This document shows, piece after piece, positions 1-64,000 of a DNA stretch of 64,000 nt. Source of the stretch: Paracoccus aminophilus JCM 7686 (GTDB lineage: Bacteria > Pseudomonadota > Alphaproteobacteria > Rhodobacterales > Rhodobacteraceae); assembly GCF_000444995.1 (NCBI RefSeq), contig NC_022041.1:2702001-2766000 (forward strand), read 5' to 3'. The position numbers were made by a program, and so were the translations under genes. Under the pieces are notes generated by a model. It was given only the letters and a program-made list of their open reading frames with translations, did no database searches and was not told the origin of the DNA. Each line of letters opens with the position of its first letter. Position 1 is the first letter of the stretch.

Positions 1-894
1 GACGGTGACAAAGCCCTCGATCCGCCCGGTCTTGGGATTGCGGGCCGAGAAGAATTTCTGATGCTCTTTCATCGAGGTCTGGAGCACTTCGGGCGGGAGC
101 GCGAGGAAGCGCTCTTCGATCTGGCCCATCAGCGGCACCGGCCATTCGACCAGACCCGCGACCTCGGCGAGAAGACCCTGATCCTCGACGATCTCCCAGC
201 CGCGCGCGAAAGCGAGGTTCTGGGCCTCTTGCCAGATCGCGGCCTGACGCTCGGCGCTGTCGAGCATGACGCGGGCGCGGCGCAGTTTGGTGGCGTAATC
301 GTCAAAGCTCGTCACCGCAAAGGCGTCGGGCGCCATGAAGCGGTGGCCGCGGGTGGTGTCGCCCGAGGTGACGCCCTCGACGCTGAGCGGCACGACCTGC
401 GCGCCAGCCTCGTCGGTCAGGATGCAGAGGATGGTGTGAAGCGGACGGACCCAGCGCAGGCTGCCCGCGCCCCAGCGCATCGACTTTGGCCAAGGGAAGT
501 TGCGGATGGTGGCTTCGAGCACTTCGGCGATGATCTCGGCGGCCGGGCGGCCCGGCTTGGTGATCGTCGCAAACCAGACCTGGCCCTTTTTCTCGTCGCG
601 CGCTTCGAGCTGGTCGCGGCTCAGCCCGGTCGAGCGCAGGAAGCCTTCGAGCGCCGCTTCCGGCGCGTCGGTGCGCGGACCCTTGCGCTCTTCGCGGGTG
701 GTCGGGCTTTGCGCGGAAAGCCCCTCGATCGCCAGGGTCAGGCGGCGGGGCGTCGAAAAGGCGCCTGCCGAGGCATAGGTCAGACCCGCCTCGACCAGAC
801 CATCGGTCACGAGTTTCTTCAGATCCTCGCGGGCGCGGGCCTGCATCCGGGCGGGGATCTCTTCCGAAAAGAGTTCGATCAGCAGGTCGGGCAT
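1..894 (-). CDS. glyS: Glycyl-tRNA synthetase beta subunit, N-terminal 298 residues (cut by window edge)
   Basis: This is the beta chain of the bacterial alpha2beta2 glycyl-tRNA synthetase, which with GlyQ charges tRNA-Gly in the cytoplasm. The minus-strand frame is open from the ATG at 894 to the window edge without a stop. It begins MPDLLIELFSEEIPARMQ, the typical GlyS start, and continues with family segments such as RRLTLAIEGLS and MRWGAGSLRWVRPLH. The start codon shares one base with the stop of the preceding DUF6446 gene (TGATG), so translation is probably coupled. About 400 further residues should lie outside the window. The identity is recognised from the family sequence and from glyQ two genes upstream. 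Confidence 0.96.
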   Translation of the reverse strand, partial: MPDLLIELFSEEIPARMQARAREDLKKLVTDGLVEAGLTYASAGAFSTPRRLTLAIEGLSAQSPTTREERKGPRTDAPEAALEGFLRSTGLSRDQLEARDEKKGQVWFATITKPGRPAAEIIAEVLEATIRNFPWPKSMRWGAGSLRWVRPLHTILCILTDEAGAQVVPLSVEGVTSGDTTRGHRFMAPDAFAVTSFDDYATKLRRARVMLDSAERQAAIWQEAQNLAFARGWEIVEDQGLLAEVAGLVEWPVPLMGQIEERFLALPPEVLQTSMKEHQKFFSARNPKTGRIEGFVTV

Positions 895-1373
895 CAGTCG
901 ATGGTCCTTTTCTCTTCGGCTTCTTCGTTCGGCTGCCGCCATTCGTAAGCGCGGCCGTCGGGATAAACGGCAATGACGTTGTCGATCTTGGGGGCGATGT
1001 TTTTCTGCCCGAGATAGGCTTTGGCCGCCCCGGATTCGATGTCATCCGTGATCTGGCCATAATCGAAGCAGCCAAACCAGCTTGGCGCGCCAAGCGGGGT
1101 CGGCTTGTCATAGGGCTCGGCCGCAGCGGCTTCGGCGGGCGTGGTGGTGAAGCAGGCGCGGTTGCCGATCGGGGTCGAGACCGAATAGATGCCCTTGAAG
1201 CCCGAAACCGGGATGCTCACCGGCTGGCCATCCGCGCCGACCAGCGTCATTGCGGTCGGGATCTCGGCGGCAGGCACCTCGCGGTAATAGTAATAGACCT
1301 GCAGGTAATAGAGCCCTGCCCCCCCGAGAAGCAGCAGCGCGGCGAAGAAGATCGCCATGATCTTGCCGCTCAT
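894..1373 (-). CDS. DUF6446 family membrane-anchored protein between glyQ and glyS
   Basis: A 159-residue protein with one N-terminal membrane segment (about residues 5-25, IMAIFFAALLLLGGAGLYYLQ) followed by an extracytoplasmic domain. The ATG overlaps the glyQ stop by one base and its own stop overlaps the glyS start by one base, so the three genes form one tightly coupled operon. The glyQ-DUF6446-glyS arrangement is typical of Rhodobacteraceae. No catalytic motif is visible and the function is unknown; a direct role in aminoacylation is not implied by the sequence. The two cysteines in the second half could form a disulfide outside the cytoplasm. Confidence 0.85.
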   Translation of the reverse strand: MSGKIMAIFFAALLLLGGAGLYYLQVYYYYREVPAAEIPTAMTLVGADGQPVSIPVSGFKGIYSVSTPIGNRACFTTTPAEAAAAEPYDKPTPLGAPSWFGCFDYGQITDDIESGAAKAYLGQKNIAPKIDNVIAVYPDGRAYEWRQPNEEAEEKRTID

Positions 1374-2299
1374 CAGATCGCCTCGCCGGTTGCCGAGGGC
1401 GTCGTCACGAATACATCGGCGCAGCGTTTGGCCAGAGCGCGGACGCGACCGATATAGGCCTGACGCTCGGTCACAGAGATCACGCCGCGCGCATCGAGCA
1501 GGTTGAAGAGGTGGCTTGCCTTGATGCACTGGTCATAGGCCGGTTGCGGCATCGGGATCTTGCGGCCCGCGCTGTCGCTCTCATCAGCCGAGAGGATGCG
1601 GTTGCACTCGTTCTCGGCATCCTTGAAATGCTGAAACAGCATCTTGGTATCGGCCTGATCGAAGTTCCAACGCGAATATTCCCGCTCGGCCTGCAGGAAG
1701 ACATCGCCATAGGTCAGGTGGATCGGCGAGGCCGGATCGTTGAAGGGCATGTCCATGACATGTTCGACGCCGAGCACATACATCGCCAGACGCTCGAGCC
1801 CATAGGTCAGCTCGCCCGAGACCGGACGGCAATCATAGCCGCCGACCTGCTGGAAATAGGTGAACTGGCTGACTTCCATGCCGTCGCACCAGACCTCCCA
1901 GCCCAGACCCCAGGCGCCGAGTGTCGGGCTTTCCCAATCATCCTCGACGAAGCGGACATCATGGATCATCGGATCCAGCCCGATTGCCTTGAGGCTGCCA
2001 AGATAAAGATCCTGCAGGTTCGGCGGCGAGGGTTTGATGATGACCTGATATTGATAATAATGCTGCAGGCGGTTCGGGTTCTCGCCATAGCGGCCATCCG
2101 TCGGGCGACGCGAGGGCTGGACATAGGCGGCCGCCCAGGGCTTTGCGCCAAGCGAGCGCAGGGTGGTGGCCGGGTGGAAGGTCCCTGCCCCCACCTCCAT
2201 GTCATAGGGCTGGAGAACCGCGCATCCCTGCGCGGCCCAGTAATTCTGGAGTCGCAGGATGATCTCCTGGAAGCTCTTGGGCCGGTCGGGGCTGGTCAT
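1373..2299 (-). CDS. glyQ: Glycyl-tRNA synthetase alpha subunit
   Basis: The catalytic alpha chain of the tetrameric glycyl-tRNA synthetase, 308 residues, close to the normal length. Family hallmarks are [13 protein letters not shown] at the N-terminus, [18 protein letters not shown], the [19 protein letters not shown] segment and [18 protein letters not shown]. The frame is open 69 bases further upstream, but [11 protein letters not shown] is preferred because it follows an AAAGGA ribosome site and matches homologues; the extension is arginine-rich and unlike the family. It is the first gene of the glyQ-DUF6446-glyS operon and is divergent from the SPOR-like gene at 2385. Confidence 0.97.
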
Positions 2300-2384
2300 C
2301 GGGGCATCCTTTGGCGTAACTGGCACGAATGTCTGTCGCCTTCTATGAGCAGGGCGGCTTGGGGTCAATCAGAGGGGCGAATTC

Positions 2385-3953
2385 ATGCGGCGCTTTGCAA
2401 TGATTATCGGAACGGCACTGCCCATGTTGCTGGCAACGGGAGCACTGGCCGAGGACGTGGTCATCCGCATCGAGGCCAAACGCGGCGACAGCGTGGCCAA
2501 GACGGCGGCTGAAAGCTGGCGGGCAGAGTTCCCCGATGTGGTGACCTTCCCGCTGACCGATGGCTGGATCGGCATTGCGATCGGGCCAATGCCGCGCGAA
2601 ACCGCCGAGCCGCGGCTGGCCGAGCTCAAGGGCGCGAACAAGGTTCCCGCCGACAGTTTCATCGCGGCAGCCGCCGGGCGCAAGCTGACCCCGGTTGATC
2701 CCGCACCCGCAGGCGCCGCCCCGGAATCGGCAGCTCCGGCTGCGACGACCCCGGCTGCGGCGGCCTCGACCACCGCCGCGCAAAGCCCGGCGGATCAGGC
2801 GACCCCGGATGAAGCTCCCGCCGATCAGGCCGCCTCGAACCAAGACACCACCACGCAAGCACCCGCCACGCAAGCACCCGGCTCGCTGGCACCCGTTGCC
2901 ACGACGACCGAGCAAACGCCTCAGGTCGCGCCAGAGCCGGTCGCGCCGCCGCCCGGGTTCTATATCCGCGTCCAGACGCTCGGCGATCGCGCCAAGGCCG
3001 ATGAGGCGCTGGCGAAATGGCGCCAGACCCTGCCCGAAGTCGGCATGTGGCAGCTCAAGAATGGCCGCTTCACCATCGCCATGGGCCCTGCCCCGGAAGC
3101 AACCGCCCGCGCCTGGCTCAGCGCCTTCCGCAGCGCAGAGGCGGTTTCAAAGGATGCGTTTGTCTCGGAGCAATCCGAGATTGGCACCGAAGCCGTCGCA
3201 CCGGGCAAGCTGGAACTCGGCGCGCCCCCGGCGGAAGGCAGCACGCCGCTCGCCATGCCGCCGCTCGAGGACATCCAGCGCGCCTTGCGGTGGGCGGGCC
3301 ATTACGACGGCCCGATCGACGGCAAGGACGGGCCGAAAACCCGCGCCGCGATTGCGGGCGAGGTGGTGACGCTGCGCAGCTCTCCGGATGCGGCAACGGC
3401 GATGCAGATGCTCATCCAGCGGCGCGAAGATTGGCGCCAGGAGGTCGGCCTTGAAGAGCTGCGCGATCAGGCGACCGGGCTCGCTTTGCCCGCGCCGATG
3501 CATCTTCTGCAATTCGACCGCGCTGAACGCGCGCTCTCAATCTATGGCCCGCAGGACGGTTCGGGGGCTGCGCTGATTCTCTTCTCGCAGCCGGGCGGTC
3601 AGCAGGAAATGCTCGACCTCACCGGGCTGGTCACCGCGCTTGGCTGGGTCCCGGCGCCCGAGCGTCAGATCTCGCGCGGCTCGGCCGTGCTGATCGGGCA
3701 GAACGACACCCATATCGGCCATGCCGAGGCCCATGTCATCGACGGTCGCGCGCAGGGCTTCGTGCTGATCTGGCCGGCGACGGATGCGCAAAACGCCACC
3801 CGGATCGCCGCCGAGATCGCGGATAACCTGACCCGCTTTGCCCCGGCGCAGAACGATCCGGTAACTGCGGCCCCGGCTACTGACGCCAAAAGCGGGGATG
3901 CAGCACAACCAGCACCGACAGCACCTCAAGCCGGCCCAGAAACATCCCAATGA
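2385..3953 (+). CDS. Secreted SPOR-like, peptidoglycan-associated protein
   Basis: A 522-residue exported protein. The signal peptide MRRFAMIIGTALPMLLATGALA ends in an AxA cleavage site, and AGAGGGG precedes the ATG. Two SPOR-like modules of about 70 residues are visible (about 24-85, VVIRIEAKRGDS; about 190-260, FYIRVQTLGDRAKADEAL). They are separated by a Pro/Ala/Thr-rich linker of about 100 residues with repeated TQAPATQAP. A short PG_binding_1-like segment follows (IQRALRWAGHYDGPIDGKDG, about 296-315), then a C-terminal domain with no motif I recognise. SPOR domains bind denuded glycan at division sites, so a cell-envelope role is inferred. The last 77 bases overlap the convergent trkH 3' end. 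Confidence 0.8.
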   Translation: MRRFAMIIGTALPMLLATGALAEDVVIRIEAKRGDSVAKTAAESWRAEFPDVVTFPLTDGWIGIAIGPMPRETAEPRLAELKGANKVPADSFIAAAAGRKLTPVDPAPAGAAPESAAPAATTPAAAASTTAAQSPADQATPDEAPADQAASNQDTTTQAPATQAPGSLAPVATTTEQTPQVAPEPVAPPPGFYIRVQTLGDRAKADEALAKWRQTLPEVGMWQLKNGRFTIAMGPAPEATARAWLSAFRSAEAVSKDAFVSEQSEIGTEAVAPGKLELGAPPAEGSTPLAMPPLEDIQRALRWAGHYDGPIDGKDGPKTRAAIAGEVVTLRSSPDAATAMQMLIQRREDWRQEVGLEELRDQATGLALPAPMHLLQFDRAERALSIYGPQDGSGAALILFSQPGGQQEMLDLTGLVTALGWVPAPERQISRGSAVLIGQNDTHIGHAEAHVIDGRAQGFVLIWPATDAQNATRIAAEIADNLTRFAPAQNDPVTAAPATDAKSGDAAQPAPTAPQAGPETSQ

Positions 3954-5325
3954 CCATCAGCCATTTCGAGGCGGTCGGAAACTGATCGACCGCCCCGTTG
4001 GCGCTGACCTCGGGGCCCCAGATCGGGCCAATATTGGCAATCGTCGCCCAGGCGCCCGTCAAGGCGGTGCGCGGATGCAGGCCGGTCAGCGCCAGAGCGA
4101 CAATCAGCAGGCCGAAGGACAGCATGAAGGTGGTGAAATAGGCCATGACCGAGCCCACGACCTCACGGTCAAGCGGGCGGCCCTCCAGCATCACCGGAAA
4201 GACGCGATGAGGCGAGTGCATCCGCCGGATCTGGGCGCGCACCGCCTTGAAGAGCACGAGATAGCGAAAGACCTTGATCGAGCAGGTGGTCGAGCCGGTG
4301 CAGCCGCCGATCATCCCCATCATGATCAGGATCGCGAAGGGAAAGCTGCCCCATTGTGTGACATCGCCGGTGCCAAAGCCTGATCCCGCCGTCAGCGTGA
4401 CCACGTTGAACACGGTCTCGCGCATGACGTGGAACGGATTTTCGGCGCCAAGCCAGACCAGCCGGTAAAGCACGATCACCGCGATCGCATAGAAAAGCCA
4501 GCGCAGGAAGGCGCGGACCTGCACATCCTCGAAAAGCGGCATCGCATCGCCGCGCACGAGCTGGACCATGCGGATAAAGGGCAGCGCGGCAAGGATCGTG
4601 AAGAAGGAGGCGGCAAGCTGCGGCGCGCCGGGATAGGCGCCAAAGCTCGCGTCGTAATTCGAGAAACCGCCCGTCGAGCAGGTGGTGAGCGCGTGGAAGA
4701 CCGCGTCAAACCCGTTCATCCCCAGCATGATGAAAGTCACCGCGCAGGCGACGGTGATGAAGACATAAACCAGCGTCGTCTCGCGCGCGATGTCGAAGGC
4801 GCGCGGCAGGATCTTGCCAAGCGTGTCGAAGCCCTCCGAGCGGAAGAACTGCATGCCGCCGACCTTCATCACCGGCAGAAAGATCATCGCGACCACGATG
4901 ATCCCGAGCCCGCCCAGCCATTGCAATTGCCCGCGCCACAGATGGGTGCCCTTGGGCAGCGTATCGAGGCTGGGAAAGGCGGTGGTTCCGGTGGTGCTCA
5001 GCCCCGACATCGATTCGAAAAACGCATCAGTAAAGCCGACATGAGGCGCGCCAAGAAAGAAGGGCAGCGCGCCAAAGAGCGGCAGCACGATCCAGAGCCC
5101 GTTCGTCAGCAGGAAGGCCTGTTGCAGATTGAGCGATTTCTCGTTCGAGCGCGTCGCAAAGACGATCAGACTGCCGATCACCGCGCAAAGAATGCCCGAT
5201 TCCAGAAAGCTTTTCCAATTCGGATCGTCATGGGCGTAATCGACCAGCATCGGCAGGCTCATCGCCGCCCCGAGCGTGACAACCAGCTTTCCTATCGTAT
5301 TGGCTACAGGGCGAATGTCGATCAT
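3877..5325 (-). CDS. trkH: TrkH family potassium uptake protein
   Basis: An inner-membrane K+-translocating subunit of 482 residues, the usual TrkH length, with many hydrophobic segments. Selectivity-filter-like repeats are visible: FESMSGLSTTGTTAF near residue 125, ALTTCSTGGFSNYDASFG near 225, LTAGSGFGTGDVT near 320 and TGAWATIANIGPIWG near 435. The frame runs on to 5511 through the tRNA region, but MIDIRPVANTIG is taken as the start because the upstream extension merely translates tRNA and leader DNA. A partner TrkA is not in the window. The 3' end is convergent with the SPOR-like gene and overlaps it by 77 bases. Confidence 0.94.
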   Translation of the reverse strand: MIDIRPVANTIGKLVVTLGAAMSLPMLVDYAHDDPNWKSFLESGILCAVIGSLIVFATRSNEKSLNLQQAFLLTNGLWIVLPLFGALPFFLGAPHVGFTDAFFESMSGLSTTGTTAFPSLDTLPKGTHLWRGQLQWLGGLGIIVVAMIFLPVMKVGGMQFFRSEGFDTLGKILPRAFDIARETTLVYVFITVACAVTFIMLGMNGFDAVFHALTTCSTGGFSNYDASFGAYPGAPQLAASFFTILAALPFIRMVQLVRGDAMPLFEDVQVRAFLRWLFYAIAVIVLYRLVWLGAENPFHVMRETVFNVVTLTAGSGFGTGDVTQWGSFPFAILIMMGMIGGCTGSTTCSIKVFRYLVLFKAVRAQIRRMHSPHRVFPVMLEGRPLDREVVGSVMAYFTTFMLSFGLLIVALALTGLHPRTALTGAWATIANIGPIWGPEVSANGAVDQFPTASKWLMVIGMFLGRLEVLSVLVVLHPRFWRQ

Positions 5326-5430
5326 CCCGTCTGCTTGCCGCGCCCCATCGCCTGCGTCAAGAAGTCCCCGCGCGCCGCGCTTCAGCGGATGCTTGCGCGA
5401 TGCACATTCGCCCCTTATAGGGGATGCAAC

Positions 5431-5504
5431 GCGGGTGTAGCTCAATGGTAGAGCAGCAGCCTTCCAAGCTGAATACGTGGGTTCGATTCCCATCACCCGC
5501 TCCA
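5431..5504 (+). tRNA. tRNA-Gly(UCC), prophage integration target
   Basis: A 74-base cloverleaf including the encoded CCA. The acceptor stem GCGGGTG pairs with CACCCGC, the D arm is GCTC/GAGC, the anticodon loop CTTCCAA gives anticodon TCC, and the T arm GTGGG-TTCGATT-CCCAT is standard. The 3' half from base 5458 onward is repeated exactly at 48714-48761. The gene at this end is therefore intact, with its 3' half supplied by the prophage. Confidence 0.97.
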
Positions 5505-5505
5505 A
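5458..5505 (+). repeat. attL core (48-bp direct repeat)
   Basis: Identical to 48714-48761. It spans the anticodon loop to the CCA end of tRNA-Gly(UCC) plus one A. Integration through the 3' half of a tRNA gene is the standard tyrosine-integrase arrangement, and the copy here leaves a functional tRNA. Confidence 0.95.
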
Positions 5506-5605
5506 AATCATCGCTTATATCAAAGACTTAATGGCGACCCACCGTTTCGCGCTATGGCGGCGTGCGGACAGAAAAGCCCATGATCGGACGCTAAGTTCGC
5601 TCGAG

Positions 5606-5629
5606 TCCCGAAGAAACTCCCGAAGCGAG
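5606..5629 (+). repeat. Tandem 12-bp repeats near attL, probable integrase arm-type sites
   Basis: TCCCGAAGAAAC at 5606 is followed directly by TCCCGAAGCGAG at 5618. The same 12-bp unit occurs twice in tandem, in the same orientation, at 48647-48670 beside attR. Matching short tandem repeats flanking both cores are what arm-type integrase binding sites look like; that role is inferred. Confidence 0.7.
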
Positions 5630-5670
5630 TTCTCGATTCGTCCGCAGGCGATTCTTTCGGAGGTGCTGTC

Positions 5671-5829
5671 ATGATCGGCACCACCCCCACCCCGCCCCCT
5701 GAGCGCTGTTTGACGTGCGGCGGCCGCGGCTTGATCCATTGGCACCCATATTGGGACAACGGCCACCATCCGTGCCCGGGGTGCACCAAGCCGGAAACGC
5801 CAAAGGCTGATCAGGAGGTGCAGACATGA
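5671..5829 (+). CDS. Small zinc-ribbon protein (52 residues)
   Basis: A 52-residue protein, MIGTTPTPPPERCLTCGGRG..., with two CxxC pairs (CLTCGG at residues 13-16 and CPGC at 35-38) spaced like a zinc ribbon or half of a DnaJ-type cysteine-rich domain. A good ribosome site, CGGAGGT, lies 6-8 bases upstream of the ATG. The stop overlaps the ATG of the next gene by four bases (ATGA), so the two form a coupled pair. They are the first prophage genes inside attL. Such small zinc-ribbon proteins are common in phages, but this one's target is unknown. Confidence 0.75.
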   Translation: MIGTTPTPPPERCLTCGGRGLIHWHPYWDNGHHPCPGCTKPETPKADQEVQT

Positions 5830-6221
5830 CCGCCCCCACAAATCCCGCCCCTACGGTGTGCAGCAAACTCAATGCTGTCGCCGATGCTCTAAACAAATGG
5901 GCAGATGCGGTGCGGGACGGCAGACAGGTCGAGCCGAGCGTAACCGGCCTGCGGCTCATGGCGACAGCGGTTAGATCCGCCGCGATTCAGCCCGCCAGCG
6001 CGCAGCCGGAGTGCGGCACGACCATCGCAACCATTGCCGCCGTAGCGCAGGAGGCCCGAGGCGTTTACGAGGGCGATCCCTTGGCAATCGACGCAATCGA
6101 CCACATGGAATATTTGCTGATCGCCGCGATCCAGCCCGCCAGCGCACAGCCAGTGGCCAAAATGAGCTTGGAGATTACCGGCAGTAATTCGCTCGCGCCG
6201 AACACAAAGGTGAGCAGATAA
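5826..6221 (+). CDS. Prophage protein of unknown function with a repeated AIQPASAQP segment
   Basis: A 131-residue soluble protein that starts in an ATGA overlap with the zinc-ribbon gene and has AGGAGG upstream. Residues 53-61 and 101-109 are the same AIQPASAQP string, reflecting a nearly identical DNA repeat, so a linker segment appears to have been duplicated around a helical stretch. The C-terminus is low in complexity. I recognise no domain. Its position between attL and the stress-type genes makes it accessory. Confidence 0.65.
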   Translation: MTAPTNPAPTVCSKLNAVADALNKWADAVRDGRQVEPSVTGLRLMATAVRSAAIQPASAQPECGTTIATIAAVAQEARGVYEGDPLAIDAIDHMEYLLIAAIQPASAQPVAKMSLEITGSNSLAPNTKVSR

Positions 6222-6323
6222 TCGCCGATTATTAGCGATTCACATTAATGAAGGAACGACTGAAGCCTAATAGAGTTCTTCCTCCATATGCAATGCATAT
6301 CAAGCATCCATAAGGAGGTCATT

Positions 6324-6530
6324 ATGAACTGGGATATCATCCAAGGGAAATGGGACCAAATGAAGGGGAGCATCAAGGAAAAGTGGGGCGATCTCACTGA
6401 CGATGAATTGACCCAAATCTCCGGGCAGCAAGATAAGTTATCTGGAAAGCTCCAAGAGAAATATGGCTGGACCAAGGATCGGGCTGAAGACGAGATCAAC
6501 CGCTTCCTTGTCGACAAGGACAAAACCTAA
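6324..6530 (+). CDS. CsbD family stress-response protein
   Basis: A 68-residue CsbD-like protein, MNWDIIQGKWDQMKGSIKEK..., with the family pattern (W-x4-G-x2-KQ-like start, KWGDLTDDEL, GKLQEKYGWTKDRAEDEI). CsbD-type proteins are small, abundant and induced by general stress; their biochemical role is unclear. The start follows TAAGGAGG at 7-8 bases, an excellent site, so the 12 residues possible upstream are rejected. Base composition is lower in GC than the host genes. It is followed after 44 bases by a PRC-barrel protein in the same direction. Confidence 0.92.
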   Translation: MNWDIIQGKWDQMKGSIKEKWGDLTDDELTQISGQQDKLSGKLQEKYGWTKDRAEDEINRFLVDKDKT

Positions 6531-6574
6531 TCCTTGCCACAACTGCACCCGCTGCTAAATTAAGGAGAATAGCC

Positions 6575-7048
6575 ATGAAGCATCGTATTGTTTCCGTTTT
6601 TGTTGCAAGCGCTTTGCTTGCTGCTCCGGCATTCGCACAAACGACCAGCCCTGCAACCGACCCAACAGTCGAGGCACCTTCCACCTCAGGCGCGGCACCC
6701 GTAACGCCTACGGCGACACCCGGCGAGGTTGTGATAGTTGTGCCTGAAGGGTACGTCTTGACCGAGTTGACCTCGGTAACGTCCGACCAACTAAAGGGTG
6801 TCAATGTCTACGATCAGCACGACTCGAAGATTGCTGAAATTGCGGATGTCGTGATCGGCGCTGACAGCAAGGTAACTGGTGTAATCACTGACGTTGGCGG
6901 CTTTCTCGGTATTGGAGAACATCGGGTCTCACTCTCACCCGAGCAGGTCAAGGTCTACAAGAATTCAAAAAATGACATACGTGCCTATGTTTCGATGTCC
7001 AAAGATGAGCTGAAAGCGCTCCCTGAGTTCAAAGCTCCCAATCAATAA
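6575..7048 (+). CDS. Exported PRC-barrel domain protein
   Basis: A 157-residue protein with a signal peptide (MKHRIVSVFVASALLAAPAFAQ, cut after AFA), a Thr/Pro-rich linker to about residue 55, and a PRC-barrel-like domain (about 65-135: DQLKGVNVYDQHDSKIAEIA, then DVVIGADSKVTGVITDVGGF). A good site, AAGGAGAA, precedes the ATG. PRC-barrel proteins in alphaproteobacteria are often periplasmic and stress-related, and pairing with CsbD supports a stress cargo pair, probably one transcript ending at the terminator at 7071. The exact function is unknown. Confidence 0.88.
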   Translation: MKHRIVSVFVASALLAAPAFAQTTSPATDPTVEAPSTSGAAPVTPTATPGEVVIVVPEGYVLTELTSVTSDQLKGVNVYDQHDSKIAEIADVVIGADSKVTGVITDVGGFLGIGEHRVSLSPEQVKVYKNSKNDIRAYVSMSKDELKALPEFKAPNQ

Positions 7049-7070
7049 ATTCCCGAAGACATCTTAGATT

Positions 7071-7100
7071 GGGGCGCGACAGTTTCTGTCGCGCCCCTTT
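7071..7100 (+). terminator. Rho-independent terminator after the CsbD/PRC-barrel pair
   Basis: A perfect 12-bp stem (GGGGCGCGACAG / CTGTCGCGCCCC) with a TTT loop and a short T run, 22 bases after the PRC-barrel stop. It closes the plus-strand stress unit. Confidence 0.9.
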
Positions 7101-7411
7101 CGCACATTAATTCGGCGGCTCCGGCGAAATACGACAGCGGGACGTTTACTGTACATACCGTCATGATCATGAGCCGATTTCACGCGTTATGGGATCTAGG
7201 AAAACATGCTTAAGTGGTCGCCCCAAAAGCAAAAGGAGATAACAGCAAAGCGGCAGGCTGTTCCTCCCGCCGCTTCGCTTTCCAGCTACTATTTAATGAC
7301 GGTGCCAGCATTGGCCGATTGGCAATACCTTGTCCGTACAACTTCACCGGAAAGTGCTGAAGCTAAGCTCGGTCACATTATAGTGGCAAGCGAACCAACT
7401 CCACGTACAGT
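7101..7411. other. No convincing gene
   Basis: About 310 bases between the terminator and the small minus-strand gene. A 69-codon plus-strand frame at 7206-7415 has no good ribosome site, no recognisable domain and runs antisense into the 3' end of that gene. I treat the stretch as non-coding. Confidence 0.5.
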
Positions 7412-7567
7412 TTAGCTGCGTTGAGCTTTACTCTGCTCGTTTCCATCAGCCTGCTTGGACTGCCCTTTTTCGGGAACGTCAGCATGCTTAGGCGTTTTAT
7501 CATCCGAGCGATTCTGCTCTTGTTGCGCCGGTGACTGTTTCTCAGTGGATTTTTGGTCGGGGCTCAT
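7412..7567 (-). CDS. Small hydrophilic low-complexity protein (51 residues)
   Basis: A 51-residue protein, MSPDQKSTEKQSPAQQEQNR..., made almost wholly of Q, K, S, D, E, N and P, with no hydrophobic core, so it is probably disordered. GGAGG lies 8 bases before the ATG in a leader free of other coding. Short Q/K/D-rich proteins of this kind occur beside CsbD, PRC-barrel and MgtC genes in proteobacterial stress islands, which fits this neighbourhood. The function is unknown. The gene is real by its ribosome site and amino-acid bias rather than by homology. Confidence 0.6.
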   Translation of the reverse strand: MSPDQKSTEKQSPAQQEQNRSDDKTPKHADVPEKGQSKQADGNEQSKAQRS

Positions 7568-7937
7568 CAAGAAGCCTCCATAACACCACACCGGATATAC
7601 GGTATGGATGAATACTACATGGTGCTTCGACGCGCTTCAATCCAGTCGGCTCCTGCAACATAATTTCACAGCACTGTTTCAAAACGAAAGAATTCAGATT
7701 CCGTCGACCTTCCTCAAAGCAATATTTTGCGATGGGTCCCTGCCCTATGCTTTCGGTTCAGGTGGGCCCGCGGACCACAGTGCCTACCGCCATCAGGTCA
7801 TCGCTGGCGAGCCGTTCTGGTAGGTGATGACTGTGCCGACGCCGCCAAGCAGAATAGCGGCGACCAGAAGCCCCATGCAATGTCAGCTCCGATGCCCGAG
7901 GCGACCTAAGCTGTTCCGACGCTATCGACCGAATCCG
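7568..7937. other. Stretch without a firm gene
   Basis: 370 bases between the hydrophilic protein and the MgtC gene. Apart from a 27-codon minus-strand frame (7793-7876) no frame looks coding; a plus-strand frame at 7608-7823 lacks a ribosome site and family features. Confidence 0.5.
7793..7876 (-). CDS. Possible 27-residue membrane peptide
   Basis: The frame MGLLVAAILLGGVGTVITYQ plus a short polar tail is one hydrophobic helix, preceded by GGAG about 10 bases before the ATG. Minimal membrane proteins of this form occur in stress islands, but the evidence here is only composition and a weak ribosome site. It could equally be a chance frame. Confidence 0.25.
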   Translation of the reverse strand: MGLLVAAILLGGVGTVITYQNGSPAMT

Positions 7938-8456
7938 TCATCGTTCTTCACTGCTCCTCTCGTCGCTCCCGTTTGGGACGATCTGTGACTTCACCCCCTT
8001 AAGCAGCCAGAGTATGGCAAGGACGAGCAGAGTCGCAATCAACGCAAGTCCGATCTTGCCGATACCGCAGGACAGGCCGATCGCTCCCGCCATCCACATC
8101 CCGGCACCGGTAGTGAGCCCCTTGATTTGACCAGAAGAGAAAATGATCGATCCAGCCGCTAGGAAAGCCACACCCGACGTCACTGCACTAATGATAACTA
8201 GCGGATCGACCTCCTGTGCGCTCGGATCGGTCTGGACCAGCTGCACAATCTCGAAGCTGAGAAGCGCAAACATACAAGCGCCCATTGAAATGAGGATGTG
8301 CGTTCGTAGACCTGCAGACTGAGCGTTTACCTCTCGCTCAAAGCCGATCAGCCCGCCCAAAACAGCCGCTATAAGCAGCCGAACGCCCGCAACCAGCGGA
8401 GGTGTGGCTTCGAAGGAGGCAAAGACTTCGGACCAAACCTCAGATAGCTGTTCCAT
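7938..8456 (-). CDS. MgtC/SapB family inner-membrane protein
   Basis: A 172-residue membrane protein of the MgtC/SapB family. The hallmark N-terminal segment VRLLIAAVLGGLIGFEREV, followed by SAGLRTHILISMGACMFALLS and VAFLAAGSIIFSSGQIKGLTTGAGMW, is clear, with about five hydrophobic helices. MgtC proteins help cells survive low Mg2+ or acid stress, in some cases by acting on the ATP synthase. The start chosen (MEQLSEVW) has GAGGGG nine bases upstream; an alternative ATG at 8528 has GGAGG only one base away. Together with CsbD and the PRC-barrel protein it makes a stress-type cargo group in the prophage. Confidence 0.9.
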   Translation of the reverse strand: MEQLSEVWSEVFASFEATPPLVAGVRLLIAAVLGGLIGFEREVNAQSAGLRTHILISMGACMFALLSFEIVQLVQTDPSAQEVDPLVIISAVTSGVAFLAAGSIIFSSGQIKGLTTGAGMWMAGAIGLSCGIGKIGLALIATLLVLAILWLLKGVKSQIVPNGSDERSSEER

Positions 8457-9252
8457 CCTTCTGCACCCCTCACTCCATTTGACTGATTTGTTGTAATGGG
8501 CATCAGGCTCCAAGGCTAGATTCGTCATGCCTCCAATTGACTTAAGCAGATTTGAAGCCGCGACGAGTCAAAGAGGCGCAGCTAGGGCCGAGGACACTAA
8601 TCAGAAGGTTTTGCCCTAACGCTGCCTCATCAGCGCTCCATCAATCTTAGGTCGCTGTAGCACCTTAGCCAGAACCGAAGGCGCGCTGAGCTATATTTCA
8701 AGTTCATCGTGTTCGGTCATGATCACCAGCATAGCGGCAGGCTAGCCCTCTACTGGCCACGGCTTGCTTTCAAGCAGATCCCGCAGGGGCGACTCGGGAA
8801 CATCTGCAAGATGAGATCGGCCGGTCCCGTGGTCTGGTGAGGCCGCGTAGCGGCGATACTAGGCTGGGTGCGCTGCGCACGTGATTAGAGCAGGCGTAAG
8901 AGGCACTCCTCCCACAGCTCGACCGTGGGCCAGTCCTCAGCGATGATCCGCGTCACGGTCCCGTCAGGATCGACGCCCCGCCGGACGAGTAAATACGGCG
9001 GACAAATCGCACCTATCCAAATAGCCAGATGGCGCAAACCTATACTTGTTCATATATGTCGTCTCGTTGTTACAAGTTCCGATTTTGTTGCCGAGTAAAG
9101 CGTTTAACGATTTGCGCTCCTGACCGGGTAAGGACTGTTTCCAGTGCCCGGTCAGCCAATCATTCTCCCCGGTCGCTGCCATTCAACGAGCGCGAAGAGG
9201 CGGTCTTCAGATGGGTCGCCGCCAAATCTGGTGGCGCAATGTGACCAACGCG
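8457..9252. other. Gene-poor stretch with decayed reading frames
   Basis: Nearly 800 bases without an intact recognisable gene. Several short minus-strand frames look like protein remnants, the longest at 8885-9037. Composition varies along the stretch, which suggests an old recombination joint between the stress group and the SOS-box group. Confidence 0.5.
8885..9037 (-). pseudogene. Possible C-terminal gene remnant
   Basis: A 50-codon frame with only a TTG near its start ends with VDPDGTVTRIIAEDWPTVEL and a short leucine-rich tail. The sequence is protein-like and unlike a chance frame, but there is no ATG or good ribosome site and a stop lies six codons upstream of the TTG. I read it as the 3' end of a broken gene, of unknown family; a short intact gene is possible. 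Confidence 0.3.
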
Positions 9253-9567
9253 TCACCGCATCCGCCCCCGATGAGCTTCCTCAATCAGCCTGGCCACACG
9301 GCGCAGCTCCTGCTGTCGCAGCCCTGCAACTGGGATCGCGGCGCCTTTGTCCCACGCGATCCGGAGCATGTCCCCCTTGGGATGATCCTTGCAGGCGATC
9401 CAGAGGGCAACGTTGACGTTCGCGTCCACGCGCACATCCAGCCCGGCCGTGCGCGCCGCAGCGGTGTGCAGGGTGTCGATCGCGCGTATCAGCTCCTCGC
9501 GCCCGGCGATCTGTTCTGACCAGGCACCGCCAAAGGCAACGTTCCGCAGCTGATCTTTCCTGTCCAT
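9253..9567 (-). CDS. Unknown 104-residue protein sharing a divergent SOS box with the Y-family polymerase
   Basis: A soluble protein, MDRKDQLRNVAFGGAWSEQ..., with a helical N-terminal half (residues about 15-40) and a second helix near the C-terminus (LRQQELRRVARLIEEAHRGR). The frame is open to 9714, but that extension is Arg/Cys-rich and runs through the intergenic SOS box. The chosen ATG has AAGAGGAC just upstream. It is divergent from the polymerase at 9639, and a GAAC-N7-GAAC box lies between them, so DNA-damage induction of both is likely. I do not recognise the family; a role beside the polymerase is inferred from regulation only. Confidence 0.7.
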   Translation of the reverse strand: MDRKDQLRNVAFGGAWSEQIAGREELIRAIDTLHTAAARTAGLDVRVDANVNVALWIACKDHPKGDMLRIAWDKGAAIPVAGLRQQELRRVARLIEEAHRGRMR

Positions 9568-9589
9568 TTCGTCCTCTTGCGATTCTTGA

Positions 9590-9604
9590 GAACAAAAATA
9601 GAAC
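9590..9604. promoter_or_regulatory. LexA (SOS) box, GAAC-N7-GAAC
   Basis: GAAC at 9590 and GAAC at 9601 are separated by seven bases (AAAAATA). This is the reverse complement of GTTC-N7-GTTC, the direct-repeat LexA operator known from alphaproteobacteria. It lies 22 bases from the 104-residue gene and 34 bases from the polymerase, well placed to repress both. Confidence 0.8.
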
Positions 9605-9638
9605 AGATGGGACAGAAATCCAGCCACTCCGTAGCGAC

Positions 9639-10841
9639 ATGACCCCGTTCCGCGTCCTCTACATTGATATGAATTCGTTTTTTGCCTCGGTCGAGCAACA
9701 GCTCGAGCCCGCACTGCGCGGCAAGCCGGTGGCGATCACGGCGGTCGATTCGGAGGCAGGAGCCTGCGTCGCCGCGAGCTACGAGGCCAAGGCCTTTGGC
9801 GTCCGCAACGGCACGCGCGTCGCCGAGGCGCGACTGCTTTGTCCGGGCATCATCTTCCGCGCCTCGCGTCATCGCGTCTATGTCCGCTTCAACCTCGCGG
9901 TCGCCGATGTGCTCGATCGCCACGCCGAGCTGACCCATATTCGCAGCGTCGATGAGTTCCAGCTCGCGCTGTCTGGGGAGGCGCAAACGCTCGAGGGCGC
10001 GGCCGCGCTGGTCACCCGGCTCAAAGCGGCCGTGGCGGCGGAGGTGGGCCCTGCCCTGCGTTTCTCGGCCGGGATCGGCCCCAACCATCTGCTGGCGAAG
10101 ATCGCGGGGAAATTGGAGAAGCCCGACGGCTTCCAGTGGCTCGCGCCCGAGAACATGCCCGAGCGCATAGCCCACCTGGTCCTGGACGATCTGCCGGGGA
10201 TCTCACGCGCGCTGAAGGAGCGCCTCTATCGCGCGCGGGTCTTCGATGTGCCCACGCTCTGTCAGCTCGATCCGCGCCATGCCCGGCAGATCTGGCGATC
10301 GGTCGAGGGCGAACGATTCGTGCGGATGCTGCAAGGCATGGATATCCCGATCATGCCGACGGTCCGCGGCGGCTATGGCAATTCCAAAGTCCTCTCGCCA
10401 GAATTCAGGGATCCTCGCAAAGCCTATCAGGTCGGGCGCTGGCTGACCGAGAAAGCAGCCGCCCGCCTGCGCCGCGATGGCCGCGTGGCCGGACGTTTCT
10501 CGCTCACCGTGTCATTCCTATCTGGGCAGAGCTGGGTCCGAGGCGTGTCCTGCTTTCCGACGCAGGACACGTCATTCTTCCTGCGGCTGCATCGGGCGCT
10601 CTGGCGCGCGCTGTGGCGCGGCGGGCGGCCCGGGCCGGTTCTGTCGATGGGGGTGAACCTGACCAATGTCGATCTGCTCACGGCGCGCCAAGGTGATCTA
10701 TTGGCTCCGCTCGCGCCTGCCGAGCGCACCCGCGGCGAAGAGGTCTCAGTCGCGGTTGACCAGATCAACGCGCGGTTCGGCGACGGCATGATTCGCTATG
10801 GCGTCAACCAAACTCACCCCGGGTTCTTCGAACGAGGGTGA
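9639..10841 (+). CDS. Y-family (translesion) DNA polymerase
   Basis: A 400-residue lesion-bypass polymerase. Motif VLYIDMNSFFASVEQQ (Asp10 as first metal ligand) and SVDEFQL (about 105-111, the second acidic pair) are intact, so it should be active. Palm and fingers occupy roughly residues 1-160, helix-hairpin-helix thumb about 175-235 (DDLPGISRALKERL) and the little finger from about 245. It lacks the zinc-ribbon tail of UmuC (DUF4113) and is longer than typical DinB. The LexA box at 9590 predicts damage induction. The ribosome site is weak. It is likely a prophage-borne mutagenesis or survival function; assignment to the DinB, UmuC or ImuB subgroup is not made. Confidence 0.92.
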   Translation: MTPFRVLYIDMNSFFASVEQQLEPALRGKPVAITAVDSEAGACVAASYEAKAFGVRNGTRVAEARLLCPGIIFRASRHRVYVRFNLAVADVLDRHAELTHIRSVDEFQLALSGEAQTLEGAAALVTRLKAAVAAEVGPALRFSAGIGPNHLLAKIAGKLEKPDGFQWLAPENMPERIAHLVLDDLPGISRALKERLYRARVFDVPTLCQLDPRHARQIWRSVEGERFVRMLQGMDIPIMPTVRGGYGNSKVLSPEFRDPRKAYQVGRWLTEKAAARLRRDGRVAGRFSLTVSFLSGQSWVRGVSCFPTQDTSFFLRLHRALWRALWRGGRPGPVLSMGVNLTNVDLLTARQGDLLAPLAPAERTRGEEVSVAVDQINARFGDGMIRYGVNQTHPGFFERG

Positions 10842-10980
10842 CGAGGTCCCTAAAGTTTTCTCCGCTTTTTCCTTGCGACCGTCGAGGTTTTCGCGGCACA
10901 TCTGTCTGCCGTGAGATCACCCCCGCGCTGGGGCCATGGACCGCAACGAGCAGAAAACAGTCCGAAGTGGGTTTGGATCG

Positions 10981-11667
10981 GTGAAAAGCCATCATCTCGC
11001 CTGTCTCCTTTCCCTCGCTCTGGCGACCGGCTGCTCGCCACCGGCCGAGACCATCAAGGACGCACAGTCAGCCCCAGCTGGTCGTGCGATCGCGGTCGAT
11101 GGCGACACTTTGCGGCTTGGGGCGGAGCGAATTCGCATCCACGGTATAGACGCCCCGGAACGCGATCAGAGCTGCGCGAGCGCCAATGGCGGCTCTTGGC
11201 CCTGCGGGAAGGCGGCGGAGGAGGCCCTGCAGCGCATGGTCAAAGACGGGGATGTGTCCTGCCGGCCCGTCGTGATTGATCGCTACCAGCGCGTCGTGGC
11301 AAGGTGCACCGTGAACGGTAAGGACCTCGGTCAGATGATGGTCCGGCAGGGATACGCTTGGGCCTTCGTGCGCTACTCGAGCGAGTACGCGAGCGATGAG
11401 GCCGCCGCTCGCAGAGAGCGGCGGGCTATCTGGCAGAGCCCCACGCAACCAGCTTGGGAATATCGCTCCGATCGTCGGGCCCAAGCTGTGCATCAGGCCC
11501 CAGAAAATTGCGCCATTAAAGGAAACATCAGCCGCTCTGGTCAGCGCATTTACCACACGCCCCAATCACGAGACTATGCGAAGACCCACATCAGTGAGGC
11601 GAAAGGCGAACGCTGGTTTTGCGATGAAGCCTCGGCCGTCGCAGCAGGTTGGCGTCGCGCTCGATGA
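10981..11667 (+). CDS. Secreted SNase-like (thermonuclease) lipoprotein
   Basis: A 228-residue exported nuclease. The GTG at 10981 starts a lipoprotein signal (VKSHHLACLLSLALATGC) with lipobox LATGC; the ATG 45 bases upstream would put 15 polar residues before it. The OB-fold SNase domain spans about residues 34-150: VDGDTLRLGAERIRIHGIDAPE carries the Asp and first Arg of the active site, and YQRVVARCTV and RQGYAWAFVRYS the later conserved segments. A C-terminal domain of about 60 residues with NISRSGQRIYHTPQSRDY and WFCDEASAVAAGWRRAR resembles an excalibur/thermonuclease tail. It probably degrades extracellular or periplasmic nucleic acid. Confidence 0.88.
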   Translation: MKSHHLACLLSLALATGCSPPAETIKDAQSAPAGRAIAVDGDTLRLGAERIRIHGIDAPERDQSCASANGGSWPCGKAAEEALQRMVKDGDVSCRPVVIDRYQRVVARCTVNGKDLGQMMVRQGYAWAFVRYSSEYASDEAAARRERRAIWQSPTQPAWEYRSDRRAQAVHQAPENCAIKGNISRSGQRIYHTPQSRDYAKTHISEAKGERWFCDEASAVAAGWRRAR

Positions 11668-11841
11668 GACTGGTAAGCGAGGTAGGCCTTGGGTGGATGT
11701 CCAAGGTCGCCGACCATCCGCAGTGGGCTCCCTGTGTTACACTTGGCCTACCGTGATAGCTTTGAGGAACGATACCACCGTTTACTTGTGCTGTGGCAGC
11801 GCGCTCGATATGAGCGAAGTGCTTGATTGTGTCGGCGCGAA

Positions 11842-13101
11842 TTAAACTCCTCGCACATGAAACCACATCTGGTTAAGCAGAATGCCATCACTATGAGCCA
11901 CAAGCCGCCAAGTGCCGGGTCCTTGCACTTGTGCCCCTATGGAAAAGCTGCAAAAAACGGATAATGAGGAACCTTCCGGTTGCGGCACTTCAACTGCAAT
12001 CCGTGCTTTCTCGAAGTTGTCGTGTACCAAACTCACAAATATGCCAACCTGCTTTTCAAATTGCTCCTTGAAAGAAAATAAAGCTATGGCATTGACCACG
12101 AGATCAAACGGAAAATTTCGGATGTCTATCCAACTCCAGCCAATTCGGTTGACCGTGGGCAGTCCTCTGTCGATCTCTGCCCCATCGTGCAACGCAAGGC
12201 AATTTACAGAAAATCCGGAATCTAAATGTTCTGCTTGTACGGCCATAACATCGTCAGTGAAATAACTGTCGCCAGACATTCCACCTAGAGCTAAGTCTCC
12301 GAATAAGTAAACTTTTTCGCCCTCACCAAGCCTTTCTATGTAGGTTGGCTGGCCGAACTCTCCTGGCAATCGAGAACCTCGCCCTACGACTATTTGAAAG
12401 CTTCCCGCCGGCAACGACCCTTCAACGAAGTGTATGTCCCCGCCATCGCCGCCACGGCCACCTACGGCGCTTTCGCCGAGAGCCCCCTCACCCGCGCCGC
12501 CAGCGCCATATGGGATATCAAAAAGATTCCCAAAAAACTCTCTGTCCCAACGCTCTAATGCAGAAGGGTCTACAAGAATACCATTCTTGAACACACTTCC
12601 ACCATTTCCGCCTGCTCCGCCACGCGCGTTTGTCCCGATAGCTCCCCCTCCGCCTCCACCTGCACCCGGCGCCATCCCACCGATACCACCAAGATTAACA
12701 TTCTCAGCTATAATCTCGATGTTGCTAGATTGGATTGCGATCAGATCATCAGGCCCAAGCAGGTTATCGCCTTGAAGCTCCTGAGCTTCTTTCCATCGCC
12801 TCATTTCTTGAGCAGTGTAAATATCATCAGCGCCGGGTTCGTCGACCCAAGCGTGGTGTTTTCGGCACAGCAAGATTAAATTGCTATCGTCTCGGTTTTC
12901 CGCTTCAGTCTGTGATGAATCCCACCTCGCTCCGTTTTCGCTACGGGCGCAAATGTGACACACTTGAGAATTGGAGATTTTTTTCCCCGTCCGATCGTCG
13001 AATTCAATGTGGCGCTCGATGCACTTAGGGAAACCACAGTGCTGGCTACTCCCATAAAGCCTGTAAACAGTCGCGGCGGTGGGCGGTGCGTGTGATGTCA
13101 T
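11842..13101 (-). CDS. HNH-type nuclease fused by a glycine-rich segment to a C-terminal beta-rich domain; candidate defence effector
   Basis: A 419-residue protein with three visible parts. Residues about 20-105 form an HNH-like domain with zinc-type cysteines (C22, C27, CHIC near 48-51) and NLILLCRKHHAWVDEPGAD containing the H-H pair. Residues about 130-235 are glycine-rich (GGMAPGAGGGGGGAIG, GGAGGNGG, GGRGGDGGD), suggesting a flexible or repetitive linker. The last 130 residues (FPFDLVVNAIALFSFKEQFE onward) read as alternating beta strands, reminiscent of DUF6941-type domains, and may be a sensor. The codon use is AT-richer than in host genes, a sign of transfer. The gene stands alone, transcribed leftward, in prophage cargo. 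A nuclease-effector role in phage defence is inference. Confidence 0.7.
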   Translation of the reverse strand: MTSHAPPTAATVYRLYGSSQHCGFPKCIERHIEFDDRTGKKISNSQVCHICARSENGARWDSSQTEAENRDDSNLILLCRKHHAWVDEPGADDIYTAQEMRRWKEAQELQGDNLLGPDDLIAIQSSNIEIIAENVNLGGIGGMAPGAGGGGGGAIGTNARGGAGGNGGSVFKNGILVDPSALERWDREFFGNLFDIPYGAGGAGEGALGESAVGGRGGDGGDIHFVEGSLPAGSFQIVVGRGSRLPGEFGQPTYIERLGEGEKVYLFGDLALGGMSGDSYFTDDVMAVQAEHLDSGFSVNCLALHDGAEIDRGLPTVNRIGWSWIDIRNFPFDLVVNAIALFSFKEQFEKQVGIFVSLVHDNFEKARIAVEVPQPEGSSLSVFCSFSIGAQVQGPGTWRLVAHSDGILLNQMWFHVRGV

Positions 13102-13340
13102 TTCAATTTAGTCCATTTTTTATGGAGCGTTATCTGAGATCCATCGATCTGAGACAGGGCGCCTTTTGTCCGGAAGAGATTTATAACAACGATAAACACC
13201 TTGCGCGATTTCATCATGCAGTTCACTGCGCTATTAATGGAACGTTAACTTCATGGCCCAAGGCTTTCCATGGTCCGGAAAGGACTCTAAACGTCAATCA
13301 GGCCGTCCGGTGAATCGAGCGGTAGTGATCCCAGCAAGCC

Positions 13341-13964
13341 TCAACCCTCGATCGGCTCGATCAGCTGGGGACCGTCATCGCGGATTCCGAAGGAGCGCAC
13401 GGGATAATGATAAAGACGGGCACTCGCGCCGATTTCAAGATCATTGGATCCCCCAAGCCAGGCGTCCCGTTCGTCTGAGTTCAGGATCACCGGCATGCGC
13501 GTGTGGATCTCTTGGACTGAAGTATTGGCGGCGCGGGTCATAACCGTGCATGTCAGCAGATCGCCCCACCGCGAGGCCAAGCCTGCGACCCAGAGCGTAT
13601 CTTCGTTGCCCGCAGAGCGGATGAAATGCGGTTGCTTGTGGCCCGTTTCGCCGGTCCATTCATAATAGCCCGCCATCGGGATCAGGCAGCGGCCATATTT
13701 CCAGACCCCGCGAAACGTCGGCTTGCTCTGCGCCTCCTCGATTCGGGCATTGAAGGTGGCAGCCTTCCAGTCCTTCAGCTCACCCTTGTGCCAGCTCGGC
13801 ACCAGCCACCAGCGCGCGATCATCGGCTCGAGAGGCTGCTTGCCGAAGATCAAGATGTCCTGCGTCGGTTTGACGTTCCAGCGCCGAGGCAAGGGATCGA
13901 CCCTGATCTCGGAAAACTCCTCGTCGGAGCCGCGGCGGTTAGGGTCTGCGAAGCGTCCACACAT
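13341..13964 (-). CDS. SRAP domain protein (YedK/HMCES-like), abasic-site DNA crosslinker
   Basis: A 207-residue SRAP protein. After removal of the initiator Met, Cys2 of MCGRF is the residue that links to abasic sites in single-stranded DNA. The other conserved positions are present: RWNVKPTQ (Asn), RCLIPMAGYYEW (Glu) and IHTRMPVIL (His). Length is close to E. coli YedK. SRAP proteins shield abasic sites met by replication forks and are often near translesion polymerases, which fits the polymerase 2.5 kb away. No LexA box was found directly upstream. It ends the cargo section beside the lysis genes. Confidence 0.94.
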   Translation of the reverse strand: MCGRFADPNRRGSDEEFSEIRVDPLPRRWNVKPTQDILIFGKQPLEPMIARWWLVPSWHKGELKDWKAATFNARIEEAQSKPTFRGVWKYGRCLIPMAGYYEWTGETGHKQPHFIRSAGNEDTLWVAGLASRWGDLLTCTVMTRAANTSVQEIHTRMPVILNSDERDAWLGGSNDLEIGASARLYHYPVRSFGIRDDGPQLIEPIEG

Positions 13965-14138
13965 AGGCCGAGGCTACGCCCCAGCCGCCCCTCGGACAAG
14001 CACCTGCCGTTTTAGACAGGAAACCCGTTCTGCATCGCAGCGTTGTCTTTGCGTGATGAGTGACGCCTGTTGATTGTGTTTTTAGCGAGTGCATATTTTG
14101 GTGACCGCCCAGGATGTTTTCTGGCGGTTGCTCGCTGT

Positions 14139-14219
14139 TCAGGGGCGGTTTTTTCCGCCCCTTATCAGCCCCCAGAGCAGCGCAGCCAGCACTGCGCTGG
14201 CTAGCAGCACCGCGATCAC
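14139..14219 (-). CDS. 26-residue membrane peptide at the end of the lysis cassette
   Basis: A GTG start overlaps the stop of the preceding small membrane gene (GTGA), with GGCGGGG just upstream as ribosome site. The product is a single hydrophobic helix (VIAVLLASAVLAALLWGLIR) with a basic tail GGKNRP. Coupling and composition suggest a lysis accessory (holin partner or regulator), but at this size a chance frame cannot be excluded. The 3' end overlaps an inverted repeat at 14141-14162. Confidence 0.4.
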   Translation of the reverse strand: MIAVLLASAVLAALLWGLIRGGKNRP

Positions 14220-14425
14220 GTCGCCCCGCCTTTCTTCTTGGCGACACGCGACCAGATCACGGTCGCCGCATAGATCACGAGCCCCGCGAGAACGACAGCG
14301 AGGTCGTTCAGATAGACGGTGAGCGTGCCTGTGGCCTCGTCGAAGCTGACGAAGCCAAGCGCGGTCAGCGCGCCGGCCAGCGGGTAGAGGATGTAGCGGA
14401 TAATCAGAGCAATTTGTCCGAGCAT
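14216..14425 (-). CDS. Small two-helix membrane protein, holin-like
   Basis: A 69-residue protein with two predicted membrane helices (about 5-27, IALIIRYILYPLAGALTALG; about 38-58, LAVVLAGLVIYAATVIWSR) and a basic tail RVAKKKGGAT. AAAGGA lies about nine bases before the ATG. It directly follows the endolysin gene and precedes the 26-residue peptide. Size and topology match class II holins or antiholins. A second holin candidate lies on the other side of the endolysin, so one may be the holin and the other a regulator or spanin-like partner. Confidence 0.7.
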   Translation of the reverse strand: MLGQIALIIRYILYPLAGALTALGFVSFDEATGTLTVYLNDLAVVLAGLVIYAATVIWSRVAKKKGGAT

Positions 14426-14445
14426 GAGAACGGTTCCTTTCGGTT

Positions 14446-15078
14446 TCAGAGGGTGGAGAGTTCGCGGGAGACGAGATCGCGCAGGCGATCGCCCACGCTG
14501 ATCGGATCAGCGGGACCGGCCATGCCGGGCAGCACCGTGATGTCCCATTTGTTTTTCTGGACCACGCCGAGGCTCGGCTGGATTTCAGCATGAGAGAGCG
14601 TGGACCAGCGCGACACCGGAATGTCGTAGATCCGGCACAGCCGCGCGGTCTCGCGCGCGAGAGCTGAGACCTGCACCGGCAGGAGCGGGGCCCGGCCCCA
14701 GACGAACGGGCGCTCATTGGCGCCGGCCATGGCGCAGATCGAAAGACCGATCGCGCCGCCATTGGCATTGAGCGTATGCGTGCGCTGCGTCGCGGGATCG
14801 GCCAGCCAGCGCACCTCACCATCGCCGAGGATCAGCGCATGATAGGCGGCGATGGCCTCGGCGCTGGCGGCATAGCCGCTCGCGGCCCAATGCCAGTGAA
14901 TCCGGGTGACCCCGCTCGGATGCAGAAACGGCAGGCCCCGCGCCTTCTGGGCGGCCAGTGCCGCCGCATAGGCCGCGCGGGTCCGGTTGCCATCGATCCC
15001 GTCGATCGGGCCCGGCCAAAAGCCTAGGGCAGCGCAGCGCGCCTGCCGCGCGCGCACCGTGTTCATGACTGCGGTCAT
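14446..15078 (-). CDS. Endolysin, N-acetylmuramoyl-L-alanine amidase-like with peptidoglycan-binding start
   Basis: A 210-residue lysis enzyme. The N-terminus carries a peptidoglycan-binding-type helix set (RQARCAALGFWPGPIDGIDGN, about residues 10-30). The rest resembles an Amidase_2 fold, with IHWHWAASGY near 60 holding the first zinc-binding histidine, YHALILGDGEVRWL, and AIGLSICAMAGANERP. It should cut the amide bond between muramic acid and the stem peptide. No signal peptide is seen, so it needs a holin. AGGAGAGAGAAC precedes MTAVMNT; the open frame to 15324 runs antisense through intergenic DNA and is rejected. Flanked by small membrane genes on both sides. Confidence 0.85.
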   Translation of the reverse strand: MTAVMNTVRARQARCAALGFWPGPIDGIDGNRTRAAYAAALAAQKARGLPFLHPSGVTRIHWHWAASGYAASAEAIAAYHALILGDGEVRWLADPATQRTHTLNANGGAIGLSICAMAGANERPFVWGRAPLLPVQVSALARETARLCRIYDIPVSRWSTLSHAEIQPSLGVVQKNKWDITVLPGMAGPADPISVGDRLRDLVSRELSTL

Positions 15079-15096
15079 GTTCTCTCTCCTGAAATG

Positions 15097-15118
15097 AAAA
15101 AACCGCCCGGAGGGGCGG
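15097..15118 (-). terminator. Hairpin plus T-tract just before the endolysin ribosome site
   Basis: On the minus strand CCGCCC-CTCC-GGGCGG is followed by TTTTTT, then the AGGAG of the endolysin. It looks like an intrinsic terminator or attenuator inside the lysis operon. Confidence 0.7.
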
Positions 15119-15142
15119 CAGCGTGTGGGACAGGCAAGGCGG

Positions 15143-15439
15143 TCAGCGCCGCCAATGCTTCCAGAGATCGATGGCGTTTTTCGGATCATCCACAGCCAAG
15201 AGCAGCCAGCGCATGACGCCTTCGGCAGTGAGCGTGACAACGGCACCGGCGACCGGCACGGGAACGCCAAGGGTTTCTGCAGCCCAATCGGCCCCGACCC
15301 AGGCCGCGCCGACAGCAACAGCAATCGTGGTGATGACCTTGAGAGGGCCGAGCTGCGCTGTGGTCTTGATCTTGACGATCAGCGCGATGGCGATCGCCAC
15401 CCAGAACTCGGGCGAGCGGAAAGACGACGGGTCTGTCAT
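15143..15439 (-). CDS. Putative phage holin
   Basis: A 98-residue protein with two to three hydrophobic helices (about 12-25, FWVAIAIALIVKIK; about 33-55, KVITTIAVAVGAAWVGADW; about 62-82) and a charged C-terminus (DDPKNAIDLWKHWRR). Size, topology and position next to the endolysin are those of a holin, which would form membrane lesions at the end of the lytic cycle. Terminator-like hairpins lie both upstream (15457) and downstream (15097), so it may be expressed from its own signals. Confidence 0.75.
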   Translation of the reverse strand: MTDPSSFRSPEFWVAIAIALIVKIKTTAQLGPLKVITTIAVAVGAAWVGADWAAETLGVPVPVAGAVVTLTAEGVMRWLLLAVDDPKNAIDLWKHWRR

Positions 15440-15456
15440 TGCGCCTCATACAATAA

Positions 15457-15479
15457 GAAAAGCCGCCTCAGCGGCGGCT
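15457..15479 (-). terminator. Rho-independent terminator between the Septu pair and the lysis genes
   Basis: On the minus strand AGCCGCC-GCTGA-GGCGGCT is followed by a TTTTC tract. It lies 40 bases after the HNH gene stop and just before the holin, and would insulate the defence pair from the lysis genes. Confidence 0.8.
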
Positions 15480-15518
15480 CCGATCAGTGCTTGAATGTTA
15501 AGTCTATACATCGACCAG

Positions 15519-16217
15519 TTATGTCAAAACTTCCGGATCAGGGATCGCAAGCAAACTTTTCACCATATGAACATAAGACTTGGCAGCGCCCCCCTCATCC
15601 ACTTGTGAATACCCTTCTGAAAATTCTAAATAACTTCTACCCGGCTGTTGAACCATCTCATCAACGACAGATTCCCACGTAGCCCGCCGGTACGACTTCA
15701 AATTCTCATCATTCAGATTGAGAATCTTTATCATATACTCTGCCTGCACGTCACCTTCTCGACAAAAGATCTCTCCATCTTCATGGAAGGAAAACCTTCC
15801 GGAGCAAACATCCAACTCAGGCTCCAGGCACCGCTCCTCATCAAACGCACCCGCCTTAGACGCTCCACAAATTTCTCCGCTTGGTTCATCGCCCGATTCG
15901 TAGAGCCCACCACAGCTCAAGAAAAGATTAGAATGCTCGAATATAAGATCGCGATATTCAGGAACGTGCCGAGGTCGAAAATGCTCAATGTGAAACGCAA
16001 ACTTTCCGGCAAACCTTTCCGGATTAACTATGGGAAGGTTTATATTTATCCTACCGCCACAATATACACAAAGTCCACTCTGCTCGGACCACAGGTCTCG
16101 CACTAGTGCTCTCTTCACTACAGAGTCCAGCGTCTTCCAGACAGGGCGTCGCCCTGCGTTAGCCTCCCGCCACTCAGATAGCTCTAGTGTCGGATCACCC
16201 TTTGCGCTTCCCCTCAT
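15519..16217 (-). CDS. ptuB: HNH nuclease of a Septu-type pair (PtuB-like, TIGR02646-like)
   Basis: A 232-residue HNH nuclease. The zinc-type cysteines CVYCGGR (C50, C53), the HIEHFRP motif (H76, H79) and NLFLSC (N97, C102) are the pattern of the TIGR02646-like HNH partners of ATPases. In Septu systems PtuB is the nuclease and PtuA the ATPase; some retrons use a similar pair. The start shares one base with the ATPase stop (TGATG; a GTG one codon earlier is also possible), so the two are translationally coupled. AT-richer codons than the phage genes around it indicate separate origin. Substrate and trigger cannot be read from the sequence. Confidence 0.85.
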   Translation of the reverse strand: MRGSAKGDPTLELSEWREANAGRRPVWKTLDSVVKRALVRDLWSEQSGLCVYCGGRININLPIVNPERFAGKFAFHIEHFRPRHVPEYRDLIFEHSNLFLSCGGLYESGDEPSGEICGASKAGAFDEERCLEPELDVCSGRFSFHEDGEIFCREGDVQAEYMIKILNLNDENLKSYRRATWESVVDEMVQQPGRSYLEFSEGYSQVDEGGAAKSYVHMVKSLLAIPDPEVLT

Positions 16218-17311
16218 CACGAAGCCGATCTTTTTCGCGCCATATCCAACTGCAACTGCATTCGACTTATTATAGGCGCATCTCCTTCGATTATATCCTT
16301 CAGAGCATCAACACGAAACTGCGCGTCTGCAAACCGTTTCTGCTTAATTAATTCAATGACTTCATCTATCTGCGCAGCGGCCTCCGGCGCCCTTTCGTCA
16401 GCATCCATCAAAGCCTCGAGAATAAAATTACTATCAACCCCCATCGTTGCCTTAGGCACCGAAACCTTGATATCGCCGTTATCAGATAATGCCAGAAGGC
16501 GAACACAACGCCCCTCAACACTCCCAACAACCTGTGGCGAGTGAGTGGTCACGACAAACTGAACGTCGGGGAATGCCTCCCTTAATAGGGGCACAATTGT
16601 TCGCTGCCATTTGGGGTGTAGGTGAAGGTCGATCTCATCGATCAACACCAAAACCAATGGCCGACTGTATTCCTCGCTCGATAGCGCCACCCGCCGAGCG
16701 ATCATGCCAAATAGAGAGAAAACAGACCTCTCACCTGAAGATAGTTCGTGCCACTTCATTTTAACGCCTGAGCGCTCGAAGGCCATTGTGTTGCCAGCAG
16801 AGTAAACTTTCACCCCCTTGAAAGCTTCCACCCTAGCCAGCGCCTCTTGGAAAACCTGCAACTGGGGATCCTTTACAGTGAGATCTCCAGAATCTCGCAC
16901 GGCACGTGCATGAGCGATATCTCGCTCATTCCACCACGCGACAAAACCATCTGAAGAAAATGTGGTTTCGTCCATTTCTGGTCCATTCTCTCCCCCCTCT
17001 CGCCGACCGAATAAAAGCACAGTTTTTACGCCCCTTGACTTCGTCCCTGGGCGAATTCCGATGCTCAAACTTTGCAACTTTTGGCGCCTGAATTCGGCGG
17101 AACCGTATTCAGTTAACTTATCCGCCAATATACGAAGAATGGTTGTTTTACCTACGCCATTCTGTCCGGCGATAACTGTAATATCTGGCTCAAAGTGCAA
17201 GGTAAGATTCTGGACTCTTCCAACTTGGCCATACACCTTCAGTGAGGCAACCCGGGGGACGGGGTAGCCAGATACCTCCTCTTCAAAAAAAACCTTTTCC
17301 TGCCCTGACAT
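16217..17311 (-). CDS. ptuA: AAA/ABC-type ATPase of a Septu-type pair (PtuA-like)
   Basis: A 364-residue ATPase. Walker A is GQNGVGKTT (49-57), the ABC-type signature is ELSSGERSVFSLF near the middle, Walker B is LVLVLIDEIDLHLHPKWQ, and FVVTTHSPQVV holds the switch histidine. This is the OLD/AAA_21-like architecture of PtuA. MSGQEKVFF is taken as start because GGGGGCAAGAG precedes it; the frame extends 39 codons further without a better site. It forms an operon with the HNH gene. Located between tail fibre and lysis genes, in the late-gene direction, with a 14-bp palindrome (17354) upstream that may mark its own control. Retron alternatives are less likely as no reverse transcriptase is near. 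Confidence 0.87.
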   Translation of the reverse strand: MSGQEKVFFEEEVSGYPVPRVASLKVYGQVGRVQNLTLHFEPDITVIAGQNGVGKTTILRILADKLTEYGSAEFRRQKLQSLSIGIRPGTKSRGVKTVLLFGRREGGENGPEMDETTFSSDGFVAWWNERDIAHARAVRDSGDLTVKDPQLQVFQEALARVEAFKGVKVYSAGNTMAFERSGVKMKWHELSSGERSVFSLFGMIARRVALSSEEYSRPLVLVLIDEIDLHLHPKWQRTIVPLLREAFPDVQFVVTTHSPQVVGSVEGRCVRLLALSDNGDIKVSVPKATMGVDSNFILEALMDADERAPEAAAQIDEVIELIKQKRFADAQFRVDALKDIIEGDAPIISRMQLQLDMARKRSAS

Positions 17312-17353
17312 CTCTTGCCCCCGTGATTCGCAGCGCTTTCTTAGGAGCAAGTG

Positions 17354-17367
17354 TAGCGAATTCGCTA
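17354..17367. promoter_or_regulatory. 14-bp perfect palindrome upstream of the ATPase gene
   Basis: TAGCGAATTCGCTA reads the same on both strands. It lies 43 bases before the ATPase start, in the short gap after the tail fibre gene, and could be an operator for an independent promoter of the Septu pair. No protein is assigned to it. Confidence 0.4.
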
Positions 17368-17424
17368 GGCCTGAAGGAAGTCGGCACATGGAGCCAAAGC
17401 ATGAGACCATTTGTGCGAAGCTTT

Positions 17425-19398
17425 TCATACGATCGGCACCTCGAAGGAATGCATTGGCCGATAGACCGGCAGGCCGGTGATCGGGCCGGTGCCCTGCCAG
17501 ACCTCGCGGATCGAACCCGCCGCGGTGACATAGCGCGTGTCGACCTCGCCCGCATTCGGGCGGCGATAGACATATTGCAGCCGGGCCGAGCTGTTCGGCG
17601 TGCCCGAGAGGCTCAGGGTGATCTCGCGATCCCCGGTTTGCTCAACCCCGGTGATTGTGGCGCTGTCGTTCGAGAGGCTGAAGCCAAAATGCGGATCGAG
17701 CGGCACCATGCCCCGGTCGATCATAATCGGCGTCAGGCTCTCGACCGCGAGGATCACCTTGTTGCCGAGCCCTGCCGCGCGCTCACCTTTGGGAAAGGCA
17801 CACCACCAGGGCAGGCCCGCAACGTGGTTGCGATAGGCAAAGGCATCAATCTCGCGCAAACGGACCTGCGACAGATAGGAGGTGTGGATATGATCCTGCG
17901 TCCCGCCGCGCGCCGTGCCCATCGGCAGGTGATAACGCGGCCCGACATCGACCACTTTATGACCCGCCAGGCGCGCCTGTCGCATCAACTCGCGCAAAGC
18001 GTATTTGACCTGCCAGTCGCTACCAAACGCGGACATGGCTGTGGTGCCGCCCGGAATATCGACCAGCCAGACCACCGGCAGGCCGGTGAACGCCAGATCA
18101 GCCTCGATATCGGCCATGTAGCCGAGCCCGTCAGCCGTATAGGTCGCCCACGGGTCGCGCCGGTTGGTCTCGCCATGGGTGAAGGCGATCACGATTTCCG
18201 TGGGCGGAACCGGGGCATAAGTCATCACCGCTGTCACCCACTCGATCATGCGAATGCGCTGGGGCGCGGGCGCCCCGGAGGGAAGCACCTTCCAGATCGC
18301 AAAATTCGGATCGGTCGCCGTGAATCCCGCGCCGCCGCGCCCATGACTGCCAGCGTAGATCACCCCGGCCCCGCGCGGATCGAGCGCGTTCGACGCCGAA
18401 GCCAGGGCCTCGGCCGAGGATTGGACGCCGGTGATCTCGGCGGGCACAAAGCCGGTGATCGCCTTGCCCGGAGGTTGACCATTCCAGCCCCGCAACGCGC
18501 CGAGCTCGCCGACACCATCATTCGACATCAGCACGAAGTCAGGCGTTTTCGCTGGAATATAGAGCGGAGGCCCCTCCATCTCAGAAACAGCCGCATTGGA
18601 CTGCCCGAGCACCATGAAAATCGCGACACGGGACGGCAGCCAGTGCCATGCCCCGTCGCCGCCGACCGTATAGCGCGCCGCAGCGCCGATCCCGGCATCG
18701 CCAACCAGCTGGGTTACGCCGCCGACGCGGCGCGGCAATAGGGTCGCCGAGGCGGGCAAGGGCTCGGGGGGCGTATAGCCGCCGCCCGAGCCGCTGCCCG
18801 AGACCGTGGCCAGCGCGGCCTGCATCTGGGCGAAGGTCGGATGATCGCGGGCGACCCAGTCCGACGACCACCGCAGGATCCACCATTGGCCAGAGGCGTC
18901 TTTCTTGAAGTCATCGGTCTCGATCCCGTTGCCCGGCGCGCCGATGGTCGCCCAGATCGCTGCGCCGGAGGCATTGCCCTTGACCGCCCAGATCACCTTG
19001 GCCCCGACCGGGACCGTCGCTCCAGAGGGGTGCAGGTTGTTCGAGATGATCCGCTTGACCTCACCGTCGCGCATCTCATCGAGGATGGCCGAGAGCGAGG
19101 CGACGCGGCGCCACCATTGCCCATTCGCATCCGGGCGCAGCGTCGCGGTCAGCACCCCGTCAGACGGGGCCGAGGTCCGCGCCCAATCCGCCGTCTCGGT
19201 CCCGGCAGAGCGATTGACCGTGATCCGCTGCGTCCCGGTTGGTGGATTGGCCCCGTCAATCGTCAGGCCATTGCTCGCATATTGCCAGACCCGGCCAGAG
19301 CGCAGTTCGGAGGTGTCAGCCTTGGCCGCGAGATCACTCTCGATCGACGTTGTCGAGAACGTGCGCCCCCACCATTGGCCGGTCGCATCCTGAACCAA
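17425..19398 (-). CDS. Tail fibre/receptor-binding protein with SGNH-type esterase domain, C-terminal part (apparent frameshift)
   Basis: Frame of 657 codons from a TTG; protein-like sequence continues upstream of it in this frame (RLGSTSGGATDV), so it is the downstream part of a longer gene whose N-terminus is at 19263-19910. Residues 1-220 hold repeats of about 60-70 residues with the pattern LRSGRVWQYASNGLT... PPTGTQRITVN ... DANGQWW. From about 255 an SGNH/sialate-esterase-like domain begins with VAIFMVLGQSNAAVS (Ser nucleophile), with GSHGRGGAGF and FTHGETNRRDPW later. The enzyme may remove acetyl groups from surface polysaccharide during adsorption. Whether the break is real or an assembly error is open. 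Confidence 0.8.
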   Translation of the reverse strand: MVQDATGQWWGRTFSTTSIESDLAAKADTSELRSGRVWQYASNGLTIDGANPPTGTQRITVNRSAGTETADWARTSAPSDGVLTATLRPDANGQWWRRVASLSAILDEMRDGEVKRIISNNLHPSGATVPVGAKVIWAVKGNASGAAIWATIGAPGNGIETDDFKKDASGQWWILRWSSDWVARDHPTFAQMQAALATVSGSGSGGGYTPPEPLPASATLLPRRVGGVTQLVGDAGIGAAARYTVGGDGAWHWLPSRVAIFMVLGQSNAAVSEMEGPPLYIPAKTPDFVLMSNDGVGELGALRGWNGQPPGKAITGFVPAEITGVQSSAEALASASNALDPRGAGVIYAGSHGRGGAGFTATDPNFAIWKVLPSGAPAPQRIRMIEWVTAVMTYAPVPPTEIVIAFTHGETNRRDPWATYTADGLGYMADIEADLAFTGLPVVWLVDIPGGTTAMSAFGSDWQVKYALRELMRQARLAGHKVVDVGPRYHLPMGTARGGTQDHIHTSYLSQVRLREIDAFAYRNHVAGLPWWCAFPKGERAAGLGNKVILAVESLTPIMIDRGMVPLDPHFGFSLSNDSATITGVEQTGDREITLSLSGTPNSSARLQYVYRRPNAGEVDTRYVTAAGSIREVWQGTGPITGLPVYRPMHSFEVPIV

Positions 19399-19910
19399 AA
19401 CATCCGTCGCGCCGCCGCTCGTCGAACCCAGTCGGCCTGGCCAGATCCGGTCGTCTTATGCACCGCGATCATTTGGGTGCCGGTCGGGGGCGTAGCGCCC
19501 ACCGGCGTCAGGTCATTGCGGGCATAGCGCCAGACCCGGCCATTGGGCAGATCGGTCTCAACGGCCGAGACCCGCGCCTTGATCGCCGGCGTATCCTCGG
19601 AGAGATACCACCACGCGGCATCGGCGGTCTGGGCATGGATCGCCGGATTGACCGGGTTCGGAGCCGATCCAAGCCGACGCCAGTTAAAGGTCCCGGAGTT
19701 ATTGGCGACGATGATCTGGTTCGTGCCGGGCGGCGGGGTCTGCGCGGAGAGATTGGTGCTCGAGCTGTGCCAGAGCCTGCCATTGCGCAGATCCGTGAGC
19801 TCAGCATTCGTGCCCGTCTGCATCTCCGTCATCCAGGTCCGGATATCGGCCTTGGGCACAGCGGAGCCATTCGGGTAAATCGCACCCGGCGTCTTGGTCG
19901 TCGTGACCAT
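19263..19910 (-). CDS. Tail fibre protein, N-terminal part (frameshifted from 17425-19398)
   Basis: A 215-codon frame starting MVTTTKTPGAIYPNGSAVPK, a typical tail-fibre N-terminus. It contains two of the repeats seen in the downstream frame (LRNGRLWHSSSTNLSAQTPP; LPNGRVWRYARNDLTPVGAT). Up to GSGQADW (about 19425) the sequence follows the repeat; after that it turns into arginine-rich translation, while the neighbouring frame takes up the repeat as RLGSTSGGATDV. The last 45 codons here are therefore probably out of frame. One intact ancestral gene 17425-19910 is inferred. Confidence 0.75.
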   Translation of the reverse strand: MVTTTKTPGAIYPNGSAVPKADIRTWMTEMQTGTNAELTDLRNGRLWHSSSTNLSAQTPPPGTNQIIVANNSGTFNWRRLGSAPNPVNPAIHAQTADAAWWYLSEDTPAIKARVSAVETDLPNGRVWRYARNDLTPVGATPPTGTQMIAVHKTTGSGQADWVRRAAARRMFWFRMRPANGGGARSRQRRSRVISRPRLTPPNCALAGSGNMRAMA

Positions 19911-19924
19911 GGGGAACCTCAGTT

Positions 19925-21976
19925 TTAAGGGAGATATTGGCCGACAAGCACCTCAGCCGAGGTCTTGCCGCTTTGGTTTTCTGATCTGAGCCAGTAGCGC
20001 GCGCCCTCGGACGGGATGCTGGCCGTGATCGCGACCTCGGACGAGGTGTCGTAATTCCAGCGCTGGAAGACCGCCGCGCTGAACGGCGCGCCCGGCGCCG
20101 CGCGCCACAGTCCGGTGCGGTAGTAATTGGCGCCGAGATCCGGAGCCATGATCACCGTCAGCGTGCCGCCAGCCGTCCCGGACTTGCTGATGATCTGCGG
20201 TGCATCGGGCGGCGTGGTATTGGCAAAGACCTCGATGCCCGTCACCGTCGTAATTTCCGAGGCCGCATCATTGCCGCCCGGCGCCGCGCCGCTGTCCGGG
20301 CGTGCGCTATACCAGCCGATGCCGATCTCATATTCGCCGCGATCGGCATTGGGCAGGCTCCGCGCGACGAGCTTGCCGCCCACCCGAATGTCCTGCACCT
20401 CGAGCCCATAGCGAAAGCTCGAGCCCGCGCGCCGGTAATAGCCGCCGAGATAATAGGGCCCGTCAATCGGATCGACCTCGATGCGGATATAGGGCGGCCC
20501 GTCATTGTTGACGATGGTCAGGGAGGAGATCACCGGCGCCGCGAGAAGCTGCTGACCGGGCTCGACTTTCTCCGGGACCGAGGGTGGGTCGCCCTCCTCC
20601 GCGGCAGTCCAGCTAAAGCTCGCCGGATCTGCCGCGATCAGCTGGACCGTGACCACGCCCTCATCGCCCTCGGCGTCAAAGGCAAAGCCGTCGATCCAGG
20701 CGCTCGCATTAATCAGCCCAAGCTCGGGCAGATGCAGGCGCACGGTTTCTTCTTCGAGGAGCAACAGCCCCCAGAAGCGCAGCCGCACCGTCGCCCGCCA
20801 GCTCGGATTGAGCTTGGCCATCTTGATCTTGGCAAGCCTTCGGGCCTGTCCATGGCTTTGCACCCAAGGGAGATCGATCTCTTTCGCCGCGCTCTCGCCA
20901 TAAAGCGCCAGCGCCGCCGCATCATCCCATGGGTCCGCGCTGGTCTGCTGCCAGCCGATCTCAGGAGCGACATATTTGGGGACCAGCGTGGTGACGCGCT
21001 CGAACTCGCCCGAGCCCGGCCCGATGTCGAGGCTGACGATATGCTCCTCCCGGATCGTGTAGTTCGGCGCGCGCCATTTGCCGACCCGAAAGCCGATCTT
21101 GCCCTCGCTGGTGATGTAGAACCGCCCCGCAGAGGCATCCTCGAGGCGGCGCAGGACATCGACCACCGGTTCGGACAGGGCATAGCTGCCGCCGCCGATG
21201 TAGCGCCGCGCGGTGCCCGGCGCCTTGCGCGGGATTGGATCCTCGCAATCGGCGATGGCCTGGGCGAAGGAGGCCGTGTCGAGATCGGCCAGCCGCAGCG
21301 GGCCATAGCTCGGATGGGTCAACACATCGCGCGCCTGCACGGCGATATTGTCGGACCAGGTCGCGTCGCCGGTGATCGGGTTGTGGCAGGCATCGCCCTT
21401 GATCAGCGCCGATATCTGCGGATCGCCCCCGCTATAGACCTCCGAGATCTTGTCGCCCTTGACCGCATCGAAGGTGCCAAGGATCGTGCCGACCCCGCGC
21501 AGCCGATGGTTCGGCGTCCAGCCCGGAAACGCTGCCTGCAGCGCAGCATAGGCCCCGCCCGATTGCAGGGCGCTCTGCCCGGAGCGCCAGTCGATGCTGA
21601 CCACGCCGGCATAGGGTTTGCTGGTCACGGCAGTTCCTGAGAGCGTGATCTCTTTGTCATTGAGCCAGACCGTCTCAACCGCCGAGATCCCGCCCTGCCC
21701 CATCGCCAAGAGTTTGAAGAGGCGCCGTTGGCCGCCGACCTGCGCCCAGTCCCAGAACATCGCGGCGCCCGAGGCGCGCACCCGGCCGAGATGGCGGATG
21801 CGCTGCGCGTTGCTGTCGCGCAATTCGGTCTGCAGATCGCGCGGCTTCGGCCCTTTCGGCTGGGTGACTTTGGCCACCGCCATATTCAACGCGATGGCGG
21901 CTGCCGTCCGCAGGGCAAAGCCCACGACCGTTTGGGCGCTCCAAGTCGCCGCCAGCCAAGCCCCAACTTGTGGCAT
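19925..21976 (-). CDS. Tail tip / host-specificity protein (J-like, GTA gp15-like position)
   Basis: A 683-residue tail-tip protein. It begins with a short hydrophobic region (VVGFALRTAAAIALNMAVA, about 18-37), then LRDSNAQRIRHLGRVRASGAAMFWDW, a central region found in phage tail hub proteins (FAQAIADCEDPIPRKAPGTARRY; SEPVVDVLRRLEDASAGRFY), and C-terminal fibronectin-like beta domains from about 480. The place after an NlpC-like gene and before the fibre matches the lambda K-I-J and GTA gp14-gp15 order. It probably forms the central tail spike. Its ATG directly abuts the following stop codon of the NlpC-like gene. Confidence 0.85.
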   Translation of the reverse strand: MPQVGAWLAATWSAQTVVGFALRTAAAIALNMAVAKVTQPKGPKPRDLQTELRDSNAQRIRHLGRVRASGAAMFWDWAQVGGQRRLFKLLAMGQGGISAVETVWLNDKEITLSGTAVTSKPYAGVVSIDWRSGQSALQSGGAYAALQAAFPGWTPNHRLRGVGTILGTFDAVKGDKISEVYSGGDPQISALIKGDACHNPITGDATWSDNIAVQARDVLTHPSYGPLRLADLDTASFAQAIADCEDPIPRKAPGTARRYIGGGSYALSEPVVDVLRRLEDASAGRFYITSEGKIGFRVGKWRAPNYTIREEHIVSLDIGPGSGEFERVTTLVPKYVAPEIGWQQTSADPWDDAAALALYGESAAKEIDLPWVQSHGQARRLAKIKMAKLNPSWRATVRLRFWGLLLLEEETVRLHLPELGLINASAWIDGFAFDAEGDEGVVTVQLIAADPASFSWTAAEEGDPPSVPEKVEPGQQLLAAPVISSLTIVNNDGPPYIRIEVDPIDGPYYLGGYYRRAGSSFRYGLEVQDIRVGGKLVARSLPNADRGEYEIGIGWYSARPDSGAAPGGNDAASEITTVTGIEVFANTTPPDAPQIISKSGTAGGTLTVIMAPDLGANYYRTGLWRAAPGAPFSAAVFQRWNYDTSSEVAITASIPSEGARYWLRSENQSGKTSAEVLVGQYLP

Positions 21977-22348
21977 TCATCGTCCCCAGATCTGAATTGC
22001 TTCGGCGCGGACCAGTCCGACGCCACGCGGCTTGCGAAAAGCCCATTTCTCGCCATGGCGGATCGCCGCGACCTCATGGCCCGCGACCGCGATCACCGCG
22101 ACATCGCCCTCGCGCGCAGCCGCGCGTTGCGGCAGCGGGCATTCCCGCGCCAGAAACCCCGGAAGATCGCCGCCGGTAATCCTCCGCATCTCCGCCTCGG
22201 TCGCATAGCGCCCGCGCCAGCGCGCCGCCGGATCAAAGCCCCAATACAGGAGGCACCAATCCGCGACCCAGAGCGTGCAATCGACCTCGCCCCAGCTCCA
22301 GGGCCGGTGCCAGCTCTGGCGGATGTAATCGCCTACCCGCGCAGCCAA
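21977..22348 (-). CDS. NlpC/P60-like tail peptidase (DUF6950-like)
   Basis: A 123-residue protein starting at a TTG that overlaps the preceding gene by 16 bases. The WSWGEVDCTLWVADW segment (about 17-31) has the Cys of an NlpC/P60-type active site, and GHEVAAIRHGEKWAF (about 89-103) the later His region; GDVAVI precedes it. In lambda-like and GTA tails the equivalent protein digests peptidoglycan during DNA entry or assembly. The gene is short compared with full NlpC/P60 proteins, and the DUF6950 label is from recognition of the sequence pattern. Confidence 0.75.
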   Translation of the reverse strand: MAARVGDYIRQSWHRPWSWGEVDCTLWVADWCLLYWGFDPAARWRGRYATEAEMRRITGGDLPGFLARECPLPQRAAAREGDVAVIAVAGHEVAAIRHGEKWAFRKPRGVGLVRAEAIQIWGR

Positions 22349-22899
22349 CCGGTGATGACCTTGCCGACGAGGCTCGGCGCAAACTCGCAGCCGCGATCCC
22401 CGGCCGAGCGCCGTTGCTGGTCGCGATCGGTATATTCGCCAAGCGGCGTCATATTGCGGATGTCGAGCGGGCTCTCGGCGCGGATCTCGAGATATTCGAG
22501 CTCGGCAGTCTGGACCTTTTTGACATCGCGGATCTTACCCCGATGCATCGAGACCATCGGCCCGACCGGCACGCCGCCGGAATAGAGCTGCAGGTATTGC
22601 TGGATCGGCCGCCCCCACCATTCGGCGCGGTTGTCGAGCGCCGCAAGCAGGAGCGGCAGAGGGTTCTTGCCGATGCGATAGATCGCGGGCACCGCCTCCA
22701 GCGGACCACCGGATTCGATCGCCGCCGCCTGCACCCAATCATGGGCGGGTTGCCAGGTGCTGCCGCCGAGCGTGTCCGGCGTGCTGCCCTCGATCAGCCG
22801 ATAGCTCGCGCTGGCAAAGGCGACATGGAACAGGCGTCGACACTCGACCAGCTCGCGATTGGCGTCGAGAAGCGCGACCTGCGCAGGGGTGAAAGCCAT
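22333..22899 (-). CDS. Minor tail / distal tail hub protein (lambda L or GTA gp13-like position)
   Basis: A 188-residue protein, MAFTPAQVALLDANRELVEC..., with a beta-rich body and the C-terminal segment EYTDRDQQRRSAGDRGCEF, which resembles the end of phage minor tail and hub proteins. The ATG shares a base with the stop of the upstream gene (TAATG). Position between the DUF2460-like gene and the NlpC-like gene is the GTA gp13 slot. Function beyond tail-tip assembly cannot be stated from sequence. Confidence 0.75.
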   Translation of the reverse strand: MAFTPAQVALLDANRELVECRRLFHVAFASASYRLIEGSTPDTLGGSTWQPAHDWVQAAAIESGGPLEAVPAIYRIGKNPLPLLLAALDNRAEWWGRPIQQYLQLYSGGVPVGPMVSMHRGKIRDVKKVQTAELEYLEIRAESPLDIRNMTPLGEYTDRDQQRRSAGDRGCEFAPSLVGKVITGWLRG

Positions 22900-23576
22900 T
22901 ATCGATCAAACGCCTCGACAAAGTTGACGGTGACCTGCTGGCCCCATTTGAGGTTCTCGCGTACCCGCCGCCCCTCATCGTCAGTGGCGAAACGGCCATA
23001 GAACCGCGGCGGATCTGTGACGAGCCGGACGCCAAGCGGCAGGTTCGCGCGCAGCGGCGGCTCGAACGAGACCTGACCGCCGGGCTGGCTGTCGGTGACG
23101 CGGTAGAGAAATCCATCGCGCGAGAACATGTCGCCGGGGCGCAGGTTCGGGCGCGTCGGATTGCTGGTCTCGGTCACGAAAGAGGTCGCGCCGGCCGAGG
23201 CTGCCGCTTTGAGCAGGAGATCCTGCATGCCGCTGGTCGGATCCGCGAATCCAGTGCCGTCCGAGAACCAGGTATCATCGTCGAAGGGCCATTGCCGGGG
23301 CGCGACCCGCGGGCCGTAGCGAAACGGATCGCAGATGCAGAGGCTCGCGATATTGGTCCGCCCGCGCATCCGTGTCACCAGCACCTCGAAGGCGCGCAGC
23401 CGGTCAGCTTTGAAGGTCTGGGCAAAGGTCAGCGAGACCTCCCAAACCGCCGAGTTGACCCCGATAATCTGCTCTGACCCGGCAAGGTTGCGCCCGGCGC
23501 TGCGCGTGGTCCATTTCAGAAAGAAATCGGTATCGCGCAGCCCAAGGCCGCAAGGCCATTCGATGATCTCTGGCAT
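22899..23576 (-). CDS. Distal tail protein (DUF2460-like, GTA gp12-like position)
   Basis: A 225-residue protein starting MPEIIEWPCGLGLRDTDFFL. Segments such as AVWEVSLTFAQTFKADRLRAFE and the late FVEAFDR end are of the type seen in siphovirus distal tail proteins. The start shares one base with the tape-measure stop (TAATG); the 13 codons available upstream lie inside the tape-measure gene and are not used. It likely forms the ring joining tube and tip. Confidence 0.75.
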   Translation of the reverse strand: MPEIIEWPCGLGLRDTDFFLKWTTRSAGRNLAGSEQIIGVNSAVWEVSLTFAQTFKADRLRAFEVLVTRMRGRTNIASLCICDPFRYGPRVAPRQWPFDDDTWFSDGTGFADPTSGMQDLLLKAAASAGATSFVTETSNPTRPNLRPGDMFSRDGFLYRVTDSQPGGQVSFEPPLRANLPLGVRLVTDPPRFYGRFATDDEGRRVRENLKWGQQVTVNFVEAFDR

Positions 23577-26452
23577 TACGTCCTCTGAGAGAATTCTTTC
23601 TGGGCCGCGCGCCACCGGCTGGGGAACTTCGCCCCTTCTTGCGCCAGCGCCGCTTTGATGAGCGCCACGGTCTTCTCGCTGGCATCGCCCGCGATATGGA
23701 TCTGCGGCGCAAAGGTTGCGCTGCCGCCGCCCTGCCCCCCGCGCAGCGCGGCCTGCGCCTGCGGGACGCTCAAGATCCGCCCGTTGACCGCCGGGACGAA
23801 CGGCTCCGGCCCGCGCTCGCCAGTCATGTACATCTGACCGGCTGTAACGGGGCCGCCATTGGCGCGGCCCGGAAGGACAGCAGGCGCACCCGCGCCGCGT
23901 AGCGCTCCGACCAACTTGTCGCCCCCGCCGAAGATGCTGCCGAACAGCCCGCCCAGCAACCCCGACCCGCCGCCAGAGAATGGCCCAGACCCGAACAGCG
24001 CCGCCTCCAGCGCGGCCTTGGCCAGCATCTTGGCGACATTACCGAGGACATCAGCGAAGCTGTTGCCCGCCACGATCGCGTCGAGCAGGCCGTCCTTGAG
24101 GGTGTCCTGGACGCTCGCCATGAACTGCTGGCGCTCGGCCACCTTGCCTTCCGCAACAGCACGCTCATTCGTTGCAATGATGTCAGCCTTTTTGGCCTCG
24201 CCCAGAGCCTCGATGGCCTGCTTATAGGTCAGGGTGCTACCGGTCATCAGCGTATCGAGATCGACATTGCGGCGCTTGGCGTCCGCAACCAACATCATGA
24301 TGGTCTTTTGCTTTTCGAACTCGCCGTTGATTTCTGCGATGGCGCGCGCCTGATCCTGCGCGCCCATGCCTGAGGCTTTGACCGCCGCAATCTGGTCAGC
24401 TTGTTGACGGGCCATCTCAACCGTCTGCTGCTGGGTCAAAAGGTTTTCAGAAAGCGTCTTTCCGTATTCCTTGGCTTGCTTGGCAAGGCGCTCGCGCTCT
24501 TTGATCTCCTCATCCAGCTTCTTCTGGATCTCGGGATCGGCGAGCGGAATGGACTGCTGACCCCACGCCGCGTTTATCACGGAGCGATTGACACCTTGGG
24601 TTGACGTCCAGACCCGACCCAGATGATCAACGTCTCCGGGTTTAATCTCGCGCAGCAACTGCTGCGCAAGACGGTCCTGAAGCTCGGCGGTAAACAGCGT
24701 GTCCAAAGAGAGATTGAGGGTCTTAATCAACCCGCCGCTGCCATCGAGACCTTTGCCGCCGAGCGTCGACCCGACAATCTGATATGCACCAACAGCAGAA
24801 CTGTTCTTGGTGTTCTCCGGATGCGACAGCATCTGCTTTTGCAGTGCAAGCACTTCACGGAGGGTCATATTGACAAGGTTGACGGAGCCTCCGGTATACT
24901 TCCCATGATCCAGGGTCACATTGTAGTCGCCACCGCTCTCTCGGCGCTTGATGAGTTCGAGGATGCCTTTTTGCGCCGCCGCTCCATCCCGCCCCCATTC
25001 GGTCGCGGTATTGCCAGTCACGCTCTGAACCAAGCCGTCAATGAAGCTGCCGGCACCGGCCTTTAGACGCTGCTGCATGGCCTTGAACAAATCATCGTTC
25101 GCAAGCGCAAGTTCTCTGGTCTTTTTCACCTCATCATCGATGAGCCCAATGCGCTCACGCGCAAGGCGGATTGCCTCGGCGCTACCAGACTTGATCGCTT
25201 CATCCAGCATCTTCTGCGCCGTGAGCCGGTCGTCAGATAGCTTTTTGAGCTTTTCGGTATCGGTTTGATATTGCTCGACCACTCGGGTCTGCGCGGAACG
25301 CAGCGCCTCCGACTGCGATGACGCCATGTCGAAATAGGCTTTTGCCTTTTCGGCGAGGCCATCCTTGCCGCCGAAGCGCTCCGCCACCTTATCGGCCCCA
25401 CCGGCCACATCAATCAGGGCTTGCTGCAGCGCTTCTGCGGCCTGCTGCACCTTGACCGTGTCCCCGCCCGCTTCCGTCGTAAGCTTCATCGCGGCGGCGA
25501 GCTTTTGTGCCTGCGGCCAGGTGAGACGATAGGTGTCGGCGAGGTTTTTCACCTTCTTTTCGGTGTCGGTCATTTTTCGATCAACATCCGCACCGGAGAT
25601 CCAGCCGAGCCCGGATGCCAGCAAGCCCGCACTCTCAGCCTTGTCGCCAAAGCCGCCGCCAATCGAGCCAATGGATTTGCCGAGGTCTGCCATAGCGGAC
25701 GACGCGATTGCCCGGGCAATCGCCGAATGCTGCTGGAAGAACGACTGTGCCGCACCCGCCGCTTCGCCATAGCGCGCCGCGAGCACGGTGATCGGAGTTT
25801 CGGCAGCTTCCACCGCGGCCTTCATCAAATCGGTCGATTCCTTGACCAGCTTGAGCTTGTCCCCAAACTGCGCGGACGTGTCACTGGCTTTAATCAATGC
25901 CGCTCCCAATGGGATCATGATCGCTGCCGCCGCACCCGCAAGCGCACCAACCGTGCCAAATGCCCCCAAAAGTTGAGGGAGCTGCTGGCCCAACGCTTGT
26001 GCGGCGGATGTTCCAGCACCAACTTGAACAGCAAAGTCACCGACCTGCCACCCAACTTGCTGAAGGGTATTGCCGCCGCCCCCAACTCTGCGGCCAGCCT
26101 GCTCAGAAACCTCCCCTGCCTGCTTCATCTGACGCGCGGCACGTTCGGTTGCGGCAATATAGGCCTTCTGATCGATCGCACCGACCTTAAGCGCACGGCT
26201 CAACTCTTCGACCTGCTTCTCGTAGGCCTTGGCAGCGCGATAGGCTGGGTCATAGGCTTTGGCGAGCTTGTCCATCTCGCGCGTGTGCGCGCGCAAAGCC
26301 TCGGTATTCGTCACTTTTCCCTGCGCATCGACAAAGGCCTTCTGCGCCTCCTCCCCGCGCTTCTTGTAGAAGGCGACGACCTTGTTCGCCTCTCTGACAA
26401 GCTGCGAATCGGAGAAGCCAGCCGATACGACAAGATCTGGTTCATCAGCCAT
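23576..26452 (-). CDS. Tail tape measure protein with embedded lysozyme-like domain
   Basis: A 958-residue tail-length protein. The N-terminal 400 residues are helical (VREANKVVAFYKKRGEEAQK; coiled-coil repeats) with a glycine/alanine-rich membrane-type segment (about 165-195, LLGAFGTVGALAGAAAAIMI). Residues about 500-630 look like a lysozyme or transglycosylase domain: IKRRESGGDYNVTLDHGKYT, NMTLREVLALQKQML, SSAVGAYQIVGSTLGG. Further coiled coils and a Gly-rich C-terminus follow. The embedded muralytic domain would help DNA injection through the cell wall. The ATG overlaps the stop of the tail-chaperone extension by one base. Confidence 0.93.
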   Translation of the reverse strand: MADEPDLVVSAGFSDSQLVREANKVVAFYKKRGEEAQKAFVDAQGKVTNTEALRAHTREMDKLAKAYDPAYRAAKAYEKQVEELSRALKVGAIDQKAYIAATERAARQMKQAGEVSEQAGRRVGGGGNTLQQVGWQVGDFAVQVGAGTSAAQALGQQLPQLLGAFGTVGALAGAAAAIMIPLGAALIKASDTSAQFGDKLKLVKESTDLMKAAVEAAETPITVLAARYGEAAGAAQSFFQQHSAIARAIASSAMADLGKSIGSIGGGFGDKAESAGLLASGLGWISGADVDRKMTDTEKKVKNLADTYRLTWPQAQKLAAAMKLTTEAGGDTVKVQQAAEALQQALIDVAGGADKVAERFGGKDGLAEKAKAYFDMASSQSEALRSAQTRVVEQYQTDTEKLKKLSDDRLTAQKMLDEAIKSGSAEAIRLARERIGLIDDEVKKTRELALANDDLFKAMQQRLKAGAGSFIDGLVQSVTGNTATEWGRDGAAAQKGILELIKRRESGGDYNVTLDHGKYTGGSVNLVNMTLREVLALQKQMLSHPENTKNSSAVGAYQIVGSTLGGKGLDGSGGLIKTLNLSLDTLFTAELQDRLAQQLLREIKPGDVDHLGRVWTSTQGVNRSVINAAWGQQSIPLADPEIQKKLDEEIKERERLAKQAKEYGKTLSENLLTQQQTVEMARQQADQIAAVKASGMGAQDQARAIAEINGEFEKQKTIMMLVADAKRRNVDLDTLMTGSTLTYKQAIEALGEAKKADIIATNERAVAEGKVAERQQFMASVQDTLKDGLLDAIVAGNSFADVLGNVAKMLAKAALEAALFGSGPFSGGGSGLLGGLFGSIFGGGDKLVGALRGAGAPAVLPGRANGGPVTAGQMYMTGERGPEPFVPAVNGRILSVPQAQAALRGGQGGGSATFAPQIHIAGDASEKTVALIKAALAQEGAKFPSRWRAAQKEFSQRT

Positions 26453-27008
26453 CAGAAGCCCTCCACACCCATTGCTGCGAGATCGGAATCGGACAGCTCA
26501 CCGCCCGCGCCGCGTGTTTGCCAGCCATTGGCTTTGCCGTAGCCATCGACCCGGGCCGTGAACTCCCAGACGCTGAGCTGAGCCAAATCGGCGTGCGTCA
26601 TGCCAATGGCGGCTGCGAGGCCGTGGATGGCGCTGAACTTCCACTGTCCGTTTTTTCGCTGTTGTCCGGTGTCGGCGTCACCGGCCCAGGCTCCCCCACA
26701 GGATCATCCGGCGGACCGTAGAGCGCGTGTCCGAGAATGGCCTGTGCCGGGACCTTGAACTCGATCAAGGGATGCCGTTCGAATGCAGCGACGACCCGCG
26801 CCTGGGCCTCGACGGCGGAAAGTCCGCCGCCAATCAGCCCGGCACGAACCGTCTCGAACAGATCTGTTGCCGCCCATTGCCCAAGGTTGATCCGGTTCAG
26901 CAAGAACTCGGGACCTGCCTCGGTCTTCTGCTGAAGCAACTCCAACTGGGCGAGCGGCAGACGGAATGCATGTTCACCACCCGGCCAAATAAGGACCAGC
27001 GCTTCCAT
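26452..27008 (-). CDS. Tail assembly chaperone, long form by -1 frameshift (G-T analogue)
   Basis: If ribosomes slip back one base on the A6 run (minus strand GAAAAAAC at 26650-26657) while reading the 136-residue chaperone, translation continues as KNGQWKFSAIHGLAAAIGMT and then HADLAQLSVWEFTARVDGY to a stop at 26452. That -1 extension is protein-like throughout and lacks its own early start; an internal ATG at 26601 would yield only 49 residues. The arrangement, a tail chaperone with frameshift extension just before the tape measure, is the conserved G/GT design of siphoviruses. The slip itself is inferred, not shown. Confidence 0.7.
26598..27008 (-). CDS. Tail assembly chaperone, short form (GTA gp10-like)
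   Basis: A 136-residue protein, MEALVLIWPGGEHAFRLPLA..., with the GTA TAC-like core (LELLQQKTEAGPEFLLNRIN; FETVRAGLIGGGLS; VVAAFERHPLIEF) and a Pro/Ser-rich tail. The ATG shares a base with the tail tube stop. The last 20 codons after the A6 run are Ser/Ala/Pro low-complexity, as expected for the termination frame of a slippage site. It probably binds the tape measure and recruits tube subunits during tail assembly. Confidence 0.82.
   Translation of the reverse strand: MEALVLIWPGGEHAFRLPLAQLELLQQKTEAGPEFLLNRINLGQWAATDLFETVRAGLIGGGLSAVEAQARVVAAFERHPLIEFKVPAQAILGHALYGPPDDPVGEPGPVTPTPDNSEKTDSGSSAPSTASQPPLA
26650..26657 (-). promoter_or_regulatory. Probable -1 slippery sequence (GAAAAAAC)
   Basis: Six consecutive A residues read GAA-AAA-ACG in the zero frame. 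Slipping on AAA opens the -1 frame that encodes the chaperone extension. The heptamer is not a perfect X-XXY-YYZ in register, so slippage would rest on the single AAA codon. Confidence 0.6.
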
Positions 27009-27457
27009 CACGGACCCGCTTTCACGAGACGAGCAGGAACGCCGTCAAATTGAAGCTCGATCGCACAGGTGACTTTCTGACCCTTGGTGCGCTGGTTAGT
27101 CAGCGTGGTCAGGAGCGCGGGCCCGACTTCATATTCGGTGTCACCGGGCGCTGCGTTCAAATGGCCGACGCGGATCTGCTTCGGCGCCCCAGAATAGAAC
27201 CAGTCCAGCATATCGCCGTGCGACTGCTGGGCCCAGGATCCATCCGCGGACACAGAAACATCGATGCTGCGAACCGCCTTTTCGACATCGAGTGGCAGGC
27301 TTTCATCATCGCAATCGCCCGGAACCTCCGAGGTGTCGACCTGCGCACTCCGCGTGATCGTGACGCCGATCAGGCCGCAAATCCGCGTCCAGGTCGTGCC
27401 GTTTTCTGAGGTTTCGAGCACCATCTGCTCGAACTTTTCGGTAATGGGCTTCGCCAT
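27008..27457 (-). CDS. Major tail (tube) protein
   Basis: A 149-residue protein starting MAKPITEKFEQMVLETSENG with GGAGAGAGAC upstream. The body (SIDVSVSADGSWAQQSHGDM; EYEVGPALLTTLTNQRTKGQ; ELQFDGVPARLV) has the beta-strand style of siphovirus tail tube proteins, and it sits between the head-tail joining genes and the tail chaperone. The 13-codon extension upstream reads through a terminator hairpin and is rejected. A strong hairpin and T-tract directly before the ribosome site suggest separate control of this abundant structural protein. Confidence 0.85.
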   Translation of the reverse strand: MAKPITEKFEQMVLETSENGTTWTRICGLIGVTITRSAQVDTSEVPGDCDDESLPLDVEKAVRSIDVSVSADGSWAQQSHGDMLDWFYSGAPKQIRVGHLNAAPGDTEYEVGPALLTTLTNQRTKGQKVTCAIELQFDGVPARLVKAGP

Positions 27458-27473
27458 TGGGTCTCTCTCCATG

Positions 27474-27494
27474 AAAAAGCCGCCCGAAGGCGGC
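27474..27494 (-). terminator. Hairpin with TTCG loop and T-tract before the tail tube gene
   Basis: On the minus strand GCCGCC-TTCG-GGCGGC is followed by TTTTT and, within a few bases, the ribosome site of the tail tube gene. The C-UUCG-G tetraloop would make the hairpin very stable. Confidence 0.75.
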
Positions 27495-27520
27495 ACCGGA
27501 TGACAATCTCTGTGAAAAGG

Positions 27521-27727
27521 CTATTCGGCCTTTTTCCTTCCTGTGCCCGCGCGGCTTGCCGAACTACTGGCATTCGGCAAGACCTCGGTCGCACGGCCCG
27601 CCGCGACCGCCGCATCGATCAGCTCGCGCGGGAAATACTGCGGCTCCGGTGACGGATAGACCGACCACCCTGCGTTGCGGATCCGGCTCGAATAGTGAAA
27701 CTCTCCGTGGAAGACCGCCTTAGCCAT
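27521..27727 (-). CDS. Small phage protein before the tail tube gene
   Basis: A 68-residue protein, MAKAVFHGEFHYSSRIRNAG..., overlapping the stop of the gp10-like gene by eight bases. The middle (WSVYPSPEPQYFPRELIDAAVAAG) recurs in small phage proteins near tail genes, as far as I recognise. The tail is Ser/Arg/Lys-rich (RAGTGRKKAE). It belongs to the morphogenesis operon; its role is unknown. Confidence 0.7.
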   Translation of the reverse strand: MAKAVFHGEFHYSSRIRNAGWSVYPSPEPQYFPRELIDAAVAAGRATEVLPNASSSASRAGTGRKKAE

Positions 27728-28166
27728 TGCGCCAAGCCTCCTTGATCGCCGTTTTTACGCGGGCCCTGATCTTCTTCTTGAAGTCAGCTTTCTTCGCTTT
27801 CCACGCCGGGAAAAAGAACGGGCGGGCGGGCAGGCCCGACTTTGTCCCGAATTCGTGGAAACGGGCGTAAAACGCGGTCTTGCTGCCTGCATAAATCTTG
27901 ATCCGCAGGGTGGCATACTGATCGCCTTTATTCTTCCCGTTGCGAATGTCGTCGATCATGAAACTGCCCGGAGGCACATCGCCCCATGTCCAGCCGACCG
28001 ATTTAAGAAGATCACCGTTGCCCGGCTTGAAATTGGATCGGATCAGATTGCGCATGTACTCGCATATCTCTTCAGCGCCCTCCTCCATTGCCATTTTGGC
28101 TGCGTCAACGGCAACTGCCGGAATCTGCTTGAGTTTCGCAACGATGCGCGGGTTAAGGTGGGCCAT
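27720..28166 (-). CDS. HK97 gp10-like tail completion protein
   Basis: A 148-residue protein starting MAHLNPRIVAKLKQIPAVAV. The pattern of an N-terminal helix, FHEFGTKSGLPARPFFFPAW near residues 110-130 and a basic C-terminal helix is characteristic of HK97 gp10 family proteins, which cap the tail tube before joining to the head. The open frame extends to 28256 but the extension lies opposite a plus-strand cargo gene. It is separated from the next head-tail gene by that cargo gene. Confidence 0.88.
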   Translation of the reverse strand: MAHLNPRIVAKLKQIPAVAVDAAKMAMEEGAEEICEYMRNLIRSNFKPGNGDLLKSVGWTWGDVPPGSFMIDDIRNGKNKGDQYATLRIKIYAGSKTAFYARFHEFGTKSGLPARPFFFPAWKAKKADFKKKIRARVKTAIKEAWRNG

Positions 28167-28186
28167 TAAGGAATCCGAGGTAAAAC

Positions 28187-28494
28187 ATGCGTTTATTTTT
28201 TCCGCTATTGCAGCGGTACTTGCCACACCGGTGTTCGCCGACGAGCGGCTGGACACATGTAGTCACGTCGCTGACTTGTCACGATCCATTATGGAGGCTA
28301 GGCAAGCCGGCGCGCGGGCTGACAAGTTGATGAAGGCGATCCTTCCAACCGTTCCCGCCCAATCTCAGGAAATGATGTCTGCCATCATTTTGGATGCATA
28401 TTCGCAGCCTCAATACTTAACAGATGAGGTGAAAAACCGCGTGTCCAACGAATACGCGAATACTGTTTTCACAAAATGCATGGAATCGTATTAG
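28187..28494 (+). CDS. Small secreted cargo protein, opposite strand to the late operon; start out of frame by one base
   Basis: The mature part (ADERLDTCSHVADLSRSIME, then QMMSAIILDAYSQPQYL-like text ending CMESY) is clearly protein, with two cysteines that could pair. The best start, ATG at 28187 with GAGG six bases before, is one base out of frame; adding a single T to the T6 run at 28196-28201 would give MRLFFSAIAAVLATPVFA, a perfect signal peptide. An in-frame ATG at 28144 has no ribosome site. So the gene is either broken, phase-variable or misread. Similar secreted proteins of about 100 residues with a SIM-ARQ-G core occur in other prophages; superinfection or envelope roles are inference only. 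Confidence 0.65.
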
Positions 28495-28508
28495 ACAGCA
28501 GACGCATC

Positions 28509-28895
28509 CTACCCCTCTACCTCGACCTCGATCTGGACCACGCCATGGACCCAATCCGGATCGGGGTCATCCATGACGCGAACGAGCGCGATCTCGATCG
28601 GATGCATGGTGAGCGCGTCGGTATCGGCCCAGCCCTTGAGGCAAGCGGCGACATCATCGGTCAGATCCTCGAGCGCGCCCTTGCTCTCGGTTTTCTCCCA
28701 AACATCGATCTGGAGCGAGATCACGCGACCCGCGATGCACTCTGCATCGTCTGGCCGCCAATCGCTCGGTCCAAGCGCGGCATAGGGTGCGGCGGCTTTT
28801 TCGGTGGGGCGGTCATAGACCCGGCCCGCGAGCGCGGGCACAGCCGCCTCAATCCGGGCGATGACCATGACCCGCAGCTTGCGACCGGCCCTCAC
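28509..28895 (-). CDS. Tail terminator-type protein (DUF3168)
   Basis: A 128-residue protein from a GTG overlapping the preceding stop (GTGA). The features are an N-terminal helix (RVMVIARIEAAVPALAGRVY), the strand-rich ALGPSDWRPDDAECIAG and ISLQIDVWEKTESKGALEDL, a helix, then beta strands to the end. This is the DUF3168 pattern of tail terminators. It sits directly downstream of the head closure gene, the normal position, and is followed on the other strand by the secreted cargo gene. Confidence 0.82.
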   Translation of the reverse strand: MRAGRKLRVMVIARIEAAVPALAGRVYDRPTEKAAAPYAALGPSDWRPDDAECIAGRVISLQIDVWEKTESKGALEDLTDDVAACLKGWADTDALTMHPIEIALVRVMDDPDPDWVHGVVQIEVEVEG

Positions 28896-29224
28896 GGCGT
28901 GATCACCGCTTCGGCGAGGAACTCGAGATAGGCGCGATCCTCCGTCATGCGGGGCAGCTCCTTCACATGATAAACCTCGTTGTCAAAGAGACAGCGCCAG
29001 GCATTGGTGATCCGGGCCGCATCACTCGACCGGCGAATGATGATCAGGACGGGTGCCCGCGCGGCCAGCCGAGCCTGCATCACCGCCTCGCCGCCTTTGA
29101 GATAGCGAACCCCTGCCCAAAGCGTGAACTCATCGAACCATGCCTGCACGACCTTGCCGTCGGCATCCTTGCCCTCGATCGGCGACTGGAAGGCAATGCG
29201 GCGATCGAGTTTGCCCGCGGTCAT
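28892..29224 (-). CDS. Phage head closure protein (head-tail adaptor)
   Basis: A 110-residue protein of the SPP1 gp16/HK97 head closure type: MTAGKLDRRIAFQSPIEGKD, FDEFTLWAGVRYLKGGEAVM, IIIRRSSDAARITNAWRCLF and the ELPRMTEDRAYLEFLAEA end. It would seal the portal-connector channel and accept the tail. The ATG overlaps the stop of the connector gene by four bases. The four codons upstream in frame are not used. Confidence 0.9.
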   Translation of the reverse strand: MTAGKLDRRIAFQSPIEGKDADGKVVQAWFDEFTLWAGVRYLKGGEAVMQARLAARAPVLIIIRRSSDAARITNAWRCLFDNEVYHVKELPRMTEDRAYLEFLAEAVITP

Positions 29225-29727
29225 GGCGCCCACCAACGGATCGGCGCGAGCAGTGCATCGACAGCCATTGGCAGCTCGTGCGGCGCCGTGGACGTGACCG
29301 CCTCACGATTCTCATACCAATGCCCGACCAGCAACAGCACCGCGACGCGCAGGCTCGGGCGCAGCTCTTCCGGCAGCGCCGCCGTAAAGCGCACCGTCGC
29401 CGCACCGGCGAGAATGACGCTGCTGCCCCGCGCATCTTGCACTAACTCGCAGGCGATCTCTTCGCCTTCGGCATCCACGGCGCTGGCCTCGATCACATCC
29501 GGCAGCGGCAGGCGATGGCGCCCGAGGCAGGGCAGATCGATCTCCCAAGTCTGGGTCATGATGCAACGGCCGAGAATGCCGCGATAGCCATCGAGATAGG
29601 CTATGGCGGCATCGATATAGCCCTGAACCAGAGCGTTGCTGTCACTGCCGTCGATCCGGCAATGTGCCTTGGCATCCTCTAGCGTGACCAGAAGCTCGGT
29701 CGGCGCGACCACGAGACGCGGGATCAT
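29221..29727 (-). CDS. Head-tail connector protein (HK97 gp6-like)
   Basis: A 168-residue protein with the gp6-like start LLVTLEDAKAHCRIDGSDSN, then YIDAAIAYLDGYRGILGRCI, and the late helix LRPSLRVAVLLLVGHWYENR followed by MAVDALLAPIRWW. This pattern is the usual phage head-tail connector that docks under the portal. It starts in an ATGA overlap with the coiled-coil gene upstream and overlaps the head closure gene downstream. Confidence 0.9.
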   Translation of the reverse strand: MIPRLVVAPTELLVTLEDAKAHCRIDGSDSNALVQGYIDAAIAYLDGYRGILGRCIMTQTWEIDLPCLGRHRLPLPDVIEASAVDAEGEEIACELVQDARGSSVILAGAATVRFTAALPEELRPSLRVAVLLLVGHWYENREAVTSTAPHELPMAVDALLAPIRWWAP

Positions 29728-30212
29728 GCCGACGGCTCGCCCGCTTCAGCTTTCCCAGCCCGGCCTTTCGGCTTCGCCGCCTCTCCCTTCGCGGCATCGA
29801 TTTCATCCGCGGCTTGATGAGCCGCCTCATCGTCGCGCGACGGATGCGCCTCAATGGCAGCGAGACGTGCAGCCAGATCGGCCTCGCGCGCATCGAGATC
29901 TGCCTCGCGCAGGTCGAGCGCGCTCGACCGTGCCTCCAGCTCGGAGCTGCGCTCATCGACTTTCGCAAGCGCTTCATCCGCAGCCTCCTTCGCTTCGCGC
30001 ATCATCTCGGCAAAGACCGCCTGAAACTCCGGGGATTCGAGAATGTCGGCGCGGAGCGTCAGGGGCATGTTGCCATCAGGCAGAGGATCGAACGCGCCCT
30101 CGCTTTGGGCATAGGTCACGAGCGAGGCGGGGCAGTCTTCCCCTGCCGGGATCACGCGCGGATAGATTTCACCATCGGGCACGCCGGTGATGGGCTTGGT
30201 CAGCTTCGCCAT
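29724..30212 (-). CDS. Coiled-coil protein following the capsid gene
   Basis: A 162-residue protein, MAKLTKPITGVPDGEIYPRV..., with a globular N-terminal third, a long charged helix (about 65-135, EAKEAADEALAKVDERSSEL and repeated LREADLDAREADLAARL heptads) and a Lys/Ala-rich end. GGAGG lies nine bases before the ATG. The position right after the capsid gene suggests a head accessory or minor capsid component, but the family is not recognised. A hairpin with T-tract sits just before the ribosome site. Confidence 0.75.
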   Translation of the reverse strand: MAKLTKPITGVPDGEIYPRVIPAGEDCPASLVTYAQSEGAFDPLPDGNMPLTLRADILESPEFQAVFAEMMREAKEAADEALAKVDERSSELEARSSALDLREADLDAREADLAARLAAIEAHPSRDDEAAHQAADEIDAAKGEAAKPKGRAGKAEAGEPSA

Positions 30213-30233
30213 AATTGGCCTCCTTCTCCATAG

Positions 30234-30258
30234 AAAAAGGGGCGGTCGCGCCGCCCCT
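30234..30258 (-). terminator. Hairpin plus T-tract directly after the capsid gene
   Basis: On the minus strand AGGGGCGG-CGCGA-CCGCCCCT is followed by TTTTC. It lies 24 bases after the capsid stop and before the ribosome site of the next gene, a place where partial termination would set capsid mRNA above later genes. Confidence 0.75.
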
Positions 30259-30281
30259 TCGATCAATGCAGACCCGCCCGA

Positions 30282-31571
30282 TCAGGCAGCGACGCGGTGA
30301 TAGCGCAGCCACTCCGGGTTCCAGAGCCCGCCGCCGACGCGCTTGCGGGTGTAGAACAGGATGTAGGGCTTGTTGGTGTAGGGATCGCGCAGCACCGACA
30401 CGCCGACGCGATCGAAGATCCGATAGCCCTCGGCCATATTGCCGAAGACGATCGGCACGGCATTGGCTGCAACATCGGGCAGGCCCGAGAGCTCGCGGAT
30501 CGGCTGGCCGAGGACCTGCGCCGGTTGGCCCGCTTGGAACGGCGGCGACCACAGGAAGTTGCCCTCGCCATCCTTCATCTTGCGGATGACAGCATGGCTC
30601 TTGCGGTTGGCATAGAGCGCCGCCCCGGTCGAGCGATCCTCGGGCAGATCATAGATCAGATCGATCAGCCCATCTGCGGTCAGCCCTGCTGCCGCGCCGG
30701 TGTTGACCTCGCCGATCGCGCCGAGCGGGTGGCGCTGCGCGACGGGCAGCGCGGCCTCGGTCGCCGCGTCATAGCGCAGCAGGCCCTTGGGCTTGTTGAC
30801 GCCGTCGCCGTTGATGAAGGCAAGGCCCTCCTGCCGCGCGAACTCGATGTTGACCTCGCCTGCAAGCCAGCTCGCAATATCGATCTCGCTATCTTCGAGG
30901 ATGCGCTCGGTCGCCGCCGGGTTGGCGTAAAGCTCACCGAAGGCAAAATCGTATTCGACCAGCGTCGAGCTTGCCGTCTGCGGGCGTGCGCCGGTTTCCC
31001 CGACCCAGGCCGCGCCCGTGCCGTGGACGTTGTAGAGCTTCTTGAACCCCTGCCCCGAGACCGATTGGACGCCCGCATATTGGCGCATGGGCGAGACCTC
31101 GACCCGCCTGTCGGTGATGGTGCGGTCCCATTCCACCGGCGCGGTATAGCCGCCATCCGGATCGGAGCCGACCGAGTAGGCCGCCTTGATCCCGCCGTTC
31201 TTGGCCAGCGCCTTCAGGTCGCGTTCGCCCTCGCCGGTGCGGAACCACGCATCGAAGCTGGCGGAGTATTCCCGCTCTTCCTGGCTGCGCTCATCCTGTC
31301 CGCCGGGCCCGTTCAGCGCCAGAGCCGCCAGCTTGGCGTTGGCTTCATCAAGCGCCCCGGTCAGCGCGCCGACCGAAGCCTCGATCTTGACCAGCTTGTC
31401 GGTCGTGACGACATCGTCGAAGCGGGCAGCGAGCTGCTTGTCCTTCTCGGCCTGCGCATCCTTATGCGCCTTCCAGTCCGAATTCAGCGCCCGGATCAGC
31501 GACAGCGCATCACCATCTGCACGCACGGAGACAATCCCGCGAGCTTTCGCGGGGGCAAAATGTTTGGTCAT
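30282..31571 (-). CDS. Major capsid protein, HK97 fold
   Basis: A 429-residue capsid protein. Residues 1-100 form a helical delta/scaffold domain (LIRALNSDWKAHKDAQAEKD; LVKIEASVGALTGALDEANA) likely removed by the protease encoded upstream. The mature domain begins near 115 with the usual features (SDPDGGYTAPVEWDRTITDR, AAWVGETGARPQTASSTLVE, ILEDSEIDIASWLAGEVNIE, FINGDGVNKPKGLLRY). It ends VGGGLWNPEWLRYH. GGAGGTATCCC precedes the ATG. It assembles the T-number icosahedral head. Confidence 0.96.
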   Translation of the reverse strand: MTKHFAPAKARGIVSVRADGDALSLIRALNSDWKAHKDAQAEKDKQLAARFDDVVTTDKLVKIEASVGALTGALDEANAKLAALALNGPGGQDERSQEEREYSASFDAWFRTGEGERDLKALAKNGGIKAAYSVGSDPDGGYTAPVEWDRTITDRRVEVSPMRQYAGVQSVSGQGFKKLYNVHGTGAAWVGETGARPQTASSTLVEYDFAFGELYANPAATERILEDSEIDIASWLAGEVNIEFARQEGLAFINGDGVNKPKGLLRYDAATEAALPVAQRHPLGAIGEVNTGAAAGLTADGLIDLIYDLPEDRSTGAALYANRKSHAVIRKMKDGEGNFLWSPPFQAGQPAQVLGQPIRELSGLPDVAANAVPIVFGNMAEGYRIFDRVGVSVLRDPYTNKPYILFYTRKRVGGGLWNPEWLRYHRVAA

Positions 31572-31583
31572 GGGATACCTCCG

Positions 31584-32429
31584 TTATGACCGGATTGTCA
31601 GGGATGCCGCAGCGAGGGCTGCGACCAGTGCGCCAGCGTCATGCGTAGCGGGCGGGGCAGCGTCGGGCGTGCCCCCTTTCAACTCGGCCAGAAGCGCGCG
31701 GCGTTCCGTCCGAGGCATGCCAGTCTTGGCGAGGCGTGCGTCGATGCGCCGGGTGGCATTCACCCCGCGCGCCGCCTCCGCCTTGGTCTTGTCTTCGGCG
31801 ACGGCATCGGCCGCGAGAAAGGCATCGGCCAAACCCTCTTGCACCGCCTGCTCGCCGTTGAACCAGGTCTCGCCATCCATCCATTCGGTGACCTTGGCTT
31901 TCGTCGCCCCGGCCCGATCGCTGTAGACCGTGGCCATGGCATCGTCGAAGGGCTCCATCGTCCGCGCGGCATCGGCAAGATCGTGACGATTGCCGATCGC
32001 CATGACCCAGGAGTTGTGGATCATCAAAAATCCTGCCTTGCCGATCTGGATCTCATCGCCAGCCATGGCAATGATCGAGGCAGCCGAAGCGGCCAGTCCA
32101 ATGACCCGCACCGTCACCTTGCGGGGATGGGCGCGCAGGGCGTTGTAAATCGCCACGCCCTCGAAGAAGTCGCCGCCGGGCGAGTTGATATCGACCACGA
32201 CATCCTGATCGCCGATGGCACGCAGGGCAGCGGCGACCCGTTTCGAGGTCACGCCGCCACCGGTCCAGTAATCCTCGCCGATGACATCGAGGATGCTGAT
32301 CGTCGTCTCGCCCGAAACCGCAGCCATCATGCCAGGGCTCCAACGCTCGACCGCATCGGCATCGGGCTCAAAGGCGCAGACCGTGGGCAGGCGCGCTGCA
32401 GCGATCTCAGGCAGTTTGCGAAGGCTCAT
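31584..32429 (-). CDS. ClpP-like prohead protease (peptidase S14)
   Basis: A 281-residue head maturation protease. The ClpP-type core is VVVDINSPGGDFFEGVAIYN (about 77-96), VIGLAASAASIIAMAGDEI with the catalytic Ser, and GFLMIHNSWVMAIG with the catalytic His. MSLRKLPEIAA is chosen; the 40 codons upstream lie inside the portal gene and are basic. It overlaps the portal 3' end by 23 bases. It should cleave the capsid delta domain. The C-terminal 80 residues are Ala/Glu-rich and may be a scaffold-like tail. Confidence 0.93.
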   Translation of the reverse strand: MSLRKLPEIAAARLPTVCAFEPDADAVERWSPGMMAAVSGETTISILDVIGEDYWTGGGVTSKRVAAALRAIGDQDVVVDINSPGGDFFEGVAIYNALRAHPRKVTVRVIGLAASAASIIAMAGDEIQIGKAGFLMIHNSWVMAIGNRHDLADAARTMEPFDDAMATVYSDRAGATKAKVTEWMDGETWFNGEQAVQEGLADAFLAADAVAEDKTKAEAARGVNATRRIDARLAKTGMPRTERRALLAELKGGTPDAAPPATHDAGALVAALAAASLTIRS

Positions 32430-33654
32430 TGCCCTTCTCCTTTCTCTGGCCCAGAGCGGGCGGCAGGTCTTTGGGATCGATCTCGGGAAGATCCTGCAGG
32501 TCGCGGATTTCCTTGACTGACATCCAGGGCTGATGCCCCCCGGCGCCAAGCGCCTTGGCGAAGAACTCCGACTGATCCTTCATCGAGCCGCGCAGCAGCG
32601 CCCCGTCATTGAACTTGGCGTAAAGCTCTTCCTTTTCCGCGCCGGTCAGGACCGACCGGCGGATGGCTTGCTCCCAAGCCGTGAACCACGGCGCGAGCCC
32701 GTAGCGCACGAAGAACTGGCCGAGCACGTCAATGCCCGATCCCCATGAAGTGTCGTCGAGCATCAGGAGCGGGCGCGGCACGCCGAAGACGCGGGCAATC
32801 TCTTCAATCTGCATGCCGCGCATCTCGAGATGCTGGCTGTCGCGACTGGTTGCGGACGGCACATCCCAGGACATGCCCTCTTCGAGGATCATCTCCTTAT
32901 AGGCCCCATCTGCCCCGCGCCGATCCTCTAGGCTCGCCTTGAGCCGGGCGAAGGCCTCAGGGCTGATCTTGCCCGGATGCTTCAGGATGCCGCCGACGAT
33001 CATGCCCTGTTTGAAGAGCCGCCCCGCCGCCTTCTGAGCTTGCGCGGCGAGGCCGATTGCTTCGGCGGCCTGTTTGACCAAGGACATGCCGCGCAGCCCA
33101 TCCTCAGAGAGACCGCGCAGATGCAGGATCTCGTTCGCGCCAAAGATCTGCTTGCCGCCGCGCGCGGGCTGATAGTGATAATCCACGGCCCAATCGGCGC
33201 GCTGAACCACGGTCACCGTGCCGGGCTTCAGAGGCACCAGCCGGATCGGCCGCCCCATGCTGCGCACGATCAGCGCGAAGGCATCGCCGCGCACCAGCGC
33301 CTGCAACTGCATCCACGCCTTGAAGTCGAAGGCTGATTGCCAATCGTTCGGCTGAACCGCGAGCAGGGCATAAAGCGGATGCTCGCGCGCCTTGCTGCGG
33401 TCCTTGCTGTGGTGAAGCTGCAAGGGCAGCATCCCCATGGCAAAGCTGATCAGGCTGACGCAGCGAAACACCGTGGTGTTGCGCAAGGCGCTGGCGACCG
33501 AGACCTGTCCGCCGCTCTCGGTTTGGCTGAGCGCCGCCATCAACTCCACGATGCGCGGATCGCTCAGGTCATAGGAAGGCGGACCGTCGGAAACCGCGGC
33601 TTTCACCCCGCCTTGACCGAGCAGCGCCGCGCCAAGGCGGTTGAAGTATCCCAT
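32407..33654 (-). CDS. Portal protein, HK97 family
   Basis: A 415-residue portal subunit. Typical segments are MGYFNRLGAALLGQG at the start, ALRNTTVFRCVSLISFAMGM, PLYALLAVQPNDWQSAFDFK, EILHLRGLSEDGLRGMSLVK, GGILKHPGKISPEAFARLKA and GVPRPLLMLDDTSWGSGIDV. Twelve copies form the DNA channel at one head vertex. The ATG overlaps the terminase stop by one base. The end is polar (KEKGNEPSQTA). Confidence 0.96.
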   Translation of the reverse strand: MGYFNRLGAALLGQGGVKAAVSDGPPSYDLSDPRIVELMAALSQTESGGQVSVASALRNTTVFRCVSLISFAMGMLPLQLHHSKDRSKAREHPLYALLAVQPNDWQSAFDFKAWMQLQALVRGDAFALIVRSMGRPIRLVPLKPGTVTVVQRADWAVDYHYQPARGGKQIFGANEILHLRGLSEDGLRGMSLVKQAAEAIGLAAQAQKAAGRLFKQGMIVGGILKHPGKISPEAFARLKASLEDRRGADGAYKEMILEEGMSWDVPSATSRDSQHLEMRGMQIEEIARVFGVPRPLLMLDDTSWGSGIDVLGQFFVRYGLAPWFTAWEQAIRRSVLTGAEKEELYAKFNDGALLRGSMKDQSEFFAKALGAGGHQPWMSVKEIRDLQDLPEIDPKDLPPALGQRKEKGNEPSQTA

Positions 33655-35357
33655 CAGATCACCAAAATTCCGCGTTCCTCGTAGATCGAGGTCCCTGATG
33701 GCTGTGGATTGTTAAACATCAGCATGGCAGCATCGAAGGCCGCCATCAGGGGGTCGATCTTCCCAGCGCCTGAAACCTCTTTCGTCACCATGTAATTGTT
33801 TCCTTTGAGCTCCTGTTTGGCATTGCCGACCGCCCAGGCCATGATCGGCTGGTCTGCGTGCAGCAGCCGCCGGGATTCGAGCTTCAATGCCACGGTCGTG
33901 ACGGCGGGCTGCAGTGCCCACCCCTGACGCACCGACTGGATGAGCGGCGATGCCATTTGCTGCTCTTCAAGAGCATCGAGCAGAAGCGCGACGCCCGCGA
34001 CATCGAGGCCGATACCGCCCGCCTCTGGTAATTTCCCAGTATGGTTCACCATTGCGCAAATCGCAGCCGCCTCGGCAGCTTGCTTCTCGGGGCTGTCGAC
34101 AACCGAAAGGTCGCCGTCCTCTTCAAAGCCCCGAAGCGCATCCGCGATCTTCGGTCGTTGCTTGAACACGGTCTTGCGCGCCCAGGCTTTGGCCCAAAGA
34201 AGCCAGACCTTGTCGCGTTTTCGCCTGCCGACGACCGCGAGCGCGGCGAGGTCATCTGCCCCACCCCAGTCCACCCCGATCGTGCAGACCTCGCATTCAT
34301 CGAGCAGCTGATCGAGGGTCAGACCGGGAACGCTCGCGCCTTCCCAATGAACGGCCCCAGACCAGGCATCTCCGCCGATCCCCACACCGATCTCGATGTT
34401 GAGATGCTGACTGGCCCAGATCTGCTCAACCTGCTTCGAGATCCTGCCGTTGTTCTCGTAATCGGCTTCAAGCGCCTCTTCATCGATCGAAAGTCCGAGG
34501 TTTGGCAGGACCAAGGCCCAGTTCGCGCGGTCCCCCCAGAACTTCGGGTCCAACTGCTGCTTCACCGGAAACTCATAGAGAACCGGCAGCATGATGGGCG
34601 ACCGACCGCCTTTGCCATCGCGAATCGCGCGGGCTTTCTTCAGCTCCGATTCCCAGATCCCGGTCGGCATCTCATCCGACTGGGTCGTGATCATCAGGAC
34701 CTTACCGCGCACCTTGGTAATGCCGCCGCCGCGGATCTGCTGCATCACCTTGGCCGCCTTGGCCTTCTTCCCGAGTTCATGCAGCTCGTCGATGATCGTC
34801 AGAACGGGGATCTCACCCGTAACGATCGAGGTGTCGAAGGTTTTGACGTCGAGGGCCGTTCCCGTCTTGCGACGCGTGATCGTCTTGAGGTGATCCTGCA
34901 CCTTGAAGATCAACTTCAGCTTCTCGTCGAGGTCGATCATACCCTGCGCCTGCGAGAACAGGCGCTCGGAGATGTTCTGGCTTGGACCCACCAAAAGCAT
35001 TTGCCGGTTCGGCGCTTCCTCCATGTAAAGCGCGGTCAGGCCAAGGGCTGCGACATAGGTCGATTTCGAGTTCTTCTTCGGGACCATGCAGAGCAGTTCC
35101 CAGACGATCTCGCGATGCGTCTCGGGATCTTCGCTGGCGAAGAAGGCTACCAGAATCGTTTTGAACCATTCGCCGCAGGCTTCTGCCATCGTCGGATTGC
35201 CCGGAACATCCGGCAGGCGAAGGCGGTTGAAGAAGGCAAGGAGTTTCGCCTTCTTCTCGGCATTGATCGGCACGGGCGCGATCGGCACCTCGCCAGCCTG
35301 TAGCTTTTCCCACCAATCGGGACAGGCGAAACGCGGAAGCGGCTCAGTGTCGAACAT
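33654..35357 (-). CDS. Terminase large subunit
   Basis: A 567-residue DNA-packaging motor and nuclease. The ATPase part has a P-loop-like VPKKNSKSTYVAALGLTALY near residue 92, LLVGPSQNISERLFSQAQ after it, and Walker B VLTIIDELHEL near 188. The nuclease part has TIGVDWGGADDLAALAVVG near 362 with an acidic catalytic residue, and KIDPLMAAFDAAMLMFNN near the end. It overlaps the small subunit gene by 14 bases. Length and motifs match Terminase_1-type large subunits. Confidence 0.96.
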   Translation of the reverse strand: MFDTEPLPRFACPDWWEKLQAGEVPIAPVPINAEKKAKLLAFFNRLRLPDVPGNPTMAEACGEWFKTILVAFFASEDPETHREIVWELLCMVPKKNSKSTYVAALGLTALYMEEAPNRQMLLVGPSQNISERLFSQAQGMIDLDEKLKLIFKVQDHLKTITRRKTGTALDVKTFDTSIVTGEIPVLTIIDELHELGKKAKAAKVMQQIRGGGITKVRGKVLMITTQSDEMPTGIWESELKKARAIRDGKGGRSPIMLPVLYEFPVKQQLDPKFWGDRANWALVLPNLGLSIDEEALEADYENNGRISKQVEQIWASQHLNIEIGVGIGGDAWSGAVHWEGASVPGLTLDQLLDECEVCTIGVDWGGADDLAALAVVGRRKRDKVWLLWAKAWARKTVFKQRPKIADALRGFEEDGDLSVVDSPEKQAAEAAAICAMVNHTGKLPEAGGIGLDVAGVALLLDALEEQQMASPLIQSVRQGWALQPAVTTVALKLESRRLLHADQPIMAWAVGNAKQELKGNNYMVTKEVSGAGKIDPLMAAFDAAMLMFNNPQPSGTSIYEERGILVI

Positions 35358-35826
35358 TCTGCCTAGTCTCTAGCTCGAGCTCTTCCATCAGCGCAGCGTC
35401 AGCATCGAGCGCCAGCTTGTCGTCGAGCACCTTCTTGCCAAGCTTCTCTTTCGGCTCGGCCTTGTCCTTGGCGCTTGCCGCATATGCACGTTCGGCCTCC
35501 ATCTGATCGAAGCGATCGAGCAAGCGATCGACTTGACGCATCGCGCCGACGTTCCCGCCCAATGAGGCGTTCATCGCAAGCTCCAAGCGCCGGGCATCGA
35601 GCATGTCTCGCGCCACCGTCCGAAACTTCAGCTCCTGAAAAAAATTGCGCCGAAAAGTCGGCAGCGACATATGCAGGACGCTGGCAATCCGCTCATTGGA
35701 CCAGCCAACAGCCAGTAACAGTTTGACTTTATTGCGATCTTCCTGCGTTGCGTCTTTCCGCGGACGCCCGGGTTTGCCGGTCCCCGCTTCAACGGGGTTC
35801 CCGAACAGGTCGAAAACCTCTGCCAT
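35344..35826 (-). CDS. Terminase small subunit
   Basis: A 160-residue DNA-binding protein starting MAEVFDLFGNPVEAGTGKPG. The segment GRPRKDATQEDRNKVKLLLA followed by WSNERIASVLHMSLPTFRRN is a helix-turn-helix of the kind that recognises packaging sites. The C-terminal half is a charged helix (AMRQVDRLLDRFDQMEAERA) for oligomer formation. It directly precedes and overlaps the large subunit. The open frame upstream (to 35904) lacks a ribosome site. Confidence 0.9.
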   Translation of the reverse strand: MAEVFDLFGNPVEAGTGKPGRPRKDATQEDRNKVKLLLAVGWSNERIASVLHMSLPTFRRNFFQELKFRTVARDMLDARRLELAMNASLGGNVGAMRQVDRLLDRFDQMEAERAYAASAKDKAEPKEKLGKKVLDDKLALDADAALMEELELETRQNVRH

Positions 35827-35979
35827 GAGAAAAAAATCTCCAGATGAGGGGGACGCGGGTCTAGGCCGATCAGCCCCCCGGACTTTCGACCCACCCCCTC
35901 CCATGTTGCCAAAATGTCACGGAATCGCCCGGAAATGGCCAATCGCGGTCCCGATCGCACCCACCTGCGCAGCACGTGG

Positions 35980-36201
35980 TCAGAAGAGGCTCAGCTGCGC
36001 GGGTCCGGTCGGTCGGCACAGGCGACAGGCACATCCGGCAGGGTTGGCATCGATCCAGATCCTCGCGGCGTCTATGTCGATGTCGCCCCAGCCCTTCTCC
36101 CGCACCACCCTTCGCACCCAATCAGGCGCTTTCCCGTCCCGATCGACCAGCGCCACCGCAATCCAGAACACGGTAGCATCAACATGGTCATCGCAGGACA
36201 T
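35980..36201 (-). CDS. Small phage protein between HNH and terminase genes
   Basis: A 73-residue protein, MSCDDHVDATVFWIAVALVD..., overlapping the HNH gene stop by 14 bases with GGGAAGAG upstream. It has a short helix and a C-terminal cluster CACRLCRPTG that could bind zinc with earlier cysteines. The downstream gap of about 150 bases before the small terminase holds no gene. Function unknown. Confidence 0.65.
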   Translation of the reverse strand: MSCDDHVDATVFWIAVALVDRDGKAPDWVRRVVREKGWGDIDIDAARIWIDANPAGCACRLCRPTGPAQLSLF

Positions 36202-36526
36202 TGCGCTCTTCCCGCTGCTTGGCCCCGTCGTGACAGGACTTGCACAGGCATTGCAGGTTTGCCGGACCCCAGAACAGCGCTTCATCCCCGCGATGCGCTC
36301 GAATGTGGTCAGCCACGAGGTCAGGGCTATCGGCGATCCGACCGCACCGCGCGCAGGTGAAGAGCGCCGAGGCGATGCAGGCCCATCTCAACCTTTGCCA
36401 TGCCGCGGTCTTGTACCACTTGCGCCAAGCATAGACCTGATCGCGGAGGCGGGACTGCGGTTGAGCTTGAGGCACGCGCTTTTGAAGCGCGCCAACCCGA
36501 GGGGTTAACTGCTTGAGCCGTGCCAT
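36188..36526 (-). CDS. HNH endonuclease next to the terminase
   Basis: A 112-residue HNH protein with CARCGRIADSPDLVADHIRA (paired cysteines, then D-H), WGPANLQCLCKSCHDGAKQR (Asn and C-x2-C-H). Upstream is a basic tail that should bind DNA (LKQLTPRVGALQKRVPQAQP). HNH proteins encoded beside terminases in HK97-type phages assist genome cleavage and packaging. The ATG shares a base with the preceding small frame (TGATG). Confidence 0.92.
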   Translation of the reverse strand: MARLKQLTPRVGALQKRVPQAQPQSRLRDQVYAWRKWYKTAAWQRLRWACIASALFTCARCGRIADSPDLVADHIRAHRGDEALFWGPANLQCLCKSCHDGAKQREERNVLR

Positions 36527-36636
36527 CACTCACCCGAAGATCGCGGTGCGCCCGCTGAAACGAATTGCGCCCGCGAGGGGTGATCCCTGCGGGCGCAATT
36601 CCAGATACTATCCAAATATCTCTCATAGAGGGGCAT
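36526..36636 (-). CDS. Possible 36-residue leader peptide upstream of the HNH gene
   Basis: MPLYERYLDSIWNCARRDHP followed by a short basic tail ends in a one-base overlap with the HNH start, suggesting coupling. The ribosome site is weak, and the frame runs through a large inverted repeat (36562-36601). It may be a real small gene, a leader peptide whose translation affects the hairpin, or a chance frame. Confidence 0.35.
   Translation of the reverse strand: MPLYERYLDSIWNCARRDHPSRAQFVSAGAPRSSGE
36562..36601. repeat. Large inverted repeat upstream of the packaging genes
   Basis: GAATTGCGCCCGC (36562-36574) and its exact complement GCGGGCGCAATTC (36589-36601) can form a 13-bp stem, extended by AGGG/CCCT inside after a one-base bulge. 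No T-tract follows on either strand, so it is not a simple terminator. Confidence 0.7.
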
Positions 36637-36661
36637 AAGCGTCAAGCATCGTTTTTCAGCG

Positions 36662-37465
36662 TCAGTATCCCTCCATGCGTACCAGTGCGCCGCGTAGCGC
36701 CTCCAAGAGGGCCTTCTTGTTACGCCCATCGGCCTGCCAACGGTAATGGCGCAGCACTTCGCCGATCGAGAAATCATCGACACAGACCCGCTCGACGATA
36801 TCGAGGTTTGAGAACTTGCAACGCGGATCTTCACCGGCAGCGAGCACTGCGCGCTTGGACGGACGCACGCGCCGAACCATCAAGGCGTCCTGGCCACCGA
36901 TGCGACGGCGCAGCTTGGCGAGCTCGCTCGACACCTCAAGGCGGCGGTCCATCCAGTTGCCGCCGTCCGACGATCCGCTGGAGCCTTCGAGGCTGGAGAG
37001 CTTGCAGCCGTCGGCGTTGAGGATTTCGACCAGCGTACGATAGCGCCTGCCCATCGCCACCTGCCCCGGTGTCAACACCATCGGGCGCTTCGCGCGCAAA
37101 GCCTGTGCCCGCATTCGGTCGAAGATATCGGCAGTGCGGATGGCTGAGCGATGGCCGTATCCGGTCGGGGCAGCCGCCCACTTATCCAATCCGTTCTCAT
37201 CGACCCCGTTCGGCACCATGGTGAACTGGCGATCAACCCGGAACCCACCACGCGCCGGCGCGGCGATGATGTCGGGGCCGCATTCCTCAGGGATCGCGGC
37301 AGCGTCAAGCACGGCGGCACGGCGCGACCAGGCCGCATCATGGATCGCGGCCTGCGCAGCTGCGTGTTGGCGGACAATTTCGCGACTAGCGGTCAAATCC
37401 ATTTGAGCGACAACGCCCCGGCTATCGACAGAGAACACCACTTGCTGGCTGTCTTGGATCATCAT
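36662..37465 (-). CDS. Phage protein with C-terminal helical DNA-binding-like region, possible late regulator
   Basis: About 267 residues. The frame is open to 37597, but the first codons are basic and poorly supported; candidates are ATGs at 37510, 37486 and 37465, the last having GAGGG eight bases upstream. The protein has a helical N-terminus (SREIVRQHAAAQAAIHDAAW), a glycine-rich middle, and a C-terminal part (SNLDIVERVCVDDFSIGEVL, then RNKKALLEALRGALVRM) resembling a helix-turn-helix of regulators that act before terminase genes. Immediately downstream are the HNH and terminase genes. A late-gene activator role is inference. Confidence 0.65.
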   Translation of the reverse strand: MMIQDSQQVVFSVDSRGVVAQMDLTASREIVRQHAAAQAAIHDAAWSRRAAVLDAAAIPEECGPDIIAAPARGGFRVDRQFTMVPNGVDENGLDKWAAAPTGYGHRSAIRTADIFDRMRAQALRAKRPMVLTPGQVAMGRRYRTLVEILNADGCKLSSLEGSSGSSDGGNWMDRRLEVSSELAKLRRRIGGQDALMVRRVRPSKRAVLAAGEDPRCKFSNLDIVERVCVDDFSIGEVLRHYRWQADGRNKKALLEALRGALVRMEGY

Positions 37466-37593
37466 TTTGCGGTCCCTCTTGTTCATTTCGCTACCTGTTG
37501 TGGTCTTCATTCTTGAGTTGGGCTGGACGGGCTTGAGATTTAGGAAGCTGGGTTTGAAAATCAGGCCATTCGGCTTTTCTCGTTTGTTTCTTT

Positions 37594-37923
37594 TCAATGG
37601 GTTAAGGGTTGTTTTTGGGCTTGAGGGCTTGAAGGGCTAGAGATTTGAACCTTTACGGGGAGATGCTTCCCCCAAACCCCTTGAGAAATACGCGCGCGCA
37701 TACATGCCAAGATTTCAGGCCCGTCCGGCCCGTCAGGCCCATAATCATGCCGTAAGCCTTTGATCCTGTTGGAGCGCTGCCCCCTCACCCCGCGAAGGTC
37801 TCGCGCCCAAACGCCAACATGCTCGCGCCCGTCCGGCCCAAACTCGCACCCTGCCCCCAGAAATGCGCGACGGGCCCGCAGGCCCGCCCAGTCGAATGGA
37901 GTGGAGATGGGGTGCGGGGTCAT
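37594..37923 (-). CDS. Unknown phage protein after the helicase
   Basis: A 109-residue protein, MTPHPISTPFDWAGLRARRA..., that starts in an ATGA overlap with the helicase stop. It contains GPDGPDGPEILACMRARISQ and ends Pro/Ser/Gln-rich. The DNA has short imperfect repeats of a GGCCCGTC type, so part of the sequence may be repeat-derived. Coupling to the helicase argues that it is expressed. No function is recognised. Confidence 0.6.
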   Translation of the reverse strand: MTPHPISTPFDWAGLRARRAFLGAGCEFGPDGREHVGVWARDLRGVRGQRSNRIKGLRHDYGPDGPDGPEILACMRARISQGVWGKHLPVKVQISSPSSPQAQKQPLTH

Positions 37924-39764
37924 CGCGGCGCCCACGAATTGCCCGCATCGCGTGACTGCGCTTCACGCATGCGCTGCGCGAAAGTCTGATCAAGGCGAAT
38001 GCCGCGATAGCCGGTGACACCGCTTTTGCCTGGGGTAAACGTCCTGTTCGTTTCGGGGTGACGCCAGACATCAGCCTTTGCCTTGAGCCTGACTGATACC
38101 GTTCGAGGCCCCCAGCGCGCCTCGCCGCGCTCTTCGATCCAATAGTTGAAGGCATCACCCAGCTCGCGCGCGGTCATGAAATCGCCCTCATATCCGCTGA
38201 CGACCGTGGCGTCCGCGAGGAAGGTGCCGATCGGGTCGCTGTCCTTGCGATAGCTGCCGGTGGCCTCCAAAACCTCCTGCGGCTCGGCCAGCCCCTTTTC
38301 GAGATAGTCGAGCGCGCCCTGCACCAACCAGTTGAGGATCCCTGACCGCTCGGCCCACAGGATCTCATCAAGCTCTTTCTTGGGAATGCGCTTTTCTTCC
38401 GGGATCTGGACCGGAAAGTTGACCAGCATGAGGCGGCGCCAGATCCCGTCATCGCCACCCCGGATATCAGGCAGGTGGTTGCCGGAAATGGTCAGCTTGA
38501 AGATCGGTCGAAACGTGATGAAGTCGGCGTAGAGCGCCCGGATCATCATCGGCTCGCCGCCGGTCAGGGCCTTGATCAATCCCTCTTGCAGCCGCTCACC
38601 CTCTTCCGGCTCCGATGTCCGAACCATGCGCGCCGCGATCAGCGGCATGAGGTCCGGCTGCGAATCCGAGCCACCCTTCTTGTTCTTTCCCGTAAGGGAT
38701 TCGATCCGGGCAGAGGCGGAGTAGTCGCCCATCATCCGCCCCATGAGGTCCACCAGCACGGACTTTCCGTTCGCACCGCCGCCGTGGAAGAAGGCCAGCT
38801 TCTGGACATCAAGGCCGGTCATCGACAGGCCGAACCAACGCTGAATGAACTGCCGCATCGCGATGTTCGGCTGGATCTGTTCGAGGAAAGCAGCGAACCG
38901 CGGACATTTGGCCTCGGGGTCATATTCCACCGGCATGACCTTGGTCAGCAGCTGGCCGCGCTCATGGGGGATCAGCTTGACGTCGGACATCGGCGCCATG
39001 CCTTCCGCCGTGATCCGCTCAAAGCGCAACACACCGGTCAGCGTGTTGACGTCGAGATCGCTCTTGTCCATCTGGTCGACCGATTTGGCGAGCATAACCC
39101 GCGCCTCGGCAATCAGGTTGGACATCGGACCGGAGTTCCCCGCGTTCTTGGCGTGGGTGAGGCGGCGGCCGATCAGCGATTTGTGGTTTTTCAGCGCAGA
39201 ATCGATGCTGCGAAGACGCCCGGCGATATTCGACAGCTCGGTCATCAGGCTTTCATCGCCTGCATAGTCCGGCGTGGCCTCGATCTCGGCACGGCGCTTG
39301 CGCTGATCGCGCTCTTCATTGAGCAACTGCCGATCGCGCGGCGATGGCTGCAGCCAATCGATTTCCTGCTCGATCAAGCCCGACATTTTCTGCGCCCGGC
39401 CCCGGATCAGCGGCGAGACATCGCGGCTGATCTCATCATCCTTGTGCCAGCGCGCACCGTCCCAGACGAACCACCCGACCTGAGAGACGAACAGGACATC
39501 GTCACCGAAATGGATCACAAAGCGGCGCCCATTGCCAAGATCGTTCAGCGGCTCGCGTGACGCGCGACTGACCGGATCCTCGGGCCCGTCATCTTGCGGG
39601 GCTCCATCTTCCGGCGGGGGCGGAGGGGGGAGATAATCCTCAGGATAGTCATATTCGCCCGAGCCGGGTGACGACATGCCATCCGGCAACGAAACATCCT
39701 CGGCGTTGGTCATGAGGCTGCGGACCTCTTCAACGCCCCCGAAATCTTCATCATCCAAACTCAT
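37920..39764 (-). CDS. Phage SF3 helicase / D5-P4-type primase-helicase
   Basis: A 614-residue replication protein. An N-terminal part of about 250 residues includes FVIHFGDDVLFVSQVGWFVW and a helical linker. The SF3 helicase core begins near 305 with FFHGGGANGKSVLVDLMGRM (Walker A), FKLTISGNHLPDIRGGDDGI (sensor/motif C) and WRRLMLVNFPVQIPEEKRIP. The rest is a P4-type C-terminal DNA-binding region. It unwinds DNA at the phage origin and works with the Toprim primase directly upstream (ATGA overlap), a split version of the fused P4 alpha arrangement. Confidence 0.94.
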   Translation of the reverse strand: MSLDDEDFGGVEEVRSLMTNAEDVSLPDGMSSPGSGEYDYPEDYLPPPPPPEDGAPQDDGPEDPVSRASREPLNDLGNGRRFVIHFGDDVLFVSQVGWFVWDGARWHKDDEISRDVSPLIRGRAQKMSGLIEQEIDWLQPSPRDRQLLNEERDQRKRRAEIEATPDYAGDESLMTELSNIAGRLRSIDSALKNHKSLIGRRLTHAKNAGNSGPMSNLIAEARVMLAKSVDQMDKSDLDVNTLTGVLRFERITAEGMAPMSDVKLIPHERGQLLTKVMPVEYDPEAKCPRFAAFLEQIQPNIAMRQFIQRWFGLSMTGLDVQKLAFFHGGGANGKSVLVDLMGRMMGDYSASARIESLTGKNKKGGSDSQPDLMPLIAARMVRTSEPEEGERLQEGLIKALTGGEPMMIRALYADFITFRPIFKLTISGNHLPDIRGGDDGIWRRLMLVNFPVQIPEEKRIPKKELDEILWAERSGILNWLVQGALDYLEKGLAEPQEVLEATGSYRKDSDPIGTFLADATVVSGYEGDFMTARELGDAFNYWIEERGEARWGPRTVSVRLKAKADVWRHPETNRTFTPGKSGVTGYRGIRLDQTFAQRMREAQSRDAGNSWAPR

Positions 39765-40897
39765 TGATGCTGCCCCATCAGGATATCATTGAGGTCGCGA
39801 CCTGCGCCGGCATGCACGATCTGCCCCTTTAAGCCGGGGTTCTTGATCATCGCGCGCCGCAGGCCCGCCTCGAGTTGCGCTCGCGTCAGGCGAGGATCGC
39901 TGTCCCCGTCCTGGACAAAGACCAGCCGCTTGACCCACGACGGCGGCGCAAAGGCGTCACTGTCCGTCATGTCGGGCAAACCGGCGTATTTCTTGCCCGG
40001 CCCGCGCTCGCGCAGACCCGACATGTTGCCCAGATCGACGCCGCACCAATAGGCCGCTTGGCGCGGCTGGCGCTCCGCGATCAGGGCGGAAAGGGTGGTT
40101 TCCACCCCCTCGGCCATGATCATGGTCGTGGCGTTCCTCTGCCCGGTCAGACGGATCGCGCCGCCCTTCTTCGAGCCGAGAACCTTTTTCGACGGCAGCG
40201 TTTCCTCCGGTTTTGCCGGGTTGGAGAGGATCAGCTTTCCCTTTGCCTGATCGAGGTCGATCCACGTCCGGTGCACGGCCGTCACTCGATTTCCGGCGTC
40301 CACCACCGCACAGATCATCGCTGGCCCGACATGCAGCGTCTGCCACTTGCTGCGCTCGCCGGGAATCGGATGCACATATTTGGCATCGGGCTGAAACCGC
40401 ACGGTCTGCGGGATGCTCGACAGCAACGCTGCGGGAATGCCACGACGGCAGAGATAGTCCCGCACCAGCGAGCCCTCGGCATCCTTGGATGCGAACCAGA
40501 TATCGCGCGCGGCCTTGATGGTCTTTTCGCGCTCGCGTGCCCCGATACTCGCCTGCCTCTCGCGCGCCGCCTCGGCTTTGCGGCGGCGATCTTCGCGCTC
40601 GGCATCGCTGAGGCCTTGCGCCGGTCCGCAGAGCCAATCCAGCGCTGCGCGGAAATCCACGCCAAGGGCGAGTTGCACCAGCGCGATCTGATCGCCCTTG
40701 GCATGGGGCGAGCAGTCCTTCCGGCATTGAAAGATATTCTTCTGGGGATTGACGCCAAAGCGATCCCGGCCACCGCAATTCGGACAGGGGCCGACCATCT
40801 CGCCGCCAGCGCGCACGAGATTGACGATCTCCAGCCGCGCGATCACATCCGCGATCGCCATGGCCCGCGCTTCGGCAAGGCGGTGATCGTCATGCAT
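39761..40897 (-). CDS. Phage primase with zinc finger and Toprim domain
   Basis: A 378-residue primase. The N-terminus has a CHC2-like zinc finger (CPNCGGRDRFGVNPQKNIFQ and C near 62), then a helical stretch rich in Arg/Glu. The Toprim domain begins near 240 (TMIMAEGVETTLSALIAERQ with the catalytic Glu; KRLVFVQDGDSDPRLTRAQL with the D-x-D). It lays primers for the helicase encoded next. MHDDHRLAEARAM follows a GGGGGG site; upstream codons overlap the preceding gene. Base composition and direction match the replication operon. Confidence 0.93.
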   Translation of the reverse strand: MHDDHRLAEARAMAIADVIARLEIVNLVRAGGEMVGPCPNCGGRDRFGVNPQKNIFQCRKDCSPHAKGDQIALVQLALGVDFRAALDWLCGPAQGLSDAEREDRRRKAEAARERQASIGAREREKTIKAARDIWFASKDAEGSLVRDYLCRRGIPAALLSSIPQTVRFQPDAKYVHPIPGERSKWQTLHVGPAMICAVVDAGNRVTAVHRTWIDLDQAKGKLILSNPAKPEETLPSKKVLGSKKGGAIRLTGQRNATTMIMAEGVETTLSALIAERQPRQAAYWCGVDLGNMSGLRERGPGKKYAGLPDMTDSDAFAPPSWVKRLVFVQDGDSDPRLTRAQLEAGLRRAMIKNPGLKGQIVHAGAGRDLNDILMGQHQ

Positions 40898-41219
40898 CGC
40901 GCCCGCCCCCCTGAATCCGGTCCCAGGCATCCGCCATCCGCTGGCGGTCCCAACGGTTCATGGCCAGTCCAGCCTGCTCATGCAGCGGGCCGTAAAAGCC
41001 TGGTCGCCGTGGCGTCGCCGCTGCAAATCGTGAACCAAGCTCGATCAATGGGCGCAGCGTCAGAATGCCCTTCGAGGCCATCGGCAAGACGCTGCGCAGG
41101 ATATCCACCTGCAAATCCAGATCCGCCCGATGGGCCTCGATGATCTCAGGCCGCGACAGCAGGCCGAGAGCATGGATCAGGACATGATCGGCGATCGACA
41201 GTTTCAGAGGCTCAGCCAT
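40890..41219 (-). CDS. Unknown early phage protein upstream of the primase
   Basis: A 109-residue mostly helical protein, MAEPLKLSIADHVLIHALGL..., ending WDRQRMADAWDRIQGGGRDA. It overlaps the primase start by eight bases and its own start overlaps the preceding gene by eight, so it is part of the replication operon. No domain is recognised. Confidence 0.75.
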   Translation of the reverse strand: MAEPLKLSIADHVLIHALGLLSRPEIIEAHRADLDLQVDILRSVLPMASKGILTLRPLIELGSRFAAATPRRPGFYGPLHEQAGLAMNRWDRQRMADAWDRIQGGGRDA

Positions 41220-41511
41220 AGATATCGGCCCGTTCCAACTGGAGCGGCCACGAGGCACGTAGAACTGACGACATCAGACGCTCTCCTGCGCCGATCAGGG
41301 CGTCGGGAGATTGGCGGAGCTGAGGAAAGCACGAGGCGAATTTCGCCAAATCGACTGCAAGATGATGCTCAGGCCCGTAGGCCTCATCGACGCGGCGAAC
41401 TGCGCAAGCCAGTGTTCGTGGATCGACCAATTTGGATTTGGCTTGGAAGGCAACCGCCATCGTCGCGATGCGGGCACCTATCCGGATCTGTTCTGAATGG
41501 TGATGCTGCAT
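41212..41511 (-). CDS. Unknown early phage protein
   Basis: A 99-residue helical protein starting MQHHHSEQIRIGARIATMAV with AGGGACAGG before the ATG. The long open frame upstream (to 41853) crosses another small gene and a hairpin and is rejected. It forms a coupled pair with the next gene downstream. Function unknown; the early position suggests a replication or host-takeover role. Confidence 0.7.
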   Translation of the reverse strand: MQHHHSEQIRIGARIATMAVAFQAKSKLVDPRTLACAVRRVDEAYGPEHHLAVDLAKFASCFPQLRQSPDALIGAGERLMSSVLRASWPLQLERADIYG

Positions 41512-41568
41512 TTCCTGTCCCTCGCGCTTCTGCGCTCGTTTGGAAAAAGCTGGGCGATCTGAGCAGAG

Positions 41569-41611
41569 ACCGCCCAGCAGGTGGTCACCGGAGCCGGACA
41601 GGCTGGGCGGT
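41569..41611. repeat. Inverted repeat in an early intergenic gap
   Basis: ACCGCCCAGC at 41569 and its complement GCTGGGCGGT at 41602 enclose 23 bases. It lies between two leftward early genes. No T-tract follows, so it may act as an mRNA stability or control structure. Confidence 0.55.
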
Positions 41612-41642
41612 GACGAAACCGGAGGGCCGCAAAATCTCCGGG

Positions 41643-41798
41643 TTATTCGCGGCTTGCGCCCTTGATCCGTTGGAAAAATCTTTCCGACTGCGATTTGAAC
41701 CATTCGGCATCGGCAGCCGAGCGACCCGCCACCCGAAGCGCCCGGCGATGCCGGGCCGCGTAATATCGCTGCGCCATGCGCCAGAGCACCCGCATCAT
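41643..41798 (-). CDS. Small basic protein (51 residues), coupled to the upstream HTH gene
   Basis: MMRVLWRMAQRYYAARHRRA followed by a polar C-terminus (EWFKSQSERFFQRIKGASRE). GGAGG lies four to seven bases before the double ATG, and the start overlaps the stop of the preceding gene, so it is translated by coupling. The strongly basic N-terminus could bind nucleic acid. No family is recognised. Confidence 0.65.
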   Translation of the reverse strand: MMRVLWRMAQRYYAARHRRALRVAGRSAADAEWFKSQSERFFQRIKGASRE

Positions 41799-42148
41799 TC
41801 CGCCTCCGGATCGATGATCTGAAACACCGCTTCGGCGCCGACCAAGGCGACAACCTTCAGCACATAGCGAAAATGCGGTGCGTTTTCCCGACGCAGCCAG
41901 TTGCGCACCGTACGCGACGTGACAGGACGGCGATCAGAGGTCAGGACCTCCGCAGCGCGTTCCGCCAGATCGTTCTCGGATTGCGCCTCTGGGAAGGCGC
42001 GCCAGAGCAAGCTGGCAAACCATGCCCGCTCGGCTTCCTCGCCGCTGCATTTTCGGAAAGACATTTCAGAAAGTCCTGTGCTGTTGTGTCCCCGTGCAGA
42101 AGGACGATCATCAGAACGGAGAGAGGATGCGGCAGGGCGAACGCTCAT
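41795..42148 (-). CDS. HTH-containing early phage protein
   Basis: A 117-residue protein starting MSVRPAASSLRSDDRPSARG in an ATGA overlap. The second half has AERAAEVLTSDRRPVTSRTV followed by RNWLRRENAPHFRYVLKVVA, a helix-turn-helix of the kind that binds DNA in phage early regulators. The N-terminal 40 residues are polar and Ser/Arg-rich. It may control replication genes or be a Cro/CII-type regulator. Its first codons resemble those opened at 43027 after the Cro-like gene. Confidence 0.65.
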   Translation of the reverse strand: MSVRPAASSLRSDDRPSARGHNSTGLSEMSFRKCSGEEAERAWFASLLWRAFPEAQSENDLAERAAEVLTSDRRPVTSRTVRNWLRRENAPHFRYVLKVVALVGAEAVFQIIDPEAE

Positions 42149-42348
42149 GCCGCGTCCTCGGGGGGTCTGCGATGACGCGCTCTCGCCATAACTTCGCGTG
42201 CGGCGATCTCGGCAATAAGCGCATGGACAAAACCCACCCGCTGCTCTTCGGTCAAAGTGCTGTAAGCGATTGCCAACAAGCGGCAAAACTCCGCAGGATC
42301 GGCAAAGCGCGCCAAGGCATCATTCAAGAAAAAGGCCCCATTATTCAT
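42145..42348 (-). CDS. Small helical protein of the early operon
   Basis: A 67-residue protein, MNNGAFFLNDALARFADPAE..., ending ARHRRPPEDAA. The end is similar to that of the Cro-like gene (ARAPQPPEDAV). The start codon shares CATG with the divergent DUF4145 gene, so their starts overlap on opposite strands. GGGA eight bases upstream is the only ribosome site visible. Function unknown. Confidence 0.55.
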   Translation of the reverse strand: MNNGAFFLNDALARFADPAEFCRLLAIAYSTLTEEQRVGFVHALIAEIAAREVMARARHRRPPEDAA

Positions 42349-43006
42349 GTCACAAATTCCCATTGACTGCCCGCACTGCGCCACACGCAATGTCGCGGCG
42401 ACGATCTGTGTCATCGCGCCCGCAGAGCCCACGCGCAGTTCCGTTTTCGTCACCTGCAACAAGTGCAAAATGGGAGTGACGCTGTATTGTATTTCCCCGC
42501 CATTGCCCGATCGCGTTCTTGCAGGCGATAGCCTCGACATCACCCGCGAAGATAGAAAGAAGCTTGTTGACTTGCTCACGGTCATCAGAATGTCCCCGGC
42601 GTTTCCTGCACCACGAACGATCCTGTATGTCCCGGAGGCGGTCGAACGCGCCTATCGTGAAGGCGAAGCAAACCGCGCCGAAAAGCGATATCTCAGCGCC
42701 GCGAGCAACTACCGCACGGCGCTTGACCGGGCGCTGAAGCTGATTGCGCCGGACGAAAAGGGCATGATCTATGCCAAGGTCGAAAAGCTCGCCGCGCAGA
42801 ACGCTCTTCCGCCGGCCCTGATCGGGCTGATGCACGAGATCCGGTTCTTGGGAAATCAGATCCACGACATGGATGACCCCGAACCAGCGGACGTTGAGGC
42901 CGGAGCAGAGTTTTCGACCCTGCTGCTGACTTACCTCTTTGAACTTCCCGGGCGCGTTGCCGATGCAGCAGCCAAGCGCGCCGGGGATGGCCCAGGCGTG
43001 TCGTGA
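42347..43006 (+). CDS. DUF4145 (HEPN-like) protein with N-terminal zinc ribbon, plus-strand cargo
   Basis: A 219-residue protein. CPHC (residues 8-11) and CNKC (38-41) form a zinc ribbon, followed by a helical DUF4145 domain from about 95 (VERAYREGEANRAEKRYLSA, NYRTALDRALKLI, EIRFLGNQIHDMDD). The R-x6-H spacing in EIRFLGNQIHD is close to HEPN-type active sites, so RNase activity is possible. It is transcribed against the leftward early operon, next to the repressor, as expected of a gene expressed in the lysogen. DUF4145 domains are often found in defence or restriction contexts; that role here is inference. Confidence 0.8.
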   Translation: MSQIPIDCPHCATRNVAATICVIAPAEPTRSSVFVTCNKCKMGVTLYCISPPLPDRVLAGDSLDITREDRKKLVDLLTVIRMSPAFPAPRTILYVPEAVERAYREGEANRAEKRYLSAASNYRTALDRALKLIAPDEKGMIYAKVEKLAAQNALPPALIGLMHEIRFLGNQIHDMDDPEPADVEAGAEFSTLLLTYLFELPGRVADAAAKRAGDGPGVS

Positions 43007-43023
43007 CGCGGGATGATGAAGGC

Positions 43024-43251
43024 TCATACTGCATCCTCGGGAGGTTGCGGAGCTCTCGCGCGCCGAGAACGCTCAGCCTGTATTGCAGCTCGCACACGCT
43101 CCTCAGTTTCAGGCCAAGAACGCTTTCCTGCTTTCAGGCGCGAGTAAAAGCGCCCGCCTTGCCCGACAAGACGCCCCAGAGTGCTCACCGAAAGACCAAA
43201 CTCGTCTGCGGCGTCTTCCATTTCAGTGAGGAGGCAAATTTCCTTGTTCAT
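43024..43251 (-). CDS. Cro-like HTH regulator
   Basis: A 75-residue protein starting MNKEICLLTEMEDAADEFGL. The segment LSVSTLGRLVGQGGRFYSRL is a helix-turn-helix, and the tail is basic. It is divergent from the CI-like gene at 43337 with three operators between them, the position of Cro. The 12 codons upstream in frame lie within operator O1 and are not used. Its last codons are repeated, with changes, at the end of the gene at 42145. Confidence 0.75.
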   Translation of the reverse strand: MNKEICLLTEMEDAADEFGLSVSTLGRLVGQGGRFYSRLKAGKRSWPETEERVRAAIQAERSRRARAPQPPEDAV

Positions 43252-43264
43252 GCTCCCATCGTTA

Positions 43265-43322
43265 GTGTGATACTTCACACCATGCAAGATGAAACTTCAC
43301 ATTCGCTTGCGATGCTTCACAC
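43265..43322. promoter_or_regulatory. Three repressor operators between the Cro-like and CI-like genes
   Basis: O1 (43265-43280) is GTGTGATACTTCACAC, a near-perfect palindrome. O2 (43287-43302) is AGATGAAACTTCACAT and O3 (43307-43322) is TTGCGATGCTTCACAC, both keeping the right half-site. Centres are about 20-22 bases apart, or two DNA turns. The gap between the two divergent regulator genes is the classic lambda OR-like location. Confidence 0.8.
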
Positions 43323-43336
43323 CGATACAAGGCAGT

Positions 43337-43657
43337 ATGGATGTGAATGAAGTTTTCAGGTTGCGCTTAAAGGCCGAAATGGCGGCGCAGGGTTACAATC
43401 CTGCGAGCCTGTCGATATGCGCGAACCTCAACAGGCGGGCCGTGACCGACCTTCTAGAAGGCAGGGCTCAAAGTCCTAAGCTTTCCACCGCTTACGCTCT
43501 AGCGAAGGCCCTAAACGTGGGCTTAGACTCACTTACAGGCTCAGCGCCGCAGCCTTCTCTTGCCCCACGCCTTGCAGAGATCCTCGCTCAATATGACGAA
43601 GCCGATCAAGAGCGACTTGCAGCGGCAATTTTGAGCCTTCCCCGGGCGCCGGGCTGA
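43337..43657 (+). CDS. CI-type prophage repressor (short, HTH only)
   Basis: A 106-residue protein starting MDVNEVFRLRLKAEMAAQGY. Residues about 18-65 are an HTH_3/XRE domain (NPASLSICANLNRRAVTDLL, SPKLSTAYALAKALNVGLDS) and the rest is a helical tail (PRLAEILAQYDEADQERLAA). There is no S24 peptidase domain, so RecA-stimulated self-cleavage is not expected and induction must differ from lambda. Five operators lie on both sides. A 16-codon extension overlaps O3 and is rejected. Confidence 0.85.
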   Translation: MDVNEVFRLRLKAEMAAQGYNPASLSICANLNRRAVTDLLEGRAQSPKLSTAYALAKALNVGLDSLTGSAPQPSLAPRLAEILAQYDEADQERLAAAILSLPRAPG

Positions 43658-43808
43658 GTGCGATCAACGCAAGCGCCATCTGATAGTCCGTAGCCCTAGT
43701 GAGCGATGGCGACATCATTCCTATCCCAAATCTTCAAACAACCATGGAACGATATGTGAACAACCTATCGATGAGCAACTACGGATGACGATTCTTCGGA
43801 TATTATAT

Positions 43809-43854
43809 GTGTGATAGTTCACATTAATTAGCTTGACAGTGTGACACTTCACAC
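43809..43854. promoter_or_regulatory. Two further repressor operators and a -35-like TTGACA before the rightward early genes
   Basis: O4 (43809-43824) is GTGTGATAGTTCACAT and O5 (43839-43854) is GTGTGACACTTCACAC, an almost perfect palindrome. TTGACA at 43833-43838 directly abuts O5, so a repressor there would block a promoter reading toward the methyltransferase and integrase genes. The -10 element is not clear. Confidence 0.75.
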
Positions 43855-43893
43855 TCACAAATGCCCCATCCCCCAACCGGATGGAGCCCGCAC

Positions 43894-44295
43894 ATGCACA
43901 TTCCCACCGTCCTGTCTTCCGCCGACACCACGAGAGATGCTGTCGCTCCGGTCGGCAATCTGGTCATCCGCTTCAGCAATGGTGACTACGCGGAATACGA
44001 AGGCATTTCGCGGAAAGCCTTCACTGCGATTTTTGACGCTGTGGCGTCAGACCAGGGCACTGGCCCACAGAGCTGGGGACTATTCATCATCGGGCTTTGC
44101 CGATGCCTGATCGACATTCGACAGGTCGCTTCGATCGATTTTGTCGAGCTTGCCGATGACGGCGATGACGATGATCTTCCAGTGGAAGCTATGGTCGAGC
44201 TCGCCGTCGCTGCGCTCACCAACACCTGGGACAGTAAGGGCACGCGCATCAAAGAAGCGCTCAACATCCTCAATGGTTGTGGGGCGTCAGCATGA
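43894..44295 (+). CDS. Unknown early phage protein, first gene of the rightward operon
   Basis: A 133-residue acidic protein, MHIPTVLSSADTTRDAVAPV..., with LADDGDDDDLPVEAMVELAV in the middle and a helical end. GGAG lies eight bases before this ATG; an in-frame ATG at 43861 abuts operator O5 and has no ribosome site. It is directly downstream of the O4/O5 control region and is therefore under repressor control. Function unknown. Confidence 0.7.
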   Translation: MHIPTVLSSADTTRDAVAPVGNLVIRFSNGDYAEYEGISRKAFTAIFDAVASDQGTGPQSWGLFIIGLCRCLIDIRQVASIDFVELADDGDDDDLPVEAMVELAVAALTNTWDSKGTRIKEALNILNGCGASA

Positions 44296-44540
44296 TCGCC
44301 CTCGCCCACCCGGCCAAACCAGCCGCCCGCCCGGTCCCGCGCATCGGCGCCATGCTCTCCGGTGCGATCCGCGCGGTAGCACTGGTCGCCGCAACCATCT
44401 CCGCGGTCATCATCATCGTCACAGCCTGGCACGTCGCGGGCAGCGCGATCAGCTGGGCGGATGTGCAAGCATTCGTCGCGCCGACCTCGCTGGAAACGCG
44501 CGGACACTCGGTCGAGCAGCTGGTCGAGGGGGTGCGCTGA
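44292..44540 (+). CDS. Small single-helix membrane protein of the early operon
   Basis: An 82-residue protein with one membrane helix (about 33-55, VALVAATISAVIIIVTAWHV) between a Pro/Ala-rich N-terminus and a polar tail. It begins in an ATGA overlap with the gene before and ends in a TGATG overlap with the next. Small early membrane proteins of phages can modify the host envelope; no specific role is visible. Confidence 0.7.
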   Translation: MIALAHPAKPAARPVPRIGAMLSGAIRAVALVAATISAVIIIVTAWHVAGSAISWADVQAFVAPTSLETRGHSVEQLVEGVR

Positions 44541-44743
44541 TGTCGAAAACGTCACCCACGCAGCTCATGGGCCCCGAGTTTGCCGCACAACTGCCGATGC
44601 TGGCAGTTCGGATGCTGATCACCGAGGACCTGCTGCGGCGCGCGCTGCACGAGGTCCCGGGGCTGCGCGACAGCGCTCTGGGCAGCGCCATCATCACCGC
44701 GATAACCGCGCCGAACAGCCAGATCGCCGAGGGGGCGCTGTGA
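44540..44743 (+). CDS. Unknown small early protein
   Basis: A 67-residue protein, MSKTSPTQLMGPEFAAQLPM..., predicted helical, coupled to both neighbours by one-base stop/start overlaps (TGATG). No domain is recognised. Confidence 0.65.
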   Translation: MSKTSPTQLMGPEFAAQLPMLAVRMLITEDLLRRALHEVPGLRDSALGSAIITAITAPNSQIAEGAL

Positions 44744-44943
44744 TGGCGGCCCGGTTTCGCGCGGACCGGAACGGCTGGATCGTCGACAACCTGACCGGTC
44801 TCTACATCCTGCAGGTCGCCGTGCATGTGCTGGATGTAGAGGCCGCACATCGGGTCACGACATCAATCATCGCGGCGCTTCACGCCGAGTTCGGCCCCGC
44901 CAACCCTGATCCAGAGACCTGCCCCGCCCAGTTCACCGACTGA
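44743..44943 (+). CDS. Unknown small early protein
   Basis: A 66-residue protein, MAARFRADRNGWIVDNLTGL..., coupled to the preceding gene. It has one amphipathic helix (AVHVLDVEAAHRVTTSIIAA) and an acidic end. It closes a run of four coupled early genes before a hairpin at 45023. Function unknown. Confidence 0.65.
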   Translation: MAARFRADRNGWIVDNLTGLYILQVAVHVLDVEAAHRVTTSIIAALHAEFGPANPDPETCPAQFTD

Positions 44944-45022
44944 GCGCGGCAGAGCCGACGGGATGGCAGCCCCGGCGGCGCCAAGTTCCCGCTGCGCACC
45001 TCCTCCCTTGGCGCAGCAGGAA

Positions 45023-45050
45023 GCCCCCGAGGCCGGGTGACCTCGGGGGC
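45023..45050. repeat. 10-bp perfect hairpin between early genes
   Basis: GCCCCCGAGG (45023-45032) and CCTCGGGGGC (45041-45050) enclose eight bases. No T-tract follows, so it is more likely an RNA-processing or pausing structure than a full terminator. Confidence 0.6.
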
Positions 45051-45112
45051 GATTATCCACCTGTCCCCCGACCCTCACACCCCGCAAATTCCAGCAAAGG
45101 CAGGGAAAGCAC

Positions 45113-45316
45113 ATGAAAAAACAGCGCCTTGTCCGGCAACCCTCGGGGGACGCGCGGTGGAACCGCTTCACAACTGCCGAGGAAGAACAAAGACTTAGCG
45201 TCCTGAACGAGCGGATCGATCGCTCTGCAACCATTCTCGCGCGCAATGTCGCGGAGCGTCAAACCATCATGAAGCGCGCTCAGAAGCGCATGTGGCGTGC
45301 GGAGGACAAGGCATGA
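45113..45316 (+). CDS. Small basic coiled-coil protein before the methyltransferase
   Basis: A 67-residue protein, MKKQRLVRQPSGDARWNRFT..., with a charged helix (EEEQRLSVLNERIDRSATIL) and basic C-terminus. AGGGAAAG precedes the ATG, and its stop overlaps the methyltransferase start by four bases (ATGA). It may act with the methyltransferase, but nothing in the sequence shows this. Confidence 0.7.
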   Translation: MKKQRLVRQPSGDARWNRFTTAEEEQRLSVLNERIDRSATILARNVAERQTIMKRAQKRMWRAEDKA

Positions 45317-47424
45317 CCTATCAACCGCACCTGCCTATGATCGTCGACAGCTTTGCCGGCGGGGGTGGGGCCAGCACCGGGATCGAGCTCGCGCTCGGTC
45401 GCTCGCCAGATGTCGCGATCAATCACAGCGAAAAGGCATTGGCATTGCACGCTGCCAATCATCCCGAAACGCTGCACCTCGACAGCAACATTTGGGATGT
45501 CGAGCCGCTGAGCGTCACCAAAGGCCGACATGTTGGCCTGCTTTGGGCCAGCCCGGACTGCAAGCATTTCTCGAAGGCCAAAGGCGGCGCGCCGCGCGAC
45601 CGCAACATCCGAGATCTGGCATGGGTCGTGGTCAAATGGGCCGAGTTCGCCAAGCCCGATGTAATCTGCCTCGAAAATGTTGAGGAATTCCGCACCTGGG
45701 GGCCGATCGACAACGACGGCCAGCCCATCAAGGAACTGGCCGGGATCGAGTTCGAGCGCTGGTCACGCCGCCTCAAAAGGGCTGGATACCGGATGCAATG
45801 GCGGGAGTTGCGCGCCTGCGATTATGGCGCGCCCACGATCCGCAAGAGGTTCTTCATGGTGGCCCGGCGTGATGGTCGGCCAATCGTCTGGCCGAAACCG
45901 ACCCATGGCGATCCGCAATCCTCCGAGGTGCGGAAAGGCAAGCTCTTGCCCTGGCGGTCAGCCGCCGCATGCATTGACTGGTCGCTGCCATGCCCCAGCA
46001 TCTTCGACAGCTCGGCTGAGATCATGGAGAAGCATTCACTTCGCGCCAAGCGGCCGCTCGCGTCGAACACGCTGGCGCGGATTGCTCGCGGGATGAAGCG
46101 CTATGTGCTCGAGGCCGAAAGCCCATTCCTTGTGAACCTGACCCACGGCGGGCGGGTCGAGGATCTGGCCGAGCCGATCAAGACGATCACTGGGGCACAT
46201 CGGGGCGAAAAGGCCGTGGTGGATATTCAGGTCACAAGCGTGGGCGGCTTTGAATATGAGTCGCGGACATCGCTCGGGCCGCATCTGATGAGCCTGAAGG
46301 GCACGGATCGCCGCGACCGCCCGGTAGACGCGCCGCATCCGACCGTCCTTGCTGGCGGCGGGCACAGCGCGCTGATCGCACCCAGCATCACCCGCTTCAA
46401 CGGCGGCGCGACCCGGCAGCACCTGCGCGATGCCATAGCGACGGTCACGGCCAATAGCTGGATCAAGCAGCCGGGCGGCGCGGCGCCCCTTGGCGTGCTC
46501 GCTCCCTATCTGGCGAGCATCGCCCATGGCGACAGCGGCGGACGGCGAGAATACCCGCTGGCTGACCCTCTGGGCACCGTCACCGTGGGCGGGATCCAGC
46601 ACGCGGTGATTGCCCCCTTCCTCGCAACCATGCGCAACAGCCAGAAGCCTTGGCAGGGCGCGGATGAGCCGACTCATACGATCACCGCTGGAGGCGCAGG
46701 TCTGACACTGATCGCCGCGTCGATGATCCAGACCGGCTATGGCGAGCGCGACGGCCAAGCCCCGCGTGCGCTCGATATCCGCGCGCCGCTCGGTACGGTG
46801 GTCGCCGGCGGCGCCAAGCACGCGCCATTCGCGGCCTTCCTCGCCCAGCACAACGGCGGGCCCCGCATGGAGGCCCATGCTGGTCACGATATCGGCCAGC
46901 CGATATCGACCATCGCCGCATCCGGCAGTCATCAGACCCCGGTCGCGGCATGGTTCGCAAAATACTACGGCACTGGCGATGGCGCGCGGACGGACGAGCC
47001 CTGCCACACGATCACCGTCAAGGACCGCATAGCCCATATGCAGGCCGAGCTGGCAGCGCCGCCCTTCGGCCCCGAGCATCGGGACCGTGCGCGGGCCGTG
47101 GCCGAATTCCTGCGCGCACATGGGGCATGGCAGGGCGGCGAGTTCGTCACCCTCGAGCACGACGGCGACACCTTTGTGGTGGTCGATATCGGCATGAGGA
47201 TGCTCACCCCGCGCGAGCTCTTCACCGCGCAGGGCTTTCCGGAGGACTACGTCATTGAGGGCGTCTGGGAAGGTCAGGACAGCGGAGACCCGCAATGGCG
47301 CGGCTTCGCGAAAGACGTTCAGGTCAGCTGCTGCGGCAACAGCGTTTGCCCGCCGCTCGCCGCCGCCATCGTCGCGGCGAACTGCCAGCATCTGGTCATC
47401 GAGGAAAACAGGAGGGTTGGGTGA
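45313..47424 (+). CDS. Phage DNA (cytosine-5) methyltransferase with internal repeat array
   Basis: A 703-residue C5-type methyltransferase. Motif I is DSFAGGGGASTGIELALG, the catalytic loop is WASPDCKHFSKAKGG (SPDC in place of the common PPC), motif VI is CLENVEEF, motif VIII is RKRFFMVARR, motif IX-X near the C-terminus are TPRELFTAQGFPEDY and CCGNSVCPPLAAAI. Between motifs VIII and IX lies an unusually long region (about residues 270-600) of at least six copies of a 'DP-T-T-GG-H-APF' module, for example PLGTVTVGGIQHAVIAPFLA and EPTHTITAGGAGLTLIAASM. This is the target-recognition area, so the repeats may set or multiply specificity. It likely protects phage DNA from restriction. Confidence 0.93.
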   Translation: MTYQPHLPMIVDSFAGGGGASTGIELALGRSPDVAINHSEKALALHAANHPETLHLDSNIWDVEPLSVTKGRHVGLLWASPDCKHFSKAKGGAPRDRNIRDLAWVVVKWAEFAKPDVICLENVEEFRTWGPIDNDGQPIKELAGIEFERWSRRLKRAGYRMQWRELRACDYGAPTIRKRFFMVARRDGRPIVWPKPTHGDPQSSEVRKGKLLPWRSAAACIDWSLPCPSIFDSSAEIMEKHSLRAKRPLASNTLARIARGMKRYVLEAESPFLVNLTHGGRVEDLAEPIKTITGAHRGEKAVVDIQVTSVGGFEYESRTSLGPHLMSLKGTDRRDRPVDAPHPTVLAGGGHSALIAPSITRFNGGATRQHLRDAIATVTANSWIKQPGGAAPLGVLAPYLASIAHGDSGGRREYPLADPLGTVTVGGIQHAVIAPFLATMRNSQKPWQGADEPTHTITAGGAGLTLIAASMIQTGYGERDGQAPRALDIRAPLGTVVAGGAKHAPFAAFLAQHNGGPRMEAHAGHDIGQPISTIAASGSHQTPVAAWFAKYYGTGDGARTDEPCHTITVKDRIAHMQAELAAPPFGPEHRDRARAVAEFLRAHGAWQGGEFVTLEHDGDTFVVVDIGMRMLTPRELFTAQGFPEDYVIEGVWEGQDSGDPQWRGFAKDVQVSCCGNSVCPPLAAAIVAANCQHLVIEENRRVG

Positions 47425-47732
47425 TGGTTTCGAGTCTCGAGCAGGCCGCAGCGACCACCCTGACCCTGTTGACACCTGCCGAAGCCGCGAGGGCGCTGCG
47501 GATTTCTACGAAGACCCTACAACGCCTGCGAAATCGCGGCCTGCCTTTTGTGATGTTGACCAGCGGGACGATTCGCTACCGCCCGGACGATCTCACAAAC
47601 TTTATTGAAGGACATACCGAATGCCGCACCGCCCGAAAGGAACGCGCTTCTGGCACTACGACTTCCAAGTCAGGGGTCTTCGATTTCATGGCTCTTGCGG
47701 CACAGAAGACTATGAAGAGGCCAAGGCCGTAG
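47424..47732 (+). CDS. Excisionase-like HTH_17 protein
   Basis: A 102-residue protein. LLTPAEAARALRISTKTLQR followed by LRNRGLPFVMLTSGTIRYRP is the HTH_17/MerR-type fold of phage excisionases, which bend att DNA during excision. The start overlaps the methyltransferase stop by one base and the 3' end overlaps the integrase start by 112 bases, so Xis and Int are coupled. The C-terminal 30 residues overlap integrase in another frame and may be dispensable. Confidence 0.8.
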   Translation: MVSSLEQAAATTLTLLTPAEAARALRISTKTLQRLRNRGLPFVMLTSGTIRYRPDDLTNFIEGHTECRTARKERASGTTTSKSGVFDFMALAAQKTMKRPRP

Positions 47733-48676
47733 AGGCTGCTGAGCGGGTCAAGGCACGCAATGCCCCAGAGGTAACTGGACGCTTCAGCATTTCTCAAGCG
47801 CTCGGGACCTATTGGACGGATGTTTGTCAACACCAACCCAGCGCCCGGACTGCCCGCAGCCAGGCAAAAATGATCCTGAGCGTCATCGAGGGATCGCAAC
47901 AGATGGACGAGATCACCAATGCCAGTCTGATGCGCTATGTCGCGATGCGCCGAGCAACCGTGTCGAATGCCACCGTGAACCGCGAGCTTCAGATGCTGGC
48001 TCGATCGATGCGCCATATGGTCAGCATCCACGGGGCAGAGATGCCAAAGATCGATTTCAAGACAGTTCAGACGGCCGAGCCAGAAGAGCGGGTGCGTGAG
48101 CTTACGCCCGAAGAGCAAAGCAAGCTCTTTAAACATCTGAGGCCTGATCTGGGGCCCTTTGTGACCTTTGCCCTTCTGACAGGCGCCCGCCTTTCGACAA
48201 TCACGGAATTGGAATGGTCTCACATCGATCAGGCAAACAAGCGGATGATGTTTCACCTCAAGGGTGGCGGCACCATGAAATTCCCGATCAGCAAGGAGAT
48301 CGCCGCTCTGCTGGCAGATCTTCCGAGGTCAGAGCTCCCGGATCACTCTCGCTATGTCTTCACCTTCGAGGTTCAAAACCGGAAAAATCAGCGGCGCAAG
48401 ATCGTTCCGAACGGTGGAGGGATCATGGAAGAGTTTCGCGCGGCCCTAGCGGCAGCGGAGATCCACGACTTCAGGTTTCATGATCTGAGGCATACCTTTG
48501 CCACCCGCCTGCTCAGGCACACCGGCAATCTCAAACTGGTCAGCCGCCTGCTTGGTCACAGCAACGTGGAAACGACAGCGCGCTATGCACATGTGCTCGA
48601 CAATGATCTCGCCGACGCCCTCGACAGTGTCAGCATGATGGGGGTTTCCCGAAGAAAGTCCCGAAGAAAGCAGTAG
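47621..48676 (+). CDS. int: Tyrosine-type phage integrase
   Basis: A 351-residue site-specific recombinase. An N-terminal arm-binding part (RPKGTRFWHYDFQVRGLRFH), a SAM-like core-binding domain (about 65-150), and the catalytic domain with Arg in LLTGARLSTITELEWS, HDLRHTFATRLL (His and Arg), LVSRLLGHSNVETTARY (His and the nucleophile Tyr). It integrates the phage into the 3' half of tRNA-Gly(UCC), 38 bases from attR. The last codons (SRRKSRRKQ) are encoded by the tandem 12-bp arm-type repeats. Confidence 0.96.
   Translation: MPHRPKGTRFWHYDFQVRGLRFHGSCGTEDYEEAKAVEAAERVKARNAPEVTGRFSISQALGTYWTDVCQHQPSARTARSQAKMILSVIEGSQQMDEITNASLMRYVAMRRATVSNATVNRELQMLARSMRHMVSIHGAEMPKIDFKTVQTAEPEERVRELTPEEQSKLFKHLRPDLGPFVTFALLTGARLSTITELEWSHIDQANKRMMFHLKGGGTMKFPISKEIAALLADLPRSELPDHSRYVFTFEVQNRKNQRRKIVPNGGGIMEEFRAALAAAEIHDFRFHDLRHTFATRLLRHTGNLKLVSRLLGHSNVETTARYAHVLDNDLADALDSVSMMGVSRRKSRRKQ
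48647..48670 (+). repeat. Tandem 12-bp repeats near attR, probable integrase arm-type sites
   Basis: TCCCGAAGAAAG at 48647 is repeated exactly at 48659. They lie in the 3' end of int, 44 bases from the attR core, and match the pair at 5606-5629 beside attL in sequence, order and 12-bp period. Confidence 0.72.
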
Positions 48677-48713
48677 ACGTTATATCATTCATGAGGTTAT
48701 ACGGCATGAAGCA

Positions 48714-48761
48714 AGCCTTCCAAGCTGAATACGTGGGTTCGATTCCCATCACCCGCTCCAA
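48714..48761 (+). repeat. attR core (48-bp direct repeat), displaced tRNA-Gly 3' half
   Basis: Identical to 5458-5505. It contains the 3' half of tRNA-Gly(UCC) without its 5' half, so no functional tRNA is made here. Host DNA resumes after base 48761. Confidence 0.95.
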
Positions 48762-48844
48762 TCCTCCCGGCTCTGACCACCGGGCCGTGGAACAGGCTGC
48801 CGCTTTGCAGTGTTGTCCCGGCTGAGAAGACCGAAAGGATGCCC

Positions 48845-48928
48845 ATGTCCCCCCGTGCCAAGCAACGCCTGTCTTTCTACCTTCTGCTCGGGCTGACGCT
48901 TTATGCGGCCATTGCCGGCGCCGCCTGA
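48845..48928 (+). CDS. 27-residue membrane peptide before the XpaC-like gene
   Basis: MSPRAKQRLSFYLLLGLTLY followed by AAIAGAA: a basic N-terminus and one hydrophobic helix. AAAGGA lies about seven bases before the ATG. It is 11 bases upstream of the XpaC-like gene and probably shares its transcript. Very small membrane proteins like this are often conserved but unannotated; function unknown. Confidence 0.5.
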   Translation: MSPRAKQRLSFYLLLGLTLYAAIAGAA

Positions 48929-48939
48929 GGAGAACCGTC

Positions 48940-49929
48940 ATGGCCAAGCGATATGGCGGGAAATATTCTCCCGAACCGCAAGAGGATGACCGCCCGGTCA
49001 CCGATCCGCGCAACCTGCCCCGCCCCTCGCCCAAAGAGGGGCACCATCCGCTGGAATCGCGCACCTTCTGGGTGACGCTGATGGGCTCGCCCTTGCTGAT
49101 CGGGGCGTTTTTCCACTCGCCCTTGACCATGGCGACCAGCCTTGCCGGATTTGGCCTTCTGGCCAGCGGCATGTGGATGACGCGCGAGGGGCTGAAAGCC
49201 GAAGCCGCCTATGACGCACGCCGCGCCGCGCGCCGCCCGGCGATCCCGCGCAAGCTGTTCGGCGGCATCCTGACCGGGCTTGGCCTTGCCGTGGGCTCGC
49301 TCGAACCGGGCAGCGCCGCTGCCGCCGGGGCCGGGATCATCGGCGTCGCCGGGGTGGTCCTGCATTGGCTGAGCTTCGGCTCGGACCCGATGACCGACAA
49401 GGGCATGGAGGGGGTCGACACCTTCCAGCAAGATCGCGCCGCCCGCATCATTGCCGAGGGCGAGGATTACCTGCGCGCGATGCGCGACGCGATCCTGCGC
49501 ACTGGCGATCGCCGGCTTGAGGCGCGCGTCCATATGTTCGGGGCAACCGCGCGCGAGCTTTTCAAGCAGATCGAGGACAACCCCGCCGATATCGCCAATG
49601 CCCGCCGCTATCTCGGCGTCTATCTGATGGGCGCGCGCGATGCGACGGTGAAATTCGCCGATCTCTATACCCAGACCCGCGACCCCAAGGCGCGGCAGGA
49701 TTACGAGCAATTGCTGGCGGATCTTGAGAATAACTTCTCCACCCGCACCAGCCAGCTCATCGAGGGAAGCCGCACCAATCTTGATATCGAGATGCAGGTG
49801 CTGCGCGACCGGCTGGCGCGCGAGGGCGTCCAGACCCCGGCGGAGCCGCCTGCGCTCGATTTCCGCACGCAGGATCTGCCGGGCAATCTGCTGATCCCGA
49901 GCAAGGACCGCGAGCCCGAGAAACGATAA
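48940..49929 (+). CDS. XpaC-like protein (5-bromo-4-chloroindolyl phosphate hydrolysis family)
   Basis: A 329-residue protein with two hydrophobic segments after a polar N-terminus (about 45-75, FWVTLMGSPLLIGAFFHSPL; about 100-130) and a helical cytoplasmic domain (FQQDRAARIIAEGEDYLRAM, LFKQIEDNPADIANARRYLG, LLADLENNFSTRTSQLIEGS) of the XpaC type. In alphaproteobacteria such genes are usually next to a TelA/KlaA tellurite-resistance-like gene; here the next gene is truA, seven bases on, so that partner is absent. Its role in envelope stress or tellurite resistance is uncertain. Confidence 0.85.
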   Translation: MAKRYGGKYSPEPQEDDRPVTDPRNLPRPSPKEGHHPLESRTFWVTLMGSPLLIGAFFHSPLTMATSLAGFGLLASGMWMTREGLKAEAAYDARRAARRPAIPRKLFGGILTGLGLAVGSLEPGSAAAAGAGIIGVAGVVLHWLSFGSDPMTDKGMEGVDTFQQDRAARIIAEGEDYLRAMRDAILRTGDRRLEARVHMFGATARELFKQIEDNPADIANARRYLGVYLMGARDATVKFADLYTQTRDPKARQDYEQLLADLENNFSTRTSQLIEGSRTNLDIEMQVLRDRLAREGVQTPAEPPALDFRTQDLPGNLLIPSKDREPEKR

Positions 49930-49935
49930 GTCCCG

Positions 49936-50742
49936 ATGCCGCGCTATGCTTTGAAGATCGAATATGACGGCCGCTCGTTTTCCGGCTGGCAGGCTCAGGC
50001 CGAGCACCCCTCGGTGCAGGCGCGGATCGAGGCCGCTTTGGCCCAGCTCGATCCCGGTTTCGCTGCCGGGGCGCGCATTGCCGCCGCCGGGCGCACCGAT
50101 GCCGGGGTCCATGCCACGGGCCAGCTCGCCCATGCCGATCTGACGCGGATCTGGGACCCCTTCAAGCTGGCTCAGGCGCTGAACTGGCATCTGAAACCCG
50201 CGCCGATTGCGATCACGGCCGCCGCCGAGGTCCCTGAGGATTTCCACGCCCGCTTTTCCGCAATCGGGCGGCGTTATCTCTTCCGGCTGATCGCCCGGCG
50301 CGCGCCGGTCGTCCATGAGCGCGGGCTGGTCTGGCAGGTGCAAAACCCGCTGAATGTCGAGGCCATGCGTCAGGGCGCGGCGCATCTGATCGGCACGCAT
50401 GATTTCACCACCTTCCGCTCGACCATGTGTCAGGCGGCGAGCCCGGTGAAGTCGATTGACTGCATCGAGATCACCGAGATCGCGCTGGCCTCGGGCACGG
50501 AATATCAGTTCCGGCTGGCGGCGCGGTCTTTCCTGCACAATCAGGTGCGCTCGATCGTCGGCACGCTGGAACGGGTCGGCGCGGGCTCATGGCAGCCCGA
50601 TCAGGTGAAAACCGCGCTTGAGGCGCGCGACCGCGCGGCCTGCGGCCCGGTCTGCCCGCCTCAGGGGCTCTATCTGACAGAGGCGGTTTACCCCACCAAT
50701 CCCTTCGCGGCAGGCGAGGGGCGCGCGGTCTGGTCTGACTAG
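49936..50742 (+). CDS. truA: tRNA pseudouridine(38-40) synthase
   Basis: A 268-residue TruA, near normal size. It isomerises uridines 38-40 in the anticodon arm of many tRNAs. The catalytic Asp is Asp55 in [14 protein letters not shown]; other conserved parts are [31 protein letters not shown] and [19 protein letters not shown]. It follows the XpaC-like gene at once and converges on the sugar transferase gene. An imperfect inverted repeat (50772-50812) in the gap may act as terminator for either side. Confidence 0.96.
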
Positions 50743-50792
50743 AGAGCGCTTAACACCGAGCTACCCCCGATGCGGCGACGAGACCGCGCTTT

Positions 50793-51557
50793 TCAGCGCT
50801 TTTCGTCGCTGCGGCGACAGGGCCGACGGCCCTGCCAGCGCGGCAGAATCACTGTCATCACCGTGTTCATAATGATCCACAGATCGACGCGGACGCTGGC
50901 CCGGCGCTGATAGATCGTGTCGATGCGCAGCTTGGTCGGCAGGCAGCGGCGGTAATAGGCCTGCTGCGTCGCCTCTTTGGTCTCGCAGCTCGCCATGATC
51001 CGGTCCTCATGGGCGTGATAGATCATCGTGGCGAGGCCAGTGACGCCGGGGCGGCTTTGCAGCACCTGCGCATATTGCTGCGGGAAGCGCTCGACGAATT
51101 CACGCAAGGGCGGGCGCGGGCCGACAAAGCTCATATCGCCGCGCAGGATGTTGAAGAGCTGCGGCAGCTCATCAAGCCGGGTGCGGCGCAAAAAGCGTCC
51201 GACGCGGGTGATGCGCCAGTTCTTATGCGCGCCGGTCGCCCCCGAATCACCTTCTGCCCGCAACATGGTGCGGAATTTGATCAGCTTGAACGAGCGGCTC
51301 GGGCTGCGCATCCGGGGTGCGACATAGAAGATCGGACGACCTTCCGAGATCAGCAGGACGATGGTGACGACCAGCATGACAATCGACAGCGGAACCAGCA
51401 GAATCAGGGCAAAGGTGATATCGAAGGCGCGCTTGCGAAAGGGAACAGAGTTGAACTCGCGACCCGCAGCCCATTGCAGGTCGATGGCTTTGGTGGCCAC
51501 CTTGCGGCTTTCCGCCCGATCCCAGTCGTGCTGAATAGTCACAATTCCCCTCGGCAC
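50793..51557 (-). CDS. Bacterial sugar transferase (undecaprenyl-phosphate glycosylphosphotransferase)
   Basis: A 254-residue membrane enzyme that links the first sugar phosphate to undecaprenyl phosphate in exopolysaccharide synthesis. One membrane helix (about 48-72, FALILLVPLSIVMLVVTIVL) precedes the catalytic domain: SRSFKLIKFRTM, RVGRFLRRTRLDELPQLFNI, GDMSFVGPRPPLREF. GTG at 51557 starts the open frame; a second GTG at 51542 with GAGGGG in front is also possible. No other polysaccharide gene is in the window. Confidence 0.92.
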   Translation of the reverse strand: MPRGIVTIQHDWDRAESRKVATKAIDLQWAAGREFNSVPFRKRAFDITFALILLVPLSIVMLVVTIVLLISEGRPIFYVAPRMRSPSRSFKLIKFRTMLRAEGDSGATGAHKNWRITRVGRFLRRTRLDELPQLFNILRGDMSFVGPRPPLREFVERFPQQYAQVLQSRPGVTGLATMIYHAHEDRIMASCETKEATQQAYYRRCLPTKLRIDTIYQRRASVRVDLWIIMNTVMTVILPRWQGRRPCRRSDEKR

Positions 51558-51698
51558 TGCTCTTACATATCACTAAAATGGCCGTAACATAGGCCTCGGC
51601 AAATGCAAACGATCTGTCACGATTTGTCCGTCAGTCCTTGAACGACCGTGTCCTTTCGGCCAGTCTCCGCTCAATCTGCAACGGCTCCGAGGGCAAAT

Positions 51699-52154
51699 AT
51701 GCGCAAATTGCTGGTGGTACTCGACGACAGCCGCGAATGCCTTAACGCGATCCGATTTGCCGCCATGCGCGCGGCGAAGACGAACGGAGGGGTTCAGGTG
51801 CTGGCCGTCATCCCCGCAGGCGAGATCCAGCATGGCATGGGCGTGGCCGAGGTCATGCGCGCCGAGGCTTACGAACGGATCGAGGCCCATTTCGAGGTTT
51901 TCGCGAAATGGATGCGCGACCGGCCCGGGATCGACCCCGAGCTGGTCATCCGCGAGGGCGATCCCGCGACCGAGCTTCTCGCCCAGATCGGCGATGATCC
52001 CGAAATCGGCGTGGTCGTGCTCGCGGCCTCCAGCGAAAGTTCGGGGCCGGGGCCGCTGATCACCCGGCTGATCCGCGAGATCCCGACGCTGCCCTGCCCG
52101 ATCACCATCGTTCCGGGCGACATTTCCAAGGAACGGCTCGAACAGATCACCTGA
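51699..52154 (+). CDS. Universal stress protein family protein
   Basis: A 151-residue UspA-like protein. It starts MRKLLVVLDDSRECLNAIRF, has VQVLAVIPAGEIQHG, a helical middle, and GVVVLAASSESSGPGPLITR resembling the ATP-binding GxxG-S/T pattern near the C-terminus. Usp proteins are induced by stress and some bind ATP; the specific role is unknown. GAGGGC precedes this ATG, so the 17 codons available upstream are not used. Divergent from the sugar transferase. Confidence 0.9.
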   Translation: MRKLLVVLDDSRECLNAIRFAAMRAAKTNGGVQVLAVIPAGEIQHGMGVAEVMRAEAYERIEAHFEVFAKWMRDRPGIDPELVIREGDPATELLAQIGDDPEIGVVVLAASSESSGPGPLITRLIREIPTLPCPITIVPGDISKERLEQIT

Positions 52155-52283
52155 TCGGGCGGGCGGGCTCCCGGCTCTCTGCGCACGCAAGCGATCACTA
52201 GGGCCCCGCGCCCGGCGATCAGGGGCGCGAGAGCTTGACTTGCCCCCCGGCCAATCCCCATATCAGCGCCAAAGGAGCTGCCC

Positions 52284-52841
52284 ATGTTCATCCAGACCGA
52301 AACCACCCCGAACCCCGCCACGCTGAAATTCCTGCCGGGCGAGACTGTTCTCGGCCAGGGCACGGCGGATTTCCCCAGTGCGGATACCGCCTCGGCCAGC
52401 CCGCTCGCGCGGCGCGTCTTTGGCGTCGCTGGCGTCACCGGCGTCTTCCTCGGCTCGGACTTCATTACCGTGACCAAGAACGATTCGGTGATCTGGGATC
52501 ACCTGAAACCCTCCGTCCTTGGCGCGATCATGGAGCATTTCCAGTCCGGCGCTCCGGCGCTCGACGGTGCGGGCGCCGCTGGCGGCCATACCGAGCATGA
52601 CGGCCCGGACGGCGATATCGTCAACCAGATCAAGGAACTGCTCGACACCCGCGTCCGTCCGGCGGTGGCGCAAGATGGTGGCGACATCACCTTCCACGGC
52701 TTTGATCGCGGCGTCGTCTATCTGCATATGCAGGGCGCTTGCGCCGGTTGCCCCTCGTCCACGCTGACGCTGAAAATGGGGATCGAGAACCTGCTGCGCC
52801 ATTACATCCCCGAGGTGACCGAGGTCCGGCCCGTTGCCTGA
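52284..52841 (+). CDS. NifU family (Nfu-type) iron-sulfur carrier protein
   Basis: A 185-residue Nfu protein. The N-terminal Nfu_N domain begins MFIQTETTPNPATLKFLPG; the C-terminal NifU-like domain starts near 110 (IVNQIKELLDTRVRPAVAQD) and has the cluster-binding CAGCPSS motif. It delivers 4Fe-4S clusters to target proteins. AAAGGAG precedes the ATG. The stop overlaps the tsaB start by eight bases, a gene order common in Rhodobacteraceae. Confidence 0.95.
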   Translation: MFIQTETTPNPATLKFLPGETVLGQGTADFPSADTASASPLARRVFGVAGVTGVFLGSDFITVTKNDSVIWDHLKPSVLGAIMEHFQSGAPALDGAGAAGGHTEHDGPDGDIVNQIKELLDTRVRPAVAQDGGDITFHGFDRGVVYLHMQGACAGCPSSTLTLKMGIENLLRHYIPEVTEVRPVA

Positions 52842-53424
52842 TCTCTGCCTTGGCTTTGACTCATCGGCCGCGCATTGCGCGGCCGCTTTGCTCTGGGGCG
52901 ACCGGATTCTGGTCTCGCGTCAGGACGACATGGCGCGTGGTCAGGCCGAACGCCTGATGCCGCTGCTGGAAGAGGTGCTGGCCGAGGCGGGCAAGGGCTG
53001 GTCCGATCTCGCGGTCCTCGGCGTCGGCACCGGCCCCGGCAATTTCACCGGCATCCGCATCGCGGTCGCCGCCGCGCGGGGCCTTGCGCTCGCGCTGAAG
53101 ATCCCGGCCATCGGCGTAGGCTCTTGCGAGGCGCTGGCCTTTGGCCAAGCCCGGCCCTGCCGCGTGCTGATCCCCTCGCGGGCGGGCGATGTGATCTGGC
53201 AGGATTTCGGCACGGAAGGCGCGCTGACCCAGCCTGCCGCGACCGCAGCGGGCGAACTGCCTGCAGGCCCCGCCGTCCTTCAAACCCCGACCCCGATCGC
53301 CGAGGGCATTGCCCATCTGGCGCTCTTGCGCAAATCGGCTCCCGGCCCGCGCCCTGCCCCGATCTATCTGCGCCCGGCTGATGCCGCCCCGGCCAAGGAT
53401 CGCGGCCCGGTGATGCTGACATGA
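52834..53424 (+). CDS. tsaB: tRNA N6-threonylcarbamoyladenosine biosynthesis protein TsaB
   Basis: A 196-residue TsaB that starts at a TTG inside the nfu stop region. LCLGFDSSAAHCAAALL, MPLLEEVLAEAGKGWSDLA and GVGTGPGNFTGIRIAVAAAR are the conserved segments. TsaB acts with TsaD and TsaE to make t6A37 in tRNAs reading ANN codons. It is shorter than E. coli TsaB (231). Overlaps rimI by four bases. Confidence 0.95.
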   Translation: MPDLCLGFDSSAAHCAAALLWGDRILVSRQDDMARGQAERLMPLLEEVLAEAGKGWSDLAVLGVGTGPGNFTGIRIAVAAARGLALALKIPAIGVGSCEALAFGQARPCRVLIPSRAGDVIWQDFGTEGALTQPAATAAGELPAGPAVLQTPTPIAEGIAHLALLRKSAPGPRPAPIYLRPADAAPAKDRGPVMLT

Positions 53425-53876
53425 GCACGCCTGAGGACGCCCGTCCCGCAGCCGGGCCGGAGCTGGATCGACTGGCCGCGATTCATGCCGCCAGTTTTCC
53501 CGACCACCCCCGGCCGTGGTCGGCACAGGAGATCCGCGACATCCTTGCGACTTCGGGCGCCTTTCTGATCGAGTTGCCGCAGGGCTTTCTGATCGGCCGG
53601 GTGCTGCTGGACGAGGCCGAGCTTCTGACCGTCGCCGTCGCCCCCGAGGCCCGGCGTCAGGGCATCGGCGCCGCGCTTTTGCAGGGCTTCATCGCGAAAG
53701 CCGCCCTTGCCTGCGCCACTACGGCCTTTCTCGAAGTGGCCTCGGACAACGCCCCCGCGCAGGCGCTTTACGCGCGGGGCGGCTGGCAGCCCGCCGGACG
53801 GCGGCGCAATTATTATGCTCCCGGCATCGACGCAGTGGTTCTGACGCGCAAGCTGCTTCCCGATAATCCCGGTTGA
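53421..53876 (+). CDS. rimI: Ribosomal protein S18 alanine N-acetyltransferase-like GNAT
   Basis: A 151-residue GNAT acetyltransferase. The acetyl-CoA-binding motif is VAPEARRQGIGAALL (Q-x2-G-x-G/A) near residue 73, followed by FLEVASDNAPAQALYARGGW with the later conserved motif, ending VVLTRKL. The tsaB-rimI adjacency strongly supports RimI. The ATG lies in an ATGA overlap with tsaB. Confidence 0.92.
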   Translation: MSTPEDARPAAGPELDRLAAIHAASFPDHPRPWSAQEIRDILATSGAFLIELPQGFLIGRVLLDEAELLTVAVAPEARRQGIGAALLQGFIAKAALACATTAFLEVASDNAPAQALYARGGWQPAGRRRNYYAPGIDAVVLTRKLLPDNPG

Positions 53877-53948
53877 CGGCTGCGGCCCCCTCCGACCAAA
53901 TTCAAAGCTATATTGCGGAATCATCCGCTGGTTAGAATGAGGTAGGCC

Positions 53949-54938
53949 ATGTCCCTGATGAAGTCCCTTCTCGCCGGCGCCGCCGCGCTTTGCATCGCGC
54001 CGGGTCTCGCGCTGGCCGATCCCGCCTTGATCTTCGACCTTGGCGGCAAATTCGACAAATCCTTCAACGAGGCTGCCTATCAGGGGGCGGAGCGTTGGAA
54101 GGCCGAGACCGGCGGCAGCTACAAAGAGCTGGAAATGCAATCCGAGGCGCAGCGCGAACAGGCGCTTCGCCGTCTGGCCGAAACCGGCGCCAATCCGATC
54201 GTGATGACCGGCTTTGCCTTTGGCGAGGTGCTAAACAAGGTCGCGCCGGATTATCCGAACACGAAATTCGCGATCATCGACACCGAGGTCGATCAACCCA
54301 ACGTCCAGTCGGTGGTCTTTGCCGAGCCTGAGGGCAGCTATCTCGCCGGTGTGCTGGCGGCGCTCGCCTCGAAATCCGGGACGGTCGGCTTCATCGGGGG
54401 CATGGATATTCCGCTGATCCACAAATTCGAATGCGGCTATGCCCAAGGCGTGAAGGCGACCAATCCGAATGCCAAGGTGCTGATCAATTACACCGGCACC
54501 ACCCCCAACGCCTGGAACGATCCGGTGAAGGGCGCAGAGCTCGCCAAGGCGCAGAAATCGCAGGGCGCGGATGTGATCTATGCGGCCGCGGGTGGCACCG
54601 GCATCGGCGTGCTGCAAGCGGCGGCGGATATGAACATCCTCTCGATCGGCGTCGACAGCAACCAGAACCACCTTCATCCCGGTCAGGTGCTGACCTCGAT
54701 GGTCAAGCGCGTCGACAATGCCGTCTATGACGCGTTCAAGGCCGGCCCCGAGCTTCAGACCGGCACGCGCGAGATGAACCTGAAATCGGACGGCGTCGCT
54801 CTGGCGATGGATGACAACAACAAGCCCCTGATCACCGCCGAGATGACCGCCGCCGTCGATAAGGCCGCGACCGACATCAAGGATGGCACGATCAAGCCCC
54901 ATGACTATCTGACCGACAACACCTGCCCGGTGCAGTAA
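53949..54938 (+). CDS. BMP family nucleoside-binding protein of an ABC importer
   Basis: A 329-residue periplasmic binding protein. Signal peptide MSLMKSLLAGAAALCIAPGLALA. The PnrA/Med-type body includes LIFDLGGKFDKSFNEAAYQG, MTGFAFGEVLNKVAPDYPNT, GTVGFIGGMDIPLIHKFECG, YAAAGGTGIGVLQAAADM and DSNQNHLHPGQVLTSMVKRV. It captures purine nucleosides and hands them to the permeases encoded downstream. GAGGTAGG precedes the ATG. First gene of a five-gene operon ending in purine-nucleoside phosphorylase. Confidence 0.95.
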   Translation: MSLMKSLLAGAAALCIAPGLALADPALIFDLGGKFDKSFNEAAYQGAERWKAETGGSYKELEMQSEAQREQALRRLAETGANPIVMTGFAFGEVLNKVAPDYPNTKFAIIDTEVDQPNVQSVVFAEPEGSYLAGVLAALASKSGTVGFIGGMDIPLIHKFECGYAQGVKATNPNAKVLINYTGTTPNAWNDPVKGAELAKAQKSQGADVIYAAAGGTGIGVLQAAADMNILSIGVDSNQNHLHPGQVLTSMVKRVDNAVYDAFKAGPELQTGTREMNLKSDGVALAMDDNNKPLITAEMTAAVDKAATDIKDGTIKPHDYLTDNTCPVQ

Positions 54939-56536
54939 TGTCAGCCTCTCCCGGAGAGGGTCCGCAGTCGCGTCCAGCGGCTGCGGGTTATGCCATCGAG
55001 CTGCGCGCGATCTCGAAATCCTTCGGCCCGGTTCAGGCCAACAAGGACATCGACCTCGCCGTCCCGCGCGGCACGATCCACGGCATTATCGGCGAGAACG
55101 GGGCCGGGAAATCGACGCTGATGTCGATCCTCTACGGCTTTTACCGTCCCGATTCGGGCGAGATCCTGATCAATGGCCAAAGGGTCGCGATCACCGATAG
55201 TCAGAGCGCGATCCGCGCGGGCATCGGCATGGTGTTCCAGCATTTCAAGCTCGTGCAGAATTTCACCGTGCTGGAAAACATCATTCTCGGGGCCGAAGAC
55301 GGCGCGCTCTTGCGACCCTCGCTGTCGCGCGCGCGCGGCGAGCTGAAACGGCTGGCGGCGGAATATGAGCTGCAGGTCGATCCCGATGCGCTGATCGAGG
55401 AGCTTTCGGTCGGCCATCAGCAACGGGTCGAGATCCTCAAGGCGCTCTACCGCCAAGCCGATATCCTGATCCTTGATGAGCCGACCGGCGTGCTGACCCC
55501 GGCCGAGGCCGATCACCTGTTTCGCATTCTGCGCGGGCTGCGCGATGAGGGCAAAACCATCATCCTCATCACCCATAAACTGCGCGAAATCATGGAGGTG
55601 ACCGACAATGTCTCGGTCATGCGGCGCGGCGAGATGGTGGCCTCGGTGCGCACCGCAGAGACCTCTCCGACCGAGCTTGCCGAGCTGATGGTCGGGCGCA
55701 AAGTGCTGCTTCAGGTCCCGAAGGCGCCCGCTCAGCCCGGCGCGCCGGTCCTCGAAATCCGCGGCCTTTCGATGACCGACCGCGACGGGGTCGAACGGCT
55801 GCGCAATGTCGATCTGACCATCCGGCGCGGCGAGATCGTCGGGCTCGCGGGGGTCAGCGGCAACGGTCAGACCCAGCTTCTGGAAATCCTCGGCGGCTAT
55901 AGCGAGCCGGGAGCAAAGCTCTCTGGCGAGATCCGGGTCAACGGCACGGCGCTGCCGCTGGCCGGGCCCGGAGCCAATGGCCGCGCCCGCCGGGCGGCCT
56001 CGATCGGCCATGTCCCCGAGGATCGCCAACGCGAAGGGCTGATCATGGATTTCGCCGCTTGGGAGGATACCGCTTTCGGCTATCAGGACGCGCCGGAATT
56101 CAGCCGGGGCGCGCTGATGGACCACAAGGCGATGCAAAGCGATGCGACCGGCAAGATCGCGCGCTTCGACGTGCGCCCGCCCAATCCCGAGCTGGCCGCC
56201 AAGAACTTCTCGGGCGGGAACCAGCAAAAGCTGGTCGTCGCGCGCGAGATCGAGCGCAATCCCGATCTGTTGCTGGTCGGTCAGCCCACGCGCGGCGTCG
56301 ATATCGGCGCGATCGAATTCATCCACAAACGCATCGTCGAGCTGCGCGACCGCGGCAGTGCCATCCTGCTCGTTTCGGTCGAGTTGGACGAAATCCGCTC
56401 GCTCTCAGACAGGATCGCGGTGATGTTTGATGGCCGGATCATGGGCGAACGTCTGCCTGCCGAAACCAGCTCGGCCGATCTTGGCTGCCTCATGGCCGGG
56501 ATCATCCCAAGCGATCCGATCGAGGTGCCCGCCTGA
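54938..56536 (+). CDS. ABC transporter ATP-binding protein, two fused nucleotide-binding domains (nucleoside importer)
   Basis: A 532-residue fused double ATPase. Domain 1: IIGENGAGKSTLMSILYGFY (Walker A, about 48), ELSVGHQQRVEILKALYRQA (signature), DILILDEPTGVLTPAEADH (Walker B). Domain 2: VSGNGQTQLLEILGGY (modified Walker A lacking the Lys), KNFSGGNQQKLVVAREIERN, LLVGQPTRGVDIGAIEFIH. This fused, asymmetric layout is normal for RbsA-like sugar and nucleoside importers. It overlaps the binding-protein stop and the next start by one base each. Confidence 0.96.
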   Translation: MSASPGEGPQSRPAAAGYAIELRAISKSFGPVQANKDIDLAVPRGTIHGIIGENGAGKSTLMSILYGFYRPDSGEILINGQRVAITDSQSAIRAGIGMVFQHFKLVQNFTVLENIILGAEDGALLRPSLSRARGELKRLAAEYELQVDPDALIEELSVGHQQRVEILKALYRQADILILDEPTGVLTPAEADHLFRILRGLRDEGKTIILITHKLREIMEVTDNVSVMRRGEMVASVRTAETSPTELAELMVGRKVLLQVPKAPAQPGAPVLEIRGLSMTDRDGVERLRNVDLTIRRGEIVGLAGVSGNGQTQLLEILGGYSEPGAKLSGEIRVNGTALPLAGPGANGRARRAASIGHVPEDRQREGLIMDFAAWEDTAFGYQDAPEFSRGALMDHKAMQSDATGKIARFDVRPPNPELAAKNFSGGNQQKLVVAREIERNPDLLLVGQPTRGVDIGAIEFIHKRIVELRDRGSAILLVSVELDEIRSLSDRIAVMFDGRIMGERLPAETSSADLGCLMAGIIPSDPIEVPA

Positions 56537-57627
56537 TGGAAAAGATGCCGAAATGGGCGGATATCGTGCTCACGCCGCTGATCTCGCTGGCGCTGGCCTT
56601 CCTGATCTCGGGCCTCGTCATCCTCGCCTTGGGGGAAAACCCCTGGGAGGCGGTCAAGGTCATGGTCACCGGCGCGCTCGGATCGAGCTATGGCTGGGGC
56701 TTTACGCTCTATTACACGACGAATTTCATCTTTACCGGGCTTGCGGTTTCGGTCGCCTATCACGCCGGGCTCTTCAATATCGGCGGCGAGGGTCAGGCGA
56801 CGCTTGGCGGGCTCGGCGTGGCTTTGGCCTGCCTCTACATCCCTTGGCCGCATTGGTCGCTCGCACTGATCGGAGCGGCCTGCGCTGGCGCGGCGTTTGG
56901 CGCCTTCTGGGCGCTGATCCCGGCCTGGCTTCAGGCCAAACGCGGCAGCCATATCGTGATCACGACGATCATGTTCAACTTCATCGCCGCCGCCTTGCTG
57001 AATTACATTCTGGTCAATCTGTTGCGTCCGGTCGGCAGCATGGACCCGGCGACGCCGAATTTCCCGGCCGCGACCCATCTGCCGACGATCTCGGAGATCG
57101 CGGCGAGCTTTGGCATGAAATGGGGTCAGCACACCCCCGTCAACGTCACGCTGGCTCTGGCACTTCTGGCCTGCCTCGGGGTCTGGCTGCTGATCTGGCG
57201 CTCGCGTCTGGGCTATGAGATCCGCGCTTTCGGCAAATCCGAGCCTGCCGCGCTTTACGCCGGCATTTCGCCCGTGCGCATCACCATCATCGCCATGGTG
57301 ATCTCGGGCGGTCTGGCCGGGCTGATGGCAGTCAACAATGTCATGGGCGAGGCGCAGCGGCTGGTGATGAACTCGGTCGAGGGCGCGGGCTTCATCGGCA
57401 TTGCCGTCGCGCTGATGGGGCGCAACCATCCGTTCGGCGTGCTGCTGGCGGCGTTGCTCTTCGGCTTTCTCTATCAGGGCGGCGGCGAGCTCGCGCTCTG
57501 GACCTCGATCCCGCGCGAGCTGATCACGGTTATTCAGGCGCTGGTCATCCTCTTTACCGGCGCGCTCGACAATCTGGTGCGGATGCCGCTCGAGCGGCTG
57601 TTCGCGCGGCGACGGAACGGGAGCTGA
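56536..57627 (+). CDS. Nucleoside ABC transporter permease 1
   Basis: A 363-residue inner-membrane protein with about eight to ten helices. BPD_transp_2-type segments are visible: FNIGGEGQATLGGLGVALAC, IVITTIMFNFIAAALLNYIL, RAFGKSEPAALYAGISPVRI and GFIGIAVALMGRNHPFGVLL. It pairs with the next permease to form the channel. One-base coupling with the ATPase gene. Confidence 0.95.
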   Translation: MEKMPKWADIVLTPLISLALAFLISGLVILALGENPWEAVKVMVTGALGSSYGWGFTLYYTTNFIFTGLAVSVAYHAGLFNIGGEGQATLGGLGVALACLYIPWPHWSLALIGAACAGAAFGAFWALIPAWLQAKRGSHIVITTIMFNFIAAALLNYILVNLLRPVGSMDPATPNFPAATHLPTISEIAASFGMKWGQHTPVNVTLALALLACLGVWLLIWRSRLGYEIRAFGKSEPAALYAGISPVRITIIAMVISGGLAGLMAVNNVMGEAQRLVMNSVEGAGFIGIAVALMGRNHPFGVLLAALLFGFLYQGGGELALWTSIPRELITVIQALVILFTGALDNLVRMPLERLFARRRNGS

Positions 57628-57630
57628 GCC

Positions 57631-58596
57631 ATGGATTATGCAACGCTCCTGCAAATCGTCGACAGCGCCGTTCGGCTGATGACGCCCCTGCTCTTCGCTT
57701 GCCTCGCCGGGCTTTATTCCGAGCGCGCCGGGATTTTCGACATCGGGCTTGAGGGCAAGATGCTGATGGCGGCTTTCGTCTCGGCCTCGGTCGCCTTCGC
57801 CACCGGCAGCGCCTGGCTTGGGCTGATCGCCGGGGTCGCGGGCGCGCTTGGCATGTCGCTGATCCATGGGCTCGCCTCGATCACGCTCAGGGGAAACCAG
57901 CTGATTTCCGGGGTCGCGATCAACTTCCTCGCCTCTGGCCTGACTGTGCTGCTGGGCCAGAAGCTCTTCGGGCTCGGCGGGCGCACGCCGCAGCTGTCCG
58001 GAAATGCGCGGTTTTTGGAAATCACCCTGCCCTTCACCGAAACCATCGGCAAAATCCCGGTGCTCGGCCCGATCTATGTCGAGGTGATTTCGGGCCAGAC
58101 CGTGCTCGTCTATATCGCCTTCCTCTGCGTGCCGCTGACCTGGTGGGTGCTCTACCGCACGCGCTTTGGCCTCAGGCTGCGTGCGGTCGGCGAGAACCCG
58201 GCCTCGGTCGACACCGCCGGGATCTCGGTCGCGCGCATCCGCTATGCGGCGGTGCTGATCTGCGGCGTTCTTTGCGGGCTGGCGGGCGCCTATCTCGCAA
58301 CCGCGCTCGCCGCCGGTTTCGTCAAGGAAATGACCGCCGGGCGCGGCTATATCGCGCTCGCCGCGCTGATCTTTGCCAAATGGCGGCCGTGGTATGCGCT
58401 CTTCGCGACCTTCCTGTTCGGGCTGATGGAAGCGATCTCGAACCGCTTCCCAGACCTCAATCTCGGGCCAGTCACCGTGCCCTCGATGTTCATGAACGCT
58501 TTGCCCTATATCCTGACCATCATCATCCTTGCGGGCTTTGTCGGCCGCGCCATCCCGCCGCGCGCGGGCGGAGAACCCTATGTCAAAGAGCGCTGA
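57631..58596 (+). CDS. Nucleoside ABC transporter permease 2
   Basis: A 321-residue inner-membrane permease. LYSERAGIFDIGLEGKMLMA at the N-terminus, TLRGNQLISGVAINFLASGL, RTRFGLRLRAVGENPASVDT and GRGYIALAALIFAKWRPWYA are family segments. Three bases separate it from permease 1, and its 3' end overlaps the phosphorylase start by 17 bases. Confidence 0.95.
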   Translation: MDYATLLQIVDSAVRLMTPLLFACLAGLYSERAGIFDIGLEGKMLMAAFVSASVAFATGSAWLGLIAGVAGALGMSLIHGLASITLRGNQLISGVAINFLASGLTVLLGQKLFGLGGRTPQLSGNARFLEITLPFTETIGKIPVLGPIYVEVISGQTVLVYIAFLCVPLTWWVLYRTRFGLRLRAVGENPASVDTAGISVARIRYAAVLICGVLCGLAGAYLATALAAGFVKEMTAGRGYIALAALIFAKWRPWYALFATFLFGLMEAISNRFPDLNLGPVTVPSMFMNALPYILTIIILAGFVGRAIPPRAGGEPYVKER

Positions 58597-59386
58597 GCTT
58601 GCCCGGTTGATCCAGAGCCGGGCCGGCGCCGAGCCCCCGAAATTCGGCCTCGTCCTCGGCTCGGGGCTGGGCCATCTCGCAGCACAGGTCGAGGGCGTCG
58701 CGATCCCCTATTCCGAGCTGCCGGGCTTTCCCCATGCGGGCGTCTCGGGCCATGTCCCGGAACTCACCATCGGCACATTGGAAGGGCGGCGGGTCGCGGT
58801 CTTTGGCGGGCGGGCACATTACTACGAATCGGGGCGCGCCGATGCCATGCGCCTGCCGCTCGAAGTGCTGGCCGCACTTGGGACCGAACAGCTTTTGCTG
58901 ACCAATGCGGCGGGCTCGCTGCGCGCGGATCTGCCGCCGGGCGCGCTGATGCTGCTCTCTGACCACATCGCCTTTGCCGGGACCAATCCGCTGATCGGCG
59001 AGCCCTCCGAGGCGCGGTTCGTGCCGATGACCGCGGCCCATGACCCGGCCCTGCGCGCCGCGCTGACGGCTGCGGCCCGCGCGCTGGAGATCCCGCTGCC
59101 CGAAGGGGTCTATTGCTGGTTTTCAGGCCCGTCCTTCGAGACCCCGGCCGAGATCCGCGCGGCCAGGATCCTTGGCGCCGATGCGGTCGGCATGTCGACC
59201 GTGCCCGAGATCATTCTGGCGCGCTTTCTCGGCCTGCGTGCCGCCGCGATTTCGGTCATCACCAATATGGGCGCGGGGCTGAGCGATGAATCGATCAGCC
59301 ACGAGCACACCAAGGCCATGGCTCCCCTTGGCGCGGCCAAGCTCGAGCGCATCTTGCGTCGTTTCCTGAAGGACGGCGTGGCCTAA
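58580..59386 (+). CDS. Purine-nucleoside phosphorylase
   Basis: A 268-residue trimeric-type PNP. FGLVLGSGLGHLAAQVEGVA, GVSGHVPELTIGTLEGRRVA, FGGRAHYYESGRADAMRLPL, LTNAAGSLRADLPPGALMLL and AVGMSTVPEIILARFLGLRA are the class II PNP motifs, including phosphate- and purine-binding regions. It splits imported purine nucleosides into base and (deoxy)ribose 1-phosphate. MSKSAELARLIQ is preferred over an ATG at 58529 inside the permease gene. It closes the import operon and converges on mnmH, overlapping it by four bases. Confidence 0.95.
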   Translation: MSKSAELARLIQSRAGAEPPKFGLVLGSGLGHLAAQVEGVAIPYSELPGFPHAGVSGHVPELTIGTLEGRRVAVFGGRAHYYESGRADAMRLPLEVLAALGTEQLLLTNAAGSLRADLPPGALMLLSDHIAFAGTNPLIGEPSEARFVPMTAAHDPALRAALTAAARALEIPLPEGVYCWFSGPSFETPAEIRAARILGADAVGMSTVPEIILARFLGLRAAAISVITNMGAGLSDESISHEHTKAMAPLGAAKLERILRRFLKDGVA

Positions 59387-60432
59387 GCCAGCCGGGCCAA
59401 AGCCGCCTCGACCCGGCTTGCGGCGGCGTCGAGATCGCGCAGGTCGTCAAGCATGACCTGCCCGCCGCGCCCATCGTCATGGCGCGCGCGGTGACTGTCA
59501 TAGCGCGGATCGTAATGATCGCGCATCAGCCCTTCAGACAGCTTCTGCCACTCGCCTGCAAGCGCGAGCGCCTGCCATGCGGCAATCCGCTCGCCCGATT
59601 GGACCGCGCGCAGCCGCTCGAGGATCGCCGCGATCTGCTGGGGATCGGCGGTCATATCGGCATAGGCGCGCGCGGTATAGCGGGCACGCTCCGCGACCGG
59701 CACGACCAGCCGCAGACGCGGCGCGGCGATCAGCGCCTTCCAGATCGCGCGCGGCACCGTGAGATCGCCAACCTTCGAGCTTTCCGCCTCGAACAGCACC
59801 GGTCGCGTCGGGTCAAGCGCCTCCATCGCCAAGGCCAGCCGCCCCTCGAACATCTTTTGCGAGGGCTGCCCTTCGGCCCGCCCGCCAAAGAGACTGCCGC
59901 GATGATGGGCGAGCCCTTCGAGGTCGATAACCTGATGGCCGCGCGCGGCAAGGATGTGCAAGATCTCAGTCTTGGCGCTACCGGTATTGCCGTCAAGCAC
60001 GATCACCGGCGACGGGAGCGGCCCGTTCTGGACGCGGTCGACCACCAGCCCGCGCCAGCTTTTATAGCCGCCCTCGATCTTGGCGACGCGCCAGCCGATC
60101 TGGCTGAGGATCGTCGCAAAAGAGCCCGAGCGTTGCCCGCCGCGCCAGCAATAGACCAGAGGCCGCCAGCTTCCCGGCTTGTCGGCAAGGCTTTCGGTGA
60201 TATGGCGCGCCGCATTGGCCGCGACCAGAGCGCCGCCGAGCTTGCGGGCATCGAAGGGGGAAATCTGCTTGTAGATCGTGCCGACCTGCGCGCGCTCCTG
60301 ATCGTTCAGGACGGGCAGGTTGATCGCGCCGGGCAAATGGTCCTCGGCATATTCCGACGGCGCACGCACGTCGATAATCGTGTCGAACCCCGCCAAAGCG
60401 GGGTCCAGCACCTGTTGCAATTTCAGGGTCAT
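59383..60432 (-). CDS. mnmH: tRNA 2-selenouridine synthase
   Basis: A 349-residue MnmH/SelU. The N-terminal rhodanese domain has FDTIIDVRAPSEYAEDHLPG and the catalytic Cys in LVYCWRGGQRSGS. A P-loop in VIVLDGNTGSAKTEILHILA near 145 begins the C-terminal half, with GLAHHRGSLFGGRAEGQPSQ after it. It swaps sulfur for selenium at the wobble uridine of some tRNAs, going through a geranylated form. No selenophosphate synthetase gene is in the window. Confidence 0.94.
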   Translation of the reverse strand: MTLKLQQVLDPALAGFDTIIDVRAPSEYAEDHLPGAINLPVLNDQERAQVGTIYKQISPFDARKLGGALVAANAARHITESLADKPGSWRPLVYCWRGGQRSGSFATILSQIGWRVAKIEGGYKSWRGLVVDRVQNGPLPSPVIVLDGNTGSAKTEILHILAARGHQVIDLEGLAHHRGSLFGGRAEGQPSQKMFEGRLALAMEALDPTRPVLFEAESSKVGDLTVPRAIWKALIAAPRLRLVVPVAERARYTARAYADMTADPQQIAAILERLRAVQSGERIAAWQALALAGEWQKLSEGLMRDHYDPRYDSHRARHDDGRGGQVMLDDLRDLDAAASRVEAALARLA

Positions 60433-60440
60433 CCCCGAAA

Positions 60441-61031
60441 TCAGTAGACGTAGACCGGCGTTCCGATCGGAACCTGCTCGAACAGATCCATCACCGCCTC
60501 GTTGCGCATCCGGATGCAGCCGTTCGAGACCGAACGCCCGATCGAATTCGGTTCGGTCGTGCCGTGAATGCGGATCGCGGTGTCATTGCCCTTGGCGTCA
60601 TACAGATAAAGCGCGCGCGCCCCGAGCGGGTTGCCCGGGCCGCCCGGCATACCATCTGCGTATTTCGCATAATGGCTCGGGCTGCGCTTGATCATGTCGG
60701 GCGTGGGCGTCCAGCTCGGCCATTCGGTCTTGCGGCCAACGGTGGCCTTGCCACGCCACACCAGCTCGGCCTTGCCGACGGCGACGCCATAGCGGATCGC
60801 GCGGCCCGGCGCGACGACGTGATAAAGGAAGTAATCCTTCGAGACGACGACAATGCTGCCGACCTCGAAATCGGGGCGAATCGCCACTTCGGTCGGCGCA
60901 TAGGGATCGACCTTGGGCGCGGCCTTGGCGGCGGGCGCTTTCGGCGGGGTCGGAAGCTTCTGCTGAGCCAGAAGCATCGACGGCATGGCGATCAGCCCGG
61001 CCGAAAGCATCAGAATCTGACGACGGTTCAT
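60441..61031 (-). CDS. L,D-transpeptidase (YkuD family)
   Basis: A 196-residue exported enzyme with a signal peptide (MNRRQILMLSAGLIAMPSML, then LAQ). The YkuD domain covers about 60-196: YGVAVGKAELVWRGKATVGR, IRIHGTTEPNSIGRSVSNGC with the His and the catalytic Cys, and IRMRNEAVMDLFEQVPIGTP. It forms 3-3 crosslinks or attaches proteins to peptidoglycan. It lies nine bases upstream of mnmH on the same strand and may be co-transcribed with it. Confidence 0.95.
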   Translation of the reverse strand: MNRRQILMLSAGLIAMPSMLLAQQKLPTPPKAPAAKAAPKVDPYAPTEVAIRPDFEVGSIVVVSKDYFLYHVVAPGRAIRYGVAVGKAELVWRGKATVGRKTEWPSWTPTPDMIKRSPSHYAKYADGMPGGPGNPLGARALYLYDAKGNDTAIRIHGTTEPNSIGRSVSNGCIRMRNEAVMDLFEQVPIGTPVYVY

Positions 61032-61494
61032 GTCCTGTCCTGCAATCTCTTGTGTTCTTGCCCTCGCCTAACGCCAAGTTTTGTTTGTTTCAACTCAAAG
61101 CGTCGTTATGGCCGCAGCTTGGCTTGAAACGTGGCGGCGCGAGCACTAATTCTGGCCTGATCGGAGTGAAATATGACCACGATGACCGCCTCCTGCCCGA
61201 AATGCGCGCCAAGCTGCCCCAATCGCGGCCGCCGCGCGCTTGCCCGTCCGGCCCATCTGTGCCGTGCGCGCGGGGATCGTCGGTGCCGCTGTCATATCGG
61301 CGCGCGCACAAGGCTTGCGCGGCTGACCCTGTCACTCCGCCCGCTTCTGGTCGCCGACGTGCCCCATCCCGGTCGCTCGCGCCTGCAAAGCCTGTTTGAA
61401 CGACAGGCGCCGCAGCAAGCGCCGCTTCGACCGCAAGCGCCTCCCTTCACCTCTTCTGCCGCTCTCTCCTCGAGTTTCAGAACAGGTAACGGAT
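61032..61494. other. Long intergenic region between ykuD-type and copA-type genes
   Basis: About 460 bases between divergent genes. Frames on both strands (for example at 61173 plus) are Arg/Cys-rich without a ribosome site or family features, and I reject them. Promoters for both genes must lie here, but no clear CueR-type or other operator was identified. Confidence 0.5.
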
Positions 61495-63951
61495 ATGAAA
61501 GACATTTCTGACAATATCGCCGGGCAAGAGGTCGAACTGACCGTCACCGGCATGACCTGCGCCTCTTGCGTCAACCGCGTTGAAAAGACGTTGAAGGCGG
61601 TGCCGGGCATTCGCGATCCCCGCGTCAATCTGGCGACCGGGCGCGCACATCTGCATCTGGACGATGCCGCCGCTCTGCCCAAGGCGACCGAGGCTTTGGC
61701 CAAGCTCGGCTATCCCGCAGCGCCGCGCGAAACCCGGCTCGATGTCGCCGGGATGAGCTGTGCCTCTTGCGTCGGTCGGGTCGAGAAGGCTTTGGCGGCG
61801 GTGCCGGGCGTCAGCTCGGCCGTGGTGAACCTCGCGACCCAGACCGCGACGATCAGCCATGATGCCGGGGTTCTGCCCGAGGCCTTGGCGCAAGCCGTCA
61901 CCGCCAAGGGCTATAAAAGCAACGTCAAATCTGAAGATCCCGCGCATCACCATGCGCAGGGCCATGACCATGGCGGCACCGCGCTGCAGATCCGGCGCAA
62001 TTTCCTGATCGCTCTGGCGCTGACTCTGCCGGTCTTCCTGCTCGAAATGGGCGGCCATGCGGTTCCGGCCTTCCATCACTGGATTTATGGCGCGGTGGGC
62101 ATGCGCACGGTCTGGATCGTCGAGTTCCTGCTGACCGCCGCCGTGCTGATCTGGCCGGGGCGCGTCTTTTTCTCGGTCGGCATTCCCGCGCTGTTGCGCC
62201 GCGCGCCCGAGATGAACAGCCTCGTCGCTCTGGGCGCGGGCGCGGCTTTCCTATACTCGGCGGTCGCAACCTTTGCGCCGGGGCTTCTGCCTGCGGATGC
62301 CCAGCATGTCTATTACGAATCCGCCGCCGTCATCGTGACCCTGATCCTTCTGGGCCGCTGGCTTGAGGCGCGCGCCAAGGGACAAGCCGGGGCCGCGATC
62401 CGCAAGCTGGTCGAGCTCGCCCCCGCCACCGCTACGCGCGAAACCAATGGCCAGCCGGAAACCGTCGCGGTCGCCGATCTCAAGCCCGGCGATCTCGTCC
62501 GGCTTGCACCCGGAGAGCGTGTCGCCGTTGATGGTCTGGTCACCGAAGGGCGTGGTCTCATCGACGAATCCATGCTGACCGGAGAACCGGTGCCGGTCGA
62601 GAAGACCCCCGGCGATCCCGTCACCGGCGGCACGGTCAACGGCACCTCGGCGCTGACCTTCCGCGTCACGGCGACCGGCGGCGATACCGCGCTCGCCCGG
62701 ATCATCCGCATGGTCGAGGATGCGCAGGCCGCGAAACTGCCGGTTCAGGCGCTGGTCGACAAGATCACTGCGGTCTTCGTGCCGGTGGTCATGGTGCTTG
62801 CGCTGCTGGCCTTCGCGCTTTGGTTGATCTTCGCGCCCGCGCCTGCCCTGAGCAGCGCCTTCGTCGCGGCGATCTCGGTTCTGATCATTGCCTGCCCCTG
62901 TGCGATGGGCCTTGCCGTGCCGGTCTCGATCATGGTCGGCACCGGACGCGGCGCGGAACTCGGCGTCCTCTTCCGGCGCGGCGATGCGCTGCAACGGCTA
63001 GCCGATGCCAAGATCGTCGGCTTCGACAAGACCGGCACGCTGACCCAAGGCCGCCCCGCTCTGGTCGATCTGGTGACCGAGGGCTTTGACCGCGCCGAGG
63101 CCCTGCGCCTTGCCGCCTCGGCGGAAAGCCGGTCTGAGCATCCTCTGGCAACCGCGATCGTGACCGCTGCGACCGCCGAGGGCCTCGTCTTCCCCGCGCC
63201 ACAGAAGGTCGAGACCTCGACCGGACGCGGTCTCAGCGCCGAGGTCGAAGGCCGCGCCCTGCGCATCGGCAACAAATCCGCGCTGGAAGAAGCTGGCATC
63301 ACCCCGGTCCCTGCCCTGATCGCGAAAGCCGAGGCTTTGGCTGCGCAGGCTGCCACCCCGGTGCATCTCGCCGTCGATGGCCGCCATGTCGCCGTCATGG
63401 GCCTCGCCGATCCGATCCGCCCCGAGGCGGTCGAGACCATTCGCAACCTCCATAAGCTCGGGCTGAAAACCGCGATGATCTCGGGCGATACGCAGGCGAC
63501 GGCGGATGCGGTCGGGCGCGAGCTTGGCATTGACCGCGTCATGGGTGGCGTGCTGCCCGACGGCAAGCTTGCCGCGATCAAAGAGCTCGGGCGCGGCACG
63601 GTCTTTGTCGGCGACGGCATCAATGACGCCCCTGCGCTTGCGGGTGCGGAGACCGGCATCGCCATTGGCACCGGGACCGATGTCGCCATCGAATCGGCCG
63701 AGGTCGTGCTGGTCGGCGGCGATCCTTCGGGCGTGGTGCGCGCCGTCGATCTGAGCCGCGCGGTCATGCGCAACATCCGCCAAAACCTCTTCTGGGCGTT
63801 CGGCTATAACGTCGCGCTGATCCCGGTGGCGATGGGCGTGCTCGTGCCCTTCGGCGGGCCGCAGCTCTCGCCGATGCTCGGGGCGGGCGCGATGGCTCTG
63901 TCCTCGGTCTTCGTCGTGACGAACGCCCTGCGGCTGAGACGCGCCGGATGA
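61495..63951 (+). CDS. copA: Copper-translocating P1B-type ATPase
   Basis: An 818-residue heavy-metal ATPase that exports Cu(I). Two HMA domains each carry GMTCASC or GMSCASC (about residues 19 and 86). A His-rich linker (HHHAQGHDHGG) follows. The membrane CPC motif is IIACPCAMGLAVP, the phosphorylated Asp is in VGFDKTGTLTQG, the TGE loop in SMLTGEPVPVEKT, the HP motif in RSEHPLATAI, and the hinge in VFVGDGINDAPALAGAETGI. MKDISDN is preferred with AGGTAACGG upstream; 33 basic codons before it are rejected. Followed by an ATGA-coupled gene at 63948. Confidence 0.96.
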   Translation: MKDISDNIAGQEVELTVTGMTCASCVNRVEKTLKAVPGIRDPRVNLATGRAHLHLDDAAALPKATEALAKLGYPAAPRETRLDVAGMSCASCVGRVEKALAAVPGVSSAVVNLATQTATISHDAGVLPEALAQAVTAKGYKSNVKSEDPAHHHAQGHDHGGTALQIRRNFLIALALTLPVFLLEMGGHAVPAFHHWIYGAVGMRTVWIVEFLLTAAVLIWPGRVFFSVGIPALLRRAPEMNSLVALGAGAAFLYSAVATFAPGLLPADAQHVYYESAAVIVTLILLGRWLEARAKGQAGAAIRKLVELAPATATRETNGQPETVAVADLKPGDLVRLAPGERVAVDGLVTEGRGLIDESMLTGEPVPVEKTPGDPVTGGTVNGTSALTFRVTATGGDTALARIIRMVEDAQAAKLPVQALVDKITAVFVPVVMVLALLAFALWLIFAPAPALSSAFVAAISVLIIACPCAMGLAVPVSIMVGTGRGAELGVLFRRGDALQRLADAKIVGFDKTGTLTQGRPALVDLVTEGFDRAEALRLAASAESRSEHPLATAIVTAATAEGLVFPAPQKVETSTGRGLSAEVEGRALRIGNKSALEEAGITPVPALIAKAEALAAQAATPVHLAVDGRHVAVMGLADPIRPEAVETIRNLHKLGLKTAMISGDTQATADAVGRELGIDRVMGGVLPDGKLAAIKELGRGTVFVGDGINDAPALAGAETGIAIGTGTDVAIESAEVVLVGGDPSGVVRAVDLSRAVMRNIRQNLFWAFGYNVALIPVAMGVLVPFGGPQLSPMLGAGAMALSSVFVVTNALRLRRAG

Positions 63952-64000
63952 GGTTTGTCCGCGCCCTTCTTGGCTTTGCGCTGGCAGCGGTGCTGGCGGC
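63948..64000 (+). CDS. Start of an exported protein after copA (cut by window edge)
   Basis: The ATG overlaps the copA stop by four bases (ATGA). The 17 visible codons, MRFVRALLGFALAAVLA, are a signal peptide. The product is unknown; coupling suggests a link to copper handling. Confidence 0.6.
   Translation, partial: MRFVRALLGFALAAVLA

Follow-up and report, generated by a model that had tools for sequence, protein, structure and literature searches.

A probable stand-alone Septu gene pair with a compact PtuA at the variable fibre-lysis junction of a Paracoccus aminophilus prophage

Why does a prophage of Paracoccus aminophilus JCM 7686 carry an ATPase gene and an HNH gene resembling an anti-phage defence pair between its tail-fibre and lysis genes, and does this pair serve the host, the phage, or neither? 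Paracoccus aminophilus is a soil bacterium, and the window analyzed here consists of 64,000 nucleotides of its chromosome, starting at chromosome base 2,702,001. The pair is located in prophage phiPam-5 (vB_PamS_Pami5), which has been placed at 2,707,458-2,750,713 of the chromosome, with tRNA-Gly(TCC) as the site, and a tyrosine recombinase as the agent, of its integration (PMC6536676, Table 3), and which corresponds to window positions 5458-48713. ARAGORN detects a tRNA-Gly(tcc) at 5431-5504, and the frame at 47621-48676 is probably the integrase, as judged by its position and look. Tail genes, lysis genes, and the pair share the minus strand, in agreement with an initial interpretation made from the letters alone (the sequence-only reading), which had placed the pair in a prophage and in the late-gene direction. 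A word search of the main texts of PMC6536676 and PMC3925955 found no description of ptuAB there.

The ptuA-like gene (16217-17311, minus strand) codes for a compact ABC/AAA_21 ATPase of 364 amino acids and is directly followed, in a single operon, by the ptuB-like gene (15519-16217, minus strand) coding for a TIGR02646 HNH protein of 232 amino acids; both open reading frames, their strand, and the motifs quoted earlier were found as described. In PtuA, the motifs GQNGVGKTT, LSSGE, LIDEIDLHLHP, and TTHSPQ are found at residues 49, 190, 223, and 255, and the key residues are K55 of Walker A, S191-G193-E194 of the signature, D225-E226 of Walker B, and H257. The Walker A, signature, Walker B, and H-loop residues are conserved across 38 aligned PtuAs, as in ABC-type ATPases. 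PtuB contains the motifs CVYC, HIEHFRP, and NLFLSC, and its HNH and cysteine residues (C50, C53, H76, H79, N97, and C102) are invariant in 15 of 15 aligned sequences, its own included. The start of ptuA is at 17311; with an alternative ATG in the same frame, at 17428, the protein would be 39 residues longer, and this extension is unlike the N-termini of aligned relatives. For ptuB, ATG 16217 is most likely the start, with relatives beginning MRGS, MKGS or alike, and GTG 16220 would give a protein of 233 amino acids. If ATG 16217 is used, ptuA and ptuB consequently overlap by one base (TGATG). Among 18 genome loci with related PtuBs, 13 show an exact 4-nucleotide overlap of the PtuA and PtuB frames. 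Of the remainder, two have frames that are longer or otherwise overlapping, one has only a fragment of PtuA, one lacks a full PtuB frame, and at one a PtuA was not found.

Profile searches with both proteins bear out the earlier assignment to Septu, as the PADLOC models match far above chance (PtuA 3.5e-72, PtuB 4e-34). Nine Pfam families match PtuA, with AAA_21 at the top, and no Pfam family matches PtuB, which is recognized by the NCBIfam model TIGR02646 (68.5 bits, cut-off 52.15). The closest relatives in a sequence search of the PDB are PtuA and PtuB proteins from Septu and from retron I-A. Models for retron I-A match as well (PADLOC ATPase_I-A 3.8e-58, HNH_I-A 4.9e-25), as would be expected if the pair were the orphaned effector half of such a retron, whose reverse transcriptase and msr-msd had been lost or lie elsewhere. 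This origin is very improbable. The Septu models score better than the retron I-A models, and the two NCBIfam equivalog models for retron Ec78 effectors, NF041760 (PtuA, 184.6 of 500 bits) and NF041761 (PtuB, 80.8 of 150 bits), remain under their curated cut-offs. PDB chains named retron PtuA or ATPase are 542-550 amino acids long, except one of 456, compared with 364 for the ptuA product. The profile search for RVT_1, which was positive in 3 of 14 control genomes, gave no match in six of the nine replicons (chromosome, pAMI1, 4, 5, 6, and 8; 4,873,118 bases in six contigs), and no retron RNA was found in Rfam at the gathering threshold, where the single match was a tRNA. Since RVT_1 was not found in the replicons searched, the suggestion that the genes might be retron effectors is abandoned, and as judged by its profiles, motifs, and gene overlap the pair is a Septu and not a retron.

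The PtuA of phiPam-5 is shorter than its relatives. It comprises 364 residues, compared with 401-514 in the 33 aligned non-compact PtuAs, and the distance from Walker A to the signature is 136 residues; among the 38 aligned PtuAs, five have a distance of 129-154 residues, and 33 have one of 185-261. The five compact PtuAs form one clade (100/98), which stays (100/99) in a tree from which the long-branched P0016 was dropped and to which P0136 was added, P0004 and P0136 also being flagged as long branches whose exact place is unsure. We know of no PtuA length that serves as a defining feature of Septu, and the compact PtuA, in which the core motifs are kept, is treated here as a Septu variant whose assembly may differ from that of the longer PtuAs. 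Two database searches covering 5.8 billion proteins, in which scoring was limited to the 8000 or 7999 candidates with the most shared words and the best 120 of each were considered, contain at least six compact members among the matches listed, and among these matches the clade looks rare. A profile of the compact form detects, at E 1e-60, only the own genome in a class-wide sample of 385 genomes. PtuA matches at 1e-20 occur in 5 of 295 sampled genomes of the family, the own genome included, and the others show 31-36% identity. Loss of a possible Q-loop glutamine was considered as a mark of the compact clade and rejected, as two retron PtuAs also lack it there.

With regard to the neighbouring genes, the pair had been described as lying between the tail fibre and the holin. 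The first half of this description holds: directly upstream of ptuA lies the C-terminal frame of the tail fibre (17425-19398, minus strand, 657 amino acids), for which the PHROG tail-fiber match is only 1.2e-4. Downstream, the place given to the holin is taken by a gene for 98 amino acids (15143-15439, minus strand), the first after the insert and in the position of the lysis module, which has no Pfam or PHROG family at 1e-3. It is followed by the endolysin frame (Amidase_2, 14446-15324, minus strand), whose true start is probably further downstream than 15324, and the Phage_holin_10 protein of 69 amino acids (Pfam, 14216-14425, minus strand) comes after the endolysin. In the annotated phage Pthi1, a putative holin gene and hypothetical genes are located between large tail genes and the amidase gene.

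A search with the endolysin reveals five further copies of the lysis region on the chromosome, situated inside the published prophages Pami1, Pami2, Pami3, Pami4, and Pami6, and ptuAB is absent from the fibre-lysis junction in all five, so that the interval, proposed earlier as a cargo hot-spot, proves to be a variable cargo site. In Pami2 (L027) and Pami3 (L029), DNA comparison shows about 40 bp from the fibre gene to the gene for 98 amino acids, and a terminator-like site there comes immediately behind the fibre stop. Pami6 (L025), Pami4 (L026), and Pami1 (L028) have another small-ORF family in place of that gene, the small ORFs of Pami6 and Pami4 being 40% and 50% identical to the 104-amino-acid ORF of Pami1, and the distances between matched blocks are 680 bp, 1252 bp, and 1677 bp, respectively. 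Pami1 carries there a DUF3800 gene for 280 amino acids (L028 7557-8399, minus strand; PF12686, 2.7e-14), antisense to the late genes, which has no PADLOC match. Across the six prophages, the junction thus contains Septu once, DUF3800 once, other sequence twice, and is empty twice. Because the five siblings have this junction empty or differently filled, ptuAB is an insert, and comparison of the five gives the picture by which morons and defence hotspots are recognized, namely a varying insert between two conserved phage genes. That the two genes are instead a structural or tail-associated core pair of the phage, as their position among late genes might suggest, is ruled out by the siblings that lack them at the junction, in addition to which the Septu profiles are matched and a search of the genome gave just one more PtuA match, a weak one confined to residues 17-97 (E 1.1e-4). 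The insert boundaries both carry the 6-bp sequence GTATGA as a direct repeat (left 17425-17430, overlapping the fibre stop, and right 15446-15451, minus strand), which is suggestive only as a mark of target duplication. An exact 16-mer from the right boundary is found in viral_contigs only in phiPam-5 itself and in two unrelated contigs.

Codon composition also marks the pair as foreign to phiPam-5. The GC content of ptuA and ptuB is 0.50 and 0.49, compared with 0.61-0.68 for six other genes on the same strand, and the AT-richer codons noted earlier are confirmed by GC3 values of 0.501 and 0.466, compared with 0.658-0.826 in 25 chosen other genes of the prophage, a set that leaves out one HNH_2 gene that looks like a second insert and is as low as the pair (GC3 0.474). 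The latter gene (11842-13101, minus strand) codes for 419 amino acids, has its HNH_2 domain at the N-terminus and also a stretch rich in glycine, and matches PADLOC PDC-M68A (1.6e-19) and HNH effector models. It lies in an interval of 2479 bp, which measures 817 bp in Pami6 and Pami3 and is identical between these two, and it is likely a second cargo of phiPam-5.

Taken together, the observations make it probable that the pair is cargo of the prophage, i.e., a moron, between fibre and lysis genes, and that it forms a stand-alone Septu (PtuAB) module with a compact PtuA, directed against phages. Whether such a module has its own promoter was raised by the sequence-only reading, in which it appeared as a self-contained cassette with a palindrome upstream and a terminator downstream. 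A palindrome and a terminator-like hairpin are indeed present at these places. The leader between the fibre stop and the ptuA start (17312-17424, minus strand) contains the palindrome TAGCGAATTCGCTA at 17354-17367, perfect over 14 bp and found at a single place in the searched genome; when the leader is shuffled by mononucleotides, 45 of 5000 versions also reach this length, and 12 palindromes of 14 bp or more occur in the window. Behind ptuB, an intrinsic-terminator-like hairpin with a T tail, GGAGCCGCCGCTGAGGCGGCTTT (15459-15481, minus strand), matches the consensus; the 3-kb stretch has six terminator-like sites where shuffles give 3.4 (sd 1.6), so that any one of them taken alone carries little weight. 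Consensus and relaxed scans, which do not cover all alphaproteobacterial promoters, find nothing in the leader above shuffles, as the observed scores for three consensus forms are reached by 241, 490, and 317 of 500 mononucleotide shuffles, and the scans thus give no sign of an own promoter for ptuAB; an unusual or regulated promoter in the leader is possible. A structured leader RNA was discarded (fold z 0.14 for the window). Between fibre and ptuA no terminator-like site was found, and the site at the fibre end of the siblings is missing here. With no promoter signal above chance in the leader and no terminator-like site in this gap, the notion of a self-contained cassette gains no support. 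The missing fibre-end terminator together with the hairpin after ptuB suggests that ptuAB seems to be part of the fibre transcription unit. Transcription of ptuAB would then come mainly from read-through from the fibre or late unit, and expression in the lysogen would be at most weak.

Such an arrangement raises the possibility that PtuAB acts late in the lytic cycle of phiPam-5, for instance against sibling phages that infect or are induced at the same time, whose tRNA or DNA it would cleave, and does not defend the lysogen. We regard this alternative as possible but on balance unlikely. It is favoured by the place of the pair, which follows the fibre in the late direction behind a leader without a promoter above chance, and by a second compact pair in the same place. 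Readable context is available for two compact members only, the window and locus L048, part of the 38-kb viral contig IMGVR_UViG_3300026299_000092. L048 encodes a compact PtuA of 384 amino acids and a PtuB (36% identical) directly after a tail-fibre gene on the same strand, and ptuA starts 121 bp after this gene, which matches seven PHROG tail-fiber families (best 1.3e-10), its top PHROG match overall (1.2e-14) being to a family without known function. The fibres of L048 and phiPam-5 show no significant match to each other, the central tail proteins are 24% identical over part of their length, and the contig stops at PtuB. Around the fibre-ptuA gap of L048 the scans found no promoter- or terminator-like site, and the leader there is as little structured (fold z -0.49). 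Read by eye, a frame of about 40 codons (L048 7783-7911) fills this gap and overlaps both ends by ATGA. Against late action by PtuAB stand the incomplete coverage of the promoter scans, the split fibre frame of phiPam-5, and its failure to appear among induced prophages, with which its late genes may not work.

The position behind a tail fibre was compared with that of other viral PtuAs. Of 60 viral PtuA loci left after removal of duplicates, 58 are distinct from the window phage and L048, and 40 of these 58 have an annotated neighbour. None of these 40 has a tail fibre upstream; the upstream neighbours are integrase (5), methyltransferase (2, best family unknown in both), reverse transcriptase, anti-repressor, and transcription regulator (2 each), portal or head protein (2), replication, ParB-like or DNA polymerase (3), Abi or superinfection exclusion (2), tape measure and endolysin (1 each), families of unknown function (10), and genes with no match (8), in a survey based on longest-ORF picks in which seven loci took the larger of the last two ORFs and not the adjacent small one, some neighbours are on the opposite strand, and 18 of 40 lack an informative match. 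Among the 18 other loci, 14 have an upstream gene for 309-363 amino acids, as long as a retron reverse transcriptase would be, and in the remaining 4 the stretch contains no gene upstream. Two loci with a gene of that size (L060 and L066) match reverse transcriptase families, and the sixteen loci with such an upstream gene (within L052-L071) look like retron I-A. Several of the loci L052-L071 have downstream genes of about 340 and 588 amino acids on the opposite strand, by size P2-like phage genes. The two compact loci are a small sample and may share ancestry.

The state of phiPam-5 itself has to be considered as well. Its fibre gene is split into overlapping frames (19263-19910 and 17425-19398, minus strand), whereas the fibre is a single open frame of 837-838 codons in Pami2, Pami3, Pami4, and Pami6, so that intact copies exist in the siblings; the split may mean that phiPam-5 is defective, or may reflect a sequencing error or a frameshift site. 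In JCM 7686, phiPam-6 is inducible by mitomycin to visible particles and is the sole prophage reported as induced (PMC3925955), and late expression of phiPam-5 may therefore not occur. By the same observation, any PtuAB made in this strain does not fully stop phiPam-6. The split fibre and the lack of induction would fit decayed or silent cargo in a degenerate prophage, an explanation that we judge unlikely, as both frames are fully open and the catalytic motifs and the gene overlap are kept.

Could the compact PtuA sense the fibre encoded next to it? Statements in PMC10884400 and PMC11364771 hold that Septu recognizes the tail fibre, and Septu is listed in a table of PMC10286901, which has Stokar-Avihail et al. 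2023 among its references, as one of the systems that mutations in structural proteins bypass. In the case of a different Septu, cells were not killed when the tail sheath was co-expressed, and the sheath is not thought to be the trigger (PMC13096335). Compact Septu might accordingly be imagined as a phage-borne sub-type coupled to the tail-fibre gene, whose sensor would read the fibre protein and guard against foreign versions, the place in the fibre unit tying immunity, self-tolerance, and dosage to the own fibre. We consider this improbable. The C-terminal 437 amino acids of the phiPam-5 fibre are 97-98% identical in the five siblings, and because these siblings lack PtuAB at the junction, a specific match between PtuAB and the fibre allele of its own phage becomes less likely. 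That phiPam-6, with a fibre C-terminus 98% identical to that of phiPam-5, is alone induced in JCM 7686 also counts against a simple self-matched pair of PtuAB and fibre.

As a stand-alone Septu, the pair would function along the lines of other Septu systems: PtuA would be held inactive until it senses an infection cue, activated PtuA would license PtuB to cut nucleic acid, and this cutting would stop the infection; for different PtuABs, the reported targets are tRNA of the host or DNA of the phage. Mutations in Walker A or Walker B of PtuA or in the H-N-H residues of PtuB abolish defence by Septu EcB88, which cleaves tRNA-Tyr (PMC13096335), and targets are described as varying between PtuAB systems (PMC11555353). 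H79 and N97 of the phiPam-5 PtuB would be equivalent to H75 and N91 of EcB88. Six related prophages in one chromosome, one with Septu at the fibre-lysis junction and five without, offer a ready comparison, and this junction can now be named as a cargo site. From the shorter PtuA one could learn which regions of the ATPase its assembly and sensing require, and a Septu that lies immediately after a fibre gene makes it testable how a prophage escapes its own immunity.

Compared with known systems, the phiPam-5 pair is closest to the Septu of 8EE4/8EE7/8EEA, chains which we take to be stand-alone Septu, with which it has in common an ATPase and an HNH protein, an overlapping operon, the conserved motifs and residues, and the lack of a reverse transcriptase (for phiPam-5, in the replicons searched); it differs in the length of PtuA (465 amino acids in 8EE4) and in its place behind a phage fibre gene. 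The PtuAB proteins of retron I-A (Ec78/Eco7, Ec83/Eco4) are homologous ATPase and HNH proteins, but their PtuA has about 550 amino acids, and the phiPam-5 pair has no match to a reverse transcriptase or msr-msd in the searches made and scores below the equivalog cut-offs. In P2 and P4 hotspots, small variable loci lie between conserved phage genes, and Septu is named in prophage hotspots of Vibrio and Bacillus (PMC9122126). Defence genes borne by a prophage are common to phiPam-5 and to Tab (PMC10884400), Tai (PMC11364771), and Tha (PMC11087260), but whereas Tab is described as antisense and with its own promoter (PMC10884400), ptuAB lies on the strand of the fibre gene, with no own promoter found in the scans.
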